This document shows positions 1 to 64,000 of a DNA stretch of 64,000 bases, one piece after another; within the stretch, counting starts at the first letter, position 1; each line of letters begins with the position of its first letter. The stretch comes from Lachnospiraceae bacterium AC2029 (GTDB lineage: Bacteria; Bacillota; Clostridia; Lachnospirales; Lachnospiraceae), in the NCBI GenBank assembly GCA_000703065.1, contig JNLK01000001.1, forward strand, positions 3,742,001 through 3,806,000, read 5' to 3'. Made by a program: the position numbers and the translations under genes. The notes below the pieces were generated by a model, which worked only from the letters and a program-made list of their open reading frames with translations, was not told where the DNA came from and ran no database searches.

Positions 1-689
1 TGAAGCGGAGCATATACCGTCATAAGAGCATACTTCATAGTCGAATTCTCAGTTACATATTCAGACTCGCAGAGAATGAAATAGTTCTTTCCTGCTACGA
101 CCTGGGTTCCGAGAAGTGCGATTGCCTTGTAATCAGCACCGACCAGAGTCTTTACCGCACCGTCAAATGCCTTCTGTGCGTCATCTGTCATTGCGGGACC
201 TGCTCCTTCGATACCGCCGGCCAGCTGCTCCTTGTTAAGACCTACTGCCTCAACACCGGAATCGGATACATCTTCGATCTTGGCATTTCCTTCCAGATCT
301 GCATACAGGGTTACAACTGCGTACTCCGGCTTTGCATCCTGAACCACCTTTGTCTCTGCACAGAGGATACGGTAATTTGTTCCTGCCACAACCTGGGTTC
401 CGAGTACCAGAAGCGGCTCATAGGTTGCACCGTCCAGGCCTTCGGTTGCCTTCTTCATAAGGTTCTTGATCTCATCGGTAACCTTCATGTCATCCGGTTT
501 CGACCATCCGCCGACGATCTTCTCTCCTTCTTTTCCTGCTTCGGAAGCTGCTTCGGTCTTTGCTTCTGTAGCTGCTGAAGTAGCCTGCTCGGAAGCAGCT
601 GCAGTTGTTGCGTTCTCAGACTTACCGCAACCTGCGAACATCAATGACATAGCGAGTGCACATACCACGATCTTTCCAGTTTTCTTCAT
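1..689 (-). CDS. Lipoprotein with two tandem cystatin-like domains (partial, runs off left edge)
   Basis: Translating the minus strand from ATG at 689 gives an open frame of 229 residues to the window edge, so the C-terminus is missing. Residues 1-21 are a lipoprotein signal with lipobox FAGC (Cys21), followed by an Ala/Thr/Glu/Ser linker to about residue 57. Two repeats follow. Each has a GlyGly pair (60-61 and 158-159), then about 38 residues later the motif QVVAGxNY (99-106 and 196-203). After the first comes a hydrophobic strand and a turn (LYADLEG) where cystatins have their second binding loop. GG trunk, helix, QVVAG loop and later hairpin are the hallmarks of the cystatin family of papain-type cysteine protease inhibitors. 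The inhibitory role is inferred from the motif. The fold call is fairly strong. It has an ECF-type promoter (744-772) and is probably displayed on the outer face of the membrane. Confidence 0.8.
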   Translation of the reverse strand, partial: MKKTGKIVVCALAMSLMFAGCGKSENATTAAASEQATSAATEAKTEAASEAGKEGEKIVGGWSKPDDMKVTDEIKNLMKKATEGLDGATYEPLLVLGTQVVAGTNYRILCAETKVVQDAKPEYAVVTLYADLEGNAKIEDVSDSGVEAVGLNKEQLAGGIEGAGPAMTDDAQKAFDGAVKTLVGADYKAIALLGTQVVAGKNYFILCESEYVTENSTMKYALMTVYAPL

Positions 690-743
690 AGTCCTTTACC
701 TCTTTTCTGATAAATATCCTGCTCTTTCAAGCCCTTCAATCTA

Positions 744-772
744 TATACAGATGAAGGATAACAAATGTTGCA
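744..772 (-). promoter_or_regulatory. ECF-sigma-type promoter of the cystatin-like lipoprotein
   Basis: On the minus strand this reads TGCAACATTT, 9 bases, then CATCTGTATA, about 55 bases before the ATG at 689. The same two blocks with the same spacing precede the gene at 2888. The AAC-containing -35 block and CGTC/CATCTG-like -10 block are typical of extracytoplasmic-function sigma factors, and one is encoded at 1521-2135. That it recognises this site is inference. Confidence 0.6.
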
Positions 773-790
773 AAGTTTTAAAAAAATATT

Positions 791-870
791 CACGTACCCT
801 TCAATTCGATCATGAACCTTCCGCGCTCTTCGCGTAAGCCGTGCCTCCGGCACCGGTGTTCATGATCACC
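791..870. repeat. Structured intergenic repeat, copy A
   Basis: Starts CACGTACCCT and contains an outer inverted repeat GATCATGAAC / GTTCATGATC enclosing two small hairpins (CGCG-loop-CGCG and GTGCC-TCC-GGCAC). Related copies occur at 2229-2292, 58531-58575 and 58587-58674, always between genes. It lies between the lipoprotein promoter and the end of the anti-sigma gene. Confidence 0.7.
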
Positions 871-880
871 ATTATTTATA

Positions 881-1534
881 TTACTTTATGATCTCATTTG
901 CAAGAGTTTTTGCATTTGCCTCGGATATCCCCGGAATGCAGTACATGGAATAGGAACAGGTCCCGTCTGTCCAGATCACCAGTGCATACTTGTCGGTTTC
1001 ACCCTTCAGAGTGACGCTGACGCCTTCGATCTCAACCTTCTTCTCCTCTTTAAAGGTTTCATAGACTCCGGAATTATCCTTCGTGCCTTTGGAGACCCGG
1101 TAGCTGATGGTTCCGAAGGATCCTCCGTAGTTGATCTCGGCGATCTCATGGTTGATATCCTGGTAATTTCTCTCAGTCACCTCCCCCGGGAAGGATGTGG
1201 GTTCCTTGATATCATATCCCACAGCTTCGGACAGCTCCTTCACCGAATCATAGGTGGTCAGCTGATAGGTTCCCTGGGGCAGGTAATCCTGTTCGGTTGT
1301 TACCGGCGTTTCCGTTGTCTGCACAGGATCTGTCACCGTTTCCCGTGTCTTCCATGGCTGGAGCAGGATCAGAAGGACCGCTGCCGCAGCCAAAACCCCT
1401 GCAGCCGGAATCCATATCTTCAATTTCTGATTTCTCCTCTTCCGGGCAAAATGTTTCTCCACATTTCCGAGGATGCGGCTCTGCATTTCTTCCGTCATTT
1501 GGATCCGGTCCATTGCTTCTTTATATTTTGCCAA
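881..1534 (-). CDS. Membrane anti-sigma factor of the ECF pair, DUF4367-like C-terminal domain
   Basis: 217 residues. A charged cytoplasmic N-terminal segment of about 40 residues is followed by one membrane segment (about 41-61, Ala/Leu/Ile rich) and an extracytoplasmic domain of about 150 residues. Its start overlaps the end of the ECF sigma gene by 14 bases (1521-1534), the usual coupled arrangement of sigma and anti-sigma. The start is TTG at 1534 with AGGAGG nine bases upstream; an ATG at 1516 is the alternative. The outer domain (about 95-217, with VTLKGxxDKYALVIW) resembles that of the secreted protein at 2295-2888 and the DUF4367 family. The expected role is to hold the sigma factor at the membrane until an outside signal acts. 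Assignment rests on topology and gene context. Confidence 0.75.
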   Translation of the reverse strand: MAKYKEAMDRIQMTEEMQSRILGNVEKHFARKRRNQKLKIWIPAAGVLAAAAVLLILLQPWKTRETVTDPVQTTETPVTTEQDYLPQGTYQLTTYDSVKELSEAVGYDIKEPTSFPGEVTERNYQDINHEIAEINYGGSFGTISYRVSKGTKDNSGVYETFKEEKKVEIEGVSVTLKGETDKYALVIWTDGTCSYSMYCIPGISEANAKTLANEIIK

Positions 1535-2135
1535 AGTCGTATTCCTCCTTCAGTATTTCCTTCAGGTGCTCTCTGGCTCTTTTCAGGTCAGATCGCACCG
1601 TGGATTCCTTTCGTCTCAGGATCTTTGCGATCTCCGCAGTCCGATAGCCCTCCACATAAAACAGATGGATCACTTCCCTGGATTGTTCAGGAAGTCCCCG
1701 GACCGCATCCCATACATATGCCAGATCCTCCCTTTTCTCTGCAACCAGCTCCTCATTCAGTTCATCGGTCTCCCGGTATTTATTATAATCGATCCGGTTC
1801 TTCGCCACATTCGCCGCCGTCCTGAGCAGGTAAGCCTTCTCATGCTCCTCGCTCTTAAACTCCGGATCCGCTTCCAGTACCCGGATCAGCGTATCCTGCA
1901 GCACATCCTCCGCATCTGCCATATTATGCAGGTAGGAATAAGCCAGGCGCAGGATCGAATTTCCGTATTCCTTCATGAAACGCTCCGCGCGCCGTTCCAC
2001 GCCTGCCGAATGAAGCTTTCTGACCGGAGCGGAAGGCTTCTCTGATTCGCTTCTCACTGCGGAAAGGATCCTTCTCAGTACGCTTCCGAAATCATCGGCC
2101 GTTTCGGATTTGGGTTGCATGATCACCAGTTCCAT
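1521..2135 (-). CDS. ECF-type RNA polymerase sigma-70 factor
   Basis: 204 residues. After an unusual N-terminal extension of about 45 residues come sigma region 2 (FMKEYGNSILRLAYSYLHN, AEDVLQDTLIRVL) and, after a short linker, region 4 (LPEQSREVIHLFYVEGYRT, AEIAKIL, ESTVRSDLKRAR) with its helix-turn-helix. Regions 1 and 3 are absent, which defines the ECF group. ATG at 2135 has GAGGAG six bases upstream. It is followed, overlapping, by its likely anti-sigma gene. Two nearby genes (starts at 689 and 2888) carry matching ECF-type promoters, but no copy of that motif is seen directly before this gene, so autoregulation is not evident. Confidence 0.92.
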   Translation of the reverse strand: MELVIMQPKSETADDFGSVLRRILSAVRSESEKPSAPVRKLHSAGVERRAERFMKEYGNSILRLAYSYLHNMADAEDVLQDTLIRVLEADPEFKSEEHEKAYLLRTAANVAKNRIDYNKYRETDELNEELVAEKREDLAYVWDAVRGLPEQSREVIHLFYVEGYRTAEIAKILRRKESTVRSDLKRAREHLKEILKEEYDFGKI

Positions 2136-2164
2136 CTGTTACTCCTCAATCTTATGTAGTAAAC

Positions 2165-2193
2165 GGCCGGGCAGACATCATTCCGGCCCGGCC
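2165..2193 (-). terminator. GC-rich hairpin, possible terminator
   Basis: Perfect 8-bp stem GGCCGGGC / GCCCGGCC with a 13-base loop, between the secreted protein gene and the ECF sigma gene. There is no good U-tract on either side, so it may instead be an mRNA-stabilising or attenuating structure. Confidence 0.35.
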
Positions 2194-2228
2194 ATCGACT
2201 CCATTTACTTTCTTATATCGTTACTGTT

Positions 2229-2292
2229 CACGTACCCTCGTATTCGATCACGAACCATCTGAGGTTCGTGTGCAGGTCGTGCTTCCGGCACT
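2229..2292. repeat. Structured intergenic repeat, copy B
   Basis: Begins CACGTACCCT and keeps ATTCGATCACGAACC and the GTGC-TTCCG-GCAC end of the family. Its central arm differs from the other copies (CACGAACC / GGTTCGTG stem). It directly abuts the 3' end of the secreted protein gene at 2295. Confidence 0.65.
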
Positions 2293-2294
2293 AC

Positions 2295-2888
2295 TCATCG
2301 TATCTCTTCAAGGATCCGTGCAAATGCCTCATCCGAAACCCCGTCGTTCTGGTAGGTGATGGCATCATAGATCCCGACTGCATATCGGTAATCGCCGTCC
2401 TGCCATATAGCCAGGGAATACACTCCGTCATTTCCCTTCAGGGTTACATCCCTGCCTCCTACGCTGAGTTCCTTCTTCTCCTTGTAGGCGTTGTAATCAC
2501 CGCTGATATCCGACGTGGCCTTCGCCTTCCGAATGGTGATGTAATGCCACTCATCCTTTCGGAGCTGTACCTGGATCATCCGGCTGCTCCTCATAACGTC
2601 GATATCCATTTTGTCGTAACTGTCCACCTTTTCCGGTACAGAGATACTGAACCCGGCCAGCGCTTCCGCCTCATCCAGATCCTTGCACTCTATAAACGGA
2701 CTCCAGGTGGATGGGTCCGACCCCATCAATGGTTCTTCCTTCTGCATTGTCACCGCCTCCGTTTCTTCATCCGCTGTCTTTGTTTCTTCATCTGCCGCTT
2801 CCGCCCTGCCTGCCATGAAGCAGATGCCGGCGGTAGTGACAGTCATGCACGCCACGATTGCCGTGGCTGCGATCCATTTTCTCCTCAT
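2295..2888 (-). CDS. Secreted DUF4367-like protein, probable ECF-sigma target
   Basis: 197 residues starting at ATG 2888 with AGGAGG seven bases upstream. An N-terminal signal or anchor (RRKWIAATAIVACMTVTTAG, then AGRAEA) is followed by an acidic Thr/Glu linker (about 32-52). The C-terminal domain (about 62-197) contains LSVGGRDVTLKGNDGVYSLA and ends DEAFARILEEIR. This matches segment by segment the outer domain of the anti-sigma at 881-1534 (VEIEGVSVTLKG, YALVIW, ANAKTLANEIIK). A matching ECF promoter lies at 2941-2973. It may be an extracytoplasmic partner, competitor or sensor component of the anti-sigma; that is inference. The true enzymatic or binding role is unknown. Confidence 0.75.
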   Translation of the reverse strand: MRRKWIAATAIVACMTVTTAGICFMAGRAEAADEETKTADEETEAVTMQKEEPLMGSDPSTWSPFIECKDLDEAEALAGFSISVPEKVDSYDKMDIDVMRSSRMIQVQLRKDEWHYITIRKAKATSDISGDYNAYKEKKELSVGGRDVTLKGNDGVYSLAIWQDGDYRYAVGIYDAITYQNDGVSDEAFARILEEIR

Positions 2889-2940
2889 TTATGCTCCTCC
2901 TCATATGTTAAGATTCATTCCAACGATATATCGTGTTCAT

Positions 2941-2973
2941 CTTATACACAGATGGGAGGATGAAAATGTTGCA
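2941..2973 (-). promoter_or_regulatory. ECF-sigma-type promoter of the secreted DUF4367-like protein
   Basis: Minus strand TGCAACATTT, 9 bases, CATCTGTGTATAAG, about 59 bases before the ATG at 2888. It matches the element at 744-772 in sequence, spacing and distance to the start codon. Confidence 0.6.
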
Positions 2974-2992
2974 GCGACAGAGACAAAACTTC

Positions 2993-3029
2993 GGAATCCG
3001 TGTCCTTCCCGGTTTTCCGGACGGATTTC
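2993..3029 (-). terminator. Probable terminator of the WalJ-like gene
   Basis: Nested inverted repeat with outer arms AATCCGT / ACGGATT and inner CCGG-TTTT-CCGG. On the minus strand a short GTTTTG tract follows, just after the stop codon at 3038. The stem is interrupted and the U-tract is weak. Confidence 0.4.
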
Positions 3030-3037
3030 TGCGGTCC

Positions 3038-3832
3038 TTACAGCTCAACCAGCGGATCCGCCGTATCTCTTGCAGCGATCTGAATATTCATTTCCTTCGG
3101 ATCCGGCGCATAAGGGTTGCCCAGCAGTTCCTGAAGCACGGTCTCATATGCCAGCTCGGGGAAATTATTTTCCTTTGAAAGATGTCCCAGGCGGATCTCC
3201 TTCACATGTTCATTCAGCAGTTCCCGGATAAATGCGCCGCCTGCCTCATTTGACAGATGGCCGATATCACTGAGGATCCTCTGCTTCAGGGAATAGGGAT
3301 AGGGCCCCACCTCCAGCATGCGGATATCATGATTTGCTTCGATCAGCATCATGTCACAGCCCTGCAGTTCGCGGATCAGATCATTTGTTACATATCCCAG
3401 ATCCGTGGCGATACAGCATTTCTTCACTCCGTCCGTAAAGCTGTAGCATACCGGCTCTGCAGCATCGTGGGATACCGCATGGGATTTGATCTCCAGATCC
3501 TTCAGCTGGATACTGTCCCCCGGACGGAAGGGTCGGAACAGTTCATAGTCCAGCTTCCCGAGATTCATCCGGGACAGGGCCCGGATCGTACCATCCGTTG
3601 CATATACGGGCATATGGTACTTTCTTGTCAGTACACCGAGCCCTCTCACATGATCGATATGCTCGTGAGTGATAAGAAGTGCATCGATGTCTCTTCCCGT
3701 ATACTCCGCGGTATTCAGGCATTCTTCTATTTTCTTCATACTGACGCCGGCGTCGCAGAGGACCGTCACCCGTTCGGTTCCTACCAGGGTACTGTTCCCG
3801 CTGCTTCCGCTGACGAGGTTCATCATTTTCAT
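3038..3832 (-). CDS. MBL-fold metallohydrolase, YycJ/WalJ-like
   Basis: 264 residues. The N-terminus MNLVSGSSGNSTLV is the signature of the YycJ/WalJ branch of metallo-beta-lactamase-fold hydrolases. The metal motif HEHIDH lies at 56-61, and further ligands are plausible at AVSHDAAEP, ATDLGY and the final GHLSKEN. In Bacilli this gene follows the walRK cell-wall two-component genes and affects cell-wall and DNA metabolism; here it stands apart from any walRK genes. No clear ribosome-binding site precedes ATG 3832, and a second ATG lies two codons downstream. The catalytic substrate is not known from sequence. Confidence 0.85.
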   Translation of the reverse strand: MKMMNLVSGSSGNSTLVGTERVTVLCDAGVSMKKIEECLNTAEYTGRDIDALLITHEHIDHVRGLGVLTRKYHMPVYATDGTIRALSRMNLGKLDYELFRPFRPGDSIQLKDLEIKSHAVSHDAAEPVCYSFTDGVKKCCIATDLGYVTNDLIRELQGCDMMLIEANHDIRMLEVGPYPYSLKQRILSDIGHLSNEAGGAFIRELLNEHVKEIRLGHLSKENNFPELAYETVLQELLGNPYAPDPKEMNIQIAARDTADPLVEL

Positions 3833-3868
3833 ATTAAATCATACCAAACAGTCATAGTGTAGTTTAGA

Positions 3869-4939
3869 TTACCTTCGCGCCTGCAGGATCATGGAATCAT
3901 AAAAGAGACCTTCATATTCCGGATCCCCGGCGAACTGATGCGAAACGATTCCTTCGCGGAATACATCATATTCGTTGAGCCCTTCCAGGGACAGCTTCTC
4001 AGCCGCCAGCAGGGAGGTATTCCCCGAGATCTTCACTCTGTCCAGCAACTTTTCCGGGATGAGACCGATGGTCCCCGCATCCCGAAGGGACAGATGAAAG
4101 CCAAACCCTCCGGACAGGTAAATGTGCCGGATGTCATCCACCGTGCAACCGGCCCTTTTCAGGAGACACAGAAATGTGGCATAGATGGCTGCAGATGCCA
4201 GCTGGACATCATGGAGGATCTTCGCCGTGATCCTTATACTCTGAAACTCGATCCCCTTCTCGGCGATCTCCGGCGGCAGGGTTCCGTCACTGGGAATTCT
4301 TCCGGTCCGAAGCAGATTTGACAGAACGGATAAGGTGGTTGAGCCATAGATCCCCTGAGAACGTGTGCAGTTCTCAAAGGCCGGTCCGCAGGCAGCGGAT
4401 GCACCGTGGATCCTGCCGTCATGTCGAAGCAGCATCTCTCCGTTGGTCCCGAGATCCATCAGAAGCTCATCCTCACCGACCGGAAGCGCCCATGCTCCGC
4501 CACAGGAATCACTCCCCAGAAAGGCGGATGTGCCTACCGGAACATAACCCGGAATCCCATCCAGCGAGAATTCTCCCGTATGAGCCAGGGGCATACCGAA
4601 GGGTGCCACGCCCAGCGGTTCCGTCGGTACCTTGAGAAGGATGGCAGCCATAACGGAATTACAGGTTACGATGATCTGTGACAAGTCCTTCGGATACTCT
4701 GCCCTCTGCCAGGAAAGCATCTTCTGCAGCACATCCCGCATTTCAGCAAGGACTCCCTCCCGAAGCGCATCAGATTCCGGATGCTTCTGCAGAAAGGTCA
4801 TCCGGGAGATCACATCGGATCCGTATTTCATCTGGGGATTCAGGAATCCGTGTTTTGCCGCAGCCGAACCATCCGGACGAAGCAGGGATGCCTCCACCGT
4901 GGTGGTTCCAAGATCGATTGCCGCCAGATATCTTTCCAT
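3869..4939 (-). CDS. ASKHA-domain corrinoid-activator-like protein (DUF4445/RACo C-terminal type)
   Basis: 356 residues. The phosphate loop AIDLGTTTVEASLL (7-20) opens an actin/Hsp70-like ATPase fold. LLMDLGTNGEMLL, AACGPAFEN and HIYLSGGFG are the motifs of the DUF4445 family found in RACo and RamA-type proteins, which use ATP to reactivate the Co(II) form of corrinoid methyltransferases. RACo also carries an N-terminal [2Fe-2S] domain. Here that domain is absent and no cysteine cluster is visible, so an external electron donor would be needed. Start ATG 4939 has AGGAA just upstream. The only corrinoid enzyme in the window is the MetH at 28036-30474, which lacks its own reactivation domain; a functional link is inference. 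Confidence 0.75.
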   Translation of the reverse strand: MERYLAAIDLGTTTVEASLLRPDGSAAAKHGFLNPQMKYGSDVISRMTFLQKHPESDALREGVLAEMRDVLQKMLSWQRAEYPKDLSQIIVTCNSVMAAILLKVPTEPLGVAPFGMPLAHTGEFSLDGIPGYVPVGTSAFLGSDSCGGAWALPVGEDELLMDLGTNGEMLLRHDGRIHGASAACGPAFENCTRSQGIYGSTTLSVLSNLLRTGRIPSDGTLPPEIAEKGIEFQSIRITAKILHDVQLASAAIYATFLCLLKRAGCTVDDIRHIYLSGGFGFHLSLRDAGTIGLIPEKLLDRVKISGNTSLLAAEKLSLEGLNEYDVFREGIVSHQFAGDPEYEGLFYDSMILQARR

Positions 4940-4968
4940 TTCCTATAGCCACTTTCTTTTCGCGGTTA

Positions 4969-6192
4969 CTACAGCGCAGCCTTCGGGCTCTTGTCCAACG
5001 GACGATAACCCTTCTCCTTCAGGACCTCCATGATCTTCTCTTTATGCTCCGGGCCGAAGGCCTCCAGTGTGATCACCAGTTCCACGGCTGCATTCCGGTT
5101 CAGGGATACGAACTGGTTATGCTCCAGCTTGATGATATTGCCCTGAAGTTCTGCGATGATCCGGGATACTGCCATCAGCTCACCCGGCTTGTCCGGAAGC
5201 AGTACGGATACCGTAAAGATGCGGTTCCGGGCGATGAGACCATGCTGAACCACGGAGGACAGCGTGATCACATCCATATTTCCGCCGGAAAGGATGCTGA
5301 CTACCTTCTTGCCTTCCGCCGGAAGATGCTTTAATGCCGCAACCGTCAGAAGCCCGCTGTTCTCCACGATCATCTTATGATTTTCGATCATATCCAGGAA
5401 GCTTACGATCAGCTCACTGTCTTCCACTGTGATGATACCGTCCAGATTCTCCTTGATATAGGGGAAGATCTTCTCACCGGGAGTTCTTACGGCAGTACCG
5501 TCTGCGATGGTATTTACGCCCGGAAGGGTTGTGACACAGCCCAGTTTCAGGGATTCCTGCATGCAGTTGGCCCCTGCCGGCTCCACACCGATCACCTTGA
5601 TGTCCTTATTCAGCATCTTGGCAAGAGTGGATACGCCTGTAGCCAGTCCGCCGCCTCCGATGGGAACCAGGATGATATCCACAAAGGGAAGTTCCTTCAG
5701 GATCTCCATGGCCACGGTGCTCTGGCCGGTAGCAACCTCAAGATCGTCAAAGGGATGAATAAAGGTATATCCCTTCTCCTCTGCCAGCTCCAGCGCGTAG
5801 GCGCAGGAATCGTCATATACGTCTCCGTACAGAATGACCTCAGCCCCATAGGACTTGGTGCGGTTTACCTTGATGAGAGGCGTGGATGTGGGCATCACGA
5901 TGGTTGCCTTCACTCCGTATGCCTGTGCCGCGTAAGCCACGCCCTGGGCATGATTTCCCGCAGATGCGGTGATCAGCCCCTTTGAACGCTCTTCATCCGA
6001 CAGCTGGCTGATCTTATAGTATGCCCCGCGGATCTTATACGCTCCGGTGACCTGCATGTTCTCCGGCTTCAGATATACCTTATTTCCTGTTGTCCTGCTT
6101 AAGAATTCGCTCTCGATCAGGTTTGTGGGCCGTACCACCTTCGATACGATCTCGTATGCCTGCTCACATTTCTCTCTTGTGATCTTATCCAT
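4969..6192 (-). CDS. ilvA: Threonine ammonia-lyase (threonine dehydratase) with ACT domain
   Basis: 407 residues. This PLP-dependent fold-type II enzyme converts threonine to 2-oxobutanoate and ammonia, the first step of isoleucine synthesis or of anaerobic threonine use. The PLP lysine sits in TGAYKIRGA (Lys53), the phosphate- and substrate-loop motifs are SAGNHAQG and GGGGLATG, and a single ACT-type regulatory domain occupies about 325-407. Length and the single ACT domain match the short TdcB/IlvA form of Clostridia rather than the 514-residue E. coli IlvA. Start ATG 6192 is preceded by AAGGCAGGAAAT. Branched-chain genes ilvN-ilvC lie 20 kb away, so it is not in that operon. Confidence 0.93.
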   Translation of the reverse strand: MDKITREKCEQAYEIVSKVVRPTNLIESEFLSRTTGNKVYLKPENMQVTGAYKIRGAYYKISQLSDEERSKGLITASAGNHAQGVAYAAQAYGVKATIVMPTSTPLIKVNRTKSYGAEVILYGDVYDDSCAYALELAEEKGYTFIHPFDDLEVATGQSTVAMEILKELPFVDIILVPIGGGGLATGVSTLAKMLNKDIKVIGVEPAGANCMQESLKLGCVTTLPGVNTIADGTAVRTPGEKIFPYIKENLDGIITVEDSELIVSFLDMIENHKMIVENSGLLTVAALKHLPAEGKKVVSILSGGNMDVITLSSVVQHGLIARNRIFTVSVLLPDKPGELMAVSRIIAELQGNIIKLEHNQFVSLNRNAAVELVITLEAFGPEHKEKIMEVLKEKGYRPLDKSPKAAL

Positions 6193-6301
6193 ATTTCCTG
6201 CCTTCTTAATATAAAAATAGTATTATTCGGCGTTTCTCCCGCCGGCATGATCCACACAAAAAGCTACTTCGTATTGCATCTGATAACTTGTGTGTTATTA
6301 T

Positions 6302-7093
<792 letters not shown>

Positions 7094-7137
7094 GGCGTAC
7101 CCCTCCTTAAGGCCTGTATGCTCACATCCCCTTTGCT

Positions 7138-8124
7138 TTAGAATCCGTCCACGTCAAATGCATTGTCGTCCGGCTCCTGCTTTTCGATGTCGCTGTCAAC
7201 GATCCTCTCAACATCGGAAGGAATACTGAAGCCCGAGAACAATGCGGAAATGTACTGATCCGGATCGAATCGTTCCATATCCTCCACCTTCTCACCGACA
7301 CCGATATACTTCACCGGAACGTTCAGTTCGGCTTCGATCGCAACGGCAATACCACCCTTGGCGGTTCCGTCCAGCTTGGTCAGAATGATACCGTTGATCT
7401 CCGTCACATTTGAGAACTGGCGTGCCTGCTCCAGTGCATTCTGTCCCGTGGAACCGTCAAGAACGATCAACGATTCCACATTTGCTTCCGGATACTCTCT
7501 GGAAATGATGCGTCGCATCTTGGCAAGCTCGTCCATCAGATTCTTCTTGTTATGAAGACGTCCTGCAGTATCGATCAGCAGGATGTCCGTTCCCCGGGCC
7601 TTGGCAGCGGATACCGCGTCAAAGACAACCGCGGAAGGATCTCCGCCTTCGCCCTGTGCGATCAGCTCCACACCCGCACGATTTGCCCAGGTACGGATCT
7701 GCTCAACCGCTCCGGCGCGGAAGGTATCGCCTGCGGCGATCAGCACCTTCTTGCCCCGTGCATGATACTTTGCGGCCAGCTTTCCGATGGATGTGGTCTT
7801 ACCCACGCCGTTGACACCGATAACGAATACGACGGATTTCTTCTCCTCAAAATCATAGGCGTCCTGATCCACGGACATCTGGTCACGCAGATTGTTCATG
7901 ACCAGATCCTTGGTCATCTCCGCGCTCTTCAGACGCTGCTCCTTTACCTGCTTCTTCAGGTCCTCGATCACACGTTCCGTGGTCTCATAACCCATATCCG
8001 CTTCGATCAGGGTCTCCTCCAGCTCATCATAGAAATCATCCGTGATCTCGGTGGCCCGGAACACATTTGCGATACTTGCACTGGTCTTCTTCAGACCTTC
8101 CTTCAATCTCTGAAAAAATCCCAT
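7138..8124 (-). CDS. ftsY: Signal recognition particle receptor FtsY
   Basis: 328 residues, a short FtsY without the long acidic A-domain of E. coli. The N domain (about 1-90) is followed by the GTPase G domain with G1 [15 protein letters not shown], the insertion-box DTFRAGA, G3 [10 protein letters not shown]4 [10 protein letters not shown] and the closing GVGEKVEDM. It docks Ffh-ribosome complexes at the membrane and hydrolyses GTP together with Ffh. It follows smc by 47 bases in the classical rnc-smc-ftsY order. ATG 8124 has GGAGGGAG upstream. Confidence 0.97.
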
Positions 8125-8171
8125 AATTCTCCCTCCATAATACCGACCTTCCGGCTGCAGCAGCGACCGGA

Positions 8172-11100
8172 TCAGTCATCCAGCTTGTCTTCGATCAGAT
8201 TTACGGATACCAGAGTGGACACGCCCTTCTCCTGCATGGTGATACCGTACAGGATATCCGCGGACTCCATGGTACCCTTTCTGTGAGTGATGACGATAAA
8301 CTGGGTATCCTTGGTCAGCTTCTTCAGATACTTTGCAAAACGTGTGACATTCGAATCATCCAGCGCGGCCTCGATCTCGTCAAGAAGACAGAACGGAGAC
8401 GGCTTCAGACTCTGAATGGCAAACAGCAGTGAAATGGCAGTCAGACTCTTCTCGCCACCGGACAGCTGCATCATGTTCTGCAGCTTCTTTCCGGGGGGCT
8501 GTGCGTTGATCACGATACCGGTTTCCAGAAGATTCTCCTCATCCACCAGCTCCAGATCTGCCTTACCACCGCCGAAGAGCTCCTTGAAGACCTTGCCGAA
8601 CATGACACGGATCTCCTTGAACTTCTCCGTAAAGGTCTCCTTCATTGCCTTATCCAGATCAGCGATGACGCTGCGAAGATTTTCTTCTGCCTTGATGATG
8701 TCGTCATGCTGCGTCTTCAGGAAGGTGTAACGCTCGAACACCTCCTTATATTCCTCGATGGCTCCAACATTGACCTCGCCCAGAGCCTTGATCTTCTGCT
8801 TTACGGAGGCGATCTCCTTCTTCATTTCCGCAGGGCTCTGCAGCTCCTCGTCACGAAGCTTTTCGGTCTCGCTGTAGGTCAGCTCGTATTCCTCCCACAT
8901 GTAGGTGGTCAGGCTTTCCTTGCTTTCCTCCAGCTTCTCCAGAACGGAGCTCAGCTTGAAGGCTTCCTTGTCCAGACCGGCGATATCCTCGGTCAGCTTC
9001 TCGCGCTTTCCGAAGAAGGCCTTGTGGGTCCGGTTGATCTCTTCCTTCTCCTTCTGGCGATCCTTCTGCTCGGTCTCGATCCTTGCCAGCTGTTCCTGAT
9101 TCTTTTTGATCCGGTCCCGGCTGTCGTTGATGGCAGCGGTCAGCTCCTCCGCTTCCTTCACCCGGTCACCGGAACGGCTGAGGATGGATGCCTTCTCCTC
9201 CTCCTCACGTCCCAGGTCATCAGCCAGACGGCGAAGGTCATTCTGATAGAATTCATCTCTCTGGGTTACGGTACCGAGAGACAGCTGAGCTTCCGCCAGC
9301 TGCTCCTCCAGCTTCCTGCGTTCATTTTCGCAGGTCTCACTCTCGGTCTCCATCGTCCGGATCTCTTCCTCATGCATCCGGATGGCTTCCTTCTGCTGCT
9401 TCTCGGTATCAAAGAGCTCGGACTTATTGGAATCGATATCCTTAACCTGCTGATCCAGCTCATCATTTTCCTTTTTGATCGAGGCAAATGAGGCTTCGAG
9501 GGCTGACAGCCGCGCCGTTGCCTGTTCCAGGTTGATGGAAACGGAGTTCTTCTCCAGCGTCAGCTTCTGGATCACGGACTGATACTGGCTCCTCTGTTCC
9601 TTCAGAGACTCTCTCTGCATGGAGAGCTCTGCATCCTCCTTCTTCGCCTCGGAGTACTTCTTCGTCATCTCGGCGATCTCGGCAGACAGTTCGTCCAGCT
9701 CACGCTTCCGTCCCAGCAGATTGCTGTTGTTACGGAAGGAACCACCTGTCATGGACCCGCCCGGACTGATCAGTTCTCCGTTGGGAGTTACCAGTCTGAG
9801 AGACTGCTTGTACTTTCTTGCGATGCGGATCGCCGCATCGATATTCTTTGCCACGATCGTCCGTCCCAGAAGACTGTCGATCACGGTCTGATACTTCTTG
9901 TCGGTCTTCACCAGGGCCGAAGCGATCCCGATCACTCCGTCCTCCTTCAATGCATCCGGATTCACGGAACCTCTGGGAGTCACTGAGGAAATGGGAAGAA
10001 ATGTGGCACGTCCCAGCTTTCCTTCCCTGAGATATGCGATCATCTTCTTTGCGGTTTCCTCATCCTCGGTCACGATGTTCTGGATAGATCCGCCCAGAGC
10101 GGTCTCGATGGCAGTTTCGTAGGAGGATTCCACCTCGATGATATCGGCCACAACGCCGACGATCTTCGGGTTCTTCTCCTTCTGCTCCATGACCTTCTTG
10201 ATGCTGACGCCGTAGCCCTCATAACGCTCCGTCAGATTCCGGAGACTTTCATGACGGGATTTCAGCCGGATCAGTTCCTGGTTGAAGCGATTCATCTCGC
10301 TTCGAACAGTTCCGCTGCGGTCGGTCTTCGTACGGAGATCCGCCTCCAGACGGTCCAGCTTCTTCTGATTATCCTTCAGATTCTCACTGACGGTCTCCGC
10401 CTGTTCGGACAGAACTCTGTGTTCTTCCCCGAATTTCTGCTCATCGCTCTTCTCTGACAGATACTTCTGCTTCAGCTCCGTTCTGCGGAGATTGATGTTC
10501 TCCAGCATGGTGTCATACCGGGCCACCTTCTCCTTCACGGTTCCGCCAAGATTCAGATAATCGATGATGGCACCCTTGGCCTGGTTGATCTTTGTATCGA
10601 TCTCCTGCTGTCTGGCATTGCTTTCCTCCAGAGACTTCTCCAGAGTCTGAACTGCCTTCTTCTTCTCCTTCAGCTCGCCGGAGAGACCCGCACGGTTTCC
10701 CTCCACCTTCGACTTTTCTTCGTTCAGACGGGAGATCTCGCCGTCCACACGCTCCAGCTGAAGCAGCAGCTCCTGCTCTGAATTCTTAGCAGCGGTGATC
10801 TTCTCCTGCAGCACCCGGATCTCACCCTCTGCGTGCTCATTTTCCAGAGAGATCCTGTGGGAATCCTCCGTCAGCTCCAGCATACGGGCATTCAGCTGTT
10901 CCAGATCTGCCTCGAGGCGTTCATACTCTTCCTTGGTATGATCGAATTCCTCCTGCAGGCGCTTCTGGTCAGCCTCCGTCACCTCCAGCTTCTCCTGATT
11001 CTCCTGGATCTTCTCCTCGATACGGTCCACCTCAAGAGTGAAAAGATTCACATCCAGTCGCTTCTGGTCCTCCTTCAGCTTCAGATACTGCTTGGCCTTT

Positions 11101-11729
11101 TCGGACTGCTTCTCCAGAGGTCCTACACGTTCCTCCAGACCGCCCAGGATATCATTTACACGGTTCAGGTTATTATGCTCCTGCTCGAGAGCCTTCTCCG
11201 TCGCCAGCTTATTCTTCTTATACTTTACGATACCGGCCGCCTCATCAAAGAGATCCCGGCGGTCATCCGGCTTTCCGGACAGGATCTTCTCGATCTGTCC
11301 CTGACCGATGATGGAGTAGCCCTCCTTACCGATACCGGTATCAAAGAACATGGCCGCAACGTCCTTCAGACGCGTCACGGTACCGTTGATCAGATATTCA
11401 CTCTCTCCCGAACGGTACACCCGGCGGGCTACCGTAACCTCCGTGAAATCCACCGGAAGGCTGTGATCGGAATTATCCAGTGTGATGGCCACATACGCGA
11501 AGCTCTGTGGCTTCCTGAGCTCCGTCCCGGAGAAAATGACATCCTCCATCTTGGAACCACGCAGTTTCAGGGCACTCTGTTCTCCCAGCACCCAGCGGAC
11601 TGCATCACCGATATTACTTTTACCGGACCCGTTCGGTCCGACGATCGCCGTGATCCCTTCATTAAACTTAAAGGTGATCCTGTTGGCGAAGGACTTAAAA
11701 CCATTGACTTCTATACTCTTCAGATACAT
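8172..11729 (-). CDS. smc: Chromosome segregation ATPase SMC
   Basis: 1185 residues from ATG 11729; the frame stays open upstream, but MYLKSIEVNGFKSF is the conserved SMC N-terminus. Walker A GPNGSGKSN lies at 31-39, a long coiled coil follows, the hinge domain sits around 510-670, a second coiled coil follows it, and the C-terminal head carries LSGGEKSLTAISLLF and LLDEIEAALDD (signature and Walker B). It forms the condensin ring with ScpA and ScpB, both encoded at 33.8-35.2 kb. It lies 28 bases after rnc and upstream of ftsY. Confidence 0.97.
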   Translation of the reverse strand: MYLKSIEVNGFKSFANRITFKFNEGITAIVGPNGSGKSNIGDAVRWVLGEQSALKLRGSKMEDVIFSGTELRKPQSFAYVAITLDNSDHSLPVDFTEVTVARRVYRSGESEYLINGTVTRLKDVAAMFFDTGIGKEGYSIIGQGQIEKILSGKPDDRRDLFDEAAGIVKYKKNKLATEKALEQEHNNLNRVNDILGGLEERVGPLEKQSEKAKQYLKLKEDQKRLDVNLFTLEVDRIEEKIQENQEKLEVTEADQKRLQEEFDHTKEEYERLEADLEQLNARMLELTEDSHRISLENEHAEGEIRVLQEKITAAKNSEQELLLQLERVDGEISRLNEEKSKVEGNRAGLSGELKEKKKAVQTLEKSLEESNARQQEIDTKINQAKGAIIDYLNLGGTVKEKVARYDTMLENINLRRTELKQKYLSEKSDEQKFGEEHRVLSEQAETVSENLKDNQKKLDRLEADLRTKTDRSGTVRSEMNRFNQELIRLKSRHESLRNLTERYEGYGVSIKKVMEQKEKNPKIVGVVADIIEVESSYETAIETALGGSIQNIVTEDEETAKKMIAYLREGKLGRATFLPISSVTPRGSVNPDALKEDGVIGIASALVKTDKKYQTVIDSLLGRTIVAKNIDAAIRIARKYKQSLRLVTPNGELISPGGSMTGGSFRNNSNLLGRKRELDELSAEIAEMTKKYSEAKKEDAELSMQRESLKEQRSQYQSVIQKLTLEKNSVSINLEQATARLSALEASFASIKKENDELDQQVKDIDSNKSELFDTEKQQKEAIRMHEEEIRTMETESETCENERRKLEEQLAEAQLSLGTVTQRDEFYQNDLRRLADDLGREEEEKASILSRSGDRVKEAEELTAAINDSRDRIKKNQEQLARIETEQKDRQKEKEEINRTHKAFFGKREKLTEDIAGLDKEAFKLSSVLEKLEESKESLTTYMWEEYELTYSETEKLRDEELQSPAEMKKEIASVKQKIKALGEVNVGAIEEYKEVFERYTFLKTQHDDIIKAEENLRSVIADLDKAMKETFTEKFKEIRVMFGKVFKELFGGGKADLELVDEENLLETGIVINAQPPGKKLQNMMQLSGGEKSLTAISLLFAIQSLKPSPFCLLDEIEAALDDSNVTRFAKYLKKLTKDTQFIVITHRKGTMESADILYGITMQEKGVSTLVSVNLIEDKLDD

Positions 11730-11757
11730 ATTCTTTGTTTTCCTGTTCCAATCTGTA

Positions 11758-12450
11758 TTAGCAGAGCCCCAGTTCTCTGATCGCTCTGTGGGCCGCCTCC
11801 ATCTGTGCCCCCTTGATGGAGTGTCCGTGCCCCTCTGCAAGCGGCTTCTCACCGATCCGCACCTGCACATGGTAATCCCGGTTATGATCCGGTCCGCTCT
11901 GGCCCAGAAGATCATAAGCCACGGTACCGCCGCCCTTCTGTGCATATTCCTGCAAAATGGTCTTTGCATCGGTGAAAAGTGTCTTATGTTCCAGATCCGT
12001 CAGCAGATGCTGCTGTACATACCTTCTGGCAGGCTCCATGCCTCCGTCCAGATAGATACCTCCCAGCACACTCTCGAAAAGATCGCAGAGAATGGAAGGC
12101 CGGTCCTTTCCACCTGTAAGCCGTTCCCCCTTGCTCAGAAAGACATAATCACCGTATCCCAGCTCCCTGGAGATCTGGGACAGGGTATATTCACAGACCA
12201 GGCTGGCTCTCCGCTTGGTCAGCTCTCCCTCCGAAAGATCCGGATATCTTTCATAGAGCGCTTCACTGGTGATATACTCCAGGATCGCATCTCCCAGGAA
12301 TTCCTGTCTCTCATAATTGGGGATCTCGCCGATATGATATTCATTGGCAAATGAGGTATGGGTCAGCGCCGTACGGAGCAGGACCGGATCTTTAAATGTA
12401 TAACCGATCCTCGCTTCCAGACCTTCGAAATCCATTGCTTCGTAACTCAT
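11758..12450 (-). CDS. rnc: Ribonuclease III
   Basis: 230 residues from ATG 12450, two bases from the plsX stop; the GAAGGAA at the plsX end serves as ribosome-binding site. It has the RNase III signature NYERQEFLGDAILEYI with downstream acidic metal ligands (LFESVLGGIYLDGG) in the first 150 residues, and a double-stranded RNA-binding domain (about 157-228, with KGAQMEAAHRAIREL). It cleaves rRNA precursors and structured mRNAs. It sits between plsX and smc. The acpP gene often found before rnc in Firmicutes is absent here. Confidence 0.95.
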   Translation of the reverse strand: MSYEAMDFEGLEARIGYTFKDPVLLRTALTHTSFANEYHIGEIPNYERQEFLGDAILEYITSEALYERYPDLSEGELTKRRASLVCEYTLSQISRELGYGDYVFLSKGERLTGGKDRPSILCDLFESVLGGIYLDGGMEPARRYVQQHLLTDLEHKTLFTDAKTILQEYAQKGGGTVAYDLLGQSGPDHNRDYHVQVRIGEKPLAEGHGHSIKGAQMEAAHRAIRELGLC

Positions 12451-12451
12451 A

Positions 12452-13468
12452 TTATTCCTTCTCGGTCCCTTCCTCAGCAAGGCCAGCGGTGATCTTGCCG
12501 CTCACATCCGCCTCGACAAAATTCTTGCACTGACGAACGGCTGAAGCAACCTCATCCTTCTTGGAATTGCCGTGAACCTTTACCACAAGCCCGTTCAGGC
12601 CCAGCATCGGAGCACCGCCCTTGTCACCGGTATTGAAGGAGCTGATGGTCTTCTTCAGCTGCTTCTTGATCATCAGACCTCCCACCTTGCTCTTGATATT
12701 GGCGGTCATGGCCTTCTTCATTTCCTTCAGGAGCATCTTGGAAAGACCTTCATAAAGCTTCAGGATCACATTTCCGACGAAGGCCTCCGTCAGAATGACG
12801 TCCGCTTTACCGAAGGGGATCTCACGGGATTCGATGCTGCCGATAAAGTTGATGGAATCACATTCTTTAAGAAGCGGATAAGTTGCCTTCACCAGCGCAT
12901 TTCCCTTCTCTTCCTCGGTTCCGATATTCACGATGGCGACGCGTGGCTTCTTTATGCCCATGAGGCTTTCCATGTAAATGGAGCCGATCTTTGCAAACTG
13001 TACGAGCACCTCCGGCTTCGCATCCACATTTGCGCCGCAGTCGATCAGAAGAGACCATCCTTCCGAGGTCGGAAGCAGCGGCGCAAGAGGAGCCCTCTTC
13101 ACCCCTTTTGCACGTCCGATGATAAACTGCGCTCCTGCCAGCACGGCTCCGGAGCTTCCGGCAGAGATAAGAGCATCCGCCTTCCCTTCCTTTACAAGAT
13201 TCAGACCCACGACCAGTGAGGAATCCTTCTTCTTCCGGACCGCCTCCACGGGTGCGTCATGACAGGTGATCTCCTCGGTACAGTCGATCACCTCGATCCT
13301 CGTTTTATCATAGGTATACTCACTGAGCAGTCTGTCTATCTGCTTCTTCTTTCCGGTCAGATACAGCTTTACGTCCGGATTCTCCTTCAGGCCCTCAACG
13401 GCACCTGCAACACAGGCCTTCGCCCCGTTGTCACCGCCCAGGGTATCGATCACGATATTCGCTCCCAT
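12452..13468 (-). CDS. plsX: Phosphate acyltransferase PlsX
   Basis: 338 residues. It converts acyl-ACP to acyl-phosphate, the donor for PlsY (encoded at 36236-36916). Recognisable features are the N-terminal IDTLGGDNGAKACVAGAV, the CHDAPVEAVRKKKDSSL segment, SAGSSGAVLAGA, the GANVD loop and GLNGLVVKVHGNS near the end. A consensus promoter lies at 13514-13542. In many Firmicutes plsX follows rpmF directly; here a 4-kb surface-protein gene separates them. fabD, fabG and acpP are not nearby. Confidence 0.95.
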   Translation of the reverse strand: MGANIVIDTLGGDNGAKACVAGAVEGLKENPDVKLYLTGKKKQIDRLLSEYTYDKTRIEVIDCTEEITCHDAPVEAVRKKKDSSLVVGLNLVKEGKADALISAGSSGAVLAGAQFIIGRAKGVKRAPLAPLLPTSEGWSLLIDCGANVDAKPEVLVQFAKIGSIYMESLMGIKKPRVAIVNIGTEEEKGNALVKATYPLLKECDSINFIGSIESREIPFGKADVILTEAFVGNVILKLYEGLSKMLLKEMKKAMTANIKSKVGGLMIKKQLKKTISSFNTGDKGGAPMLGLNGLVVKVHGNSKKDEVASAVRQCKNFVEADVSGKITAGLAEEGTEKE

Positions 13469-13513
13469 ACTATCCCTCTTTCTCTCTCCCTTTTCCAGGG
13501 CATTATCCTTAAT

Positions 13514-13542
13514 ATTTTATCCTAAACACCCTTCTTTTGCAA
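13514..13542 (-). promoter_or_regulatory. Vegetative promoter of plsX-rnc-smc-ftsY
   Basis: Minus strand TTGCAA (13537-13542), a 17-base spacer, TAAAAT (13514-13519), about 45 bases before the plsX start. It lies directly after the terminator of the upstream surface-protein gene, so the block is transcribed independently. Confidence 0.65.
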
Positions 13543-13575
13543 GCAAAAAGGTACCCGCCACAAAGGGCGGGTACC
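13543..13575 (-). terminator. Rho-independent terminator of the cell-wall-binding-repeat gene
   Basis: Perfect 10-bp stem GGTACCCGCC / GGCGGGTACC with a 6-base loop, followed on the minus strand by CTTTTTGC. It lies just after the stop codon at 13591. Confidence 0.85.
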
Positions 13576-13590
13576 GGTCGGTTTTAAATG

Positions 13591-16500
13591 TCAATTGTAG
13601 TAATAACCACTAAAATCATAATATGATGAAACATAAGGTCTGAAATAGTAAACCTTACCATCGATATTATATACGCCGGAGTAAAGCTGCTGTCCGTTAT
13701 GACCGAAGTAATACCATCTGTCCTCTACCTTCTTCCAGGTATTCGTTACGATCACTCCGTTCTTATCCGCATAATATCCGCTGGAGTGACCGTTCATCAC
13801 AAGCTTCCCGTCATAACCGAAGAGATAGGTCTTTCCGCCGACGGTCTGAACAGAAGATGATACAGCCCATCCTTCATTGAAATAATACCAGTCCTTGCCG
13901 ATCTGAACCCAGCCGTTCTCCTTTGAACAGTCCTTCTTCAGAGCACCGTTTGCATCAAACTGATACAATCTGCTGTCGATCAGACGGTAGCCTGTAACCA
14001 TTCCATCAAACTCATCAATATAGTATCTCTTTGATCCGAGCGTCAGCCATCCGAGAAGAGCGCGGCCGTTGGTCCCGAAATAATACCACTTATTGCCTAT
14101 CGTCTTCCATCCCTTGTAGTTTGTAACTCCTACGCCGCTCTTTGCGAAATAGAGACCTGTATATCCATCATACGAACTCATATTAAAGCCGGCTGTGATC
14201 ATCTGATAAGAATCATTGAAACCATAGGTCTTTCCATCGATCTTGCAGCATCCCTTCACCGGTTCGTAATTCTTGAAATAATACCAGTCCGTTCCGCCCT
14301 TATACCAGCCCTTCGGCTTCTTTCCAAGCGTCTTCAGGTATACTCCGTTGTTATCAAAGATATACCAGTCATACTTGATCTTATACAAGCCTGTCACTGC
14401 ATGGTAACCATCGAAATAATACCACTTTCCTCCGATGGACAGCCATTCATCACATGCAAGCTTTCCGCCTTTCTTTGCGTAGATCAACTGCTTCTCCTTG
14501 ATACCTGAATCATCCTGAAGAACGATCCATCCTGCAGTCTTCTGGTAAGCACCGTTCTTTCCAACGTAATATCCGTCCGGAGTGATCTGGTTAAACAGCA
14601 TTATGCCTTCAAAGAGATAGAAATTACCCTTCCATCCGTTATAGGGCATACCGTTTTTCTTAACATAGACGTAGCGATTATAAACCAGTTCCCATCCTTC
14701 TTTGATATCCTTCATGCTTGTGATCGCGCCGTCTTTATCCGTTGTGATGATCTGGTTGGAATCTGCGAAAGAACCAATCTGCAGACGACCATTGTAATCA
14801 AAGGAGTACTTCTTTCCTCCTATAGTCCTTATTTCTCTTATGACAAGATGATGGCTGGAAGGATCCACATAATACCAATATCCGTTCAACCTGTACCATC
14901 CCTTTTCCACCCGGCGACCGGCACCGTTATAGAGGGCATATCCGCTGCTGTCACTACGGATTTCGTTGACAACCATCTTTCCATCTTCGAAATAATAGGT
15001 ATCGGAACCGAGCTTCAGGTAACCATCTACAGGTACGCCGTTCTGGGTATAATACTGTGTTCCGCCCAGCGAGCTCCAACCATCCTTTTTCAGTTTCCCG
15101 ACATAGATACCGTTCGCTGCATAGAGGAAATACTCTCCGTCCCTGTTTACAAGACCGGTCTGCATCTCACCATAGGAATCAAAGTAATACTGCTTTCCGC
15201 CAAGTGTCATGGCTCCCGTTGCAAGCTTTCCTGATTTCGTCGAGAAATACCAATCGCCTTCATACTGGAACCATCCACCCTTCAGCATGGTGCCGTCGGC
15301 ACGGAAGAAATAGCGGTCATCCTGGATCCGGACAAAACCTGTCAGAACACGACCATAGTCGTTGATATAGTATTCATTGCCGTCGATCGTTTTCAGCTGA
15401 CTCTGGATCATTTCACCTTTAACGCTGTAGAGAATAGTTTCCCTGGTTGCATCCCGCACGATAAGTCCGGTGTTATTCACCTTAGTGACAACTCCGTCCT
15501 TTCCGGCATAATAAAGATGTTCATCCTCATCATTATAGAAATACATGTCAGTGTACGCTTCACCGGTAACGCCAAAGTTATACTGTTTTCCACCCAGCTT
15601 CACCATTCCATAGGAAGCTCTTGCATTCGCCTCGTAATGATAGAAACCGTACCAGGTGTGCTTTAACAGTTTTCCGCCGATTGAGGCACGATAGTATCCT
15701 CCGGATACATAATTATCATTTTCGTCGTAATAGCCGCTCCCATAGAACATCTCGTTGTCACGCATGACGCCATAGGAATCAAAACCGTAGTATTCCTTAC
15801 CGATCTTATATACCCTGCTACGGTACATCTCATTGTCATGTGCGAAGTACTTCTTTCCGTCCACTGTGGTAAATGTATCATTTTTGATACGGACAGCGAT
15901 GCCGTTCTCTCCGAATGCATATGGGATTCCGTCTATCGTGATCGCAACGGATGTGCTCATCTCACCGTCACTACTGAAATAATACTGATTATTCCCTATC
16001 TTTGTGAGACCATTGGCAGCCTTTCCTTCAGCCCCGTAATAGTAGAAAATCTTCGTATGGCTGTTATACGAATATTCAGAATACCATTGTTTTACATAGA
16101 GCTGTCCGCCCTCTTTTGCCCGATAATAGTCGTGATGATAATTGCCTGTATCAGGATCCCTGGTGTATATCGAGAAATCATCATTATCATACATGTTACC
16201 TGTATCGGAAAATCCATAATATACATTATTTATTTTCAGCACCTGATTTGTTACGATTTTCTTGTCTTTGATGTAATAATACTGATTATTAACCTTGTAC
16301 CATCCATCCGCTGTTCCGAGCTTATGTGCGATCCCGTCGTAATCTATCACATACCAGGGAGCCCCTTCCTTTGCCTGATAGCACATGCTCGTAACGAGAT
16401 GACCGTCTTCAAAGAGGTACTGCTTTTTTTGCAGAGTCACAAGTCCGTTGAGTCCGGTACCCTTTGAATCGAAGAAATACTTCGAATACCAGGAGGTATA

Positions 16501-17562
16501 CCATTCGCTTGTATAAAGCGTCCCATCCGACTTGGCACAATGGTAGGTACGTTTGTACGTTCCGGTCGACTCATCATACTGTTCAATATAGAAAGGTTTA
16601 TCTTTATATAAACGACCTTTGCTGTCAAATCCGTAATACTTATTACCGATCTTAAGTACTTTCTCCTTTACCAGTTCCCCGTCCTTAATATAGAATTTAA
16701 CCGTAGTACCATTCAGCGGTACATTCAGCCATCCGTCATTTTTGGCTCTGGAAGTAGCAACTCCCTTTGCATCCGTAAAAATGTACTTCGTTCCGGCATC
16801 AATGACCGAATTTCTCAGGACATATCCATAAGAACCGAAATAATAGGAGACACCGTCCACCTTGAAGATTTCATCAGAAGGTGCGGCTCCGGTCTTACGA
16901 TAGAAGTATTCATCGTTATACCCATCGATATACCATTCGGAACGATACAGCTTTCCGTCAGATTTTGCCCTGTGATGTGCATAACCATCGATCAGGGGAT
17001 TGTATATCTTGAACGCGTTTCCCTTAATAAGATATCCGGAGTTGTTAAAGCCGTACAGATCACCATCCAGTTCCAGGACCGTGTTGGATAAATACTCTCC
17101 GTTCTTATAATAGCGTCTTCCGCCTTCTTCATCGACCCAGCCGTCCTGAACAGGATCACCCGTTACGTTCTGGATCGACTCATTTACTGCCGTCAGCTTG
17201 CCGTCATTCGGAGTTCTGTCCTTCTTCCCGGGGTCTTCTTCCTTTGTTTCAGAAGCCTCCGTGAGTTCTGTTACATCCGTCGAAGCCTCCCCGGCCTCTG
17301 CAACTTCTTCCGAAAGCTTCGCATCCGCCGTCCCCTCCTGCAATACTGCCGGAGTGTCTGTCTTTTCAGACTCTTCAGGATCCTCTGACTTCTCCGTTTC
17401 ATCCCCCGGTACTGCGGATATGTCCGTTGCTTCCGTAGTATCCCCGGATACCACAGGAACCTCGGCCTCTTCTGCTGAAACCGGAAGCGTAGACGCGGAA
17501 AGGAAGGCTCCGAAGAGAGCGACTACAACCGCCTTCTTCCATATGCCTGCATACTTCCTCAT
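13591..17562 (-). CDS. Very large secreted cell-wall/glucan-binding-repeat protein
   Basis: 1323 residues from ATG 17562, which has AGGAGGG at good spacing; an in-frame upstream codon at 17586 lacks one. A Sec signal peptide (about 1-32, ending PVSA) is followed by an acidic Thr/Glu/Ser/Pro linker to about 125. The rest is roughly forty tandem repeats of the choline/glucan-binding type (GWxxxxGxWYYFxxxG, for example KGWYKGGTDWYYF, GKTYGFNDS). No peptidase, amidase, glucosidase or other catalytic domain was recognised. The family binds choline-decorated teichoic acid or glucan, so a structural or adhesive cell-surface role is likely. It has its own promoter and terminator and sits between rpmF and plsX, which are adjacent in many relatives. 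That suggests insertion. Confidence 0.85.
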   Translation of the reverse strand: MRKYAGIWKKAVVVALFGAFLSASTLPVSAEEAEVPVVSGDTTEATDISAVPGDETEKSEDPEESEKTDTPAVLQEGTADAKLSEEVAEAGEASTDVTELTEASETKEEDPGKKDRTPNDGKLTAVNESIQNVTGDPVQDGWVDEEGGRRYYKNGEYLSNTVLELDGDLYGFNNSGYLIKGNAFKIYNPLIDGYAHHRAKSDGKLYRSEWYIDGYNDEYFYRKTGAAPSDEIFKVDGVSYYFGSYGYVLRNSVIDAGTKYIFTDAKGVATSRAKNDGWLNVPLNGTTVKFYIKDGELVKEKVLKIGNKYYGFDSKGRLYKDKPFYIEQYDESTGTYKRTYHCAKSDGTLYTSEWYTSWYSKYFFDSKGTGLNGLVTLQKKQYLFEDGHLVTSMCYQAKEGAPWYVIDYDGIAHKLGTADGWYKVNNQYYYIKDKKIVTNQVLKINNVYYGFSDTGNMYDNDDFSIYTRDPDTGNYHHDYYRAKEGGQLYVKQWYSEYSYNSHTKIFYYYGAEGKAANGLTKIGNNQYYFSSDGEMSTSVAITIDGIPYAFGENGIAVRIKNDTFTTVDGKKYFAHDNEMYRSRVYKIGKEYYGFDSYGVMRDNEMFYGSGYYDENDNYVSGGYYRASIGGKLLKHTWYGFYHYEANARASYGMVKLGGKQYNFGVTGEAYTDMYFYNDEDEHLYYAGKDGVVTKVNNTGLIVRDATRETILYSVKGEMIQSQLKTIDGNEYYINDYGRVLTGFVRIQDDRYFFRADGTMLKGGWFQYEGDWYFSTKSGKLATGAMTLGGKQYYFDSYGEMQTGLVNRDGEYFLYAANGIYVGKLKKDGWSSLGGTQYYTQNGVPVDGYLKLGSDTYYFEDGKMVVNEIRSDSSGYALYNGAGRRVEKGWYRLNGYWYYVDPSSHHLVIREIRTIGGKKYSFDYNGRLQIGSFADSNQIITTDKDGAITSMKDIKEGWELVYNRYVYVKKNGMPYNGWKGNFYLFEGIMLFNQITPDGYYVGKNGAYQKTAGWIVLQDDSGIKEKQLIYAKKGGKLACDEWLSIGGKWYYFDGYHAVTGLYKIKYDWYIFDNNGVYLKTLGKKPKGWYKGGTDWYYFKNYEPVKGCCKIDGKTYGFNDSYQMITAGFNMSSYDGYTGLYFAKSGVGVTNYKGWKTIGNKWYYFGTNGRALLGWLTLGSKRYYIDEFDGMVTGYRLIDSRLYQFDANGALKKDCSKENGWVQIGKDWYYFNEGWAVSSSVQTVGGKTYLFGYDGKLVMNGHSSGYYADKNGVIVTNTWKKVEDRWYYFGHNGQQLYSGVYNIDGKVYYFRPYVSSYYDFSGYYYN

Positions 17563-17606
17563 TTCATCCCTCCTTCTTGGAAACACTTGTAAAAACTGCT
17601 GAAATA

Positions 17607-17635
17607 ATTATAGCCGATTTAGATAACCCTTACAA
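17607..17635 (-). promoter_or_regulatory. Vegetative promoter of the cell-wall-binding-repeat gene
   Basis: Minus strand TTGTAA (17630-17635), 17 bases, TATAAT (17607-17612). The ATG at 17562 lies about 45 bases downstream. It follows the rpmF terminator directly. Confidence 0.7.
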
Positions 17636-17638
17636 CAT

Positions 17639-17667
17639 GAAAAAAGCTCCGCCTTACGGCGAAGCTT
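17639..17667 (-). terminator. Rho-independent terminator of rpmF
   Basis: Stem AAGCTCCGCC / GGCGAAGCTT with a TTAC loop and one mismatch, followed on the minus strand by TTTTTT. It lies 13 bases after the rpmF stop. Confidence 0.85.
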
Positions 17668-17679
17668 CTTTCATTATGA

Positions 17680-17859
17680 TTAATCAACAGATACGATTTC
17701 CTTCTGGTTGTAGGAACCGCAGTTCTTGCATACACGGTGAGGCATCATAAGAGAGCCGCACTTGCTGCACTTTACCAGGTTCGGAGCAGACATCTTCCAG
17801 TTTGCTCTTCTCTTATCTCTTCTTGCTTTTGATATTTTTCCCTTCGGGCAGATCGACAT
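17680..17859 (-). CDS. rpmF: 50S ribosomal protein L32
   Basis: 59 residues read directly from the sequence (start ATG 17859, stop TAA 17680-17682): MSICPKGKISKARRDKRRAN, then WKM, VKCSKCGSLMMPHRVCKNCG and a short tail. The two CxxC pairs (CSKC and CKNC) form the zinc ribbon of the C+ form of L32, and length matches the family. GGAGGTGTAATCGGT precedes the start. A strong promoter lies at 17898-17926 and a terminator at 17639-17667, so it is monocistronic. The yceD/DUF177 gene that commonly sits between ackA and rpmF is absent. Confidence 0.95.
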   Translation of the reverse strand: MSICPKGKISKARRDKRRANWKMSAPNLVKCSKCGSLMMPHRVCKNCGSYNQKEIVSVD

Positions 17860-17897
17860 ACCGATTACACCTCCTTACCAAAAATCACACTTCTGCT

Positions 17898-17926
17898 ATT
17901 ATACTTATGTGTACCCCGATTGTCAA
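17898..17926 (-). promoter_or_regulatory. Strong vegetative promoter of rpmF
   Basis: Minus strand TTGACA (17921-17926), 17 bases, TATAAT (17898-17903), a perfect consensus, about 40 bases before the rpmF start. Confidence 0.85.
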
Positions 17927-17955
17927 CAGTTATTTTCTTATTTTTTCTGAAAATG

Positions 17956-19158
17956 TCACTTTGTGGGGAAGGCATACTTCAGAGTTTCTCTTGCGATGGC
18001 AAGCTCCTCATTTGTGGGAACGATGGCACATTTCACCTTGGAATCCGGTGTGGAGATCAGGGTAAAGGTACCGCTCTTCTTATTTGCCTCTTCATCCAGG
18101 GTGATCCCGAGATAGGTAAGACTGCTGATGATCTCCTTACGTACCTCGCTGTCCCACTCGCCGATGCCGGCCGTAAATGCGATAAGATCCACGCCGTTCA
18201 TGGCAGCCACATAGGCACCGATGGTCTTAATGATATGATAGCAGAAGGCATGGAATGCCAGGATTGCCTTCTCATTTCCCTCTTCCACACCCGCATCGAT
18301 ATCACGCATGTCGCTGGAAAGACCGGACAGACCATAGAGGCCGGATTTCTTGTTCAGCACATTCAGTACCTCATCCACGGACAGGCCGTCCTTATCAGCC
18401 ATAAACTGGATGACGGCAGGATCCAGGCTTCCGCTCCGGGTTCCCATGATCAGACCTTCAAGAGGTGTCAGACCCATGGAGGTATCAACCGACTTACCGC
18501 CCTGTACCGCTGTGACACTGGCTCCGCCGCCAAGATGACACACAATGATCTTCGTGTCCTCTATCGGCTTGTCCAGAAGCTTTGCAGCCTCCTGTGATAC
18601 GAAGCTGTGGCTGGTCCCGTGGAAGCCGTATTTCCGGATCTTGTATTCTTCATAATAACGATACGGAATACCGTAAATGAACGCCTTCTTCGGCATGGTC
18701 TGATGGAAGGCCGTGTCAAAGACAGCCACATTCGGAACTCCCGGCATCAGCTCCATGCATGCACGGATACCGAGAAGATTTGCAGGATTATGAAGCGGCG
18801 CAAGACCGCTGACCTCTTCAATCTGCTTCAGAACCTCATCTGTAACAAGGACGGATCCCGAGAAGGTCTCTCCGCCGTGAACTACACGGTGTCCGACTGC
18901 ATCGATCTCATCCAGAGATTTCAGAGAACCATGTTCCGGATCCAGCAGCTCGCGGATCACGATCTTCAGAGCCGTTCCGTGATCCGGCATATCCTCCTTG
19001 ATCAGGATCTTCTCACCGGTCTTCGGATGATCGAACTTGATCTGACCGTCCAGGAATATCCGCTCACACAGACCCTTGGCCAGAACCTGTTCCGTTTCGG
19101 AATCGATCAATTGATACTTTAATGTGGTGGAGCCTGCGTTGATAACCAAAATCTTCAT
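17956..19158 (-). CDS. ackA: Acetate kinase
   Basis: 400 residues. The ASKHA-fold enzyme makes ATP and acetate from acetyl-phosphate, a main energy-conserving step in fermenters. MKILVINAGSTTLKYQL opens the nucleotide fold, DTAFHQTMP and FHGTSHSFV carry substrate residues, HLGGGASV is the second phosphate loop and FTAGIGEW is the adenosine motif. The start overlaps the stop of the upstream GGDEF gene in ATGA (19155-19158), implying translational coupling. No pta gene is in the window. Confidence 0.97.
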   Translation of the reverse strand: MKILVINAGSTTLKYQLIDSETEQVLAKGLCERIFLDGQIKFDHPKTGEKILIKEDMPDHGTALKIVIRELLDPEHGSLKSLDEIDAVGHRVVHGGETFSGSVLVTDEVLKQIEEVSGLAPLHNPANLLGIRACMELMPGVPNVAVFDTAFHQTMPKKAFIYGIPYRYYEEYKIRKYGFHGTSHSFVSQEAAKLLDKPIEDTKIIVCHLGGGASVTAVQGGKSVDTSMGLTPLEGLIMGTRSGSLDPAVIQFMADKDGLSVDEVLNVLNKKSGLYGLSGLSSDMRDIDAGVEEGNEKAILAFHAFCYHIIKTIGAYVAAMNGVDLIAFTAGIGEWDSEVRKEIISSLTYLGITLDEEANKKSGTFTLISTPDSKVKCAIVPTNEELAIARETLKYAFPTK

Positions 19159-21032
19159 GCTGTTTGTCCTCCGGGAGTTTTTTTTTGAATATCTTCAATG
19201 TCCGCCGGAGTATTTCTGCCCGGCGTTGCTTCTGTTTTTTCTTCTTTCTTTGCTTCCTTCTTTGCTTCGATCTTCGCTTCCTTCTTTGCTTCGATCTTCG
19301 TTTCCTTCAGGCCATCTGTCGACTTCACGTCCTTCAGACTTTCCTTCTCGCGTCCGAATACAACGATCATGCCGCGGCCGTTCTCCTTACTGAAGTACAT
19401 GGCCCGGTCGGACTGATCCAGAACATCCACGATCTCTTCAGCGATCTCGGGATAATTCGACATTCCGATACTTGAGTTCACATGAATCTTCTCGCCCTCA
19501 TACTCCACGATATTCCTGACGATATCATCATGTACATTCTGAAGGATATCCCGGAACTCTTCCACTGTCTTTCCCTGGACAATGAGAAGGAATTCCTCTC
19601 CTCCGTAACGAACCGCATAGCCGCCATGCTTCTTTGCATATTTCTGATCCACGGAAGCCACCATCTTGATGACCTCGTCTCCGGCCAGATGTCCGTAGGT
19701 GTCGTTGATGGATTTGAACTTATCGATATCCAGAAGTGCCACCGACAGGCTCTTCTCATCCACGATGCTCTTTGCACAGATGCTGGGATAGATCTCATTG
19801 AAATATGCCCGGTTGAAGACTCCGGTCAGACCGTCCTTGGTCGCCATATCCTTCATCTGCAGATACAGCTTCGCACTTCGTACGGCAGCCGTAAAGTCCA
19901 CCAGACAGGATTCGTAGAAGGAATACCCTGCTTCAAAGAAATCGTAATTACCGGAAACCACCACCATGACTCCGAAGATCCTGTCATTTTCGTAAGCCGG
20001 GAAAGCAACCGCATTGCAGGCGTTCGTATCACTGAGAACGCCCTCCTTAAAGTCGTTGTTGTCACAGAGCACCAGCGGCTCCAGACCGTTTCTCCTGCGC
20101 ACCTTCTCGAAAATGGAGTACATGTCGCGGACCATGGAGGCACGGTAGCTGTCATGAGAGGAAAGGATCTCGCAGAACGGTTCCTCATTCAGATACACAT
20201 CCTCGGTGATATACAGCGCACAGGCCGCAGGATCCTTCAGATCCATGATGCTCTCCAGCATGTGACGTGCATTCTGAGCCACATCAAAATTTGTGGAGAA
20301 ATATTTCATAACGTCGATGAGGGTACGAACCTCTTCGTTCATGTTCTCCAGTTCCTGATTTGCCTTCACCAGATTGATCTTCTGATAATTGATCTCACTG
20401 TTGACCTGCTCCACACGATCCTGATAGACCAGGAGCTTATTTCTCTCTTCCTCCAGATTCACGTAATCAAAATGTGCTTTTGTGGCACGTTTCTCATACA
20501 TCCGGATACCGTCCACAAATCCGTGGAACATGCAATATACAACTCCGACGATCACTGCACCCAGCAGGATGTCCATAACGATCCACACGCCGGAGAAAAG
20601 ATTTCTGAACGCGAATACAAGGCTGACCTCGATAAACAGCAGATACAGGACGCGACGGACAAAGATCCCGAAATCATCAAAGACATCGTTCAGGATCATA
20701 TCCTCAAATACCATTAAAAGACAGAATAATAAAACCGGGAAAAACTCTATGATATGCGGCGGTCCGAAGACGCTGCCCGCCGAAAGGATCAGGATCCCGA
20801 GAAAGGCCCTGACACTAAAGAATACCTTGGGTACCACAAACTTCCGCCACAGGAAATACTCATCCATGACCTCACAGAGAACAATGGCAATGATATAGTA
20901 TGCAAGAGTCGTGGGTTCCGGAGAGATGTTCAGGATCTTGCAGATGATAACGATACTCAAAAGAACCGCATAGAACACCCTATGCAGCTTAAAATACCGC
21001 TTCATGTAATTGAGTTTATACTCTTCCGGCAT
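19155..21032 (-). CDS. Membrane-anchored diguanylate cyclase (GGDEF protein) with Lys/Glu repeat tail
   Basis: 625 residues. About six membrane segments occupy residues 12-180. A short coiled coil (about 195-240) and a GAF-like sensory region (about 245-400) lead to a GGDEF domain (about 405-560). Its active loop AVRYGGEEFLL is intact, so c-di-GMP synthesis is expected. The RxxD product-inhibition site normally found five residues before GG(D/E)EF is absent (KHGG instead). The last 60 residues are a charged tail of ETKIEAKKEAK-type repeats. ATG 21032 is preceded by GGGGAG. Its stop overlaps the ackA start, an unusual partner for a signalling enzyme. The input signal is unknown. Confidence 0.88.
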   Translation of the reverse strand: MPEEYKLNYMKRYFKLHRVFYAVLLSIVIICKILNISPEPTTLAYYIIAIVLCEVMDEYFLWRKFVVPKVFFSVRAFLGILILSAGSVFGPPHIIEFFPVLLFCLLMVFEDMILNDVFDDFGIFVRRVLYLLFIEVSLVFAFRNLFSGVWIVMDILLGAVIVGVVYCMFHGFVDGIRMYEKRATKAHFDYVNLEEERNKLLVYQDRVEQVNSEINYQKINLVKANQELENMNEEVRTLIDVMKYFSTNFDVAQNARHMLESIMDLKDPAACALYITEDVYLNEEPFCEILSSHDSYRASMVRDMYSIFEKVRRRNGLEPLVLCDNNDFKEGVLSDTNACNAVAFPAYENDRIFGVMVVVSGNYDFFEAGYSFYESCLVDFTAAVRSAKLYLQMKDMATKDGLTGVFNRAYFNEIYPSICAKSIVDEKSLSVALLDIDKFKSINDTYGHLAGDEVIKMVASVDQKYAKKHGGYAVRYGGEEFLLIVQGKTVEEFRDILQNVHDDIVRNIVEYEGEKIHVNSSIGMSNYPEIAEEIVDVLDQSDRAMYFSKENGRGMIVVFGREKESLKDVKSTDGLKETKIEAKKEAKIEAKKEAKKEEKTEATPGRNTPADIEDIQKKTPGGQTA

Positions 21033-21086
21033 TTTATTGCTCCCCTGCAGGCAAAAATTAACCTATGGTATTATATCATTTATCAG

Positions 21087-21686
21087 TCAGGAGTTCAACA
21101 GTCGTATGTACTGCAGGTCAAGATCCTTCTGTAGCTCGGATACGGTTCTGCTGTTTTCCAGAACTCTGTCGGAATGTTCGACAAAAAATGAGTCCTTCGG
21201 CTGATTCGCCAGGACGGCTTCCCATTTCTCACGGTTTCCTCCCCGTGAGGAAAGCAGCCGCCGGATCCTTACCTCGGGATCTGTATGAACATACCATATT
21301 TCATCGCAGATGGTCCGGTATCCGTCCTGGATCAGAAGCGCCGCCTCGATCACGTAGACTGCCGTACCCTTTTTCGCATTTCTGCGGATGCGTCCGCGGA
21401 TACTCTTCTTAACTGCAGGATGAACGATCCGGTTCAACTGTTCCAGACGTTCCGGATCCCTAAAGACCAGCTGTCCCATTTTCCCCCGGTCAATACTTCC
21501 GTCCTCTGCAAGGATCTCTCTGCCGAAGTTTTCGACGATCCTCCGGTACGCGGTGTGTCCGGGAGTCATCAGTTCATGGGCAAGGCGATCTGCCTCAAGG
21601 ATCACAACACCATCCTTCTCTCCCAGCATCCGCAGCACTTCACTCTTACCGGAACCGATCCCTCCGGTGATTCCCAGAACCTTCAA
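21087..21686 (-). CDS. coaE: Dephospho-CoA kinase
   Basis: 199 residues from a TTG codon at 21686, chosen because KVLGITGGIGSGKSEVLRML is the conserved N-terminus and AGGAG lies eight to ten bases upstream. The open frame continues to 21878 but would overlap polA with unrelated sequence. The Walker A loop is GGIGSGKS, and DADRLAHEL-like (LEADRLAHEL) and HPAVKKSIR motifs follow. It phosphorylates dephospho-CoA in the last step of CoA synthesis. The polA-coaE order is common in Firmicutes. Confidence 0.92.
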   Translation of the reverse strand: MKVLGITGGIGSGKSEVLRMLGEKDGVVILEADRLAHELMTPGHTAYRRIVENFGREILAEDGSIDRGKMGQLVFRDPERLEQLNRIVHPAVKKSIRGRIRRNAKKGTAVYVIEAALLIQDGYRTICDEIWYVHTDPEVRIRRLLSSRGGNREKWEAVLANQPKDSFFVEHSDRVLENSRTVSELQKDLDLQYIRLLNS

Positions 21687-21762
21687 TACGTCATCTCCTC
21701 TTTCCTTTTCCGATTCCTCACCGTCGGACGAACAGTCGTAAAGAATACCCGACCTGTATGAA

Positions 21763-24381
21763 TCATTTTGTATCATACAGATTGGCGCCTGTATGCAGAT
21801 CCACAAAGAGCGGAACCGCAAGCTCGGCCGCCTGTACCATCTGCTCCTCCAGGAGCTGCTTTGCCGCATCCACTTCATCCTCTGCCGCCTCGATCAGAAG
21901 TTCATCATGTATCTGGAGGATGAGCCGGGATTTCATATTCCGCTTTTCCAGTTCCTGACGCACCCGGATCATGGCGATCTTGATGATATCCGCAGCGGTT
22001 CCCTGAATCGGACTGTTCATGGCCACACGTTCACCGAACTGTCTCGTCATGAAATTGGACGACTTCAGTTCCGGGATGGGCCGTATGCGGTGATACAAGG
22101 TGGTGACACGTCCTTTATTCTTTCCTTCGGACACCAGCCGGTCCAGGAAGCCCTTGACACCGCTGTAGGTGTCGAAATACTGATCGATATACTCCTGCGC
22201 TTCCTTTCTGGATATATCAAGATCCTGACCCAGTCCGAAGGAACTGATCCCGTAAATGATTCCGAAATTCACGGCCTTTGCCTTCCGCCGGAGCGCACTG
22301 TCCACCTGCTCGATGGGGACGCCGAATACCTTCGATGCCGTAGACGCATGAATATCCTTCGCCTGATGGAAGGCTTCGATCAGATTCTCGTCCCCGGACA
22401 TGGCCGCCATCACTCGAAGCTCGATCTGGGAATAATCCGCATCTACAAAGGTATAGCCGTCAGCCGGAATGAATACCTTACGGAGTTCCCTTCCCAGCTC
22501 GGTCCGCATGGGAATGTTCTGGAGATTGGGCTCGGAAGAACTGATCCGTCCCGTGGCGGTCACAGTCTGATGGAACCGGCTGTGGATCCGTCCGTCGGGA
22601 GCGATTGACGCCAGCAGTCCGTCCACATAGGTGGAACGGAGCTTCGTCAGCTGGCGGTATTCCAGGATCGCAGGTACGATCCTGTGCTGTTCCCGGATCT
22701 TCATCAGCACATCCACATTTGTGGAATATCCGCTCTTGGTCTTCTTTCCGCTGGGCAGCTCCAGCTTTTCAAAGAGGATCTGTCCCAGCTGCTTCGGAGA
22801 ATTGATATTAAAGTTCTCGCCGGCAGCCTCGTAGATTTCCTTTGTCAGGGTCTCGATCCGGCTGTCCAGACGGTTTCCGTATGCTTCAAGGGCTTCCCGG
22901 TCCACCCGGATCCCATAGTATTCCATGTCTTTAAGAACAAATGTGGCCGGATGCTCCATGGTCCGGTACAGGTCCCACATCCCTTCCTGTTCGAGTTTAT
23001 TCTTCAGTACCGGGCACAGTACCTCAGCGGTATAGGCCTTCATGGCAAATACCTCTCTGGATTGCGGCATGGAAAAAGAAAAGATGCTGAGCTCCTGCTT
23101 TCCGATCAGTTCCTTCTCACTCTTCACCTCGATATCCTGATACTTCTGAAGAAGTGCATGGTAGGGATACTCTCCCGCCAGCGGATCCAGCAGATAGGCG
23201 GCTACCTCTGCATCGAACCAGTCCTCCTCCGGCGTGATCTTAAACGGCCGGATCAGATCCTTCAGGCCAAGAGTGGCAATGGTCGTTCCCTGTTTACGGA
23301 ACCAGGATAACAGTTCATAGACGGAGGCCACAGCATCCGTAGCGGTAAGAAAGACGGTTCCCTTCACCGAAAATGCGGTACCAAGGAGGATTTCTCCGGA
23401 GAACACCGGATAGAATCCAACCACTCCGCCGGGCTCGGCAAATGCCTTTACCTCCGAAAGCTTCCCGTCACGGAGATCCGCTTCAAAAGCCTTCTTCGCC
23501 TGTTCCACACCCGCAAAATGCTTCATCAAGCTCTTTAATTCCAGTTCAAGGAAGGCATCCCGCACCTCGTCAGACAAAAGCTCTTCCTTCTCCACCTTTG
23601 TATCGGAAAGCTCCACCGGCAGCGGTGCCGTCAGCAGGATCCTGGAAAGATCCCTGGAGAAGACCGCCATTTCACGGTTTTCCTCCAAAGCGGCACGCAT
23701 TTTATTCTGCGGCATCTCCCCTGTATGTTCCAGCACGGCTTCCACCGTGTGGTAGGTACGGATCAGTTTTTCGGCGGTCTTCGGGCCGATTCCCGGAACA
23801 CCGGGAATATTATCCGAGGTATCACCCATCAGTCCCTTCATCTCGATGAACTCCACAGGTGTGACCCCATAAGCGGCTTCCACCTCCGCCGCATGATAAT
23901 CTTCAACCGTGGTCTTGCCGCCCCTGGTCTTCGGAATACGGATCATAACCGTATCCGTAGCAAGCTGAAGCAGATCCCGGTCTCCGGAAAGCACAGTCAC
24001 CTCCATGCCTGCCTCCATCCCCTTACGGGACATGGTTCCGATCAGATCATCCGCTTCATATCCGGCAGCCTCCATCGTCGGTATCTTCATGGTATGCAGC
24101 AGTTCCTTGATTATGGGCATCTGCTCTCGAAGCTCCTCCGGCATGGGACTGCGTTTTCCCTTATATTCGGCATACTGTTCATGGCGGAAAGTGGGCGCAT
24201 GAACATCAAAGGCCACACAGATATTCGTCGGCCGTTCTTCCTCATATATTCGGAAGAATATATTCAAAAAACCCAGAAGGGCGTTGGTATGCTGTCCCTT
24301 CTGGTTTGTGAGATCCACCGGAAGTGCATAGAACCCCCGGTTCATTATACTGTTGCCGTCAATCAGCAGAAGTTTGTTCAT
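21763..24381 (-). CDS. polA: DNA polymerase I
   Basis: 872 residues. The 5'-3' exonuclease domain (1-290) contains LIDGNSIMNRGFYAL, YEADDLIGT, GDRDLLQL and GLMGDTSDNIPGVPGIGPKTA. The middle 3'-5' exonuclease-like domain (about 300-470) lacks the DxE metal-binding residues, as in Geobacillus Pol I, so proofreading is not expected. The polymerase domain (about 480-872) has motif A DADYSQIELRVMA, motif B RRKAKAVNFGIIYG and motif C QIHDELLIEA. It fills gaps, replaces RNA primers and serves repair. ATG 24381 overlaps the end of the upstream zinc-finger gene by 23 bases. Confidence 0.97.
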   Translation of the reverse strand: MNKLLLIDGNSIMNRGFYALPVDLTNQKGQHTNALLGFLNIFFRIYEEERPTNICVAFDVHAPTFRHEQYAEYKGKRSPMPEELREQMPIIKELLHTMKIPTMEAAGYEADDLIGTMSRKGMEAGMEVTVLSGDRDLLQLATDTVMIRIPKTRGGKTTVEDYHAAEVEAAYGVTPVEFIEMKGLMGDTSDNIPGVPGIGPKTAEKLIRTYHTVEAVLEHTGEMPQNKMRAALEENREMAVFSRDLSRILLTAPLPVELSDTKVEKEELLSDEVRDAFLELELKSLMKHFAGVEQAKKAFEADLRDGKLSEVKAFAEPGGVVGFYPVFSGEILLGTAFSVKGTVFLTATDAVASVYELLSWFRKQGTTIATLGLKDLIRPFKITPEEDWFDAEVAAYLLDPLAGEYPYHALLQKYQDIEVKSEKELIGKQELSIFSFSMPQSREVFAMKAYTAEVLCPVLKNKLEQEGMWDLYRTMEHPATFVLKDMEYYGIRVDREALEAYGNRLDSRIETLTKEIYEAAGENFNINSPKQLGQILFEKLELPSGKKTKSGYSTNVDVLMKIREQHRIVPAILEYRQLTKLRSTYVDGLLASIAPDGRIHSRFHQTVTATGRISSSEPNLQNIPMRTELGRELRKVFIPADGYTFVDADYSQIELRVMAAMSGDENLIEAFHQAKDIHASTASKVFGVPIEQVDSALRRKAKAVNFGIIYGISSFGLGQDLDISRKEAQEYIDQYFDTYSGVKGFLDRLVSEGKNKGRVTTLYHRIRPIPELKSSNFMTRQFGERVAMNSPIQGTAADIIKIAMIRVRQELEKRNMKSRLILQIHDELLIEAAEDEVDAAKQLLEEQMVQAAELAVPLFVDLHTGANLYDTK

Positions 24382-24943
24382 GTGTTATCCTTCCCCCAAG
24401 AACCAGCAGCTCTTTTGCGTACTCCTCCAGTTCCCGGTAACCGTGTATCTTGTCGAACATTTCCGATCGCTGTCCGGATTCCTCCTGCTTTTCCAGGATC
24501 TCCTCGGACTTCATTACCCTGTCCTCCGTTTCCAGAAGACAGGGTCCCAAAGCCCTGGCAAAATAATATTCTCCCTGAGCCGTCCTCTTCGTGGATTGTT
24601 CGAAGCTGTATACCCAGGTAAGACATCGACCATAAAAAAGGATCATAAAGAGCGCAATCGCAACCGTAACCATCGTAAACGCCGATACACGGATACTCCG
24701 TCTTCCCTTTGCACGATGTTCGATCCGGTTCAGCTTCATTTCCAGATCTTTGCTGAAGTTCCCCGAAGGAACGGTTCCGTCCGAAAGGATCTGCATCCCT
24801 GTCATGAGAGTATAATAAATCTCCAGCTCATCATGACAGGAATTACAGTTCTTCATATGCATAACGAATTCAAGCTGTTTGGATTCCGGCAGCTTTCCTT
24901 CGATGAACGGCATGATATAGGATTGTGCTTCTAAATGATCCAT
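24359..24943 (-). CDS. Zinc-finger single-span membrane protein, anti-sigma-like
   Basis: 194 residues. The N-terminal segment has His29-x3-Cys33-x2-Cys36 (HMKNCNSC), the ZAS/zf-HC2 motif of zinc anti-sigma factors. One membrane segment lies at about 83-105 (SAFTMVTVAIALFMILF), and a C-terminal outer part of about 85 residues is charged and probably helical. No sigma gene is adjacent: it lies 10 bases after the AIM24-like gene and overlaps polA by 23 bases. It could regulate a distant ECF factor, or be an envelope protein that only shares the finger. Its N-in orientation matches anti-sigma factors. Confidence 0.75.
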   Translation of the reverse strand: MDHLEAQSYIMPFIEGKLPESKQLEFVMHMKNCNSCHDELEIYYTLMTGMQILSDGTVPSGNFSKDLEMKLNRIEHRAKGRRSIRVSAFTMVTVAIALFMILFYGRCLTWVYSFEQSTKRTAQGEYYFARALGPCLLETEDRVMKSEEILEKQEESGQRSEMFDKIHGYRELEEYAKELLVLGGRITHEQTSAD

Positions 24944-24953
24944 AAACTCTCTT

Positions 24954-25766
24954 CTACTTGGTTGCTGAAGTCTGCTCCGGTCCGTTCCATCCGCTCATGT
25001 TAGCGCCCGGAAGTGTCGGTGCCATCAGGACCTTGCCTGTTCCACGGTAAACATTAACAAAACCTTCCTTAGCCACTGCGGAGCCGAGAAGGGACTTGGT
25101 AGCCTTCTCTACGGTGAACTCGAGAGTGGAGGACCATGCGATTGCCATATTTCCGTCGATCTTCAGTACATCATTCTGCAGATTAAACTCGAAGAGTTCT
25201 TCCTTCGGAACCGGGCTCTCAAGTACGCAGTAACCCTGACCGGACAGAGCCAGGTTGAAGAGACCCTCTCCGCCGAACGCGGCAGATGTCAGGCTGCTTC
25301 TCTTAACGATAGATTCCTTGATATCGCCGTCGCAGGCAAGGAACAGGCCGTCATCCAGTACGATACCTGCGCCCCATTCAGCAATGTCCTCAATGATGAG
25401 GAAGTTGTAGGTAGGCTCCAGCATCAGGTATCCCTGGCCGGAATAGATCGGCTTTGCAGCGGACTCACCGGTCACAGCACCCTTAGCCAGCTTTCCGAAG
25501 AAATTACCGACACCGGTAACACCGGAGTCCATATTTACATTACCGGACATCCACTGCATGGCACCAGCCTGGATCTTGCAGGCCGTGTTGTTCAGCTGAA
25601 CAAGAACCTGACGCTTCCTTACGTTCATCTTTTCCATGAAGTAAGCCTGAGTTGCCTGATAGGGAGCAACCGACATATCTTTATGATGCTCATAAATGAA
25701 ATACTGTCCCCCCTGAGCGATACACTTGAAGTTCTCGTTGTTAAATACGTTGTTGTACTGAATCAT
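24954..25766 (-). CDS. AIM24-family protein
   Basis: 270 residues with the AIM24/DUF124 beta-sandwich pattern: repeated glycine-rich strands such as IQAGAMQWMSGNV, GQGYLMLEP, GLFLACDGDI, GGEGLFNLALSGQGYC and VNVYRGTGKVLMAP. Bacterial members have no established biochemical role; yeast AIM24 affects mitochondrial respiratory complexes. ATG 25766 has AGGAGGAG upstream and a strong promoter at 25831-25859. It is the first gene of a co-directional run AIM24, zinc-finger protein, polA, coaE, GGDEF protein, ackA. Confidence 0.88.
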   Translation of the reverse strand: MIQYNNVFNNENFKCIAQGGQYFIYEHHKDMSVAPYQATQAYFMEKMNVRKRQVLVQLNNTACKIQAGAMQWMSGNVNMDSGVTGVGNFFGKLAKGAVTGESAAKPIYSGQGYLMLEPTYNFLIIEDIAEWGAGIVLDDGLFLACDGDIKESIVKRSSLTSAAFGGEGLFNLALSGQGYCVLESPVPKEELFEFNLQNDVLKIDGNMAIAWSSTLEFTVEKATKSLLGSAVAKEGFVNVYRGTGKVLMAPTLPGANMSGWNGPEQTSATK

Positions 25767-25804
25767 TGCATTCTCCTCCTTTTTGATTCATACTGCCACC
25801 CCAT

Positions 25805-25818
25805 TGTGCGAACGCACA
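25805..25818. promoter_or_regulatory. Inverted repeat just downstream of the AIM24 promoter
   Basis: TGTGCG-AA-CGCACA, 6-bp arms, lies about 13 to 26 bases past the -10 box, in the expected initial transcribed region. It could be an operator or a short hairpin. No cognate regulator is known. Confidence 0.35.
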
Positions 25819-25830
25819 CTAACATAGAAA

Positions 25831-25859
25831 ATTATAGAAGTATGTGGGGGAGGTGTCAA
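25831..25859 (-). promoter_or_regulatory. Vegetative promoter of the AIM24-polA-coaE run
   Basis: Minus strand TTGACA (25854-25859), 17 bases, TATAAT (25831-25836), a perfect consensus, about 65 bases before ATG 25766. Confidence 0.85.
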
Positions 25860-25869
25860 GTGTTTACAT

Positions 25870-26247
25870 GAGGCTTCGCCGTTACCTCTTACGATTCACG
25901 ATGGCTGACTCGCTCCATCCCGCACCGTCCGCTCCTTCGTCGCGTCCGCCGCCGCTTCGCGCCTCCTGTGCGGTATGTACGTTTCAGCCACGGCTTCGCC
26001 GTTTCTACTCTTACGATTCTCGATGGCTGACTCGCTCCATCCCGCACCGTCCGCTCCTTCGTCGCGTCCGCCGCCGCTTCGCGCCTCCTGTGCGGTATGT
26101 ACGTTTCAGCCACGGCTTCGCCGTTTCTACTCTTACGATTCTCGATGGCTGACCCGCCCCATCCCGCACCGTCCGCTCCTTCGTCGCGTACGCCGCCGCT
26201 TCGCGCCTCCTGTGCGGTATGTACGTTTCAGCCACGGCTTCGCCGTT
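25870..26247. repeat. Three tandem copies of a 122-bp intergenic repeat plus a partial copy
   Basis: GGCTTCGCC recurs at 25872, 25992, 26114 and 26236. Copies two and three have a 122-bp period and differ by only a few bases; the first unit is two bases shorter and slightly diverged. Each unit holds CGGCTTCGCCG (a tiny hairpin), TTACGATTC(T/A)CGATGGCTGA and a CCGCCGCTTCGCGCC segment. It fills most of the 567-bp gene-free stretch between the end of ilvC and the start of the AIM24 gene. Open frames read through it only because the period permits; no ribosome-binding site supports them. Confidence 0.85.
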
Positions 26248-26249
26248 TC

Positions 26250-26306
26250 AAAAAACAGAGAGACAGCAGTTTGCATGCGAGCATGCACTGCTGTCTCTCT
26301 GTTTTT
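26250..26306 (-). terminator. Rho-independent terminator of ilvN-ilvC
   Basis: Long stem (AAAAACAGAGAGACAGCAGT paired with its complement at 26287-26306) around a GCATGC-containing loop, with T/A tracts on both sides. It lies 28 bases after the ilvC stop. Confidence 0.9.
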
Positions 26307-26333
26307 CTATCGTGAATCGTATCTTTGATTCGC

Positions 26334-27359
<1,026 letters not shown>

Positions 27360-27423
27360 TCATTCCTCCTAAAAAGTTTTAAAATATATGCATAAGGTCC
27401 GGACTTGCTCCGGAGGTTATAGC

Positions 27424-27900
27424 CTATCGTCTGGTAAGACCCGTAAGACCGGTCCGTACAAGCTCCTGGATCTCAAAGCCATCCAGCAGCTCGATAAATG
27501 CATTGATCTTGGAATTGTTACCGGTGATCTCGATCATCAGTGTCTCGGGAGACACATCCACGATCTTGGCACGGAATACATCCGTGATGGCAATGATTGC
27601 CTGTCTCTGGTTCTGATTGGCCTTTACCTTTACCAGAACAAGCTCACGGCATACAGACGCACCATCCTCCAGCTCGATCACCTCAACCACATCCTCAAGC
27701 TTGTTCAGCTGATTCTTGATCTGGCTCAGGATCCTGTCATCACCACTGACGGCAACCGTCATACGGGAATATTTCGGATTCTCCGTCACACCGACGGACA
27801 GACTGTCAATATTATAGCCTCTGCGGCTGAACATACCGGACACTCTGGACAGAACACCGGACGTATTATCTACAAGCAGGGATAGTACCTTTGTCTTCAT
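27424..27900 (-). CDS. ilvN: Acetolactate synthase small (regulatory) subunit
   Basis: 158 residues from ATG 27900, chosen because GGTGG lies eight bases upstream; an ATG four codons earlier (27912) is too close to it. The N-terminal ACT domain (VLSLLVDNTSGVLSRVSGMF, RGYNIDSLSV) binds valine for feedback inhibition, and the C-terminal domain (about 80-158) matches IlvH/IlvN. The catalytic subunit ilvB is not adjacent, which is unusual, so it must be encoded elsewhere. It is promoted from 27935-27963 and co-transcribed with ilvC. Confidence 0.95.
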   Translation of the reverse strand: MKTKVLSLLVDNTSGVLSRVSGMFSRRGYNIDSLSVGVTENPKYSRMTVAVSGDDRILSQIKNQLNKLEDVVEVIELEDGASVCRELVLVKVKANQNQRQAIIAITDVFRAKIVDVSPETLMIEITGNNSKINAFIELLDGFEIQELVRTGLTGLTRR

Positions 27901-27934
27901 AGGATCATCCACCTTTCAAAAATTCATAACAAAC

Positions 27935-27963
27935 ATTTTAACAATTGTTATATTCAATGTCAA
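27935..27963 (-). promoter_or_regulatory. Vegetative promoter of ilvN-ilvC with overlapping palindrome
   Basis: Minus strand TTGACA (27958-27963), 17 bases, TAAAAT (27935-27940). The perfect 12-bp palindrome TAACAATTGTTA (27939-27950) covers the spacer and touches the -10 box, a typical repressor-operator position. The leader is only about 30 bases, too short for a T-box or leader-peptide attenuator. Confidence 0.7.
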
Positions 27964-28035
27964 GCGCCGGACAAGGATTCGCCCCTGTTCCGCACAGTGT
28001 TTAATTCACGCTTCTTAGCGCGGTTCATTACATAC

Positions 28036-30474
28036 CTACGACTTCAGCAGCCGGTCCACCAGCTTCACGCAGTCATTTGCGTCCGGCGAATACCCGTCCG
28101 CATGGATCTCGTCTGCAAAGCTCTGCGAGATCACGGCTCCGCCGATGATGATCTTTGCCTTGCATTTCCGTGCCTTCGCCAGCTCCACGACCTCCTTCAT
28201 CTTCATCATAGTCGTGGTCATCAGTGCTGAAAGTCCGATGATCTGGGCCTTATGCTCCTCTGCCGCCTGAATGATATCCTCTGCAGGCACATCCTTCCCC
28301 AGGTCGATCACCTGATAGCCGTAATTCCTGAGCATCAGGATGCAGAGATTCTTTCCGATCTCATGGACATCTCCCTCCACGGAAGCAAATACGATGATCC
28401 CCTTCGGCTCTTTTCCTTCTGCAGACGGCAGAAACGGCGCCAGATACTGAATGGCCGCATCCATTGCGTTTGCGCCCTGGATCAGCTGCGGAAGGAAGAA
28501 GCGCTTCTCCTCAAAGAGCTCACCCACACGGGTGATGGCAGGGATCAGATCCTCGTCAATGATGGTCTTGGCTTCTCTTCCGGCCTCCATCTGTTTCTTC
28601 ACCTCATCCACGATACGGTTTTTGCTTCCGTTCAGGACGCAGTCGTAAACCGGTCCGCGGGAAGGTTCTCCTCCGGCACTTTCCTTCGGCGCTGCCGGCG
28701 CAGCCGCCGGAGACGCACTGCCCGAGATCGGACGAACGCGTTCTACATAGGTCTTATCGGCTCCCTCCTTCGCAAGGAGCAGATCGGAAGCATAGGCCGC
28801 ATTCATCAGCTGCTCCTGTCCGGGATTTGCAATGGCCATGGTAAGACCGGCGGAGATCGCCATGGTAAGGAACGCCGCATTTACATTGATCCTCTCGGGA
28901 AGCCCGAAGGAAATATTGGAAAGTCCGCAAATGGTGGGCAGGCCCAGTACATCATGGCTGTATCGGATCGTATCCAGCGCATTTCTTGCTGCCATGGGAT
29001 CCGCACCCACGGTGGAGATCAGCGCATCCACACAGAGGTCCTCCATGGATAGTCCTTCCTCCAGCGCGATCTGAACCAGCTGATCCACATTCTTCCGCCG
29101 TTCCTCCGCATTGGCCGGCAGGCCTTCATCGGATACGGGGAGCAGGATGCACATGGCACCGTATTTCTTTGCTATCTTAAAGAGCGGACGACACTTCGCC
29201 GACTCCAGAGAAACGGAATTGATGAGCGCGCGTCCCGGATAGATCCTGAGCGCTGCCTCTACGATATCCACATGGCTGGAGTCAATGCAAAGCGGCAGGG
29301 ATACCAGCTGTGTCACCTCGTAAATGGTCCGGAGCATCATTTCCTTCTCATCGATGCCGTTCAGACCCATATTGATATCCAGTACATGGGCATGATTATC
29401 TTCCTGGGAGATCGCCATCTCGCTGACCAGATCCAGGCTGCCTTCCCGAAGGGACGCCTGCAGCTTCTTCTTTCCGGTGGGGTTGATTCTCTCTCCCACT
29501 ACCAGGAAGGGTCCGTCAGGTATGATATCCTGGAGCAGACGTTCGGAGGTCAGTACCCTCTTCGGGTGCTCCAGCGGCGGGATCGGGCAGGAATTTCTGA
29601 TCTTCTGCTTTACCGCCCGGATATGGTCCGGCGAGCTTCCGCAGCAGCCACCCACCAGATTGGCTCCGGCATCCACAAGCGAACCGATACAGTCCGCAAA
29701 ATGGGCCGGCGTCATCTTGTATACGGATACACCGTTTTCCAGTTCCGGCATACCCGCGTTCGGCTTTGCAAAGACCGGGATCGTTGCATACTGCTTCATG
29801 GCAGCCAGAAGCTCGGTCATTTCATCCGGTCCCGTAGAACAGTTCAGTCCCACGGCATCCGCACCAAGTCCCTGCAGTACCACCACCGCAACCTCGGGCG
29901 TGGAGCCGAACAGGGTCTTTCCGTCTTCACGGAAGGTCAGGCTTGCGATGACCGGGATCTCCTCACTCAGTTCCCGGATCGCGATCAGTGCCGCCCTGGT
30001 CTCCTGCAGGCTCATCATGGTCTCCACCACGATCAGGTCCACACCTGCGGAAAGAAGCGCCTCTGCCTGCTCCTTATAAACCACCACAAGATCCTCAAAC
30101 TGCAGATCGCCGATGGGATACAGCTGACGTCCCGTCATGGTCATATCTCCGGCCACATAGCCCCGGTCGTTGCAGCGACGTACTGCCTCTTTGGAAAGCT
30201 TTACCAGTTCACGGTTCATTTCCGTTGTCCGGTCCTCCAGATGGTATTCCCGCAGTTTGATCCGGTTACAGGTAAATGTAGGCGCATACAGGATACTGGT
30301 CCCCGCCTCTAAAAAACGAACCTGGAGGTCGATCAGTGTCTCAGGATGTTCCAGGATCCACTGCTCCGGACACACCCCGAGGGGCATGCCTGCAGCCATA
30401 AGATTTGTTCCGGTAGCTCCATCCAGACACAGGATTCGATTCTCCAGGAGTCTTCTGAATTCTTCTCTTTTCAT
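28036..30474 (-). CDS. metH: Cobalamin-dependent methionine synthase lacking the reactivation domain
   Basis: About 812 residues from ATG 30474 (KREEFRRLLENRILCLDGAT); in-frame ATGs at 30501 and 30519 are possible but fall in repeat DNA. The domains are a homocysteine-binding domain (1-300, zinc cysteines in GLNCSTGPDEM and GGCCGSSPDH), a methyltetrahydrofolate-binding domain (about 315-590, VVGERINPTGKKKL), and a cap and cobalamin-binding domain (about 600-812, DVHEIGKNL with the cobalt-ligating His). The fourth, AdoMet-binding reactivation domain of the 1227-residue E. coli enzyme is missing, so a separate reactivase is needed. The DUF4445 protein at 3869-4939 is one candidate. rnhA lies upstream. 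Confidence 0.93.
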   Translation of the reverse strand: MKREEFRRLLENRILCLDGATGTNLMAAGMPLGVCPEQWILEHPETLIDLQVRFLEAGTSILYAPTFTCNRIKLREYHLEDRTTEMNRELVKLSKEAVRRCNDRGYVAGDMTMTGRQLYPIGDLQFEDLVVVYKEQAEALLSAGVDLIVVETMMSLQETRAALIAIRELSEEIPVIASLTFREDGKTLFGSTPEVAVVVLQGLGADAVGLNCSTGPDEMTELLAAMKQYATIPVFAKPNAGMPELENGVSVYKMTPAHFADCIGSLVDAGANLVGGCCGSSPDHIRAVKQKIRNSCPIPPLEHPKRVLTSERLLQDIIPDGPFLVVGERINPTGKKKLQASLREGSLDLVSEMAISQEDNHAHVLDINMGLNGIDEKEMMLRTIYEVTQLVSLPLCIDSSHVDIVEAALRIYPGRALINSVSLESAKCRPLFKIAKKYGAMCILLPVSDEGLPANAEERRKNVDQLVQIALEEGLSMEDLCVDALISTVGADPMAARNALDTIRYSHDVLGLPTICGLSNISFGLPERINVNAAFLTMAISAGLTMAIANPGQEQLMNAAYASDLLLAKEGADKTYVERVRPISGSASPAAAPAAPKESAGGEPSRGPVYDCVLNGSKNRIVDEVKKQMEAGREAKTIIDEDLIPAITRVGELFEEKRFFLPQLIQGANAMDAAIQYLAPFLPSAEGKEPKGIIVFASVEGDVHEIGKNLCILMLRNYGYQVIDLGKDVPAEDIIQAAEEHKAQIIGLSALMTTTMMKMKEVVELAKARKCKAKIIIGGAVISQSFADEIHADGYSPDANDCVKLVDRLLKS

Positions 30475-30496
30475 ACGTAACTCACTTACTAAATAA

Positions 30497-30674
30497 CTCA
30501 TTCTTCCACGGCATGGCACCGGGAGTGTAACTAATATACAGCCAGCTCATTCCTTCCACGGCATACCGCCGGGTTGTTACTCAGGTACAGCCAGCTCATT
30601 CCTTCCACGGCATACCGCCGGGTTGTTACTCAGGTACAGTCTGCTCATTCCTTCCACGGCATACCGCCGGGTTC
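30497..30674. repeat. Four tandem 49-bp units derived from the rnhA 3' end
   Basis: CTCATTCCTTCCACGGCATACCGCC-type units begin at 30497, 30546, 30595 and 30644, exactly 49 bp apart. The unit at 30644 is the real end of rnhA (stop at 30645). The other three are downstream copies, and the most distal is degenerate and merges into the 5' end of metH. It reads as expansion of a gene end by slippage or unequal recombination. On the minus strand each unit has GGAAGGAATGAG, which resembles a ribosome-binding site. Confidence 0.85.
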
Positions 30675-31157
30675 AACACTCTGCACATATACGGTATCCA
30701 CGAGCCACGGTCCCTCGTCCGCCGCTTTGGTGGCCAGTCTGTCACAGCGTTCGTTTCCCGGATGGCCGTTATGCCCCCGCACCCAGGTGTAGGTCACCCT
30801 GTGCGGCTTCATTGCCTCCAAAAGCCGCTTCCACAGATCAACGTTCTTCACGGGATCCTTTCCCCGTTTCCAGTTGTTCTGCTGCCATTTGTCGATCCAG
30901 TGATCATTAAAGGCACGGACCACATACTGGGAATCGGACCAGACCGTCACCTCGCAGGGACGGATCAGTTCCTCAAGTCCTGCGATCACCGCCATCAGCT
31001 CCATACGGTTGTTCGTGGTCCGTTCGTAGCCCTGTGACAGTTCCTTTTCATGCACCTGTCCGGCTGCATCCGTCACCGCCAGGATGGCTCCGTAGCCTCC
31101 CGGTCCGTCAGGGTTCGCCCGCGCGGACCCGTCTGTATATAACGTCACCTGATCCAT
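30645..31157 (-). CDS. rnhA: Ribonuclease HI
   Basis: 170 residues. YTDGSARANPDGPGGYGAIL carries the first catalytic Asp (Asp9), NRMELMAVIAGLEEL the Glu, VWSDSQYVV the second Asp and GHNGHPGNERCDRLA the last, completing the DEDD set; the basic handle (DKWQQNNWKRGKDPVKN) is present. It cleaves RNA in RNA-DNA hybrids. AGAGGTTGATTT precedes ATG 31157. The C-terminal SVEPGGMPWKE is the segment duplicated downstream. RNase HII is encoded at 40001. Confidence 0.95.
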   Translation of the reverse strand: MDQVTLYTDGSARANPDGPGGYGAILAVTDAAGQVHEKELSQGYERTTNNRMELMAVIAGLEELIRPCEVTVWSDSQYVVRAFNDHWIDKWQQNNWKRGKDPVKNVDLWKRLLEAMKPHRVTYTWVRGHNGHPGNERCDRLATKAADEGPWLVDTVYVQSVEPGGMPWKE

Positions 31158-31170
31158 AAATCAACCTCTT

Positions 31171-32979
31171 TTAGTAAAAGAACTCGGGCGTTCTCCAGTA
31201 GCATACGACAGGCATTCCTCTGTATCCAAGCTCAAAGATCTTCTCTGCTGTCGCATGGGGCAGATTCACACAGCCATGGGACCCTCTGGTCTTATAAAGC
31301 TCTCCGCCGAACTTTGACTGCCAATAGGCGTCGTGCAGACCGATCTCTCCGTTGAACGGCATCCAGTAATCCACATGAGATGCATACCCCGGTCCTGTCA
31401 GCACCACATTCATACGCATACCGTAGATCGCATACAGTCCGCCGGGGGTCTGGGAACCATGGTTCGGATTACCGGAGATCACGTCATCCTCCAGGATCTT
31501 CTTACCGTCAATATAGAGATAAACCTTCTGATATGTCAGGTCGACCTCCACGTAACTGTTTCCGATATCGGAACAATCTGCAGTATAAATCGTTCCTTCA
31601 TGTATTAATTCGGGAGTGCGCTCGAATCCATGCTTATGGAACAACGCATCATACAGCATGGATACCTCCGCATCCTGATCGATCTCCCAACCCATATAGT
31701 TGTTTGAGACATGAGCGGTCTTTCCATCATGCGTCTTAAAGTCCCTCGCCCGTCCGAAGGTATTGTGTTCGAATGCGAAGTCATTTACAAATCTCTGAAC
31801 CTTCAGTCTGGATACGGAGCAGGTAAAATTATCCGTATCCAGATCCAGCATACAGTAGATCTGCTCCGGTGTGATATCAAACTTCGTCTCGACAAAGACA
31901 TAGGTCATTTTCAGTTTTGTATAGGATTCGATGGTATCCCTGTATTGGATCACCTCGGGAGACTCTGCATTATAAACTGACTTCTCATAACAGTTCTCAT
32001 CATCCAGTTTGAATTCAGTATCCAGATTCATAAGCTTTGAATCCAGCACATCATAGAATCTGGCCATGTCGATCATGGTTCCCGGATTTCCCTGCCGGAT
32101 CTCGGGAGTCCCGTTATTCATGACGATCCTGGGATTCTCCGGAGAGATCATATTGGATGTACGGAAATACACCGCGTCATACAGGAATTTATCCAGCTTA
32201 TTCCGATCATAGGAAACCTCATAGGCCGCCTCGTTCGGCGCCTCGAAATAAGTCACGAACCACAGGAACGGATTCTGCTTTTCCTTGATGTTGTGGACAT
32301 CGTTTTTCGTAGTGATCACAAGTCCGATATCCTCCGGACGGATCGTTACATCACCGTTCCGAAGAGAGATGTGCAACTGATAATCCGACATCTTGGAATC
32401 GATCTCCTGCTGTACGGACTCCTCGCTGCGGAAGGAATAGTCCACGCCGTTGATGATGGTATTCGGCTGGAAATAAAAGAAGCTGTTGAAAACCATAAAG
32501 GTGTATCCGATCAGAAGAAGTGCTGTCAGCGTCACCGTCACCACCATCAGGAGCTTATGACGTTTTCTGGCTTTGACGAAAGCCTTCTCATCCACGTATA
32601 CTCCCTGATGCTCCGGTTCTTCCTTCTGTCCCTCCGGCGTCTCATGCCTGTTCTGAGTTTCGGGTATCTCAGCCTTGGATTCGTCGACAGCCGACTTCAG
32701 GTCTTCGATCGCGGACTTTGCCTCTGCAACCAGAGCCTCTGCCTGTTCGATCGCTGCCATTTCCTGGTCATCGGACGAAGTTTCTGCCTTTGTCTCTTCT
32801 GCCTTTGTCTCTTCTGCCTTTGTCTCTTCCGTCTTTGTCTCTTCCGTCTTTATTTCTTCCGTCTTTATTTCTTCCGTCTTTATTTCTTCAGACTTCGGCG
32901 ATTCCTGTTTCGACTCTTCCGCATCATCGATCGTGATGTCCACTACCTCAGAGTCCTTTTTCTCATTCAAATCTCCCAT
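31171..32979 (-). CDS. Membrane-anchored L,D-transpeptidase (YkuD) with Lys-Thr-Glu-Glu repeat
   Basis: 602 residues from ATG 32979 (AGAGGA eight bases upstream); an in-frame ATG three codons earlier is less well placed. A cytoplasmic acidic N-terminus contains about seven pentapeptide repeats of KTEEI/KAEET type (about 30-65). One membrane segment lies at about 140-165. Outside are a peptidoglycan-binding-4-like region (about 180-430) and a YkuD domain (about 470-602) with HGSQTPGGLYAIY and the catalytic GSHGCVNLPHATAEKIF (Cys nucleophile). It makes 3-3 cross-links in peptidoglycan or attaches proteins to it. It directly follows a metallophosphoesterase gene. Confidence 0.9.
   Translation of the reverse strand: MGDLNEKKDSEVVDITIDDAEESKQESPKSEEIKTEEIKTEEIKTEETKTEETKAEETKAEETKAETSSDDQEMAAIEQAEALVAEAKSAIEDLKSAVDESKAEIPETQNRHETPEGQKEEPEHQGVYVDEKAFVKARKRHKLLMVVTVTLTALLLIGYTFMVFNSFFYFQPNTIINGVDYSFRSEESVQQEIDSKMSDYQLHISLRNGDVTIRPEDIGLVITTKNDVHNIKEKQNPFLWFVTYFEAPNEAAYEVSYDRNKLDKFLYDAVYFRTSNMISPENPRIVMNNGTPEIRQGNPGTMIDMARFYDVLDSKLMNLDTEFKLDDENCYEKSVYNAESPEVIQYRDTIESYTKLKMTYVFVETKFDITPEQIYCMLDLDTDNFTCSVSRLKVQRFVNDFAFEHNTFGRARDFKTHDGKTAHVSNNYMGWEIDQDAEVSMLYDALFHKHGFERTPELIHEGTIYTADCSDIGNSYVEVDLTYQKVYLYIDGKKILEDDVISGNPNHGSQTPGGLYAIYGMRMNVVLTGPGYASHVDYWMPFNGEIGLHDAYWQSKFGGELYKTRGSHGCVNLPHATAEKIFELGYRGMPVVCYWRTPEFFY
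32784..32890. repeat. 15-bp tandem coding repeat in the L,D-transpeptidase gene
   Basis: About seven units of 15 bp (plus strand TTTGTCTCTTCTGCC and TTTATTTCTTCCGTC variants) encode the KTEEI/KAEET pentapeptides. Neighbouring units are identical in blocks, a sign of recent slippage. Confidence 0.85.
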
Positions 32980-32991
32980 TTCAATCATCCT

Positions 32992-33855
32992 CTACCGTAA
33001 AACGATCAAACATAACTCCGGCAGATTATTAAACCGTACCGGTATGGTATGCTGTCCCAGCCCGGAGCTGACCAGCATCTGATTCTCACCCTCCTGATAT
33101 ACACCATAGTCATAATGCGGAAAAAGATCCAGTTTCGGAGACACAAATCCTCCGATCAGCGGAAGGCGTATGATCCCTCCATGATAATGTCCCGCAAGCG
33201 TCAGATCCGCTCCCCAGTCACTGTAAACCTTCCCCCAGGAAGGGTCATGCGCAAGGAGCACCACCGGCGTTTCCTTCTCTGCTTTCCCCAAATAACGATC
33301 CATCACTTCAACCGTCAGGCGTTCGCCCTTCTTTCTGAAGTAAACATACTCCATATCCAGCCCGTAGAGTCGGATCTCACCCACGGGCAGGGGAACCTTC
33401 ACGGATTCATTCGTCAGGAATCGTATGGAAGGATCCAGTCTTTTCACATAACCTTCCCAGTCATAGCCCGTTTCTCCGTTATGAGCCATCATACGGCGTT
33501 CATGATTGCCGAAGGCCTGATATACAGGTGCGATCCCGGCAAGTCCGTTTATCAGTTCCTCCGCCGGGGAAGTGTCTTCATTCTCATGGATCCCGTTTAC
33601 CATGTCTCCGCCGATCAGGATCACATCAGGACGTAGCTCCGCAGCCTTCGCAAGAAGTCTCTCATTCAGCTTTCCACCCACTGCTTCGTGATAATCGGAA
33701 AGGAACAGGATCCTTCCCTTCGGACTGCCAGGAAGGGACACTTCATACTCCCTCACCCGGAACCGGTGAAGTTCCCGGAAGGATTCCAGAAACAGGATCG
33801 CCAGCCCCAAAAGAATGACTCCTACTATGATTAGAACGATCATCAGTGCATTCAT
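32992..33855 (-). CDS. Membrane-anchored calcineurin-like metallophosphoesterase
   Basis: 287 residues. One N-terminal membrane segment (about 5-25) is followed by a metallophosphoesterase domain with SDYHE, GGDMVNG, GNHERR, LAHDP and GHYHGG blocks. Its first block has SDYH in place of the usual SDLH. It belongs with YaeI/YkuE-type phosphoesterases that act near the membrane, some on lipid A precursors or teichoic-related substrates; the substrate here is unknown. It lies between scpB (one base away) and the L,D-transpeptidase (four bases away), so it is co-transcribed. A second family member is at 54663-55628. Confidence 0.87.
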   Translation of the reverse strand: MNALMIVLIIVGVILLGLAILFLESFRELHRFRVREYEVSLPGSPKGRILFLSDYHEAVGGKLNERLLAKAAELRPDVILIGGDMVNGIHENEDTSPAEELINGLAGIAPVYQAFGNHERRMMAHNGETGYDWEGYVKRLDPSIRFLTNESVKVPLPVGEIRLYGLDMEYVYFRKKGERLTVEVMDRYLGKAEKETPVVLLAHDPSWGKVYSDWGADLTLAGHYHGGIIRLPLIGGFVSPKLDLFPHYDYGVYQEGENQMLVSSGLGQHTIPVRFNNLPELCLIVLR

Positions 33856-33856
33856 A

Positions 33857-34432
33857 TCAGGTCTCCACGTTGATCACGCCTGCCTCTTCCTCCGCCTGTC
33901 TTCGGAAGTCTTCCAGACGGTCCGGTGAAATGACGGGAAGATCATCCATGGAGGAAATGCCGAAGCTCCGAAGGAAATCATCCGTGGTTCCGAACAGGAT
34001 CGGATGTCCCGGGGCATCCAGACGACCAACCTCCTGGATCAGATTGTACTCCACCAGACGGTTCACTGCATGGGAACAGGAAACGCCGCGGATCTTCTCG
34101 ATCTCCTGACGTGTCACAGGCTGTTTATATGCAACGATGGACAGGGTCTCCAGTAAAACATCGGTAAGCACATGCTTCTTCGGTGCATTTACCAGACGAA
34201 CCAGTTCCTCGTAATAATCATTCTTGGTACAGAGCTGGTATTTTCCGTCCAGCTCGATCATACGGATCCCCCGGTCCTCGGCGTCATACCGCTGCTGAAG
34301 CTCCGAGAGGACCTGCTTCAGTTCCTTCTCGTCGGCCTCCAGCGCATCCCTGAGATCCGTAAAGGATACCGCACCGCCTACGGCAAAAAGCACAGCCTCC
34401 ACCGCGGCATATACATTTTTATTCTCATTCAT
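33857..34432 (-). CDS. scpB: Segregation and condensation protein B
   Basis: 191 residues with tandem winged-helix domains: AAVEAVLFAVGGAVSFTDLR at the start, then LETLSIVAYKQPVTRQEIEKIRGV and LIQEVGRLDAPGHPILFGTT, the most conserved ScpB segments. It binds ScpA and completes the SMC complex (smc at 8172-11729). ATG 34432 has GGAGGTTTATCTCAA upstream. It lies 16 bases after scpA. Confidence 0.96.
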   Translation of the reverse strand: MNENKNVYAAVEAVLFAVGGAVSFTDLRDALEADEKELKQVLSELQQRYDAEDRGIRMIELDGKYQLCTKNDYYEELVRLVNAPKKHVLTDVLLETLSIVAYKQPVTRQEIEKIRGVSCSHAVNRLVEYNLIQEVGRLDAPGHPILFGTTDDFLRSFGISSMDDLPVISPDRLEDFRRQAEEEAGVINVET

Positions 34433-34448
34433 TTGAGATAAACCTCCG

Positions 34449-35195
34449 TTATTCCAGTGAATCGATCAGGATCTCTCCGAAGAGTCCGTCCTGACGGATC
34501 GCAATGGCACCGGTCTTCATCAGTTCCAGGACAGCAAGAAAGGACACGATGATATTCATCCTTCCTCTCTTCCGCCCCAGCAGAGTCCGGAAATTGATGC
34601 TGCGAAGGCCGCGGATCTCCTGACGGATCTCAACCATCCGATCCTCCAGCTTGATCTCGTCACGGCTGATGGTTCCGAATTTGCTTCGCACCGGATCCAT
34701 ACGGAAGACCTCACGTCGCATCAGCTGTTGGAAGATCTCATTCAGCTGTGCCAGGGTCGTATCGCCGATCACCTCTGCGGGATCGACCTCCTCCCTGTAA
34801 TCCCGAACCTCACGGGGGATCGACGCTTCCTTGAAGAAGGTTCTCTCCGCATCCATCTCCATATCCTTCAGTTCGAAGGAGGCATACTTATACATCTTAT
34901 ATTCCAGAAGGCTTCGAACCAGCTCTGCACGCGGGTCCTCTTCCTCCTCAACCTCTTCCTCTTCCTTCGGAAGAAGCATCTTTGCCTTGATACTGATCAG
35001 CTGCGCCGCCATCACGAGAAATTCGCTCATGGTATCCATGTCGGTCTCATCCAGCTGATCCAGATATGCGATATACTGATCCGTGATCTCCACGATCGGA
35101 ATATCGAAGATATTGAATTTATTCTTTTCGATCAAATGTAACAGCAGGTCCAGGGGACCTTCAAATACATTTAACTTCAGATCCAAACTGCTCAT
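34449..35195 (-). CDS. scpA: Segregation and condensation protein A
   Basis: 248 residues, a kleisin. LNVFEGPLDLLLHLIEKNKF (7-26) is the N-terminal SMC-neck-binding signature, an acidic region with EEEEEVEEEEDP (about 79-90) is a linker, and VSFLAVLELMKTGAIAIRQD near the end is the C-terminal winged helix that contacts the SMC head. It is followed by scpB. Confidence 0.96.
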   Translation of the reverse strand: MSSLDLKLNVFEGPLDLLLHLIEKNKFNIFDIPIVEITDQYIAYLDQLDETDMDTMSEFLVMAAQLISIKAKMLLPKEEEEVEEEEDPRAELVRSLLEYKMYKYASFELKDMEMDAERTFFKEASIPREVRDYREEVDPAEVIGDTTLAQLNEIFQQLMRREVFRMDPVRSKFGTISRDEIKLEDRMVEIRQEIRGLRSINFRTLLGRKRGRMNIIVSFLAVLELMKTGAIAIRQDGLFGEILIDSLE

Positions 35196-35222
35196 TTCCC
35201 GTGCTCCGTCTTATTTCGGATA

Positions 35223-36236
35223 TTATTCGTCTTCCCAGGAGATGCCCGAGATCTCGGACTTCTTATCTCTGGTCAGAAGCGCATTCAGCGCCTCACTCAC
35301 CGGGAATTCCTCAAAGAGTATCCGGTTGACCATCTCAACGATGGGCATGGTAATACCCTTCTTCTTGGCCAGCTGCAATGCAGCCTTTGCGGAATATACG
35401 CCCTCAACCACCATTTTAACTTCATTCATGGCGTCGTGATAGGACATTCCCTGACCGATCAGGACACCGGCTCTCCGGTTCCGGCTGTGCTTCGAAGCGC
35501 AGGTTACGATCAGATCTCCGATACCGGACAGACCCGAGAAGGTCTCCGGATGGCCTCCCAGGGACACACCCAGGGCAGAGATCTCAACAATGCCTCTGGT
35601 GATCAGGGCCGCCTTTGTATTGTCACCGCATCCGAGACCGTCAGCGATTCCCGCCGCAAGAGCGATAACGTTCTTCAGCGCGCCGCCGAGCTCGATGCCG
35701 ATCATATCCGGACTTGTATAAACCCGGAAGAAATCCGTCATAAAAGTATCCTGTACCAGACGTGCGGTAGCATGTGTCTTTGCACCGACCACCACTGTGG
35801 TGCCCATACATTTTCCTACCTCTTCCGCATGGCTCGGGCCGGACAGAACAGCCACATCCGCCTGGGGGATCTCTTCGCCGATCACCTCGGACAGACGAAG
35901 GAGCGTATCCTCTTCGATTCCCTTTGCCACATTGACAACTATCGTTCCCTCAGAGATCAGCTTCGATGCAGACTTTGCCGTGCTGCGCACGAAAGGAGAA
36001 GGAACGGCGATCACCACCATTTCCGCTTCCTTCAGAGCAGTTTCCATTTCTCCGGTATAATGCACGGTCCCCGGCAGGATCACTCCGGGAAGCTTCTGCT
36101 TCTGCTCGCAGTACTCCGTTAACATGGCAACCTCTTCCGGATCTATGGACCAGATCGTGACCTCATGCTGATTACAGGAAAGAAGCTTCGCCAGGGCCAC
36201 GCCCCAGCTTCCTGCTCCAAGTATGGCTATCTTCAT
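35223..36236 (-). CDS. gpsA: Glycerol-3-phosphate dehydrogenase [NAD(P)+]
   Basis: 337 residues. It reduces dihydroxyacetone phosphate to sn-glycerol-3-phosphate for phospholipid synthesis. The Rossmann motif is GAGSWGVALAKLL (7-19), VNVAKGIEEDT and LSGPSHAEEVG follow, and the catalytic Lys lies in GGALKNVIALAAGIADGLG. The start overlaps the plsY stop by one base (TAATG). Its product feeds PlsY, encoded just upstream. Confidence 0.97.
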   Translation of the reverse strand: MKIAILGAGSWGVALAKLLSCNQHEVTIWSIDPEEVAMLTEYCEQKQKLPGVILPGTVHYTGEMETALKEAEMVVIAVPSPFVRSTAKSASKLISEGTIVVNVAKGIEEDTLLRLSEVIGEEIPQADVAVLSGPSHAEEVGKCMGTTVVVGAKTHATARLVQDTFMTDFFRVYTSPDMIGIELGGALKNVIALAAGIADGLGCGDNTKAALITRGIVEISALGVSLGGHPETFSGLSGIGDLIVTCASKHSRNRRAGVLIGQGMSYHDAMNEVKMVVEGVYSAKAALQLAKKKGITMPIVEMVNRILFEEFPVSEALNALLTRDKKSEISGISWEDE

Positions 36237-36916
36237 TATTTTTTATCCTCCGATTTATGAAACTGCAGCTTGTTCTCTTCGTGATTGATCAGGCGAATGA
36301 TATTCTCCCTGTGACGGATGATGGCAAGAGCTGCAAAGATCACGCTGAGAATGATACTCTCGATCATGGCTGACCGGGATTCCGGAATATCCGGATTAAA
36401 ACAGAGCATCCCATTTACCGCAAATATAATGAATACTGTAACGTATGCGACCATAAGGCAGATAGAACCGAGGGACACATACTTTGAAATAAGCACTACA
36501 ATGGCAAAAACCACCAGAAGGATCAGGCACATCCATGGATTCAGGAGACCGATAATGGCTCCGGCAGAGGATGAGATTCCCTTTCCGCCCTTAAAATTAA
36601 GGTAGAACGGGAAATTATGTCCGAGGACAACGCCCAGTCCCGTATAAAGCACATAAAGCATATAGGAGTCCGGATAAAAGGGCCTGAACGACAGGTTCAC
36701 GATCAGGCAGGGCAGGAAGGCTTTCAGAAGGTCCCCGATAAAAACCACAAGACCCGCCTTCGGTCCCAGGACCCGAAGCGCATTCGTCATTCCGAGATTT
36801 CCGCTGCCGTGCTTTCTTATATCCACACCCTTCAGTTTTCCGTAAATGACACCTGTTTCGATCAGTCCCAGGCAGTAGCCCACACCAAGACACAGGATCC
36901 GAATTACAATGTCCAT
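36236..36916 (-). CDS. plsY: Acyl-phosphate:glycerol-3-phosphate acyltransferase PlsY
   Basis: 226 residues, with about seven membrane segments. It transfers the acyl group from acyl-phosphate (made by PlsX) to glycerol-3-phosphate. The family motifs SGNLGMTNALRVLG, HNFPFYLNFKGGKGISSSAG and the C-terminal IRHRENIIRLINHEENKL are present. It sits between der and gpsA, a conserved Clostridia arrangement. Confidence 0.96.
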   Translation of the reverse strand: MDIVIRILCLGVGYCLGLIETGVIYGKLKGVDIRKHGSGNLGMTNALRVLGPKAGLVVFIGDLLKAFLPCLIVNLSFRPFYPDSYMLYVLYTGLGVVLGHNFPFYLNFKGGKGISSSAGAIIGLLNPWMCLILLVVFAIVVLISKYVSLGSICLMVAYVTVFIIFAVNGMLCFNPDIPESRSAMIESIILSVIFAALAIIRHRENIIRLINHEENKLQFHKSEDKK

Positions 36917-36919
36917 AGT

Positions 36920-38245
36920 TTAACGCTCTTCCTTTCGCTCCCGAATGATAAAACGCAGCGGAGTCCCCTTAAACAGGAACGCCTCCCGAACCTTATTCTC
37001 TATATAACGGATATAGGAGAAATGAGCCAGCTCCTTGTCATTCACAAAGATGACGAAGGTCGGCGGCTTCACTGCCACCTGCGTCATATAATACAGACGC
37101 AGTCTCTTTCCCTTATCCTGCGGCGGCTCCACCTCTGCGGTGGCTGACGCCAGGATCTCATTGATGACGCCTGTGGCGATCCGCATGGAGTGATAATTCT
37201 CAACCATATCGAATTCGTCGAAAAGCTTGATAAGACGCTGTCCCGTAAGCGCGGACACAAACATCAGCTCCGCATAGGGCATGAAGGACAGCTTCGTACG
37301 GATGTCCTTTCGGAACTGGTTCATGGTCCGGTCATCCTTCTCGATCAGATCCCATTTGTTTACAACAACGATCATGCCCTTTCCGCTTTCATGAGCGATA
37401 CCGGCAATCTTCGTATCCTGATCCGTCACTCCCTCTGTGGCATCGATCACGAGAACGGCGATGTCACAGCGTTCCACGGCAGCTACGGTACGGATGATGG
37501 AATATCGTTCGATCTCATCCTTCACCTTGCTCTTCCTGCGGAGTCCCGCAGTATCGATCAGAACATATTCTCTCTTGTTATGCTTCACTACAGTATCCAC
37601 CGCATCCCGGGTGGTACCGGCGATATCCGAAACGATCAGTCTCTCCTCACCGAGAAGCTTATTGATCATGGAGGACTTTCCCACATTCGGTTTCCCGATA
37701 ATGGCGATCTTCGGCCGGTCGTCCTCCTCCTCTTCTACCTTTGCATTCGGGAAATGAGCCACCACCTGATCCAGCAGCTCACCAAATCCAAGCAGGGATG
37801 CTGCAGAGACCGGATAGGGATCTCCCAGTCCCAGATTGTAGAATTCATACACGTCCGGCATGTATTTTTCAAAATTATCGACTTTATTTACACACAGCAA
37901 AATCGGCTTCTTGGACCGTCTGAGCATTTCGGCACAGGCGATATCCGAAGCCGTGAGTCCGTCTCTCACATCCGTAAGGAACAGGATCACATCTGCAGTT
38001 TCTATGGCGATCTCCGCCTGTTCCCTCATGCGGGTCAGCAGAAGGTCATCGGATTCCGGCTCGATACCACCGGTATCCACCAGTGTGAACTGGTAATCCA
38101 GCCAGGACACATCCGCATAGATCCGGTCGCGGGTCACACCGGGCGTATCCTTTACGATTGAGATTCGCTCGCCGGCCAGGGCATTGAACAGCGTGGACTT
38201 TCCCACATTCGGCCGCCCGACCACGGCTACGATCGGCTTACTCAT
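36920..38245 (-). CDS. der: Ribosome-assembly GTPase Der (EngA)
   Basis: 441 residues with two consecutive G domains: G1 motifs [16 protein letters not shown] (about 9-24) and [16 protein letters not shown] (about 185-200), each followed by DTAG/DTGG and NKxD motifs, plus a C-terminal KH-like domain ending [10 protein letters not shown]. It is needed for 50S subunit maturation. The start overlaps the stop of the upstream DUF512 gene in ATGA (38242-38245). Confidence 0.97.
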
Positions 38246-39627
38246 TCCTCTACTCCTATAATAGCCTTCAAAAAATCCATACCATACGATTCTACAATAA
38301 CAGTTTTTACTTGTAAAGCATTTTCCAGTTCTGATAAATGCATATCATCCAGGAAGATGTCTTCATCCGCCTTAAGACAGCATTTCGGAAGAAGCAAAGC
38401 TTCTCCCAGATCCTTTCCGGAAAGCTGTGCTACGATATCCTGCCCGGTCAGAAGTCCCGTAACGGTGATATTGTGACCGAAGAAATCATTCACAATGGGG
38501 AACACCTGAAAATCGATGTCCGGCCGGATCCGGCCCAGTTCCTTTTTGATCACCTCAAGAGGAGTTCTGGCAAGCATGCCGCAGATGGACGAGACCCGCC
38601 TTCCCTGATTCTTCTTTAACATATGGGCCAGCTTCCGGTCATTCTTCGTCATGGTCAGACGATGGATCCCGCGATAGAAGCTTACCTCTTCCACTTCATG
38701 CACTGCCGCACGGAATTCTTCATACAGAAGCCGGGTCATCCCCACGCCGTTCTCTATCTGAAGATAGCCGTCATAGTTTTCCTCCGGCGGTACCTCCCGT
38801 TCGGCAACGATATACCACTCGTCGCTGGCATGGACAAAATGGATCCCGCACTTCTCCATAGCCTCCCTCTGGAAGCCTTCGATGATATCGATCACCTCGG
38901 CGGAATCTTCCTTCGAAAAGGGTTCCAGCTGACACAGCCCGTCTCTGTACTTGGACAGACCCACGGGAACCACGGACAGGCTGGCCATGACCGGAGCAAA
39001 CTGCATCAGATCACGTATAGTACGCCTGAGTTCATCTCCGTCATTATAGTTTTTGCAGAGCACGATCTGGCCGTTCATCGGGATCTCGGCCTTATAGAGC
39101 TTTTCGATGTGCTCCAGGATATTCCCTGCAAACCGGTTGTTCAGCATCTTCATCCGGAGCTCCGGATTCGTAGTGTGAACGGAAATATTGATGGGAGCCA
39201 GCTTATACCTGATGATCCGGTCGATCTCCGACTCCTTCATGTTGGTCATGGTGATATAATTCCCCTGCAGAAAGGAAAGCCGGGAATCATCATCCTTAAA
39301 ATAAATGGTATCCCGCATCCCCGGGGGATTCTGATCGATAAAGCAGAAGACACATTTGTTGCGACAGGATTTATAATTATCCATCAGGGATTCTGCGAAA
39401 ACCATTCCCAGATCATCGTCCTCTCCCTTCTCGATCACCAGCGTCCGTTCCGACCCGTCCGGCCTGCGAATGGCAACAGAAACAGAAACCTCCTCTGCCT
39501 GATAGTGGTAGTCAAAGACATCCTCCACCGGTTCTCCGTTCAGGCTGAGCAGCAGGTCTCCCTCGCGGATCCCGGCCAGATCGGCGGGACTTCCGCTTAT
39601 GACGCTTACGATCTTATGCTCGTGCAT
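38242..39627 (-). CDS. DUF512 protein: PDZ domain plus radical-SAM-like core
   Basis: 461 residues. A PDZ-like domain (about 1-65, [20 protein letters not shown]) is followed by a radical-SAM-like barrel with [14 protein letters not shown] (three cysteines in CxxxCxxC spacing at about 88-95), then the DUF512 region with [14 protein letters not shown] and [12 protein letters not shown]. The family is widespread in anaerobes and its reaction is unknown. AAGGAGAAAGC precedes ATG 39627. Coupling to der is conserved in Clostridia and hints at a role linked to translation or the envelope, which is inference. Confidence 0.9.
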
Positions 39628-39636
39628 GCTTTCTCC

Positions 39637-39987
39637 TTAAAATGCGTTCTCTACATGCGTCAGTTCTTCATCCAAAATGGCGATCACGTCAAACCGGATA
39701 TTGGTAAGATCCGGTACCAGATCATGATCTTCAAGATAATACAGCGCGGCCATGCGGACTTTTCTCTGCTTGGCTTTGTTCACTGCCTCCAGAGGATGCC
39801 CCTGGGAGGTATCCTTCCGGTACTTCACCTCCGTGAACACATAGGTGTCCCCGTCCAGGCTGATCACATCCGCCTCCGCCATCCTGGTACGGAAATTATA
39901 CTCCAGGATCCGATGACCCTTTGCTTCCAGAAAGGCTCCCGCCATCTGTTCCTTCTCACCGCCGAGCGCTCTCTTGTTCTCAGGCAT
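39637..39987 (-). CDS. UPF0102 (YraN family) endonuclease-fold protein
   Basis: 116 residues. AGAFLEAKGHRILEYNFRTR, MAEADVISLDGDTYVFTEVKYRK and the following TSQGHPLEAVNKAKQRKV are the family pattern, resembling a Holliday-junction-resolvase/restriction-endonuclease fold with acidic residues (Glu, Asp, ExK). A role in DNA metabolism is presumed for the family but not proven. It follows rnhB by 13 bases, the usual genomic neighbour. Confidence 0.93.
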   Translation of the reverse strand: MPENKRALGGEKEQMAGAFLEAKGHRILEYNFRTRMAEADVISLDGDTYVFTEVKYRKDTSQGHPLEAVNKAKQRKVRMAALYYLEDHDLVPDLTNIRFDVIAILDEELTHVENAF

Positions 39988-40000
39988 ATATCCTTCTTTC

Positions 40001-40789
40001 CTACTGACCTACGATGTTCCTGATATAACTCCTTCTGTGGATCTCACAGGGCCCGAGTGTTTTCAGTGCTTCGATATGCGCTGCGCTTCCGTATCCCACA
40101 TTATCCTTAAAGCCATAGGCAGGATACTTTGCATCATAATCTATCATCATCCGGTCTCTCGTCACCTTTGCAACGATGCTTGCCGCAGCGATCGATACGG
40201 ACTTTGCATCTCCCTTGATAATGGACACCTGACGAATATCCACCTCCGGGATATGGACCGCATCCACCAGCAGAAGATCCGGCTGAACGCTGAGGCTCCG
40301 GATGGCCTGTCTCATGGCGTCCTTATTTGCAAACTCGATGCCCTTTTCATCGATCACCTTCTCGGAATTCATTCCGACTCCCACGGCAACCGCCTGGCTC
40401 ATGATGATGTCATAGAGTTCTTCCCGATGCTTCTTTGATACCTGCTTGGAATCGTTCAGCATGGGGATCACCAATCCCTTCGGAAGGATCACCGCCGCGG
40501 TCATGACCGGCCCGGCCAGCGGTCCGCGTCCCACCTCATCGATCCCGCAAATGTAACTGCAGTCGGAATACTTTTCCTCAAAGGTCATCATGCCACGCAC
40601 CCGGTTCAGTTCACGATCCAGCGCATCTATCTTCTTACGCGCCTGATTCAGGACAGCCACCACGCCCTTTCGGGTATCGGACTCATTTTCACGGATCAGC
40701 TGTTCCAGCTCCATCCGCATGGTTTCATATTTCATGATCGGCAGGTCCAGTATTGCCTGGTACGCCGCCTTCAGTTCACATATATTCAT
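40001..40789 (-). CDS. rnhB: Ribonuclease HII
   Basis: 262 residues. An N-terminal helical extension (1-75) typical of Firmicute RNase HII precedes the catalytic domain with CGIDEVGRGPLAGPVMTAAV (Asp-Glu pair), LLVDAVHI and IKGDAKSVSIAAASIVAKVT, then GYGSAAHIEALKTLGPCEIH. It removes single ribonucleotides and RNA-DNA junctions. GGAGATCCTGA precedes ATG 40789. It sits between a signal peptidase gene and yraN. Confidence 0.95.
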   Translation of the reverse strand: MNICELKAAYQAILDLPIMKYETMRMELEQLIRENESDTRKGVVAVLNQARKKIDALDRELNRVRGMMTFEEKYSDCSYICGIDEVGRGPLAGPVMTAAVILPKGLVIPMLNDSKQVSKKHREELYDIIMSQAVAVGVGMNSEKVIDEKGIEFANKDAMRQAIRSLSVQPDLLLVDAVHIPEVDIRQVSIIKGDAKSVSIAAASIVAKVTRDRMMIDYDAKYPAYGFKDNVGYGSAAHIEALKTLGPCEIHRRSYIRNIVGQ

Positions 40790-40829
40790 TCAGGATCTCC
40801 TCATCAAATGTCTTTTCTGATACGAAGAA

Positions 40830-40856
40830 TTAGGACCGCGAGTATCGCGGTCCTAA
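40830..40856 (-). terminator. Perfect hairpin between lepB and rnhB
   Basis: 12-bp arms TTAGGACCGCGA / TCGCGGTCCTAA around a 3-base loop, directly after the signal peptidase stop at 40861. No U-tract follows, so it may be an RNA-processing or stability element rather than a full terminator. Confidence 0.45.
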
Positions 40857-40860
40857 GAAA

Positions 40861-41817
40861 TTACTTGATCGATCCGAATTTCTTGAACGGAGTCAGTCGG
40901 AAGACCGCTTTACCCACGATCTTGTCCCTCTTGATCAGCCCGACATCGGCCCATCGGCTGTCACGGCTGTTGTTCCGGTTGTCTCCGAGTACAAAATACT
41001 CATTCTCACCCAGTGTGATGGGAGTGGAAGCAATTCCGTTATTCCTCATCCGTTCAAACTTTATGGGTTCATCCAAAACCTTTCCGTTGATCAGGATCTC
41101 ACCGCCCTCAGTGATCTGAATCGTTTCACCAGGCAGACCGATGATCCTCTTGATGTAATGTACATCATCCTGATACGGGAATACGATGATATCAAATCGT
41201 TCCGGATCCCCAAACTTATATGCCAGCATATTGATCCAGAGACTGTCTCCGGACTCCAGTGTCGGATTCATGGAATCCCCGTGCACCGTGGTACGCCGTC
41301 CTACAAATGTAACGATGAGGAAGCAGATAACGATTACGATACCGATATAGATGATGAGGCTGAGAAGATCTTTTACGATATTCACATCCTCGGGCTTTTC
41401 CTTCTGCTTCTTTTTCTTCTTTTTCTTCCTGCCGGAGGTTTCTTCCTCAGCCTCTTCCTTTTCAGCGGCAAGAGCGGCAACCGTCTCGGTTCCTGAAGCC
41501 TCCTTCGCCTCCTGAACAGCTTTTCCCGCAGCGGCCTCTACAGTTTCCTTTGCTTCCCTGGCTTCCTGTCTTTTTGATTTCACAGGCTCAACCACCGTAT
41601 CCTCCGGTGTGATCCGTGTCTTGATCTCTTCCTCTTCAGGAAGAGGCTCTCCGCGCTTCAGCGCCTCCTTCTCCTTCTTCCTGCGCTCCTTCTCAAGACG
41701 CTTCTCTTCTTTTCTGCGTTCCTTCACGGCTGCCTTCTCCTCCTTGGCATTCAGTCCCTCTGCCAGTGCGGAGATGCCTTCCTTTTCAGTTTCTTCGTTG
41801 TCGTCAAAATATCCCAT
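40861..41817 (-). CDS. lepB: Signal peptidase I with long charged N-terminal extension
   Basis: 318 residues. The first 155 residues are a highly charged, Lys/Glu/Ala-rich cytoplasmic extension ending in a run of KKKKKKKQK. One membrane segment (about 162-187) follows, then the catalytic domain: VHGDSMNPTLESGDSLWIN (nucleophile Ser), YIKRIIGLPGETI (general-base Lys) and VLGDNRNNSRDSRWADVG. It releases exported proteins from their signal peptides. GGAGGGATAGAAC precedes ATG 41817. The extension is much longer than in typical SipS proteins. A second copy is at 42668-43273. Confidence 0.94.
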   Translation of the reverse strand: MGYFDDNEETEKEGISALAEGLNAKEEKAAVKERRKEEKRLEKERRKKEKEALKRGEPLPEEEEIKTRITPEDTVVEPVKSKRQEAREAKETVEAAAGKAVQEAKEASGTETVAALAAEKEEAEEETSGRKKKKKKKQKEKPEDVNIVKDLLSLIIYIGIVIVICFLIVTFVGRRTTVHGDSMNPTLESGDSLWINMLAYKFGDPERFDIIVFPYQDDVHYIKRIIGLPGETIQITEGGEILINGKVLDEPIKFERMRNNGIASTPITLGENEYFVLGDNRNNSRDSRWADVGLIKRDKIVGKAVFRLTPFKKFGSIK

Positions 41818-41820
41818 GTT

Positions 41821-42666
41821 CTATCCCTCCGGGTAGTCAAGTGTGATCCGTCCGAGCTTTCCGCTCCGAAGATCATCCAGCAGACATTTGGCTGCCTTGT
41901 CGATATCCGGTTCATTTCCTTTTTTTATACATTTTCTTACATCCGCAATCTGATCAAGTGCCTCAGCGGATGACATGCTATCTGTAATTTTATACCTCTC
42001 GGACAGTAGATTGCAATAATTTTTTTGCAAAAATGTCAGAAGATCGGATGCCAGCTCCACTTTTTCCAGGATATCATCATTGATGGAACCGATCCAGGCA
42101 AGGCGTTCTCCCACTGCCGGATCCTCAAACTTCGGCCAGAGGATTCCCGGAGTATCCAGAAGATCCATGTCCTTGGAGATCCGGATCCACTGCTTCCCCT
42201 TGGTCACACCCGGCTTATTTCCCGTCTTTGCAGAGGCTTTTCCGGCGAAGGAATTGATAAATGTGGATTTGCCCACATTCGGGATCCCCACGATCATCGC
42301 CTTGATCGGTCGTCCGACGATCCCCTTTCTCCGGTCCCGTTCGATCTTCTCCTTACATACCTCCTGAACGGCCTTTCCGACAGCCGCAGCTTCCTTCCTG
42401 TTTCTTGAATCCATAAGGATCACCCGGAAGCCCTGTGCCTCGTAATATTCCTTCCAGCGTTTTGTCACGGAAGGATCCGCAAGATCCGTTTTGTTCAGGA
42501 TCAGGAGCCGGAATTTCCCCTTTGCCAGGTTATCGATATCGGGATTCTTACTGGCTCCCGGTACCCGGGCGTCCAGAAGCTCGATCACAATATCGATCAG
42601 TTTGATATTTTCCTGCATCATCCGACGGGCACTGGTCATATGCCCCGGATACCATTGAATGTCCAT
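41821..42666 (-). CDS. rbgA: Ribosome biogenesis GTPase RbgA (YlqF)
   Basis: 281 residues of a circularly permuted GTPase: G4 LNKTDLAD comes before G1 GIPNVGKSTFINSFAG and G3 DTPGILWP. It opens MDIQWYPGHMTSARRMMQEN, the family signature, and ends with the helical ANTAR-like domain. It drives late 50S assembly. It sits between two signal peptidase genes, near rplS and rnhB as in many Firmicutes. Confidence 0.95.
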   Translation of the reverse strand: MDIQWYPGHMTSARRMMQENIKLIDIVIELLDARVPGASKNPDIDNLAKGKFRLLILNKTDLADPSVTKRWKEYYEAQGFRVILMDSRNRKEAAAVGKAVQEVCKEKIERDRRKGIVGRPIKAMIVGIPNVGKSTFINSFAGKASAKTGNKPGVTKGKQWIRISKDMDLLDTPGILWPKFEDPAVGERLAWIGSINDDILEKVELASDLLTFLQKNYCNLLSERYKITDSMSSAEALDQIADVRKCIKKGNEPDIDKAAKCLLDDLRSGKLGRITLDYPEG

Positions 42667-42667
42667 C

Positions 42668-43273
42668 TTAATTACCGATCCGCCCTCTGCGGCCCTTCGT
42701 CAGTCGATAGAATACCTTTCCCCGGATCTCGGACTTCTGGATATTTCCATAGGTCGAGAAACGGGAATCCTCACTGCTGCTTAGATTATCACCGATCACA
42801 AAGTATTCCTTTTCTCCCAGAGTGATCGGAGAGGAAAGCCTTGCGGGTGACTGAATCGTATCTAAATCATAATCAGCTTCCAGTTCCTTATCATTTATGA
42901 CAAAGCGTCCTGCCACCACAGCGACCTTATCGCCCGGAAGACCGATGACCCTCTTGATATCAAAGTATTCATCGGATCCAATGGGCTGTATGGCCACGAT
43001 ATCGCCTCTTTGCACATCACTGAAGGTATAGGCCATTTTGTTGATCAGGACGGTCTCTCCGTCCGAAAGGACCGGTTCCATGGACGGTCCCCGCACGGTG
43101 ACGGTCTGCAGAAAGAAGGTCACAAAGGCATAGCCCAGTACCGCAGCAGCAAATATCACCAGCAGGGTGGTCCGGATCTCTCCGAACAGCTTCCTGCGGC
43201 GCTTCTTCTGCTCGTCCTGGGTTTCCTTTTTCTGTAATGTGAAGTCCTGACCGCTGATATGTTTTCTCTTCAT
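42668..43273 (-). CDS. lepB: Signal peptidase I (second copy)
   Basis: 201 residues from ATG 43273 with AAAGG seven bases upstream; an upstream TTG at 43291 is less likely. A short basic N-terminus and one membrane segment (about 36-56) are followed by VRGPSMEPVLSDGETVLINK (Ser), DIKRVIGLPGDKV (Lys) and VIGDNLSSSEDSRFSTYG. Length is normal for Gram-positive type I peptidases. It follows rplS and is followed two bases later by rbgA. Having two peptidases suggests different substrate sets, which is inference. Confidence 0.94.
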   Translation of the reverse strand: MKRKHISGQDFTLQKKETQDEQKKRRRKLFGEIRTTLLVIFAAAVLGYAFVTFFLQTVTVRGPSMEPVLSDGETVLINKMAYTFSDVQRGDIVAIQPIGSDEYFDIKRVIGLPGDKVAVVAGRFVINDKELEADYDLDTIQSPARLSSPITLGEKEYFVIGDNLSSSEDSRFSTYGNIQKSEIRGKVFYRLTKGRRGRIGN

Positions 43274-43302
43274 GGCAGTACCTTTAGTCAAATGTCCATG
43301 GG

Positions 43303-43338
43303 TATAAAGAAACCGGAGCTTTTCTGCAAAACTCCGGT
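43303..43338 (-). terminator. Terminator of rplS
   Basis: Stem AACCGGAG / CTCCGGTT with a 13-base loop, followed on the minus strand by TTCTTTAT. It follows the rplS stop and precedes the signal peptidase gene. Partial readthrough is likely because no separate promoter is obvious for that gene. Confidence 0.65.
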
Positions 43339-43345
43339 TCCGGTG

Positions 43346-43699
43346 TTATCTAACGATTTCTTTTACCTTAGCACGCTTGCCGACTCTGTCACGCAGATAG
43401 TAAAGCTTTGCTCTTCTTGCCTTACCAAGACGAACTACCTCGACCTTCTCGATCAGAGGAGAATTCATGGGCCAGGTTTTCTCAACGCCAACGCCATTGG
43501 AATTCTTACGTACGGTAAATGTCTTGCGGGCTCCGGTTCCCTGCTTCTTGATCACAGTACCCTCGAATACCTGGATACGGGAACGGTTTCCCTCCTTGAT
43601 CATAGCGGATACGCGAACGGTATCGCCCACATTGAACTTCAGCTCATTCTCGCGAACCTGAGCGTCTTCAATGCTCTTCATGATTTCTACGCTGTTCAT
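43346..43699 (-). CDS. rplS: 50S ribosomal protein L19
   Basis: 117 residues, near-universal L19 length. [35 protein letters not shown] and [20 protein letters not shown] are conserved blocks. GGAGGTAGTATC precedes ATG 43699, and a vegetative promoter with a leader of about 85 bases is at 43792-43820. A hairpin (ATAGAAT / ATTCTAT) in that leader might be a ribosomal-protein autoregulatory element, but evidence is thin. Confidence 0.97.
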
Positions 43700-43791
43700 G
43701 ATACTACCTCCAAATATAGATATAATAGAATCTGGCGTTCATTCTATCTTATGATCAGGATACAGCGGACCGCCACGATTACAACTCCGAC

Positions 43792-43820
43792 ATTTTAGCA
43801 CATGTTATACCGAAATGCAA
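43792..43820 (-). promoter_or_regulatory. Vegetative promoter of rplS
   Basis: Minus strand TTGCAT (43815-43820), 17 bases, TAAAAT (43792-43797), about 90 bases upstream of the rplS start. Confidence 0.65.
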
Positions 43821-43826
43821 GAGTTA

Positions 43827-43864
43827 TTTTAAAAGGGGATCACGCCCATCGGCATGATCCCCTT
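43827..43864 (-). terminator. Rho-independent terminator of cmk-ispH/S1
   Basis: Stem AAGGGGATCA / TGATCCCCTT with further pairing inward (CGCC / GGC), then TTTTAAAATAA on the minus strand. It lies 15 bases after the ispH-S1 stop. Confidence 0.85.
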
Positions 43865-43878
43865 ACATTCGCTAATGA

Positions 43879-45930
43879 TTACTCTTCTTCAGCTACCTCA
43901 GCGGGTGCCTCCTCAACTGCCTCAGCAACCTCAACCGGAACATCCAGTGTCTCAGGCGCTTCCTCAGCTGTCGGAACAGCTTCCTCTTCTTCCTCAACAG
44001 GTGCAGCTTCCTCTTCCGGCTCAACGTCCTTCAGAAGTGCCTTGATGGAAAGGCTGATCTTCTTCTCGGGTCCCTTGAAATCTACAACCTTAGCAGTGAT
44101 GGTCTCACCTGTCTTCAGTACGTCAGACGGCTTCTCAACATGAACGTTGGAGATCTGGGATACATGAAGCAGTGCATCGATGCCCGGCTCCAGTACGATG
44201 AATGCACCGAAGTCTGTCATACGTGCTACACGACCTGTAACAACCGTACCGATGGCATACTTCTCAGCTGCTGTCAGCCACGGATTCTGGTCATCAAACT
44301 TCAGAGACAGAGCGATCTTCTCGCCGTTGATCTCCTTGATGAAGCACTTAACCATGTCGCCAACCTTGAAGATCTTCTTCGGATTCTCAACGCGGCCCCA
44401 GGACATCTCTGAGATATGAAGCAGACCGTCTGCTCCTCCGAGATCGATAAATGCACCGAAATCGGTTACATTCTTAACAGTACCCTCAACGGTCTGTCCA
44501 ACTTCGATCCGTGCGAAGAGAGCCTCTGCAGCTTCCTTCTTCTGAGCCACGATCAACTGCTTGCGGTTACCGATCACCCTTCTCTTATGAAGGTTGAACT
44601 CGGTAAGAATGAACTCAACTTCCTGACCTACATACTTCTCGAGATTCTTCTCGTATGTATCGGATACAAGGCTTGCGGGGATGAATACTCTGCACTCATC
44701 AACGGATACGCTAAGTCCGCCGGAAAGTGCCTGTGTAACAACACCCTTAACTGTAGTTCCCTCGTTGAAGGCCTTCTCCAACTCATCGTAAGCCTTCTCA
44801 GCCTTAACCTTCTTTACGGAAAGGACTACCTGTCCCTCACCGTCATTGATCTTAAGTACCTTTGCTGTGATAACATCATCAACCTTAACCTCTGTTGTGA
44901 GGTCAACCGGAGTGTTGGAATACTCACTTGCGGTTACGATACCATCAGACTTGTAATTGATGTTAACTGCGATCTCGTCGGGCTTAACACCGATTACCTT
45001 TCCTTCAACGATCTGTCCTGTCCGGATGGATACAGGAGTCTCATCCTGTAACATCTGTTCAAAGTTTTCTTCTGACATGCTGTCATGAACCTCCTTAATG
45101 ATTTTGTTCGGGGTAGATGCCCCAGCTGTAATACCTACCCTACGCACGGATTCAAAAGCAGTCAAATCCAAATCATTGAGTGTCTGTATGTAGTAAGTAT
45201 TTCCACATGCCTGTCGACTGATCTCCACCAGCTTCTGTGTGTTGGAACTATGCCTGCCGCCGATAACGATCATAGCGTCGACCTGTGAGGCTAACACTCC
45301 TGCCTCGGTCTGTCGTTCCTCGGTAGCATTGCATATAGTCTGACAAACACGTATATTATAATATTTTTTTTGTAATAATACAACAATTTCTTCAAATTTT
45401 TTTAGATGAAATGTTGTCTGACTGACAACCGTGATCATTCTGTCACCAAAATCGGGAAGGGATGCAACCTCCTCCTTCGATTTCAGGATGAAGGGCTGAT
45501 TCACACACCAGTCGCGGATCCCCTGAACCTCTGCATGTTCCGGGTCACCGACGATCAGGATCACATCCCCTTCCGAGGATCGTTCCTGTACGATCTTATG
45601 GATATTTCCAACGAAGGGACAGGTCGCATCCACGATCCTGTGGCCTGCTGCCTTAATGGCCTCGTATTCCTTCCGTCCGATCCCGTGGGAACGGATAATG
45701 ATCGTTGACGGAGGAAGCTCCAGGATCCGATCCAGATCATCAATGGAATGAACCCCCTTCTCCTCCAGTTCCCTGGTCACCTCTTCATTATGAATGATCG
45801 GTCCGTAGGTATAGGCGGCTTTATGCTCCGCCGACCCTTCCGACAGCCGATCCGCCTCTGTATAGGCGAGATCCACTGCCCTTTTCACGCCGAAACAGAA
45901 TCCGGCTTTCTTTGCAAGGATGACTTCCAC
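43879..45930 (-). CDS. ispH: Fusion of IspH (HMBPP reductase) and S1-domain ribosomal-protein-like region
   Basis: 683 residues from a GTG at 45930 (AAAGG upstream). Residues 1-285 are IspH, the [4Fe-4S] enzyme that makes IPP and DMAPP: AKKAGFCFGVKRAV (first Cys), VDATCPFV (second), QTICNATEERQ (third), plus EEVTREL and GITAGASTP. After a linker come four S1 RNA-binding repeats (about 305-640, for example DFGAFIDLGGADGLLHISEM), then an acidic Glu/Ala/Pro tail. This fusion is established in Clostridia, where it also stands in for rpsA. It is translated right after cmk, 16 bases apart. Confidence 0.96.
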   Translation of the reverse strand: MEVILAKKAGFCFGVKRAVDLAYTEADRLSEGSAEHKAAYTYGPIIHNEEVTRELEEKGVHSIDDLDRILELPPSTIIIRSHGIGRKEYEAIKAAGHRIVDATCPFVGNIHKIVQERSSEGDVILIVGDPEHAEVQGIRDWCVNQPFILKSKEEVASLPDFGDRMITVVSQTTFHLKKFEEIVVLLQKKYYNIRVCQTICNATEERQTEAGVLASQVDAMIVIGGRHSSNTQKLVEISRQACGNTYYIQTLNDLDLTAFESVRRVGITAGASTPNKIIKEVHDSMSEENFEQMLQDETPVSIRTGQIVEGKVIGVKPDEIAVNINYKSDGIVTASEYSNTPVDLTTEVKVDDVITAKVLKINDGEGQVVLSVKKVKAEKAYDELEKAFNEGTTVKGVVTQALSGGLSVSVDECRVFIPASLVSDTYEKNLEKYVGQEVEFILTEFNLHKRRVIGNRKQLIVAQKKEAAEALFARIEVGQTVEGTVKNVTDFGAFIDLGGADGLLHISEMSWGRVENPKKIFKVGDMVKCFIKEINGEKIALSLKFDDQNPWLTAAEKYAIGTVVTGRVARMTDFGAFIVLEPGIDALLHVSQISNVHVEKPSDVLKTGETITAKVVDFKGPEKKISLSIKALLKDVEPEEEAAPVEEEEEAVPTAEEAPETLDVPVEVAEAVEEAPAEVAEEE

Positions 45931-45946
45931 TTATCTGTACCTTTCG

Positions 45947-46606
45947 TTACATGCGTTCTTTCGCGAGTCTTACGATCTCCGCAACCACTTCCTCAATGGT
46001 CATATCGGAGGAATCCACCAGCACCGCATCCTCCGCCTGGCGAAGAGGCGCGATCTCACGGTTCATATCCTGATAATCCCGCTTCTCGATATCCGCCTTG
46101 ATGACCTCCAGATTCGGACGTCCGCCCATCTGCTTCAGTTCCTTAAATCTCCGGTCTGCACGCACCTCAACGGAAGCGGTGAGATAGATCTTCAGTTCTG
46201 CATTCGGAAGGATGTTCGTTCCGATATCCCTTCCGTCCATCAGAACGTCATTCTTTGCGGCGATATCCCTCTGCAGGTCCAGCAGCTTTGCACGGACCTC
46301 CGGAAGAGCCGCAACCTTCGATGCCATATTTCCCACCTTCTCACTGCGGATCTCGGCGGAAACATCCTGCAGATTCAGGAAGACATGCTGCACATCCTTC
46401 TCATATGCGATATTGATCCGAATATGGTCAAGCGCATTCTTCAGCTTCTTCTCATCTGTGATATCCGTCTTTGCATCCAGCAGATAAAGTGCGATGGCGC
46501 GATACATGGCTCCGGTATCCACATAAAGAAAACCGAGTCTCTGTGCTGCAAGTCTTGCGATCGTGCTTTTTCCGGCTCCTGCCGGCCCGTCGATTGCTAT
46601 GTTCAT
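45947..46606 (-). CDS. cmk: Cytidylate kinase
   Basis: 219 residues. IDGPAGAGKSTIARLAAQRL (Walker A) and FLYVDTGAMYRAIAL at the N-terminus, DGRDIGTNILPNAELKIYL in the middle, and the closing RDYQDMNREIAPLRQAEDA are diagnostic. It phosphorylates CMP and dCMP. GGGGT precedes ATG 46606. Pairing with ispH is typical of Clostridia. Confidence 0.96.
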   Translation of the reverse strand: MNIAIDGPAGAGKSTIARLAAQRLGFLYVDTGAMYRAIALYLLDAKTDITDEKKLKNALDHIRINIAYEKDVQHVFLNLQDVSAEIRSEKVGNMASKVAALPEVRAKLLDLQRDIAAKNDVLMDGRDIGTNILPNAELKIYLTASVEVRADRRFKELKQMGGRPNLEVIKADIEKRDYQDMNREIAPLRQAEDAVLVDSSDMTIEEVVAEIVRLAKERM

Positions 46607-46702
46607 ACTACCCCAGAACCCCCTTGTTCATTTTGATTATTCTTCTGTAAAGCGACTAACGTCACACGAAAATATGTTAACACAAAACCCGTACGAATTC
46701 AA

Positions 46703-48502
46703 TCAATCCGCCTTCTTCTCAAGTCGTACACAGAGCATGGTCAGATCGTCGAACTGCGGTGCCTCTCCGACAAAGGTCTCGATAGCGCCCTTCAGATGTT
46801 CCACCAGTTCCTTCGGTGCATCCTCCGTATGCTGATTCAGCACTTCCAGCATCCGGTCGGTTCCGAACAGCTCTTCCTGTGCATTCGTGGCTTCAGGAGC
46901 ACCGTCGGTGTACACAAGGATCGTTCCGCCGGGCTTCAGTTCCAGTTCATATTCCTTATATTTGCTGATGTCCATACCGCCAAGAACAAACCCGCGTTTA
47001 TCCTTGATCAGACGGTATTCGCCGTCCGGATCCCGGAGGATCGGATATTCGTGTCCGGCACTTGCCGCAACGATCTTTCCGGTCGTGCGGTCCAGAATTC
47101 CGAACCACGCAGTTACAAACATATCATTTGTATTATTCTCACACAGGGTCTTATTCGCCTTAGCCAGTACCTCGGCAGGATCTCCGCCGGCCATGGCATA
47201 TTCCCGGATCAGCAACTTGGCGATCATCATAAAGAGGGACGCAGGTACTCCTTTACCTGATACATCACCGATGACCAGTCCCAGATGGGTTTCGTCGATA
47301 TCGAAGAAATCATACAGATCTCCGCCGACTTCCTTGGCCGGAGTCATGGTGGCATACAGCTTATAATCCGGTACATCCGGGAACTCCACTGGAAGAACTC
47401 CCAGCTGGATCTCAGCCGCAAGAGAAAGCTCTGCAGCCACACGTTCCTTTTCTCCCGTGAGATGAGTGATCTCATCCGTGTAGCGGTCAATTTCCACCGC
47501 CAGCTGCGTCACATCGTCTGCAAGGACACCGAACTCGTTCTTCTGTTTGATCTGATCCATCCGCTCGGCAACTTCCTCGCTGTTCTTGTTCTGCATATAT
47601 AAACGTACGCCCTGCTGGATCTTTCCAAGCGGCCGGATAGCCGAACGATTGATGAAGAAAAGAAGAAGGACAGCAGCTCCGAGCAGTACCAGTCCGGCGA
47701 TCCCGGCAACCAGGATCTGCTTCCTGATCAGATTGGAATGAAAATCACTCCAGTTATAGCTGAGGATCAGGGCCGCCTTCACTTCCCCGTCCTCCATGAC
47801 CGGTTCCATGTAGAGATAGTAGTATTCTCCGTCCTTCGGAGAATCAAATCTCTCGTATACGGATTCTCCCTTCATCACCTTCTTCAGGCTGGTCACATAC
47901 TGCAGAACTTCGCTGTAATCTTCTCCGCGATGAGGGTTGATCTCATCCCTTTTATCATCCTCCATAACTGTATACAGATCCTCTGTAAGCATAAGGACCT
48001 TCCCCCAGTTTTCATCGGTCATATCGACCAGCATCGAGGTCACGGTCTCCTGCTGGTATAAACAGAGAAGAAGCTCCGTAAAAACTGTGTTATAGGCATA
48101 TGCAGCCAGCAGATTCTTCTTCCTGTTTTCAAAGGATTCGAATTCTTCCGGCTCATAGATCGGGATCCCATCCTCGTTAATTTCATAATACCCGGTCAGT
48201 TCCTTGTAATTCGGATCCGATTCATCGTAATCCATCCATATTTCGTAATCCTCGGGAAGGTCCAGCCAGGTCCTGAAAATACTCCCGATATTTCCATATT
48301 TGGCTATGCTTTCCTGCATACGCTTCGCCATGGGACGCATGATCTCTTCTTTCGCTTCCAGATAGGTGGAAGTAGTTCCCCTGACCTGAATATAAGCGGA
48401 TACCGCAATGGTCAAAACAAAAATGGTACTGACGATCATACCGATCTGAGGCAGGAGTCTTCGGTTCCATTTCGCTCTTTCTCTTCTATGTCTTCTGCTC
48501 AT
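46703..48502 (-). CDS. Membrane sensor PP2C/SpoIIE-family serine phosphatase with HAMP
   Basis: 599 residues from ATG 48502 (GGAGGGG six bases upstream). One membrane segment (about 17-40), an extracytoplasmic sensor region (about 41-260), a second segment (about 265-287, LVAGIAGLVLLGAAVLLLFF), a HAMP domain (about 288-345), a short coiled coil and a SpoIIE/RsbU phosphatase domain (about 370-595) with PAKEVGGDLYDFF and LVIGDVSGKGVPASLFM (metal Asp residues). Such enzymes dephosphorylate STAS anti-anti-sigma factors. No STAS or RsbW-like gene is nearby, so its partner is unknown. A paralogue is at 55680-57338. It has its own promoter. Confidence 0.9.
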   Translation of the reverse strand: MSRRHRRERAKWNRRLLPQIGMIVSTIFVLTIAVSAYIQVRGTTSTYLEAKEEIMRPMAKRMQESIAKYGNIGSIFRTWLDLPEDYEIWMDYDESDPNYKELTGYYEINEDGIPIYEPEEFESFENRKKNLLAAYAYNTVFTELLLCLYQQETVTSMLVDMTDENWGKVLMLTEDLYTVMEDDKRDEINPHRGEDYSEVLQYVTSLKKVMKGESVYERFDSPKDGEYYYLYMEPVMEDGEVKAALILSYNWSDFHSNLIRKQILVAGIAGLVLLGAAVLLLFFINRSAIRPLGKIQQGVRLYMQNKNSEEVAERMDQIKQKNEFGVLADDVTQLAVEIDRYTDEITHLTGEKERVAAELSLAAEIQLGVLPVEFPDVPDYKLYATMTPAKEVGGDLYDFFDIDETHLGLVIGDVSGKGVPASLFMMIAKLLIREYAMAGGDPAEVLAKANKTLCENNTNDMFVTAWFGILDRTTGKIVAASAGHEYPILRDPDGEYRLIKDKRGFVLGGMDISKYKEYELELKPGGTILVYTDGAPEATNAQEELFGTDRMLEVLNQHTEDAPKELVEHLKGAIETFVGEAPQFDDLTMLCVRLEKKAD

Positions 48503-48542
48503 TAACAACCCCTCCGGTTAAGGACATAACGTAATCTCTTCT

Positions 48543-48571
48543 ATTATGCGTCAAAATATCCGTTTCTTCAA
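48543..48571 (-). promoter_or_regulatory. Vegetative promoter of the first PP2C phosphatase
   Basis: Minus strand TTGAAG (48566-48571), 17 bases, CATAAT (48543-48548), about 40 bases before ATG 48502. Confidence 0.5.
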
Positions 48572-48591
48572 TACAAACTTCTCCCACACAG

Positions 48592-48627
48592 TAAAACAGG
48601 CGCGAAGTCGTATGACTCCACGCCTGT
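48592..48627 (-). terminator. Terminator of the lipoprotein gene at 48671
   Basis: Hairpin with outer arms ACAGGCG / CGCCTGT and inner AGTC / GACT pairing, followed on the minus strand by TTTTAC. Confidence 0.75.
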
Positions 48628-48670
48628 GAATGATATTATTGATTGCATCTATAAATAGATGTTTCGAAGA

Positions 48671-49204
48671 TTACTCCTCAGCCGGAGCCTCCTCGCCTAC
48701 AGCCGGTGTCTCTTCGCCACCTTCTGCCGGAGCTTCCTCGCCGCCTTCAGCTGCGCCTTCGCCGCCTTCAGCTGCACCTTCTTCGCCGCCCTGGCTTGCT
48801 GCACCGATCTCAGATGTACCCTTCTTCAGCTCATAATCAAAGTCTGTTCCGTTGATGTTGATCTTGTAGGAAAGTGTCTGAGCATCCTTGTTGTAGGTTA
48901 CAGAGAACAGGATATTGCCGTCCTGCTTGATCTCAAATCCGTTGCTCTTGTAATCAACATCATAGGTTACTGTTGATGCGTAGTTGGTTACTGTAGCCTT
49001 GCCGTCCTTAACGCTCATGTTCATGGTTGCATTGCCCATCTCAACGCCGTTAGCTGCTGCCCAATCAGCAAGTGCCTGGCCGTTTACCTTGTCAAGTGTC
49101 CAGTCAGTATCAACGTCCTTCTGAACGCTTCCGCAACCTACCATGCAGAAAGCCATCATAGCCACTGCAAGTACTACTACTGCGAGTTTCTTAATTCTCT
49201 TCAT
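48671..49204 (-). CDS. Lipoprotein with W-x-L core and acidic Gly-Glu tail, paralogue 1
   Basis: 177 residues from ATG 49204 (AGGAGGTAAAGGGTG ahead). A lipoprotein signal ends at lipobox MVGC (VVVLAVAMMAFCMVGCG). The core (about 30-135) has DTDWTLDKVNGQALADWAAA, strands of small beta-barrel type (ATVTNY, SYKININGTDFDYELKKG), and a final low-complexity tail of GGEEGAAEGGEEAPAE repeats. No known enzymatic motif. The core loosely resembles META/lipocalin-like small folds (tentative). It is nearly identical to the lipoprotein at 61798 (about 11 changes in the first 135 residues). Monocistronic, with its own promoter and terminator. Confidence 0.85.
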   Translation of the reverse strand: MKRIKKLAVVVLAVAMMAFCMVGCGSVQKDVDTDWTLDKVNGQALADWAAANGVEMGNATMNMSVKDGKATVTNYASTVTYDVDYKSNGFEIKQDGNILFSVTYNKDAQTLSYKININGTDFDYELKKGTSEIGAASQGGEEGAAEGGEGAAEGGEEAPAEGGEETPAVGEEAPAEE

Positions 49205-49276
49205 CACCCTTTACCTCCATTTAAATTTTTAAAAAAATGATGAACCGGGGGCTTTCTGTCCCCTTAAAACTTGTTC

Positions 49277-49305
49277 ATTATATGAGAAAATTAACCAAAA
49301 ATCAA
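49277..49305 (-). promoter_or_regulatory. Vegetative promoter of lipoprotein paralogue 1
   Basis: Minus strand TTGATT (49300-49305), 17 bases, TATAAT (49277-49282). The leader carries a small GGGG / CCCC hairpin. Confidence 0.7.
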
Positions 49306-49434
49306 CTAATTTCGTGAACTTAGGTAAAACTGCCGAAAATTAACGGAGTTTAAACGCTTTGTATGTTATTTTTCATGCCGACAAATCGGAGGTTTTGTCG
49401 TATTCGCTCACATCTGTCTTTATGAAACCCATAC

Positions 49435-52400
49435 TTACGGATTGGTACAGTAGCCGTTTTTATCAAAGTTATACTTCTTCCCGTCGATGATATAGGCTGC
49501 ATTCTTTGCATACCATCCGCCGCTCACGCCATACCACCAGCCTTTTCCGGTCTTATGCCAGCTGTACTTCGCGGGATCGGACTGTACACAGTCGGATCCG
49601 ACCCACCAACCCTGAACGAATTCGGACTTGGCGGCATAGCCGGTCTTCTTGAAGTAATACCATTTACCGTCGATCAGCTTCCAGCAGTTGGAGAGCCAGG
49701 TCTTTCCGCCGGTCTTAAACCACCAGCCGGTCTTATCCTGCTTCCAGCCGGCAGCCTTTGTCTTTCCGTCCCAGGCTCCGTTCTTCATCAGATAGTAACC
49801 GCCACGGTATGCATCCTTCTCCATATAGCCTTCCCGGTTGAAGTAGTACCACTTACCATCGATCTTCTGCCACTGATTCTTTGCATACCAGCCGGAGGTA
49901 TCGCTGTACCATTTGCCCTTCTTGTTCTCATGCCAGGAACCGACCGGCTTATAGCTCTGCTTACCGTTCTTGTTGTACCAGAGGCCGTTCACCCACTCAT
50001 TGCTGTACTTCTTCTTTTCCTTGCCGTAGAACCTGAACAGAGCATCAGACACCTTCTCATCATCGTAAAATGCGGAATAATCATAGGTATCTTCACCTGT
50101 CTTAACTCTGAGATCTATGTCGGCCTTGATGCCTTCATCGATGGTCTCGCCTTTTGCATTAAGCGTTATGGGCTGACCTGAGATCCGGAAGGTTATGCCT
50201 TCCTGCGTAGCCAGATCAGTTACGCAGCTGTCTCCGCCGCCGGACCCGGTTCCCATAACGGCGATACCGACATCACGCATGGCAGATGTAAAAGTGTTTG
50301 CACAGGAGAAAGAATAACCGCTGCAGAGAACCGCCATATTCAAACGGCTGTAATCCACTGCATCGTCCTTCGTATCAAATCTGCCGTCCAGATTCCTGTC
50401 AACCTTTGGATTTGACACATAGGTCTGACCGGTAACCGTGGAAGCTATCTTCTGCTGCGGCTTTCCCGTGATAAGACCGATGACACCCAGCAGAGCTTCC
50501 GTATCACCACCGCCGTTCGAAGTAATATCAATAACGAAATTCTCAATCTTCTTGTTTGCATTTGCTTTTTCCAGTGCGATATGAACTCTTGCGAATGTAT
50601 CGTCAGGCATATCACCCTTCTTCTGGTAATACTTCACCCATCGGTCATAATCCACTTCAAAATCATCGATTTTTACGTATGCAGTATCTCCCTTAACGGC
50701 ATAATAGTTCACATCGAACATCTCACCGCTGGCACGGGCAAATCTTCTTGAATCCTTCAGTCCGTCCTTTTCACGTACTTTATACCAGTAGTTGAAGGAA
50801 TCCGGAAGTTCCAATGCATCCACCTGTTTCTCTTCAATCTCACCATACAGTTCGTCCTGAGACATGAACTGCATCCGATCATACTGTGTATGGCCGGAAT
50901 CGGAAAGCCAGAATCCCAGAAGCCGTTCCAGACCAAGAGCATAATCCGCACTGTTCTCGGACAGAAGCATGGTCTTCAATGTCGGATCAAATGCGTCGAG
51001 GGTCTTATCCAGACCGATCTTATGCAGACTCTGAATGAAGTCACAGTGGGTGCCTTCAAGACTGTACAGAAGATCCAGTTCGAAGCAAAGCTCCGCATAG
51101 GATTCCCTGATCAGTTCCTGCGGACGGTCCCCCTCCGCAAGCCCGTCAAGCCGATGGTCATCGTTCTCCGACTGATCCTCATCCATCGGATCCATGGATG
51201 TTCCGTTCACGTATACAGCTTCTCCGTTTGTGATCACATACGGATCCTCTCCTGTATTGAACAACGCGCCAAGGATCGACAGGGGAGCATAGATCCTGCC
51301 GTCCGCCTCGATCAGATCGATTCCGTATGCGCCAAAATCAAGCACGGTATCCTTTTCCTGCTTTGTTGCGGTATCCTCCGTATGCTGAAGGAATGCCGCC
51401 CGTTCCACGAAGCGCAGGGAATCGCCCTCCCTTCCTTCGATCAGAGGCTGGATCAGGCCATGATAATTGCCGGTGGTGAGAGTATCCTTATCGGTGTCGA
51501 TCACCGCTCTTTCTCCGACCTTTTCTTCTGAAAGAATATAGGTGCTGTTTGTTTTCTCGACTGACAGCTTCCGACCATAGAAGCGGTCAAGGAATACCGT
51601 GATATCCATGTATACCACATCCGGATGCTCATTAAAGGTCCGAACCGTAACCGTCTCCGGTTCATCCGCCGTCAGCTTATAGACCGGGAGTTCCTCATCT
51701 TCAGAAGGAACCGCTGCCGGAGCGGCGGCGAAAACGAAATGACAGGCTTCGGAATCTGTGGTCCCCAGAACATAGTATGTATCGCCAAGCACTGCAGAAG
51801 CCGGATGATATACCGGTGTCAGGCTCACGATCTTTCCTGTGGACTGAATATTCTTCTTTCCGGGACCGACCACATAGGTATCTTCGATCACCTTCCCTGT
51901 ATCGTCTGTCACCACCGGACCCGTCATCATGATATTTCCGGCCGCTGTAGCTGCTGCAGAGCCGACTGCCATCTGATTCCGGTTCGTCTTCGGATAGATA
52001 TCCTTTACTGTACCTCCCGATACCTTCGCGGTATTTCCGGAGGCCTTAATGGTTATGGGGGTCGTGAAGGAGATCTCACTGTCCCCGCCGTGGGATCCAT
52101 AGATATAAATGGTCCCCTGTCCGTCGGATACAATGATCGGATTCTCTGCATTTACCCTGGCATCCTCGATCGTCTCGGTTTTGATATCCGTAAGATCCGA
52201 TGTGTTTATATAGATGATATTTCTGCTTGTTCCCTGGTTTTTGATATTTCCGTAGACGCCCTCCCGGCCTCCGACGATATACACACCGGTTCCGGCATTA
52301 ACAAGGGCCGCATGTGTGATAAAGAAATCTTCCTGATAAAGCTTATATGTAACATTTCCGGACGCCGGATCAAAACAGCCGATGTGATCCTGCCCCTTAA

Positions 52401-54525
52401 TGACATCGGAGGTAAGGAACAGAAGCTTTCCGTTCACCTCGCAGGCGCCTTCCGTTGCAGGGTACTCACCCTGATATTCCTTCTTCCATGTCTTTGTTAA
52501 GGTATTGTAGCTATAGATCCGTGTATCTCCGGCTCCCAGCACCACATACAGGGAATCCCCGATGGCTGTCATAGACATGATATCTGCTGCGTAGAAGCCT
52601 TCTTCGCTCTCATCCGGAAGCGACAGACGGGGATAGAGTTCCTCCGCCGTTCCCAGCTGCATCAGCCGGTGACCGGTACCCTTCTCGGAGGTTACCTCTA
52701 CAAGCACTTCGCCGTCCTTAACCCCCTCCGGGATCGTCACGGTCAGCGTTGTACTGTCACCGCTTACGGATGTTACTTCCTTTCCGTCGATCTTTACGGT
52801 CGGCTGCAGACTGCCGAAGAAGTAACCGGTTATGACTGCCTGGTCTCCCTGTCTGGTCAGACCGTTGATCACGGGGAAGGTCTTTTCATCCAGTGCCCTG
52901 TCCAGAGAGAAGATACCCTCTGCGATACATTTATCCTTCAGAGAATCCACACGCTGCACACTGCCCTGCATTCTTGCAACGATCTTGTCTGCCGTATCTC
53001 TATTAAATGTTGAGGAGAGCATGGCTGCAACACCTGCCATCACAGGCGTCGCCATGGAGGTTCCGGATTCCGTATGATACTTGGTTTTAGCAGTAAAGAA
53101 GACAGATTTTTGAACCGTGATCTCCTTTATTTCGGGAACTGTTTCTTCATCTTCCGAACCGGCCGGGGGATACGCACTGATAACAAGCATGGCCTTAGAG
53201 AGATCCGGATCATCGTCCCCGGGCAGCACAAATGGAAGCTCTGCCATGCCGTCACCGGCTGCAACCCGTTCCACCGATCCATAGTTTCTGTCATCACAGT
53301 CAAATGTCAGAGAAAGCTCTGTCCCGACGGGCGCTTTTACGGTGATCACTCCTCCCTTGCAGGTCTCCAGGTTTTCAAGCACAGGGGCGGCAAGTGTAAA
53401 CATCCCACTCTCACCGCCATCCGGTGTGGATAAGATCAGTCCTTCAGTCCCCTTGGAAAGCAGGGTTTCCTCTCCTGTATAGCCGAAGACGGAACTGTCC
53501 TTTCCGTCTGTCACATCATATTCATCCTGTGTGTAATCAAAGAAATAGAGCTTTCCTTCTTCTTCAACGATATCGCTGGTGGTGTCCAGCTCACCGAGAC
53601 GTTCCGGGAATGTGGAAATGATGTCCGCGCCGGGTGCAAAGACATCCACGGTACGACGTCCGTAATTTGAGCCGCTGCCGCTCTCATCCGCCCAGGGTTT
53701 GCCCTCTGCATCGGACGCACCGACAACCAGCACATACGGATTGTCAGCAAGAGCCGCAGCGAATCCGTTCTCCGGATCCAGATCCCTCATGGAATTGCTG
53801 GCTGCTACGCAGGTAACGATCCCCAACTTCCCGGCTTCTGTGATAATCTCATTTAACGCATTTCCGTCACACTGGAAACCGAGAGACACATTAACTGCCA
53901 CCACATTCACGCCGGCCTTCCTCGCCTCGATCACATAACGGTATCCCTGAATGAGCTCCGCAGTGGAGGTGATGCCGCGGTCATTGGAAACCTTTACTGC
54001 CATGATCTTCGTGCCGGAGGTGATACCGCTGACGCCGATCTTGTTCCACTCTGCCGCGATGATCCCGGCCACATGAGTTCCGTGACCTTCCCGCTCATCA
54101 TCCATGGGATCCGTACTGTCATAGGGATCACCCATGGAATTCACGGGACTCACACAGATTCCGTATTTGCCTCCGCCCATGTCCTTCAGGGATTGATGAT
54201 TTAAGCCCTCATCCCACATGACGTTCTTCAGGTCCTCGTGCTCGTAGTCCACGCCACAGTCGAAGACCGCCACCACGGTTCCTTCGGAATTCACCCTCGG
54301 TGTCGGATGTCCTTCAGTATCATAGGTATTCCATGACACATCGTTGATGCCGTACTCCGAATTTGCCATATACTGCCGGCCGGACAGATCGGCCGAGGTC
54401 GATCTTGTCGGTTCCTCCGGCGCGGCATACACCGACAGCGGGCTCATGACCAGCCCGAAGCTAAGTACAGTGGCAACCAGACGGCTTCTCACTCTTAAAC
54501 GTCTTTCTGGGATTCTTCTTGTCAT
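49435..54525 (-). CDS. Giant exoprotein: subtilisin (S8) + IPT/TIG + propeller-like + S41 peptidase + cell-wall-binding repeats
   Basis: 1696 residues from ATG 54525, chosen because AAAGGAT lies six bases upstream; the open frame extends to 54609 without support. A signal peptide (about 1-34, ending SVYA) leads to an S8 domain (about 60-545): Asp89 in VAVFDCGVD, His148 in GHGTHVAG, Ser490 in SGTSMATP, with a large insertion between the oxyanion region and the Ser. An IPT/TIG-like domain (about 550-625), a beta-propeller-like region (about 640-930) and a copper-amine-oxidase-like region (about 960-1110) follow. The S41 domain (about 1140-1475) has DITSNGGGDTEALL and CSGYSFSCANTF (Ser about 1407); the CtpA general-base Lys is not evident. 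Last, from about 1512, are cell-wall-binding repeats. Two different peptidases share one chain; substrates are unknown. Confidence 0.88.
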   Translation of the reverse strand: MTRRIPERRLRVRSRLVATVLSFGLVMSPLSVYAAPEEPTRSTSADLSGRQYMANSEYGINDVSWNTYDTEGHPTPRVNSEGTVVAVFDCGVDYEHEDLKNVMWDEGLNHQSLKDMGGGKYGICVSPVNSMGDPYDSTDPMDDEREGHGTHVAGIIAAEWNKIGVSGITSGTKIMAVKVSNDRGITSTAELIQGYRYVIEARKAGVNVVAVNVSLGFQCDGNALNEIITEAGKLGIVTCVAASNSMRDLDPENGFAAALADNPYVLVVGASDAEGKPWADESGSGSNYGRRTVDVFAPGADIISTFPERLGELDTTSDIVEEEGKLYFFDYTQDEYDVTDGKDSSVFGYTGEETLLSKGTEGLILSTPDGGESGMFTLAAPVLENLETCKGGVITVKAPVGTELSLTFDCDDRNYGSVERVAAGDGMAELPFVLPGDDDPDLSKAMLVISAYPPAGSEDEETVPEIKEITVQKSVFFTAKTKYHTESGTSMATPVMAGVAAMLSSTFNRDTADKIVARMQGSVQRVDSLKDKCIAEGIFSLDRALDEKTFPVINGLTRQGDQAVITGYFFGSLQPTVKIDGKEVTSVSGDSTTLTVTIPEGVKDGEVLVEVTSEKGTGHRLMQLGTAEELYPRLSLPDESEEGFYAADIMSMTAIGDSLYVVLGAGDTRIYSYNTLTKTWKKEYQGEYPATEGACEVNGKLLFLTSDVIKGQDHIGCFDPASGNVTYKLYQEDFFITHAALVNAGTGVYIVGGREGVYGNIKNQGTSRNIIYINTSDLTDIKTETIEDARVNAENPIIVSDGQGTIYIYGSHGGDSEISFTTPITIKASGNTAKVSGGTVKDIYPKTNRNQMAVGSAAATAAGNIMMTGPVVTDDTGKVIEDTYVVGPGKKNIQSTGKIVSLTPVYHPASAVLGDTYYVLGTTDSEACHFVFAAAPAAVPSEDEELPVYKLTADEPETVTVRTFNEHPDVVYMDITVFLDRFYGRKLSVEKTNSTYILSEEKVGERAVIDTDKDTLTTGNYHGLIQPLIEGREGDSLRFVERAAFLQHTEDTATKQEKDTVLDFGAYGIDLIEADGRIYAPLSILGALFNTGEDPYVITNGEAVYVNGTSMDPMDEDQSENDDHRLDGLAEGDRPQELIRESYAELCFELDLLYSLEGTHCDFIQSLHKIGLDKTLDAFDPTLKTMLLSENSADYALGLERLLGFWLSDSGHTQYDRMQFMSQDELYGEIEEKQVDALELPDSFNYWYKVREKDGLKDSRRFARASGEMFDVNYYAVKGDTAYVKIDDFEVDYDRWVKYYQKKGDMPDDTFARVHIALEKANANKKIENFVIDITSNGGGDTEALLGVIGLITGKPQQKIASTVTGQTYVSNPKVDRNLDGRFDTKDDAVDYSRLNMAVLCSGYSFSCANTFTSAMRDVGIAVMGTGSGGGDSCVTDLATQEGITFRISGQPITLNAKGETIDEGIKADIDLRVKTGEDTYDYSAFYDDEKVSDALFRFYGKEKKKYSNEWVNGLWYNKNGKQSYKPVGSWHENKKGKWYSDTSGWYAKNQWQKIDGKWYYFNREGYMEKDAYRGGYYLMKNGAWDGKTKAAGWKQDKTGWWFKTGGKTWLSNCWKLIDGKWYYFKKTGYAAKSEFVQGWWVGSDCVQSDPAKYSWHKTGKGWWYGVSGGWYAKNAAYIIDGKKYNFDKNGYCTNP

Positions 54526-54662
54526 TATGTCATCCTTTCTTGGAGGTACTGTAATACAGGCACCCTGGTGATAAATGATATAGCAGCATCTATATGATGT
54601 CGGGGTCAAAAGTCATTTTGTCCCCGGCTATGATTCCGTCGGAGCATCCGGCTGATCATGTC

Positions 54663-55628
54663 CTAGCTTCCCTTCCGGATATCGATCACCACGATCTCGG
54701 GATAGTTGTTGATCCGCACGGGAAGCAGACTGTTACCGATTCCCCGGCTGATATACATGGTCATCCCGTCAAAATGATGCTCGCCTTCGTACAGCTCCGG
54801 AAAAAACTCGAAATCCGGAGAGATGAGTCCACCCTTACCCGGCAAAATGATCTGACCGCCATGCACATGGCCTGCCAGAACGATATCCGCTCCGCTCGCC
54901 TGATATGCAGCATACCCGGAGGGCTCATGCGCGAGAAGCACCTTCAGCCGGTCGTCCTTCTCCCATCCGTAGTCCCGGACCTCTCTGCCGTCCACGGTTC
55001 CCGCCAGGAGAATGCCATCCACTTCCTCCATTTTCCCGTCAAGAAAATGAACTCCCAGAGCTTCGATCTTCTGCAGGAAGGTGTCAAACCTCTCTCCCTT
55101 CAGCCAGACCTCATGATTTCCGGTGATATAATACACCGGTGCGATCTTCACAGCCCCCTCAAAGAAGGCCTTTGCAAGACCGTACCAGGTGTGGTGCGAA
55201 TCCACCACGTCACCGGTAACGACTATGATGTCCGGCTTACATTCCTCCACCCGGTCCAGCAGTCTCTTCTGGTCAAATCCGAAGAACTGATTGTGGAGAT
55301 CCGATATCTGTACGATCCGGCAGTCCACATCCGCCTCATATCGATACTCCGTCACAACGAGATGATAATTCTGGTACAGAGCAAAGATGCAGAAGGCAGT
55401 CCACAGTCCAAGAAAAATCGGGACGGTAACGGTGAATTTCCGTTTCTTCGTCTTATGATGGAATAACAGCATTCCGAGCAGTGCGCCCGGTGCACCTCCC
55501 AGCACCGCAAGGGTGATGAGACAGGCTTCCGAGATCCGCCATTTTCCATTTTCTGCCTTCTTCTTATCGATCCCGTAACAGACAAAGGCCAGTATATTAA
55601 TGATTATCAGGTAGATTACCAGCAGCAT
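54663..55628 (-). CDS. DUF1294 membrane domain fused to metallophosphoesterase
   Basis: 321 residues. Residues 1-65 are a DUF1294 domain (YGIDKKKAENGKWRISEACL, then LGGAPGALLGMLLFHHKTKK) with two membrane segments. A third segment (about 70-90) follows, then a phosphoesterase domain (about 105-321) with QISDLHNQ, TGDVVDSH, TGNHEVW, AHEP and GHVHGGQIILPG. DUF1294 proteins are normally separate, so this is a fusion of two envelope-associated domains. The substrate is unknown. ATG 55628 is preceded by tandem 15-bp repeats that each contain AAGGAG. A relative without DUF1294 is at 32992-33855. Confidence 0.9.
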   Translation of the reverse strand: MLLVIYLIIINILAFVCYGIDKKKAENGKWRISEACLITLAVLGGAPGALLGMLLFHHKTKKRKFTVTVPIFLGLWTAFCIFALYQNYHLVVTEYRYEADVDCRIVQISDLHNQFFGFDQKRLLDRVEECKPDIIVVTGDVVDSHHTWYGLAKAFFEGAVKIAPVYYITGNHEVWLKGERFDTFLQKIEALGVHFLDGKMEEVDGILLAGTVDGREVRDYGWEKDDRLKVLLAHEPSGYAAYQASGADIVLAGHVHGGQIILPGKGGLISPDFEFFPELYEGEHHFDGMTMYISRGIGNSLLPVRINNYPEIVVIDIRKGS

Positions 55629-55678
55629 ATGATCCTTCTTATCCTGCTCCTTCTTATCCTGCTCCTTCTTATCCTGAC
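55629..55678. repeat. 15-bp tandem repeat carrying multiple ribosome-binding sites
   Basis: About three copies of GGATAAGAAGGAGCA (minus strand) fill the space between the phosphatase stop and ATG 55628. Each unit contains AAGGAG, giving stacked Shine-Dalgarno sequences, the nearest reading AAGGAT eight bases before the ATG. Confidence 0.85.
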
Positions 55679-55679
55679 C

Positions 55680-57338
55680 CTACTCTGCTATAAATGCGAT
55701 CAGGGTCAGATCATCGAAGGCTCCCGCAGAGCCTTCAAACTCAGTCACTGCCCCGGAAACCGTGTCTATAAGCGTTTCGGGATCCGGTTTCGTATCGGAA
55801 ACGGTCTGCAGAAGCCGTTCCTTTCCATATGCATTATGCTCCGAATCCACAGCCTCGGTGGCACCGTCCGTATACAGGAAGAGCCCGTCACCTTTCTCAA
55901 GGACAAGGCTTTCATCCGTGAATTCCGCGTCATCAAAAAGACCTAACATGATCCCGCCTTCTATGGTAAGGTACTCCTTCCTCTCACCCAGCCGGATCGG
56001 CGGATTATGTCCCGCATTTGCATAGGTCAACGTTCTCTCCGAAGGATCCCATACTGCTGCAAAGACAGTAGCGAAGAAGCCCTCCGGATTCTCCTTACAG
56101 ATATCCACATTCGAGGCCGTAAATGCATCCGAAGGCCGCTCTCCCCTGAACAGGTGCTCACGGAGGATCTGCCGGGTCATGGACATAAAGAGCGCCGCTC
56201 CCACGCCTTTCCCTGAAACATCTCCGATGATGAACCCGACCCTGCCGTCCGCCAGCTCAAAGATATCATAAAAGTCTCCACCAACCTCCTGAGCCGGCTG
56301 CATGGATGCCGCGATACGACATCCTTCTCCTTCAAAAGTCTTTCTGGGCGGAACCATTCCGCTCTGGATCTTGCTGGCTATCTGAAGCTGAATCTTTGAC
56401 TGGGCCTGTTCATAGGTCAGCTTCTTGATATTGTCAATGTAATCCATGATCTCGTCGGCCATGGCATGAAAAGAATCCTGCATGTCCGTAACTTCATCGC
56501 GGAATTGATGTTCCCGCTTCGGAAGGTCGATCTCCTTCTTTTTCGAGAAGAGCGTCATCCGTTCGGACAGGGTGCGGATCGGTTTCAGTACCCGGAATCT
56601 GATCAGAACCAGAAGCACATTAAAACCGATCGCCAGAACCAGGAATTCGAAAAGAAGAAGATAGATATCTTCCTTTTTCATTACCTCCAGGATCTCATCC
56701 ATACCGCAGTCGGCACCGATGAATACGACCAGTTCTCCCTCCAGATTATAATACGGCATAACACATTTACAGACATGTCCGTACTGATTATCCTCCACCG
56801 TAAGAACTCCGCTCTTATCACCGTTTTTTGCAGCTATTTCACTCTCGGTCAACGGCGTTGCACTTATACTTCCCGGAGGAGCATTTTCATCCAGCAGTTT
56901 CTGATCCTCCGGATCAGAGGCTACCGAAACCACATGATGCCTGACATTATTGTCATCAATGGTAAAAAGATACAGATACTTCAGCCCCAGCCCCTTGCAT
57001 ATCTCCGGGATGATTTCCTTCTGAAGATAATCGACATAGGTTTCATCTCCGTTCTCAGACGGTTCAAGATCCTCGAAATCAAATATTCCCCGGGTCAGAT
57101 AGCTGTTAACCATCCGGCAGGCATTTCGTGCCATCTCACCCCCGGTTTCAACCGCCCGGTCCATCCGGTAATCCCGTGAAAAAACGGCCACGAGTCCCCA
57201 TGCCATGGCAGCGGAAATAATGCCGAAAAAGATCATCCGCACCAGGATCGGCATACGATGCGTCTTCCTGGAAACGTTTGGGGAATTGCTTTCTTCGGCT
57301 TTTATTTCAGTTTTTTCATGAGATTTACGGATACTCAT
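55680..57338 (-). CDS. Membrane sensor PP2C/SpoIIE-family serine phosphatase (paralogue 2)
   Basis: About 552 residues from ATG 57338; a GTG two codons earlier (57344) is also possible. A basic N-terminus, first membrane segment (about 30-50), sCache-like outer region (about 60-230), second segment (about 232-255), HAMP (about 256-310) and coiled coil precede a SpoIIE phosphatase domain (about 330-550) with PAQEVGGDFYDIF and GFIIGDVSGKGVGAALFMS and later FDDLTLIAF. It probably acts on STAS-type anti-anti-sigma factors in response to an outside signal. No partner-switch genes adjoin it. It follows the flavin split-barrel gene by under 20 bases. Confidence 0.9.
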   Translation of the reverse strand: MSIRKSHEKTEIKAEESNSPNVSRKTHRMPILVRMIFFGIISAAMAWGLVAVFSRDYRMDRAVETGGEMARNACRMVNSYLTRGIFDFEDLEPSENGDETYVDYLQKEIIPEICKGLGLKYLYLFTIDDNNVRHHVVSVASDPEDQKLLDENAPPGSISATPLTESEIAAKNGDKSGVLTVEDNQYGHVCKCVMPYYNLEGELVVFIGADCGMDEILEVMKKEDIYLLLFEFLVLAIGFNVLLVLIRFRVLKPIRTLSERMTLFSKKKEIDLPKREHQFRDEVTDMQDSFHAMADEIMDYIDNIKKLTYEQAQSKIQLQIASKIQSGMVPPRKTFEGEGCRIAASMQPAQEVGGDFYDIFELADGRVGFIIGDVSGKGVGAALFMSMTRQILREHLFRGERPSDAFTASNVDICKENPEGFFATVFAAVWDPSERTLTYANAGHNPPIRLGERKEYLTIEGGIMLGLFDDAEFTDESLVLEKGDGLFLYTDGATEAVDSEHNAYGKERLLQTVSDTKPDPETLIDTVSGAVTEFEGSAGAFDDLTLIAFIAE

Positions 57339-57355
57339 GCTCACTCAGATCCTTT

Positions 57356-57748
57356 CTAGAGCTCTACAACCTCCGGTGCATGTGTAAATGCGCTGAAGGT
57401 TGCCACGGCATTCTTAAAGTAAAACACCTCGGTATTCCCGTCATCTGCAGCATACATGTTCTGCAGGCTCGGATACGCATCCAGCATGGACTGGCGAGCC
57501 TCCACACGGTCATCCTCCACCAGTTCTCCTGCCACACGAAGCCACTCTCCGTCCTTAAAGGCGCAGATCTCCACCTTCGGATTCGCATGGATCTGTTTGG
57601 ACACTTCCTTCACCTTACCCGTCTGGATATAAAGCTTTCCTTCAAAAATATGCACCGTTCCGAAAGGCCGCACTCTCGGCTGATCCCCCTCCGTCGTTGC
57701 CAGATAGTATACCTCCGCATCCTTCAGAAATTTAACCACTCTTTCCAT
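57356..57748 (-). CDS. Pyridoxamine 5'-phosphate oxidase-like (FMN split-barrel) protein
   Basis: 130 residues with the pattern of small flavin split-barrel proteins: VYYLATTEGDQPRVRPFG, KLYIQTGKVKEVSKQI, NPKVEICAF and GEWLRVAGELV. These bind FMN or F420 or heme as dimers; this clostridial branch has no confirmed reaction. AAGGAGAAGGAAC precedes ATG 57748. It probably shares a transcript with the PP2C phosphatase downstream. Confidence 0.9.
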   Translation of the reverse strand: MERVVKFLKDAEVYYLATTEGDQPRVRPFGTVHIFEGKLYIQTGKVKEVSKQIHANPKVEICAFKDGEWLRVAGELVEDDRVEARQSMLDAYPSLQNMYAADDGNTEVFYFKNAVATFSAFTHAPEVVEL

Positions 57749-57891
57749 GTTCCTTCTCCTTTCCCTTCGGACATGCCTGCTCCATCTTTGTTCTGCAGGT
57801 CGATCAGGGTCTCAGACGCCCGCGCAGACGTGTTGCCCGTCCTTTTGCCTTAAATGTCATTGTAACATACAACCGTACAAAATACATCCCC

Positions 57892-57920
57892 TTGTCATAT
57901 TCTGCACCCGGAATTATAAT
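57892..57920 (+). promoter_or_regulatory. Vegetative promoter of xpt
   Basis: TTGTCA (57892-57897), 17 bases, TATAAT (57915-57920). The predicted leader is only about 25 bases, which leaves no room for the purine riboswitch often found before xpt. Confidence 0.75.
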
Positions 57921-57951
57921 GATGAAAACGCACGTTTCGGAGGTGATGACC

Positions 57952-58530
57952 ATGAAGTTTTTGGAGGACCGGATCAAAGAAGACGGTCGGGTATATCCCG
58001 GCAACATACTTAAGGTGGACAGCTTTCTTAATCACCAGATCGATGTCGGACTTATGGATCAGATCGGTGAAGCCTTCTATAACGAGTATAAAGACCGGGG
58101 GATCACCCGGGTGATGACGATCGAAGCCTCCGGCATCGCCATCGCATGCGCCGTCGCACGCTTCTTCCATGTACCGATGGTTTTTGCCAAGAAGACCCCG
58201 AGTCTGAATCTTGGAAATGATCTCTATATGACCACCGTCACCTCCTATACCAAAAAGGCCGACTATAACGTGACGATCTCAAAAAGATATCTGACCTCCG
58301 AAGATCACATCCTGATCGTTGATGACTTTCTTGCCACAGGCAGTGCACTTCATGGACTGATCGAACTCTGTAACCAGGCCGGTGCGACAGTGGAAGGAAT
58401 CGGTATCTGCATCGAGAAGGCCTTCCAGGGCGGCGGTCAGCAGCTGCGGGATCTCGGCTACTCCGTCACATCTCTGGCGATCATCGAAAGCATGTCAGAT
58501 GAGGGCGGGATTGTATTCCGCTCGGAATAA
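57952..58530 (+). CDS. xpt: Xanthine phosphoribosyltransferase
   Basis: 192 residues from ATG 57952, with GGAGGTGAT four bases upstream; earlier in-frame codons lie within the promoter. MKFLEDRIKEDGRVYPGNIL and VDSFLNHQID open it, EASGIAIA and FAKK follow, and the PRPP motif is ILIVDDFLATGSALHGL. It converts xanthine and PRPP to XMP in purine salvage. It is the first plus-strand gene and is monocistronic. Its end runs into two copies of the intergenic repeat and a bidirectional terminator. Confidence 0.95.
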   Translation: MKFLEDRIKEDGRVYPGNILKVDSFLNHQIDVGLMDQIGEAFYNEYKDRGITRVMTIEASGIAIACAVARFFHVPMVFAKKTPSLNLGNDLYMTTVTSYTKKADYNVTISKRYLTSEDHILIVDDFLATGSALHGLIELCNQAGATVEGIGICIEKAFQGGGQQLRDLGYSVTSLAIIESMSDEGGIVFRSE

Positions 58531-58575
58531 CTTCCATTCGATCACGAACCTTCCGCACTTCGTGCGCAGGTTCTT
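58531..58575. repeat. Structured intergenic repeat, copy C (partial)
   Basis: CATTCGATCACGAACCTTCC, then the CGCAC-TTC-GTGCG hairpin enclosed by AACCT / AGGTT. It begins right after the xpt stop and lacks the CACGTACCCT start and the GTGCC-TCC-GGCAC arm. Confidence 0.65.
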
Positions 58576-58586
58576 AGTTTTCTATT

Positions 58587-58674
58587 CACGTACCCTCCAT
58601 TCGATCACGAACCTTCCGCACTTCGTGCGTAAGCCGTGCCTCCGGCACTTCCGTTCGTGATGAATCGGAGGGTT
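58587..58674. repeat. Structured intergenic repeat, copy D (fullest copy)
   Basis: Starts CACGTACCCTCCATTCGATC and ends with the inverse arm GTTCGTGATGAATCGGAGGG, giving an outer stem of about 20 bp. It encloses CGCAC-TTC-GTGCG and GTGCC-TCC-GGCAC hairpins. The whole can fold as a three-way junction in either strand. Confidence 0.75.
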
Positions 58675-58688
58675 CCTGCTTCGCAGAA

Positions 58689-58745
58689 ATCAAAAAAATG
58701 CCTTCTGCCATGCGTGCAAGCACGCGGCAGAGGCATTTTTTTGAT
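58689..58745. terminator. Bidirectional rho-independent terminator between xpt and the clostripain gene
   Basis: ATCAAAAAAATGCCTTCTGC and its complement flank GCGTGCAAGCACGC. A/T tracts on both sides let it act for converging transcripts from both strands. Confidence 0.9.
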
Positions 58746-58769
58746 TTACGTGAATAGTTACGTAGTATT

Positions 58770-60899
58770 CTACTCCTCAGCGAAGGCGATCTGACCCTCA
58801 GCATCCACTGTAAATACTACCGGGTCCGTGATCAGCGTATCGCCATATGCATCCTCGATGCAGAAGCTGTACAGATAGGTTCCTTCCGGAAGCTTATTGT
58901 AGGTCAGACTGTCTCCCTCTGCCCAAGTATATGCTTCTCCCTTATCTTCTGTATCATCCAGCTTCATATATCTGGGCTCGATCTGGTCGCCGGCAGCCAG
59001 CTGCTTCACCTCACGGGAAGCCATACCGTTCTCGCCGATACCGTCCCACGCACCCTCAATGACCGTGCTGTAGTCAGGATACTGTCTTACACGAAGGTTG
59101 GTTGCCTTTCCGTTCAGATTGATCGGACATACATAAACCGTGTACTCATCCGTACTCTCTACAATGAAGGTCTCAAGCACGGTTCCGTTCGGAAGTGACA
59201 GCCAGTAACCGTCAAATTTGTCTGAGAAGATACCGGTCTCCCAGTCAGCTTCGACATCATCCGTCTCACCGATCATGTACGCATTTTCATCATCGATCTG
59301 CAGAGAAAGGAATGCAGATACAGTAGTAGCGTATCCAAGTCCGGATTCATCCAGCTGGAACTTATAGTTTCCGTCCTGAACTGCCGGCTCTGCCGCAAAT
59401 GTGATCAGCTTGCTGTCCTTCTCACCCTCTTCATCTGCATAGTTGAAGTAGGTATCATCGGAAATGGAGGACTGTCCGTCCTCTACTGTCCATTCGCCGT
59501 CCTCGGAGAACAGACCGTCGTTGTTGTAACCGGTCTCGGAATATCCCTTGGCTACCATATCCACAAGAGACAGATAATACGGACTGATGCAGATACCGGA
59601 AAGAGTCTTCAGATCCTTGGAGTCCTCCACCTTCAGCGGATAATAAATGGAAAGTCCGCTGGCATTCGTGTGATCACTTCCGTTCTTGTTATATACGATG
59701 CAGTTCTGAAGAGCACTGAGTACCTCCGTACCGTCGGCATAACCGGAACAGTTATTGATGATACCGCCGATATCCACCATGTTGGTATAACCCTCGGACT
59801 GGTTGTTACCGCCGAAGTTATCCGCCTGGTTGATCCCTCTGACAACGCCGGACAGATTGCTCTGAGCCGCCGTATAGAGATTTTGTGCATAGTCGTTAAA
59901 TGCAACCGTGAACTCATCCACCTTATCCAGGTCAACGACCGTCAGAGTACTTCCTGCCTCCTGGCTGCTGGATGCACACTCGTCATAGAAGCTGTCCACG
60001 ATGACCTTTCCGAGATCTGCTCCGCTTGCTCCCGGATTCTGTGCCAGGTAGGTTCCGTAGGTGGTATAATCCCATCCGCTTCCCGGCTCGGTCTCCTGAG
60101 AACCGTAGAAATATCTTGCATAGGTTGCAAGCATATTTGCGGTCTCGATGGTACCCATCAGACAGCAGTCAAAGCCGATAAACTCGAACTTATCCGTCAT
60201 ATTCTGATAGGACTGGGAAAGTGCCTCATTGATCTCTGACAGAGACAGGGTATCACCCTCGTTCAGCTCATCCACGCAGACACCGGAGATGCTTCCGCCG
60301 CCGTGATCCCAGAAGATCAGTCCCATTTTGGCTGCCGGATAATTCTGAACGCCCCAGTCAAGGAAGCCGCTCAGTGTTTCCGCTGCACCCATGTTGGAGA
60401 GGTCGACCGTATCCACCTTCTCCATATCACCGTTCTGTACGACCCAGCGTTCACACGCCTCTGTACTGAAATAATCGTTGATCCACTGGCTGGTACCGCC
60501 GGTCTGGATAACGAACTTCACATTGTCACTCTTCTCTGCGGAAAGCATCTGCTGCAGGTCACTGGTTGCAGAGCCCTGTCCGCTGCTTTCCAGATCCGTA
60601 CCGCAAAGGTATACGAAGATCGTCCATGTGTCAGCCTCACCCATGGAGGTATCCTTCTTTGCCGCACGGGAGATGGACATCTTTCCGTCCGACCGGTTTA
60701 CGGACATGGAAATGCTCTTGGTAGTGGATACCGGCTGCTCCTCTGTATCTGCATCTCCTTCAGTTTCGGCCTCCGTTCCTGCATCGGCCTCTGTCACGGC
60801 CTGGGTATCGGCACTTGTCGTAGAATCGTTATTCGATCCACAGCCACATACAAGCATCATCATTGCGGCCGTCAGGATCGCTGCTATTCTTTTCTTCAT
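58770..60899 (-). CDS. Clostripain-family (C11) cysteine peptidase lipoprotein
   Basis: 709 residues from ATG 60899 (GGGGG five bases upstream). The lipoprotein signal ends at MLVCGC, with a Thr/Glu/Asp linker to about 75. The C11 domain (about 90-400) has TWTIFVYLCGTDLES, FWDHGGGSISGV (catalytic His) and FIGFDCCLMGTIETA (catalytic Cys); a beta-rich C-terminal region follows (about 470-709). The family cleaves after Arg or Lys and is often self-activated by Ca2+. Membrane attachment suggests shaving or processing of surface proteins. It is third in a run after a lipoprotein and a membrane protein, and is separated from the latter by a hairpin. Confidence 0.92.
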   Translation of the reverse strand: MKKRIAAILTAAMMMLVCGCGSNNDSTTSADTQAVTEADAGTEAETEGDADTEEQPVSTTKSISMSVNRSDGKMSISRAAKKDTSMGEADTWTIFVYLCGTDLESSGQGSATSDLQQMLSAEKSDNVKFVIQTGGTSQWINDYFSTEACERWVVQNGDMEKVDTVDLSNMGAAETLSGFLDWGVQNYPAAKMGLIFWDHGGGSISGVCVDELNEGDTLSLSEINEALSQSYQNMTDKFEFIGFDCCLMGTIETANMLATYARYFYGSQETEPGSGWDYTTYGTYLAQNPGASGADLGKVIVDSFYDECASSSQEAGSTLTVVDLDKVDEFTVAFNDYAQNLYTAAQSNLSGVVRGINQADNFGGNNQSEGYTNMVDIGGIINNCSGYADGTEVLSALQNCIVYNKNGSDHTNASGLSIYYPLKVEDSKDLKTLSGICISPYYLSLVDMVAKGYSETGYNNDGLFSEDGEWTVEDGQSSISDDTYFNYADEEGEKDSKLITFAAEPAVQDGNYKFQLDESGLGYATTVSAFLSLQIDDENAYMIGETDDVEADWETGIFSDKFDGYWLSLPNGTVLETFIVESTDEYTVYVCPINLNGKATNLRVRQYPDYSTVIEGAWDGIGENGMASREVKQLAAGDQIEPRYMKLDDTEDKGEAYTWAEGDSLTYNKLPEGTYLYSFCIEDAYGDTLITDPVVFTVDAEGQIAFAEE

Positions 60900-60920
60900 A
60901 CAGTCCCCCTTTTTTAGAGA

Positions 60921-60962
60921 AGACTCCCAAAGCAGCTGTCCTGCCACTCCGGGAGTCTTTCA
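60921..60962 (-). terminator. Hairpin before the clostripain gene (possible attenuator)
   Basis: Arms AGACTCCC / GGGAGTCT around a loop of about 23 bases, in the 92-base gap between the membrane protein gene and the clostripain ATG. No U-tract follows on the minus strand, so partial attenuation or RNA protection is more likely than full termination. Confidence 0.4.
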
Positions 60963-60991
60963 TTCCATTTGTGTAACACCAATATTTCGTC

Positions 60992-61765
60992 TTAGAAGTA
61001 ACTGCCAAGGCTAAAGCCTGTAGGCATGGGAATCGTAAACATATAAATGGTTGCCAGGATCAGAGCAACGATCGCAATGATCAGAACCACTGCACGGTTC
61101 GGCAGTTTCTTAAAGATACCTACCACACCAAGCATGAAAAGCACCAGCGAATAGATCACATTCACGAGATTATAGGTGTCTCCGTTTGTGTTATCCTGCT
61201 GCCCTTCCTTCAGAAGTGCTCTTGACTCCTCCAGAAGCTCATTTGCAGTTTCAAAATACTTATCGTAAACACCCGGCATATCAAACGGTGAATCCGCATC
61301 GTTTTCTTCCTGCCATTTCAAAGCCTCGTGAAGGATCTCGCTTCCATTCTCTTCGACGTAGTTATCATACTTTTCGGCGATCAATTCAGCCTTTGCCGTA
61401 TCTCCCTCGGCCTTTGCTATCTCTTCCTCAAACAGGTAATCTATCATTGTGTTGTACGCCATAAGATCGGAAAGATAGTTCTGCAGACCGGAGTTATACT
61501 CGGAGTTACCTTCTGATGCAAGGTTGTTACTCTTGGTATAGTTTGTGGCCTGATTACCGCCGTGAAGCGAACCGATCCAGGTAGCCCACGCTGTCAGCAG
61601 CGCTGTGATACCGAGAAAGATTGCCACTAAGAGCTCGATCCGTGATTCGGTAAAGAATTTCTTCTTGCCGGACTTACCGGTTGTTTCGGCCGTTCCGTTG
61701 CTGTCGTTCTTTACGTCCTTCGCTTCCTTGTCTTCCTTTACCTCATCTACATGTTCTTCAGCCAT
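60992..61765 (-). CDS. Predicted membrane protein with long extracytoplasmic helical loop
   Basis: 257 residues. A charged N-terminus (1-37), one membrane segment (about 46-66, LLVAIFLGITALLTAWATWI), a predicted helical, acidic loop (about 70-190), then two segments (about 198-218 and 225-245). The pattern resembles DUF4337-like membrane proteins (tentative). No catalytic motif. AAGGAGTACGGAGCT precedes ATG 61765. It lies 32 bases after lipoprotein paralogue 2 and upstream of the clostripain gene, so the three are probably one transcript. Function unknown. Confidence 0.7.
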   Translation of the reverse strand: MAEEHVDEVKEDKEAKDVKNDSNGTAETTGKSGKKKFFTESRIELLVAIFLGITALLTAWATWIGSLHGGNQATNYTKSNNLASEGNSEYNSGLQNYLSDLMAYNTMIDYLFEEEIAKAEGDTAKAELIAEKYDNYVEENGSEILHEALKWQEENDADSPFDMPGVYDKYFETANELLEESRALLKEGQQDNTNGDTYNLVNVIYSLVLFMLGVVGIFKKLPNRAVVLIIAIVALILATIYMFTIPMPTGFSLGSYF

Positions 61766-61797
61766 AGCTCCGTACTCCTTCTATAACGGTAGTATTA

Positions 61798-62319
61798 TTA
61801 CTCTGCTGCTTCCTCGCCGCCTTCAGCTGCACCATCTGCTGCGCCTTCTTCGCCGCCTTCAGCCGGAGCTTCCTCACCGCCTTCAGCTGCACCTTCTTCG
61901 CCGCCCTGGCTTGCTCCACCGATCTCGGATGTACCCTTCTTCAGCTCATAATCAAAATCTGTTCCGTTCATATTGAACTTGTAGGAAAGTGTCTGAGCAT
62001 CCTTGTTGTAGGTTACGGAGAACAGGATACTGCCGTTCTGCTTAACCTCAAATCCGTTGGACTTGTAATCAACATCATAGCTTACTGTTCCTGTGTAGTT
62101 GGTTACTGTAGCCTTGCCGTCCTTAACGTTCATGTTCATGGTTGCATTTCCCATCTCAACGCCGTTAGCTGCTGCCCAATCAGCAAGCGCCTGGCCGTTT
62201 ACCTTGTCAAGAGTCCAGTCAGTATCAACATCCTTCTGAACGCTTCCGCAACCTACCATGCAGAAAGCCATCATAGCCACTGCAAGTACCACTACTGCGA
62301 GTTTCTTCATTCTCTTCAT
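61798..62319 (-). CDS. Lipoprotein with W-x-L core and acidic Gly-Glu tail, paralogue 2
   Basis: 173 residues from ATG 62319 (AGGAGG spacing as in paralogue 1; an adjacent ATG at 62322 is equivalent). Signal and lipobox MVGC are identical to those of the 48671 gene. The core DTDWTLDKVNGQALADWAAA is identical, and differences elsewhere are scattered single residues. The Gly/Glu/Ala tail differs in repeat number and order. It heads a likely operon with the membrane protein and clostripain, and is divergent from the LytTR regulator. The strong conservation of the core against a variable tail suggests recent duplication with slippage in the tail. Confidence 0.85.
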   Translation of the reverse strand: MKRMKKLAVVVLAVAMMAFCMVGCGSVQKDVDTDWTLDKVNGQALADWAAANGVEMGNATMNMNVKDGKATVTNYTGTVSYDVDYKSNGFEVKQNGSILFSVTYNKDAQTLSYKFNMNGTDFDYELKKGTSEIGGASQGGEEGAAEGGEEAPAEGGEEGAADGAAEGGEEAAE

Positions 62320-62384
62320 CATCCTTTACCTCCGTGTTTTGATTTGTTGAAAAACTCTGCCGACGAATCGGCTTTCATCTGTGC

Positions 62385-62413
62385 ATTTTATACAAATGAA
62401 AAATCTATTTCAA
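62385..62413 (-). promoter_or_regulatory. Promoter of lipoprotein paralogue 2 operon
   Basis: Minus strand TTGAAA (62408-62413), 17 bases, TAAAAT (62385-62390), about 65 bases before the ATG. It faces away from the LytTR promoter, with the direct repeats lying between them. Confidence 0.6.
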
Positions 62414-62437
62414 GATAATTTACATGAATGAAAGCTT

Positions 62438-62493
62438 TTTGGCACAAAAGGCGGTTTTTGGCACGTTCGGCGCGAATTTGGCACGAATGACGC
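62438..62493. promoter_or_regulatory. Three TTTGGCAC direct repeats (candidate regulator sites)
   Basis: TTTGGCAC begins at 62438, 62457 and 62477, 19-20 bp apart, so all face the same side of the helix. Each is followed after four bases by a GGCG/GACG block, giving a unit TTTGGCAC-N4-GRCG. They lie between two divergent promoters, the last unit ending just upstream of the -35 of the response-regulator gene. Tandem direct repeats are typical for LytTR-family DNA binding, although this core is not the usual LytTR consensus. Confidence 0.65.
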
Positions 62494-62501
62494 CATTTTT
62501 A

Positions 62502-62530
62502 TTTACATATCGTCAGTTATATAGTATACT
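62502..62530 (+). promoter_or_regulatory. Promoter of the LytTR two-component genes
   Basis: TTTACA (62502-62507), 17 bases, TATACT (62525-62530), about 45 bases before ATG 62583, immediately downstream of the three direct repeats. Confidence 0.65.
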
Positions 62531-62582
62531 CAGTTAACTGAAACCGATACGAAATTTCGGTTTTTATGAAGGAGATCATCCA

Positions 62583-63317
62583 ATGAATATCGCCATAGTT
62601 GATGACAGCAGAACTGATATCGGACAGCTCAGCGAACTTCTTCGGGAGTATGCATCGATCAATCATCTGGAAATCAGAATAGACGGATTTCAGAATCCGA
62701 GGGAATTCACCAGTCTGTACACACCATACAAGTATACACTTGTATTTCTGGATATCTATATGAATGAAATCTCCGGTGTGGCCATTGCGGAAAAGATCCG
62801 TAAGGAGGATCGTGACGCAGCCATCGTATTTCTTACCACAAGCCCGGATCACATGCCGGAGGCTTTTTCTTTGCATGCCTACGACTATATTCTGAAGCCC
62901 GCAGATAAAAACCGGGTATTCAGAATGTTGGATGATATCACGAAAAAGGAGACAAAAGACGGAAAACTCTTCTCCTTTGCCGACAGGAATGCGGAACACC
63001 ATCTTCGTTACAGCGACATCATGGTCATCCGCTCCAACAGCCACTATCTTCAGATCATCGACAAGGATATGACCGAATATAAAACACGCATGACCTTCAG
63101 CGAGGCGGCCGCTACCCTGTCCGGGGAAGGACGTTTCCTTACCATCAACCGGGGAATGCTGATCAATATGGATCATGTCACCAGCTTCACCGACGGGATC
63201 TGCGTGATCAACGGAAGCATCTATCTTCCTTATAATGTAAAAAAACATAAAGAACTGGAACAGACCTACAGGAACTACATTTTCTCGCAACTGAGGCAGA
63301 ACACGTTACGAGGTTAG
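62583..63317 (+). CDS. LytTR-family response regulator (AgrA/ComE type)
   Basis: 244 residues. A receiver domain (1-125) with acidic pair Asp7-Asp8, phospho-accepting Asp57 in LVFLDIYM, the Thr in VFLTTSP and the Lys in YDYILKPAD is followed by a LytTR DNA-binding domain (about 140-244, FLTINRGMLINMDHVTSF, YLPYNVKKHKELEQTYRNY). AAGGAG precedes ATG 62583. It is followed nine bases later by a sensor kinase gene. Regulators of this class control peptide-quorum, bacteriocin and exoprotease genes. The adjacent divergent lipoprotein/clostripain genes are plausible targets (inference). Confidence 0.93.
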   Translation: MNIAIVDDSRTDIGQLSELLREYASINHLEIRIDGFQNPREFTSLYTPYKYTLVFLDIYMNEISGVAIAEKIRKEDRDAAIVFLTTSPDHMPEAFSLHAYDYILKPADKNRVFRMLDDITKKETKDGKLFSFADRNAEHHLRYSDIMVIRSNSHYLQIIDKDMTEYKTRMTFSEAAATLSGEGRFLTINRGMLINMDHVTSFTDGICVINGSIYLPYNVKKHKELEQTYRNYIFSQLRQNTLRG

Positions 63318-63326
63318 CGACCTTAT

Positions 63327-64000
63327 ATGAAAGACTATTTTATCATCCTTCTGTCGGAGCTGATGGTGATCCCTGCAGGATTCCTGTGTCTTGCTCCGAT
63401 GAAGAACCAGTTAAAATACAGCTATAAACGTATCCTTCTCAGGATGGCGTTCTTAATGCTCCTGTTGTTACCGACAGGGGCCTTCTTGAATTACATGTTT
63501 GAGTTTCCCCCGAACGTGACTCTGGGACCTATGGTCCTGATTGCCTTTTTTGCTTACCGAAGCTGCGTCACCACAAGCTTCGCCAAAGCTGCAGCCGTAT
63601 TCAGCTTTGTCCTGGTCTTCATGTCCGTCGGTTCCAATATGGCAAACTTCGTTGATGCAGTATATAATCCCGAATCAGGAGCCAACAGCTTCAGTCTGGC
63701 ATTCGGTCTCAGCAATCTGGGATTCTCCATCGTCATCTGCCTTTCCCTGTTCCATCTTCTCAGGAAATATGCCAGCTTTCTGATCGATCATATGAACGAG
63801 AATCCCATCTGGTGGATCACGGTGGTCATTTCCATGATCTTCCTTACCATGGAACTCTTTATCGTTCCGCTGAAATATGAGACCCTATATGTAAACCGGA
63901 TCATTTCCGTGTTCCTGATGCTGAATGCACTTGCCTTCTCCATGGAGCTTCTGCTGGGAACCATCTTCTATCATATCGTAAAAAGCCTGCTGAATCTGGC
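63327..64000 (+). CDS. AgrC-like sensor kinase membrane region (partial, runs off right edge)
   Basis: Direct reading from ATG 63327 gives an uninterrupted frame of about 224 residues to the edge. It holds six or so hydrophobic segments (for example ILLSELMVIPAGFLCLA, LLRMAFLMLLLLPTGAF, ITVVISMIFLTMELFIVPL, and a last one at VFLMLNALAFSMELLLGTIF). No catalytic domain is yet visible. Position right behind a LytTR regulator and the multi-span N-terminus fit the GHKL histidine kinases of the AgrC/ComD type. The ribosome-binding site is weak (GAGG within the preceding gene's end), suggesting coupling. Confidence 0.75.
   Translation, partial: MKDYFIILLSELMVIPAGFLCLAPMKNQLKYSYKRILLRMAFLMLLLLPTGAFLNYMFEFPPNVTLGPMVLIAFFAYRSCVTTSFAKAAAVFSFVLVFMSVGSNMANFVDAVYNPESGANSFSLAFGLSNLGFSIVICLSLFHLLRKYASFLIDHMNENPIWWITVVISMIFLTMELFIVPLKYETLYVNRIISVFLMLNALAFSMELLLGTIFYHIVKSLLNL

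What the first reader, a model, noticed from the sequence alone, without database searches (positions are those of the whole stretch)
1..689. Bacterial lipoprotein with two cystatin-like protease-inhibitor domains
Two repeats each show a GlyGly pair, a 38-39 residue gap and then QVVAGTNY or QVVAGKNY; the first repeat also shows a later turn where cystatins place loop 2 (the second is cut by the window edge). Cystatins are best known as eukaryotic inhibitors of papain-type peptidases; tandem copies on a bacterial surface lipoprotein would be unusual. The targets could be host or protist peptidases, or the cell's own cysteine peptidases such as clostripain.
Basis: partly seen in the sequence, partly recalled or inferred. 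Interest (0 to 1): 0.78.

Follow-up and report, generated by a model that had tools for sequence, protein, structure and literature searches.

The report
Sigma-factor-controlled bacterial surface cystatin
A gut or rumen bacterium carries on its surface a lipoprotein made of two cystatin domains, the protein type that animals and plants use to block papain-like proteases, and an alarm-type sigma factor next to it appears to switch it on; in some relatives the cystatin pair is built into the alarm sensor itself.

Summary
The gene (window 3-689, minus strand; 244 aa in the full genome) encodes a lipoprotein with two cystatin domains, each with the N-terminal Gly and QVVAG loop. AlphaFold2 models score pLDDT 92-93 and the best structural alignments in PDB are cystatins. 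The Pfam cystatin score is below the curated cut-off, and the Pro-Trp second loop was absent in all 218 related domains counted, so it resembles stefins more than type-2 cystatins.

Bacterial cystatins and stefins were reported in 2009. My searches found no report of the following. The gene lies beside an ECF sigma/anti-sigma pair. A promoter-like site (TGCAACAWT-N14-TGTAT) occurs exactly once in the 3.86-Mb genome, before the cystatin gene; a one-mismatch copy precedes the gene cluster that holds sigma. In the nine congeners with this sigma factor, 14 of 17 sites precede cystatin or sigma genes. In five other congeners the cystatin pair is the extracellular part of a membrane protein encoded right after an ECF sigma gene.

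Best reading: an inducible surface shield against papain-like peptidases, with a possible cystatin-based receptor in relatives. Inhibition, target and sigma control are inferred, not shown.

The parts
3..689 (-). gene of the double-cystatin lipoprotein (229 of 244 aa; the last 15 codons and the stop lie outside the window)
627..689 (-). lipoprotein signal peptide, residues 1-21, lipobox FAGC with Cys21
   Evidence: sequence; lipobox rule recalled
528..626 (-). low-complexity Ala/Thr/Glu linker, residues 22-54
   Evidence: sequence
234..527 (-). cystatin domain 1, residues 55-152
507..512 (-). N-terminal Gly60-Gly61 (first element of the cystatin wedge)
   Evidence: alignments
381..395 (-). loop 1 QVVAG of domain 1, residues 99-103
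   Evidence: sequence
3..233 (-). cystatin domain 2, residues 153-229 in the window (to 244 in the genome)
   Evidence: intact domain 2 of a relative
90..104 (-). loop 1 QVVAG of domain 2, residues 196-200
   Evidence: sequence
745..772 (-). promoter-like site TGCAAC-N17-TGTAT, 55 bases before the cystatin start; the only exact copy of TGCAACAWT-N14-TGTAT in the 3.86 Mb genome
881..1534 (-). putative anti-sigma factor: N-terminal part, one membrane helix (by eye), extracellular DUF4367-like domain (Pfam 19.8 bits, cut-off 22.1)
1521..2135 (-). ECF sigma factor (TIGR02937 83.6 bits, cut-off 42.9)
2295..2888 (-). exported DUF4367-like protein before the sigma gene (159 bases between them); a domain of this type is fused to cystatin pairs elsewhere
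   Evidence: Pfam itself gives no DUF4367 hit here
2946..2973 (-). one-mismatch copy of the same promoter-like site, 57 bases before the gene at 2295-2888

Best explanation
It is a surface-anchored double cystatin of stefin-like type. Shown by computation: lipoprotein signal, two cystatin folds, conserved Gly and QxVxG wedge, and a promoter-like site shared with the neighbouring ECF sigma gene cluster. Inferred: each domain pushes its Gly and QVVAG edge into the active-site cleft of papain-family (C1) peptidases, so that one lipoprotein can block two enzymes at the cell surface. Inferred: the ECF sigma factor, held by the DUF4367 anti-sigma, is released by an envelope or peptidase signal and drives both its own cluster and the cystatin gene. 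The likeliest targets are exogenous papain-like peptidases of the gut or rumen, such as those of bacterivorous ciliates, other microbes or the host.
Against: No inhibition data. Pro-Trp in loop 2: 0 of 218 domains counted. Of 29 congener cystatin genes 16 have no sigma gene within 1 kb, two of them with too little DNA to tell. The exact site precedes 7 of the 16 congener lipoprotein genes; it is absent from the genomes of all five membrane fusions and from G051, whose lipoprotein gene adjoins a sigma gene. In this genome no copy directly precedes the sigma gene itself; the one-mismatch copy is one gene upstream. C1 peptidases are in all 21 cystatin-bearing congeners but in 57 of 61 overall, so co-occurrence cannot name the target. 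The rumen link rests on record titles without a baseline. In rumen fluid the cysteine-peptidase inhibitor iodoacetamide reduced protozoal counts least of three inhibitors (PMC6908469, passages).
Confidence: 0.57

Rival explanations
1. Self-protection or self-regulation: the cystatin restrains the bacterium's own exported cysteine peptidases.
For: The genome encodes one papain homolog with an N-terminal membrane or signal segment and, by eye, intact Cys, His and Asn motifs (L173:2991-4748), and two C11 peptidases, one a lipoprotein in this window at 58770-60947.
Against: C1 enzymes are in 57 of 61 congeners but the cystatin in 21 of 61, so most congeners with the enzyme live without the inhibitor. 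None of these peptidase genes adjoins the cystatin gene in this genome (positions). C11 enzymes are not a known cystatin target (recalled).
Confidence: 0.22
2. Signalling part: the cystatin pair is a receptor domain of the ECF system (directly in the five fusions, through a lipidated partner here), and inhibition is secondary, as a peptidase analogue of the lysozyme receptor RsiV. This overlaps with the best explanation.
For: 5 of 5 membrane-spanning cystatin genes of the genus start 1-17 bases after the stop codon of an ECF sigma gene (coordinates). Cystatin pairs are fused to the DUF4367-like domain that also forms the extracellular part of the anti-sigma. RsiV binds the lysozyme active site, inhibits it and triggers sigma-V (PMC5014341, abstract and outline).
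Against: In two of the five fusions domain 1 has lost QxVxG (L027, L029). In this window the anti-sigma carries no cystatin domain. Seven choline-binding-type cystatin genes and eight lipoprotein genes of the genus have no sigma gene within 1 kb.
Confidence: 0.3
3. Cystatin fold without peptidase inhibition, for example an adhesin or a cell-wall module.
For: No Pro-Trp loop; the fold also serves monellin, latexin and fetuins; forms with choline-binding-type repeats exist.
Against: Among the positions tabulated outside the pattern-selected rows, the wedge residues are among the best kept: genus Gly8 41, Gln47 39, Val49 40, Gly51 42 of 43; family 27, 28, 22, 29 of 32, where only the loop-2 Gly82 (31 of 32) is kept better.
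Confidence: 0.15

Closest known systems
Stefins and cystatins of bacteria (Kordis and Turk 2009, PMC2784779)
   Same: Cystatin domain with Gly and QxVxG in bacteria, patchy distribution, stefins in Clostridia; a Polaribacter protein with three domains; proposed defence against the host's proteolysis
   Different: The passages I read mention no lipoprotein (0 hits for the word), no tandem pairs in Clostridia and no sigma-factor link
Plant multicystatins (potato, PDB 4lzi, 2w9p)
   Same: Head-to-tail cystatin domains; best structural match over both domains
   Different: Eight-domain plant protein (recalled); here two domains (four in some relatives) on a lipid anchor
RsiV, anti-sigma receptor for lysozyme (PMC5014341)
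   Same: Anti-sigma system in which an extracellular domain occupies the active site of an attacking enzyme, reports it and inhibits it
   Different: Different enzyme class and domain; for the cystatin fusions the response is inferred from gene order and layout only
Cystatin-like domain in lipocone polymorphic toxins (PMC12419801, passages)
   Same: Bacterial lipobox protein with a cystatin-like domain
   Different: There it precedes a C-terminal toxin domain; here the protein ends after the second cystatin domain

Membership tests
Cystatin superfamily (fold and wedge) | one helix wrapped by an antiparallel sheet, cystatin topology | tested here: met
   Foldseek alone is modest, three matches at E 0.001 or better (a phytocystatin and fetuin-B twice)
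Cystatin superfamily (fold and wedge) | N-terminal Gly | tested here: met
   G60 and G158; 41 of 43, 27 of 32 and 52 of 52 rows in the three unselected groups
Cystatin superfamily (fold and wedge) | QxVxG first hairpin loop | tested here: met
   QVVAG in both domains; 38 of 43, 21 of 32, 51 of 52 unselected rows
Cystatin superfamily (fold and wedge) | inhibition of papain-family peptidases | not testable with these tools
   needs enzyme assays
Pfam PF00031 by its curated cut-off | score of at least 22.2 bits | tested here: not met
   18.7 bits, E 0.0022; 1 of 59 single domains matches at E 0.01 or better
Type-2 cystatins | Pro-Trp in the second hairpin loop | tested here: not met
   0 of 218 domains (43+32+52+91); that this marks type 2 is recalled
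Type-2 cystatins | two disulfides in the domain | tested here: not met
   one Cys in domain 1 and two in domain 2 (sequence); rule recalled
ECF sigma factor (window 1521-2135) | ECF sigma-70 profile over its cut-off | tested here: met
   TIGR02937 83.6 bits, cut-off 42.9
Membrane anti-sigma factor (window 881-1534; fusions in L155-L159) | gene directly after the sigma gene, one membrane helix | tested here: met
   14-base overlap in the window; start 1-17 bases after the sigma stop in the five fusions; helix by eye
Membrane anti-sigma factor (window 881-1534; fusions in L155-L159) | recognised sigma-binding domain | tested here: inconclusive
   no Pfam anti-sigma domain in the window protein or in the three fusions scanned (L024, L026, L027); hhalign of the N-termini aligned only the stretch around the membrane helix
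RsiV-type receptor | ligand binding triggers cleavage of the anti-sigma | not testable with these tools
   needs a reporter strain

The most novel reading that the evidence does not exclude
Gut and rumen Clostridia sense and neutralise papain-like peptidases with one protein module: a cystatin pair that, as the extracellular part of an anti-sigma factor, captures the attacking peptidase and thereby frees an ECF sigma factor, and that, as a lipoprotein or wall-bound protein induced by this kind of sigma factor, blocks the enzyme.
Probability: 0.35. Interest if true: 0.88.

Novelty: new variant of a known kind. Interest (0 to 1): 0.72.

Why it matters
Bacterial cystatins have been known since 2009 with a proposed but untested role. 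The shared promoter-like site, the sigma/anti-sigma neighbourhood and the fusions give them a regulatory address and a testable role. If the anti-sigma fusions report peptidases, they would be a further enzyme-receptor anti-sigma beside RsiV, for a different enzyme class. In the rumen this would bear on how bacteria survive ciliate predation, which lowers nitrogen use by ruminants (PMC6908469, abstract passage).

Tried and rejected
Scan of genome contigs with the single protein found no relative. The 59-row alignment had no stretch conserved enough for that tool; a 22-row alignment worked, but its only pattern, QVVAG[TK]NY, biases motif counts, so 91 pattern-bearing domains are left out of the conservation claim. 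One search gave higher percentages (Q 98, V 98, G 99 of 173 rows) with that bias in; I do not rest on them. Co-occurrence of cystatin with C1 peptidase in the genus is uninformative, because C1 is nearly universal. A formal profile match between the N-termini of the fusions and of the DUF4367 anti-sigmas failed: only the region of the membrane helix aligned. Of single-domain queries 1 of 59 reaches PF00031 and 5 of 59 the related SQAPI family at E 0.01; an aspartic-protease role as in squash SQAPI was considered, but the QVVAG loop argues against it. NCBIfam hits of the N-terminus (LpqN, BamJ and others) are signal-peptide and low-complexity matches far below cut-off. Polymorphic-toxin carrier role: no toxin domain follows the second cystatin domain. 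Origin from eukaryotes: not tested. A tree of 156 domains of two-domain proteins needed at least 14 changes between first and second position; not followed up. Papers: searches showed no report of cystatins with anti-sigma or ECF factors, of cystatins in Lachnospiraceae, or of DUF4367. I judged by listings: one search listed 15 of 64 papers, four papers by title (not opened), eight of nine with no 'cystatin' in them; two searches gave none. Subscription papers and preprints were not searched. Structural search covered PDB only.

Full report
1. What is there. The open frame at window 3-689 (minus strand) is the first 229 codons of a 244-codon gene; the rest was read from the window's own genome (G000, one contig of 3,859,732 bases). 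The protein has a lipoprotein signal (Cys21), a low-complexity linker to about residue 54, and two repeats, 55-152 and 153-244. Repeat 1 reads GGW at 60-62 and QVVAGTNY at 99-106; repeat 2 reads GG at 158-159 and QVVAGKNY at 196-203.

3. Conservation of the inhibitory wedge. In the genus 59 domains align; the columns conserved in 90% or more are the N-terminal Gly, a helix Ala, and Q, V, G and N of QVVAGTN. Because 80 further loci were found with the pattern QVVAG[TK]NY, I split the rows (identical rows counted once, rows with more than 25 of 97 positions empty dropped): QxVxG in 38 of 43 genus rows, 21 of 32 family rows, and 51 of 52 rows of the 80 loci that do not carry the pattern; 91 pattern-bearing rows are not used as evidence. 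In the family rows the loop is clearly looser (Val49 22 of 32), and the loop-2 Gly82 is kept best (31 of 32). Pro-Trp in loop 2 occurs in 0 of all 218. So the first two wedge elements are kept and the third is of another kind, as in stefins (recalled).

4. Distribution and forms. The domain is in 21 of 61 congeners, 22 of 299 genomes of the family, 15 of 391 of the class and 4 of 398 of the phylum; the samples overlap and each count includes G000. In genome contigs 344 of 396 candidate stretches encode relatives; the best 80 were kept. Of these 79 are Bacillota and 1 Actinomycetota; 20 titles name a ruminant or its gut, 37 more bear RUG-type isolate names (rumen by recall), and the 23 others include Ruminococcus albus KH2T6 and AR67 and Lachnospiraceae bacterium JC7. 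No baseline was available, so this is a lead, not a test. In the genus 29 cystatin genes were examined for context; from their sequences I count 16 lipoproteins, 7 proteins with choline-binding-type repeats (confirmed by Pfam on the one scanned), 5 membrane-spanning proteins and 1 single domain without signal. Two of the lipoproteins have four domains.

5. The sigma-factor link. Upstream of the gene, on the same strand, lie a putative anti-sigma factor (881-1534), an ECF sigma factor (1521-2135, over the TIGR02937 cut-off) and an exported DUF4367-like protein (2295-2888). This sigma factor is single of its kind in the genome (next match E 3.6e-6). Among the 29 congener genes a sigma gene lies within 1 kb on the same strand for 13: 8 of 16 lipoproteins (upstream in 7, downstream in G051), 5 of 5 membrane proteins, 0 of 7 choline-binding forms, 0 of 1 other; two of the eight lipoproteins without it have under 820 bases of upstream DNA. 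The five membrane proteins start 1-17 bases after the sigma stop codon (coordinates), which with a membrane helix and an extracellular cystatin pair is the layout of an anti-sigma factor; a sigma-binding part was not recognised formally. In the 80 loci 13 have such a sigma gene within 2.5 kb and one farther away, although the farther DNA is longer (341 kb near, 559 kb far; loci are related to each other, so the p-value of 3e-5 is only indicative). In Ruminococcus albus KH2T6 and AR67, Ruminococcus RUI259 and a Clostridia genome (L094) the cystatin pair is fused to a DUF4367-like domain and followed by a sigma gene and a DUF4367-like anti-sigma, as in G131 of the family (L160); three more fusions (L106, L114, L161) have no sigma gene found in the DNA held.

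6. A shared promoter-like site. Upstream stretches of several congener genes show TGCAAC, 17 bases, TGTAT. The stricter form TGCAACAWT-N14-TGTAT occurs once in the whole genome, at window 745-772, 55 bases before the cystatin start; the reversed-pattern control gives 0. With one mismatch the window has a second copy at 2946-2973, before the DUF4367-like gene that precedes sigma (2 found, 0.03 expected, 0 of 100 shuffles with two). No copy directly precedes the sigma gene itself here. Across 61 congeners there are 27 exact copies in 18 genomes (reversed control 2 copies). Close sigma orthologs (70-83% identity; the next is 39%) are in 8 congeners besides G000: all 9 genomes carry the site, against 9 of the 52 others (Fisher p 2.8e-6; genomes are related). 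The 9 genomes hold 17 sites: 7 before cystatin genes, 7 before sigma genes, 1 at a contig end beyond the sigma gene (G060), 2 elsewhere (both G049: one before an exported 483-aa protein, one inside a 1003-codon frame). Of the 10 other sites 8 lie inside frames of 336 codons or more, against 1 of the 17. Seven of the 9 genomes have the cystatin (hypergeometric p 0.006); in the remaining two, G050 and G060, the contig ends soon after the sigma gene. The site precedes 7 of the 16 congener lipoprotein genes; G034 and G015 keep the lipoprotein with neither this sigma ortholog nor the site before the gene; none of the five genomes with membrane fusions has the site, so their sigma factors must read another promoter. 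In the 80 loci TGCAAC-N17-TGTAT occurs 20 times in 1.92 million strand-bases, always near a cystatin start (15 loci; in L121 the site lies inside the called start, in L118 6 bases before it) or at a sigma start (5); 11 of these 20 are in congeners. Five of the nine non-congener loci with the site have no sigma gene of this type in the DNA held (L105, L107, L121, L130, L136), nor have L081 and L118. A matrix from 11 congener sites scores at least 12 before 19 of 65 non-congener cystatin genes and 2 of 825 ORFs of 200 aa or more from the same loci (at 8: 21 and 9; at 14: 17 and 0). Fifteen of the 80 genes were left out as congeners, cut at a contig start or with too little upstream DNA; control ORFs include non-genes. 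Ruminococcus albus has TGTCAC with the same spacing and TGTATATAG.

7. What it most likely does. Established knowledge of cystatins says that Gly and QxVxG enter the papain-type active site. Lipid anchoring, tandem domains and a site shared with an ECF sigma cluster fit an inducible shield at the cell surface. The genome's own exported C1 peptidase and two C11 peptidases make self-restraint possible, but C1 enzymes occur in 57 of 61 congeners and the cystatin in 21, so the inhibitor is not needed wherever the enzyme is. The rumen ciliate Entodinium caudatum expresses C01A peptidases highly and engulfs bacteria (PMC6925433, passages), yet iodoacetamide, used as cysteine-peptidase inhibitor, affected protozoal counts least of three inhibitors in a rumen-fluid test (PMC6908469, passages). 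The lysozyme receptor RsiV, an anti-sigma that binds the enzyme's active site, inhibits it and releases sigma-V (PMC5014341, abstract and outline), is the precedent for the reading that the cystatin fusions are peptidase receptors.

8. Known or new. Cystatins in bacteria are known (PMC2784779, passages). What I did not find in the library searches (listings) is the lipoprotein family of Clostridia, its ECF sigma neighbourhood, the shared site, or cystatin anti-sigma fusions. I therefore call it a new variant of a known kind.

Noticed in passing
window 789-853 and 2227-2291: Two 65-nt copies (74% identical) of an intergenic element on both sides of the sigma/anti-sigma pair; could be a mobile repeat or an RNA hairpin.
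   Followed up: partly
window 58770-60947 (-): Clostripain-type (C11) lipoprotein, 725 aa, one of two C11 peptidases found in the genome.
   Followed up: partly
window 6302-7093 (-): 263-aa protein with a long Ala/Glu/Lys repeat stretch and a long Asp run near its C-terminus.
   Followed up: no
L019, L021, L031, L033, L034, L036, L037 (congeners): Cystatin pairs behind choline-binding-type cell-wall repeats, in two genomes with two such genes side by side.
   Followed up: partly
L063, L064, L066: Single-domain cystatins in frames of 87-95 codons without signal peptide, in genomes of 5.7-6.9 Mb; possibly the clostridial stefins of the 2009 survey.
   Followed up: no
L218 (G049:C74:4110-4137): Exact copy of the promoter-like site 51 bases before an exported 483-aa protein: possible further regulon member.
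   Followed up: no
L098, L101, L111, L119, L090, L128: Cystatin genes of other Clostridia have TGCAAC-N17 followed by AGTAT or GGTAT-like letters instead of TGTAT: a possible variant -10 element.
   Followed up: no
L058:688-2064 (+): Cystatin pair behind a copper-amine-oxidase-N1-like domain (Pfam 19.4 bits, below its cut-off).
   Followed up: no
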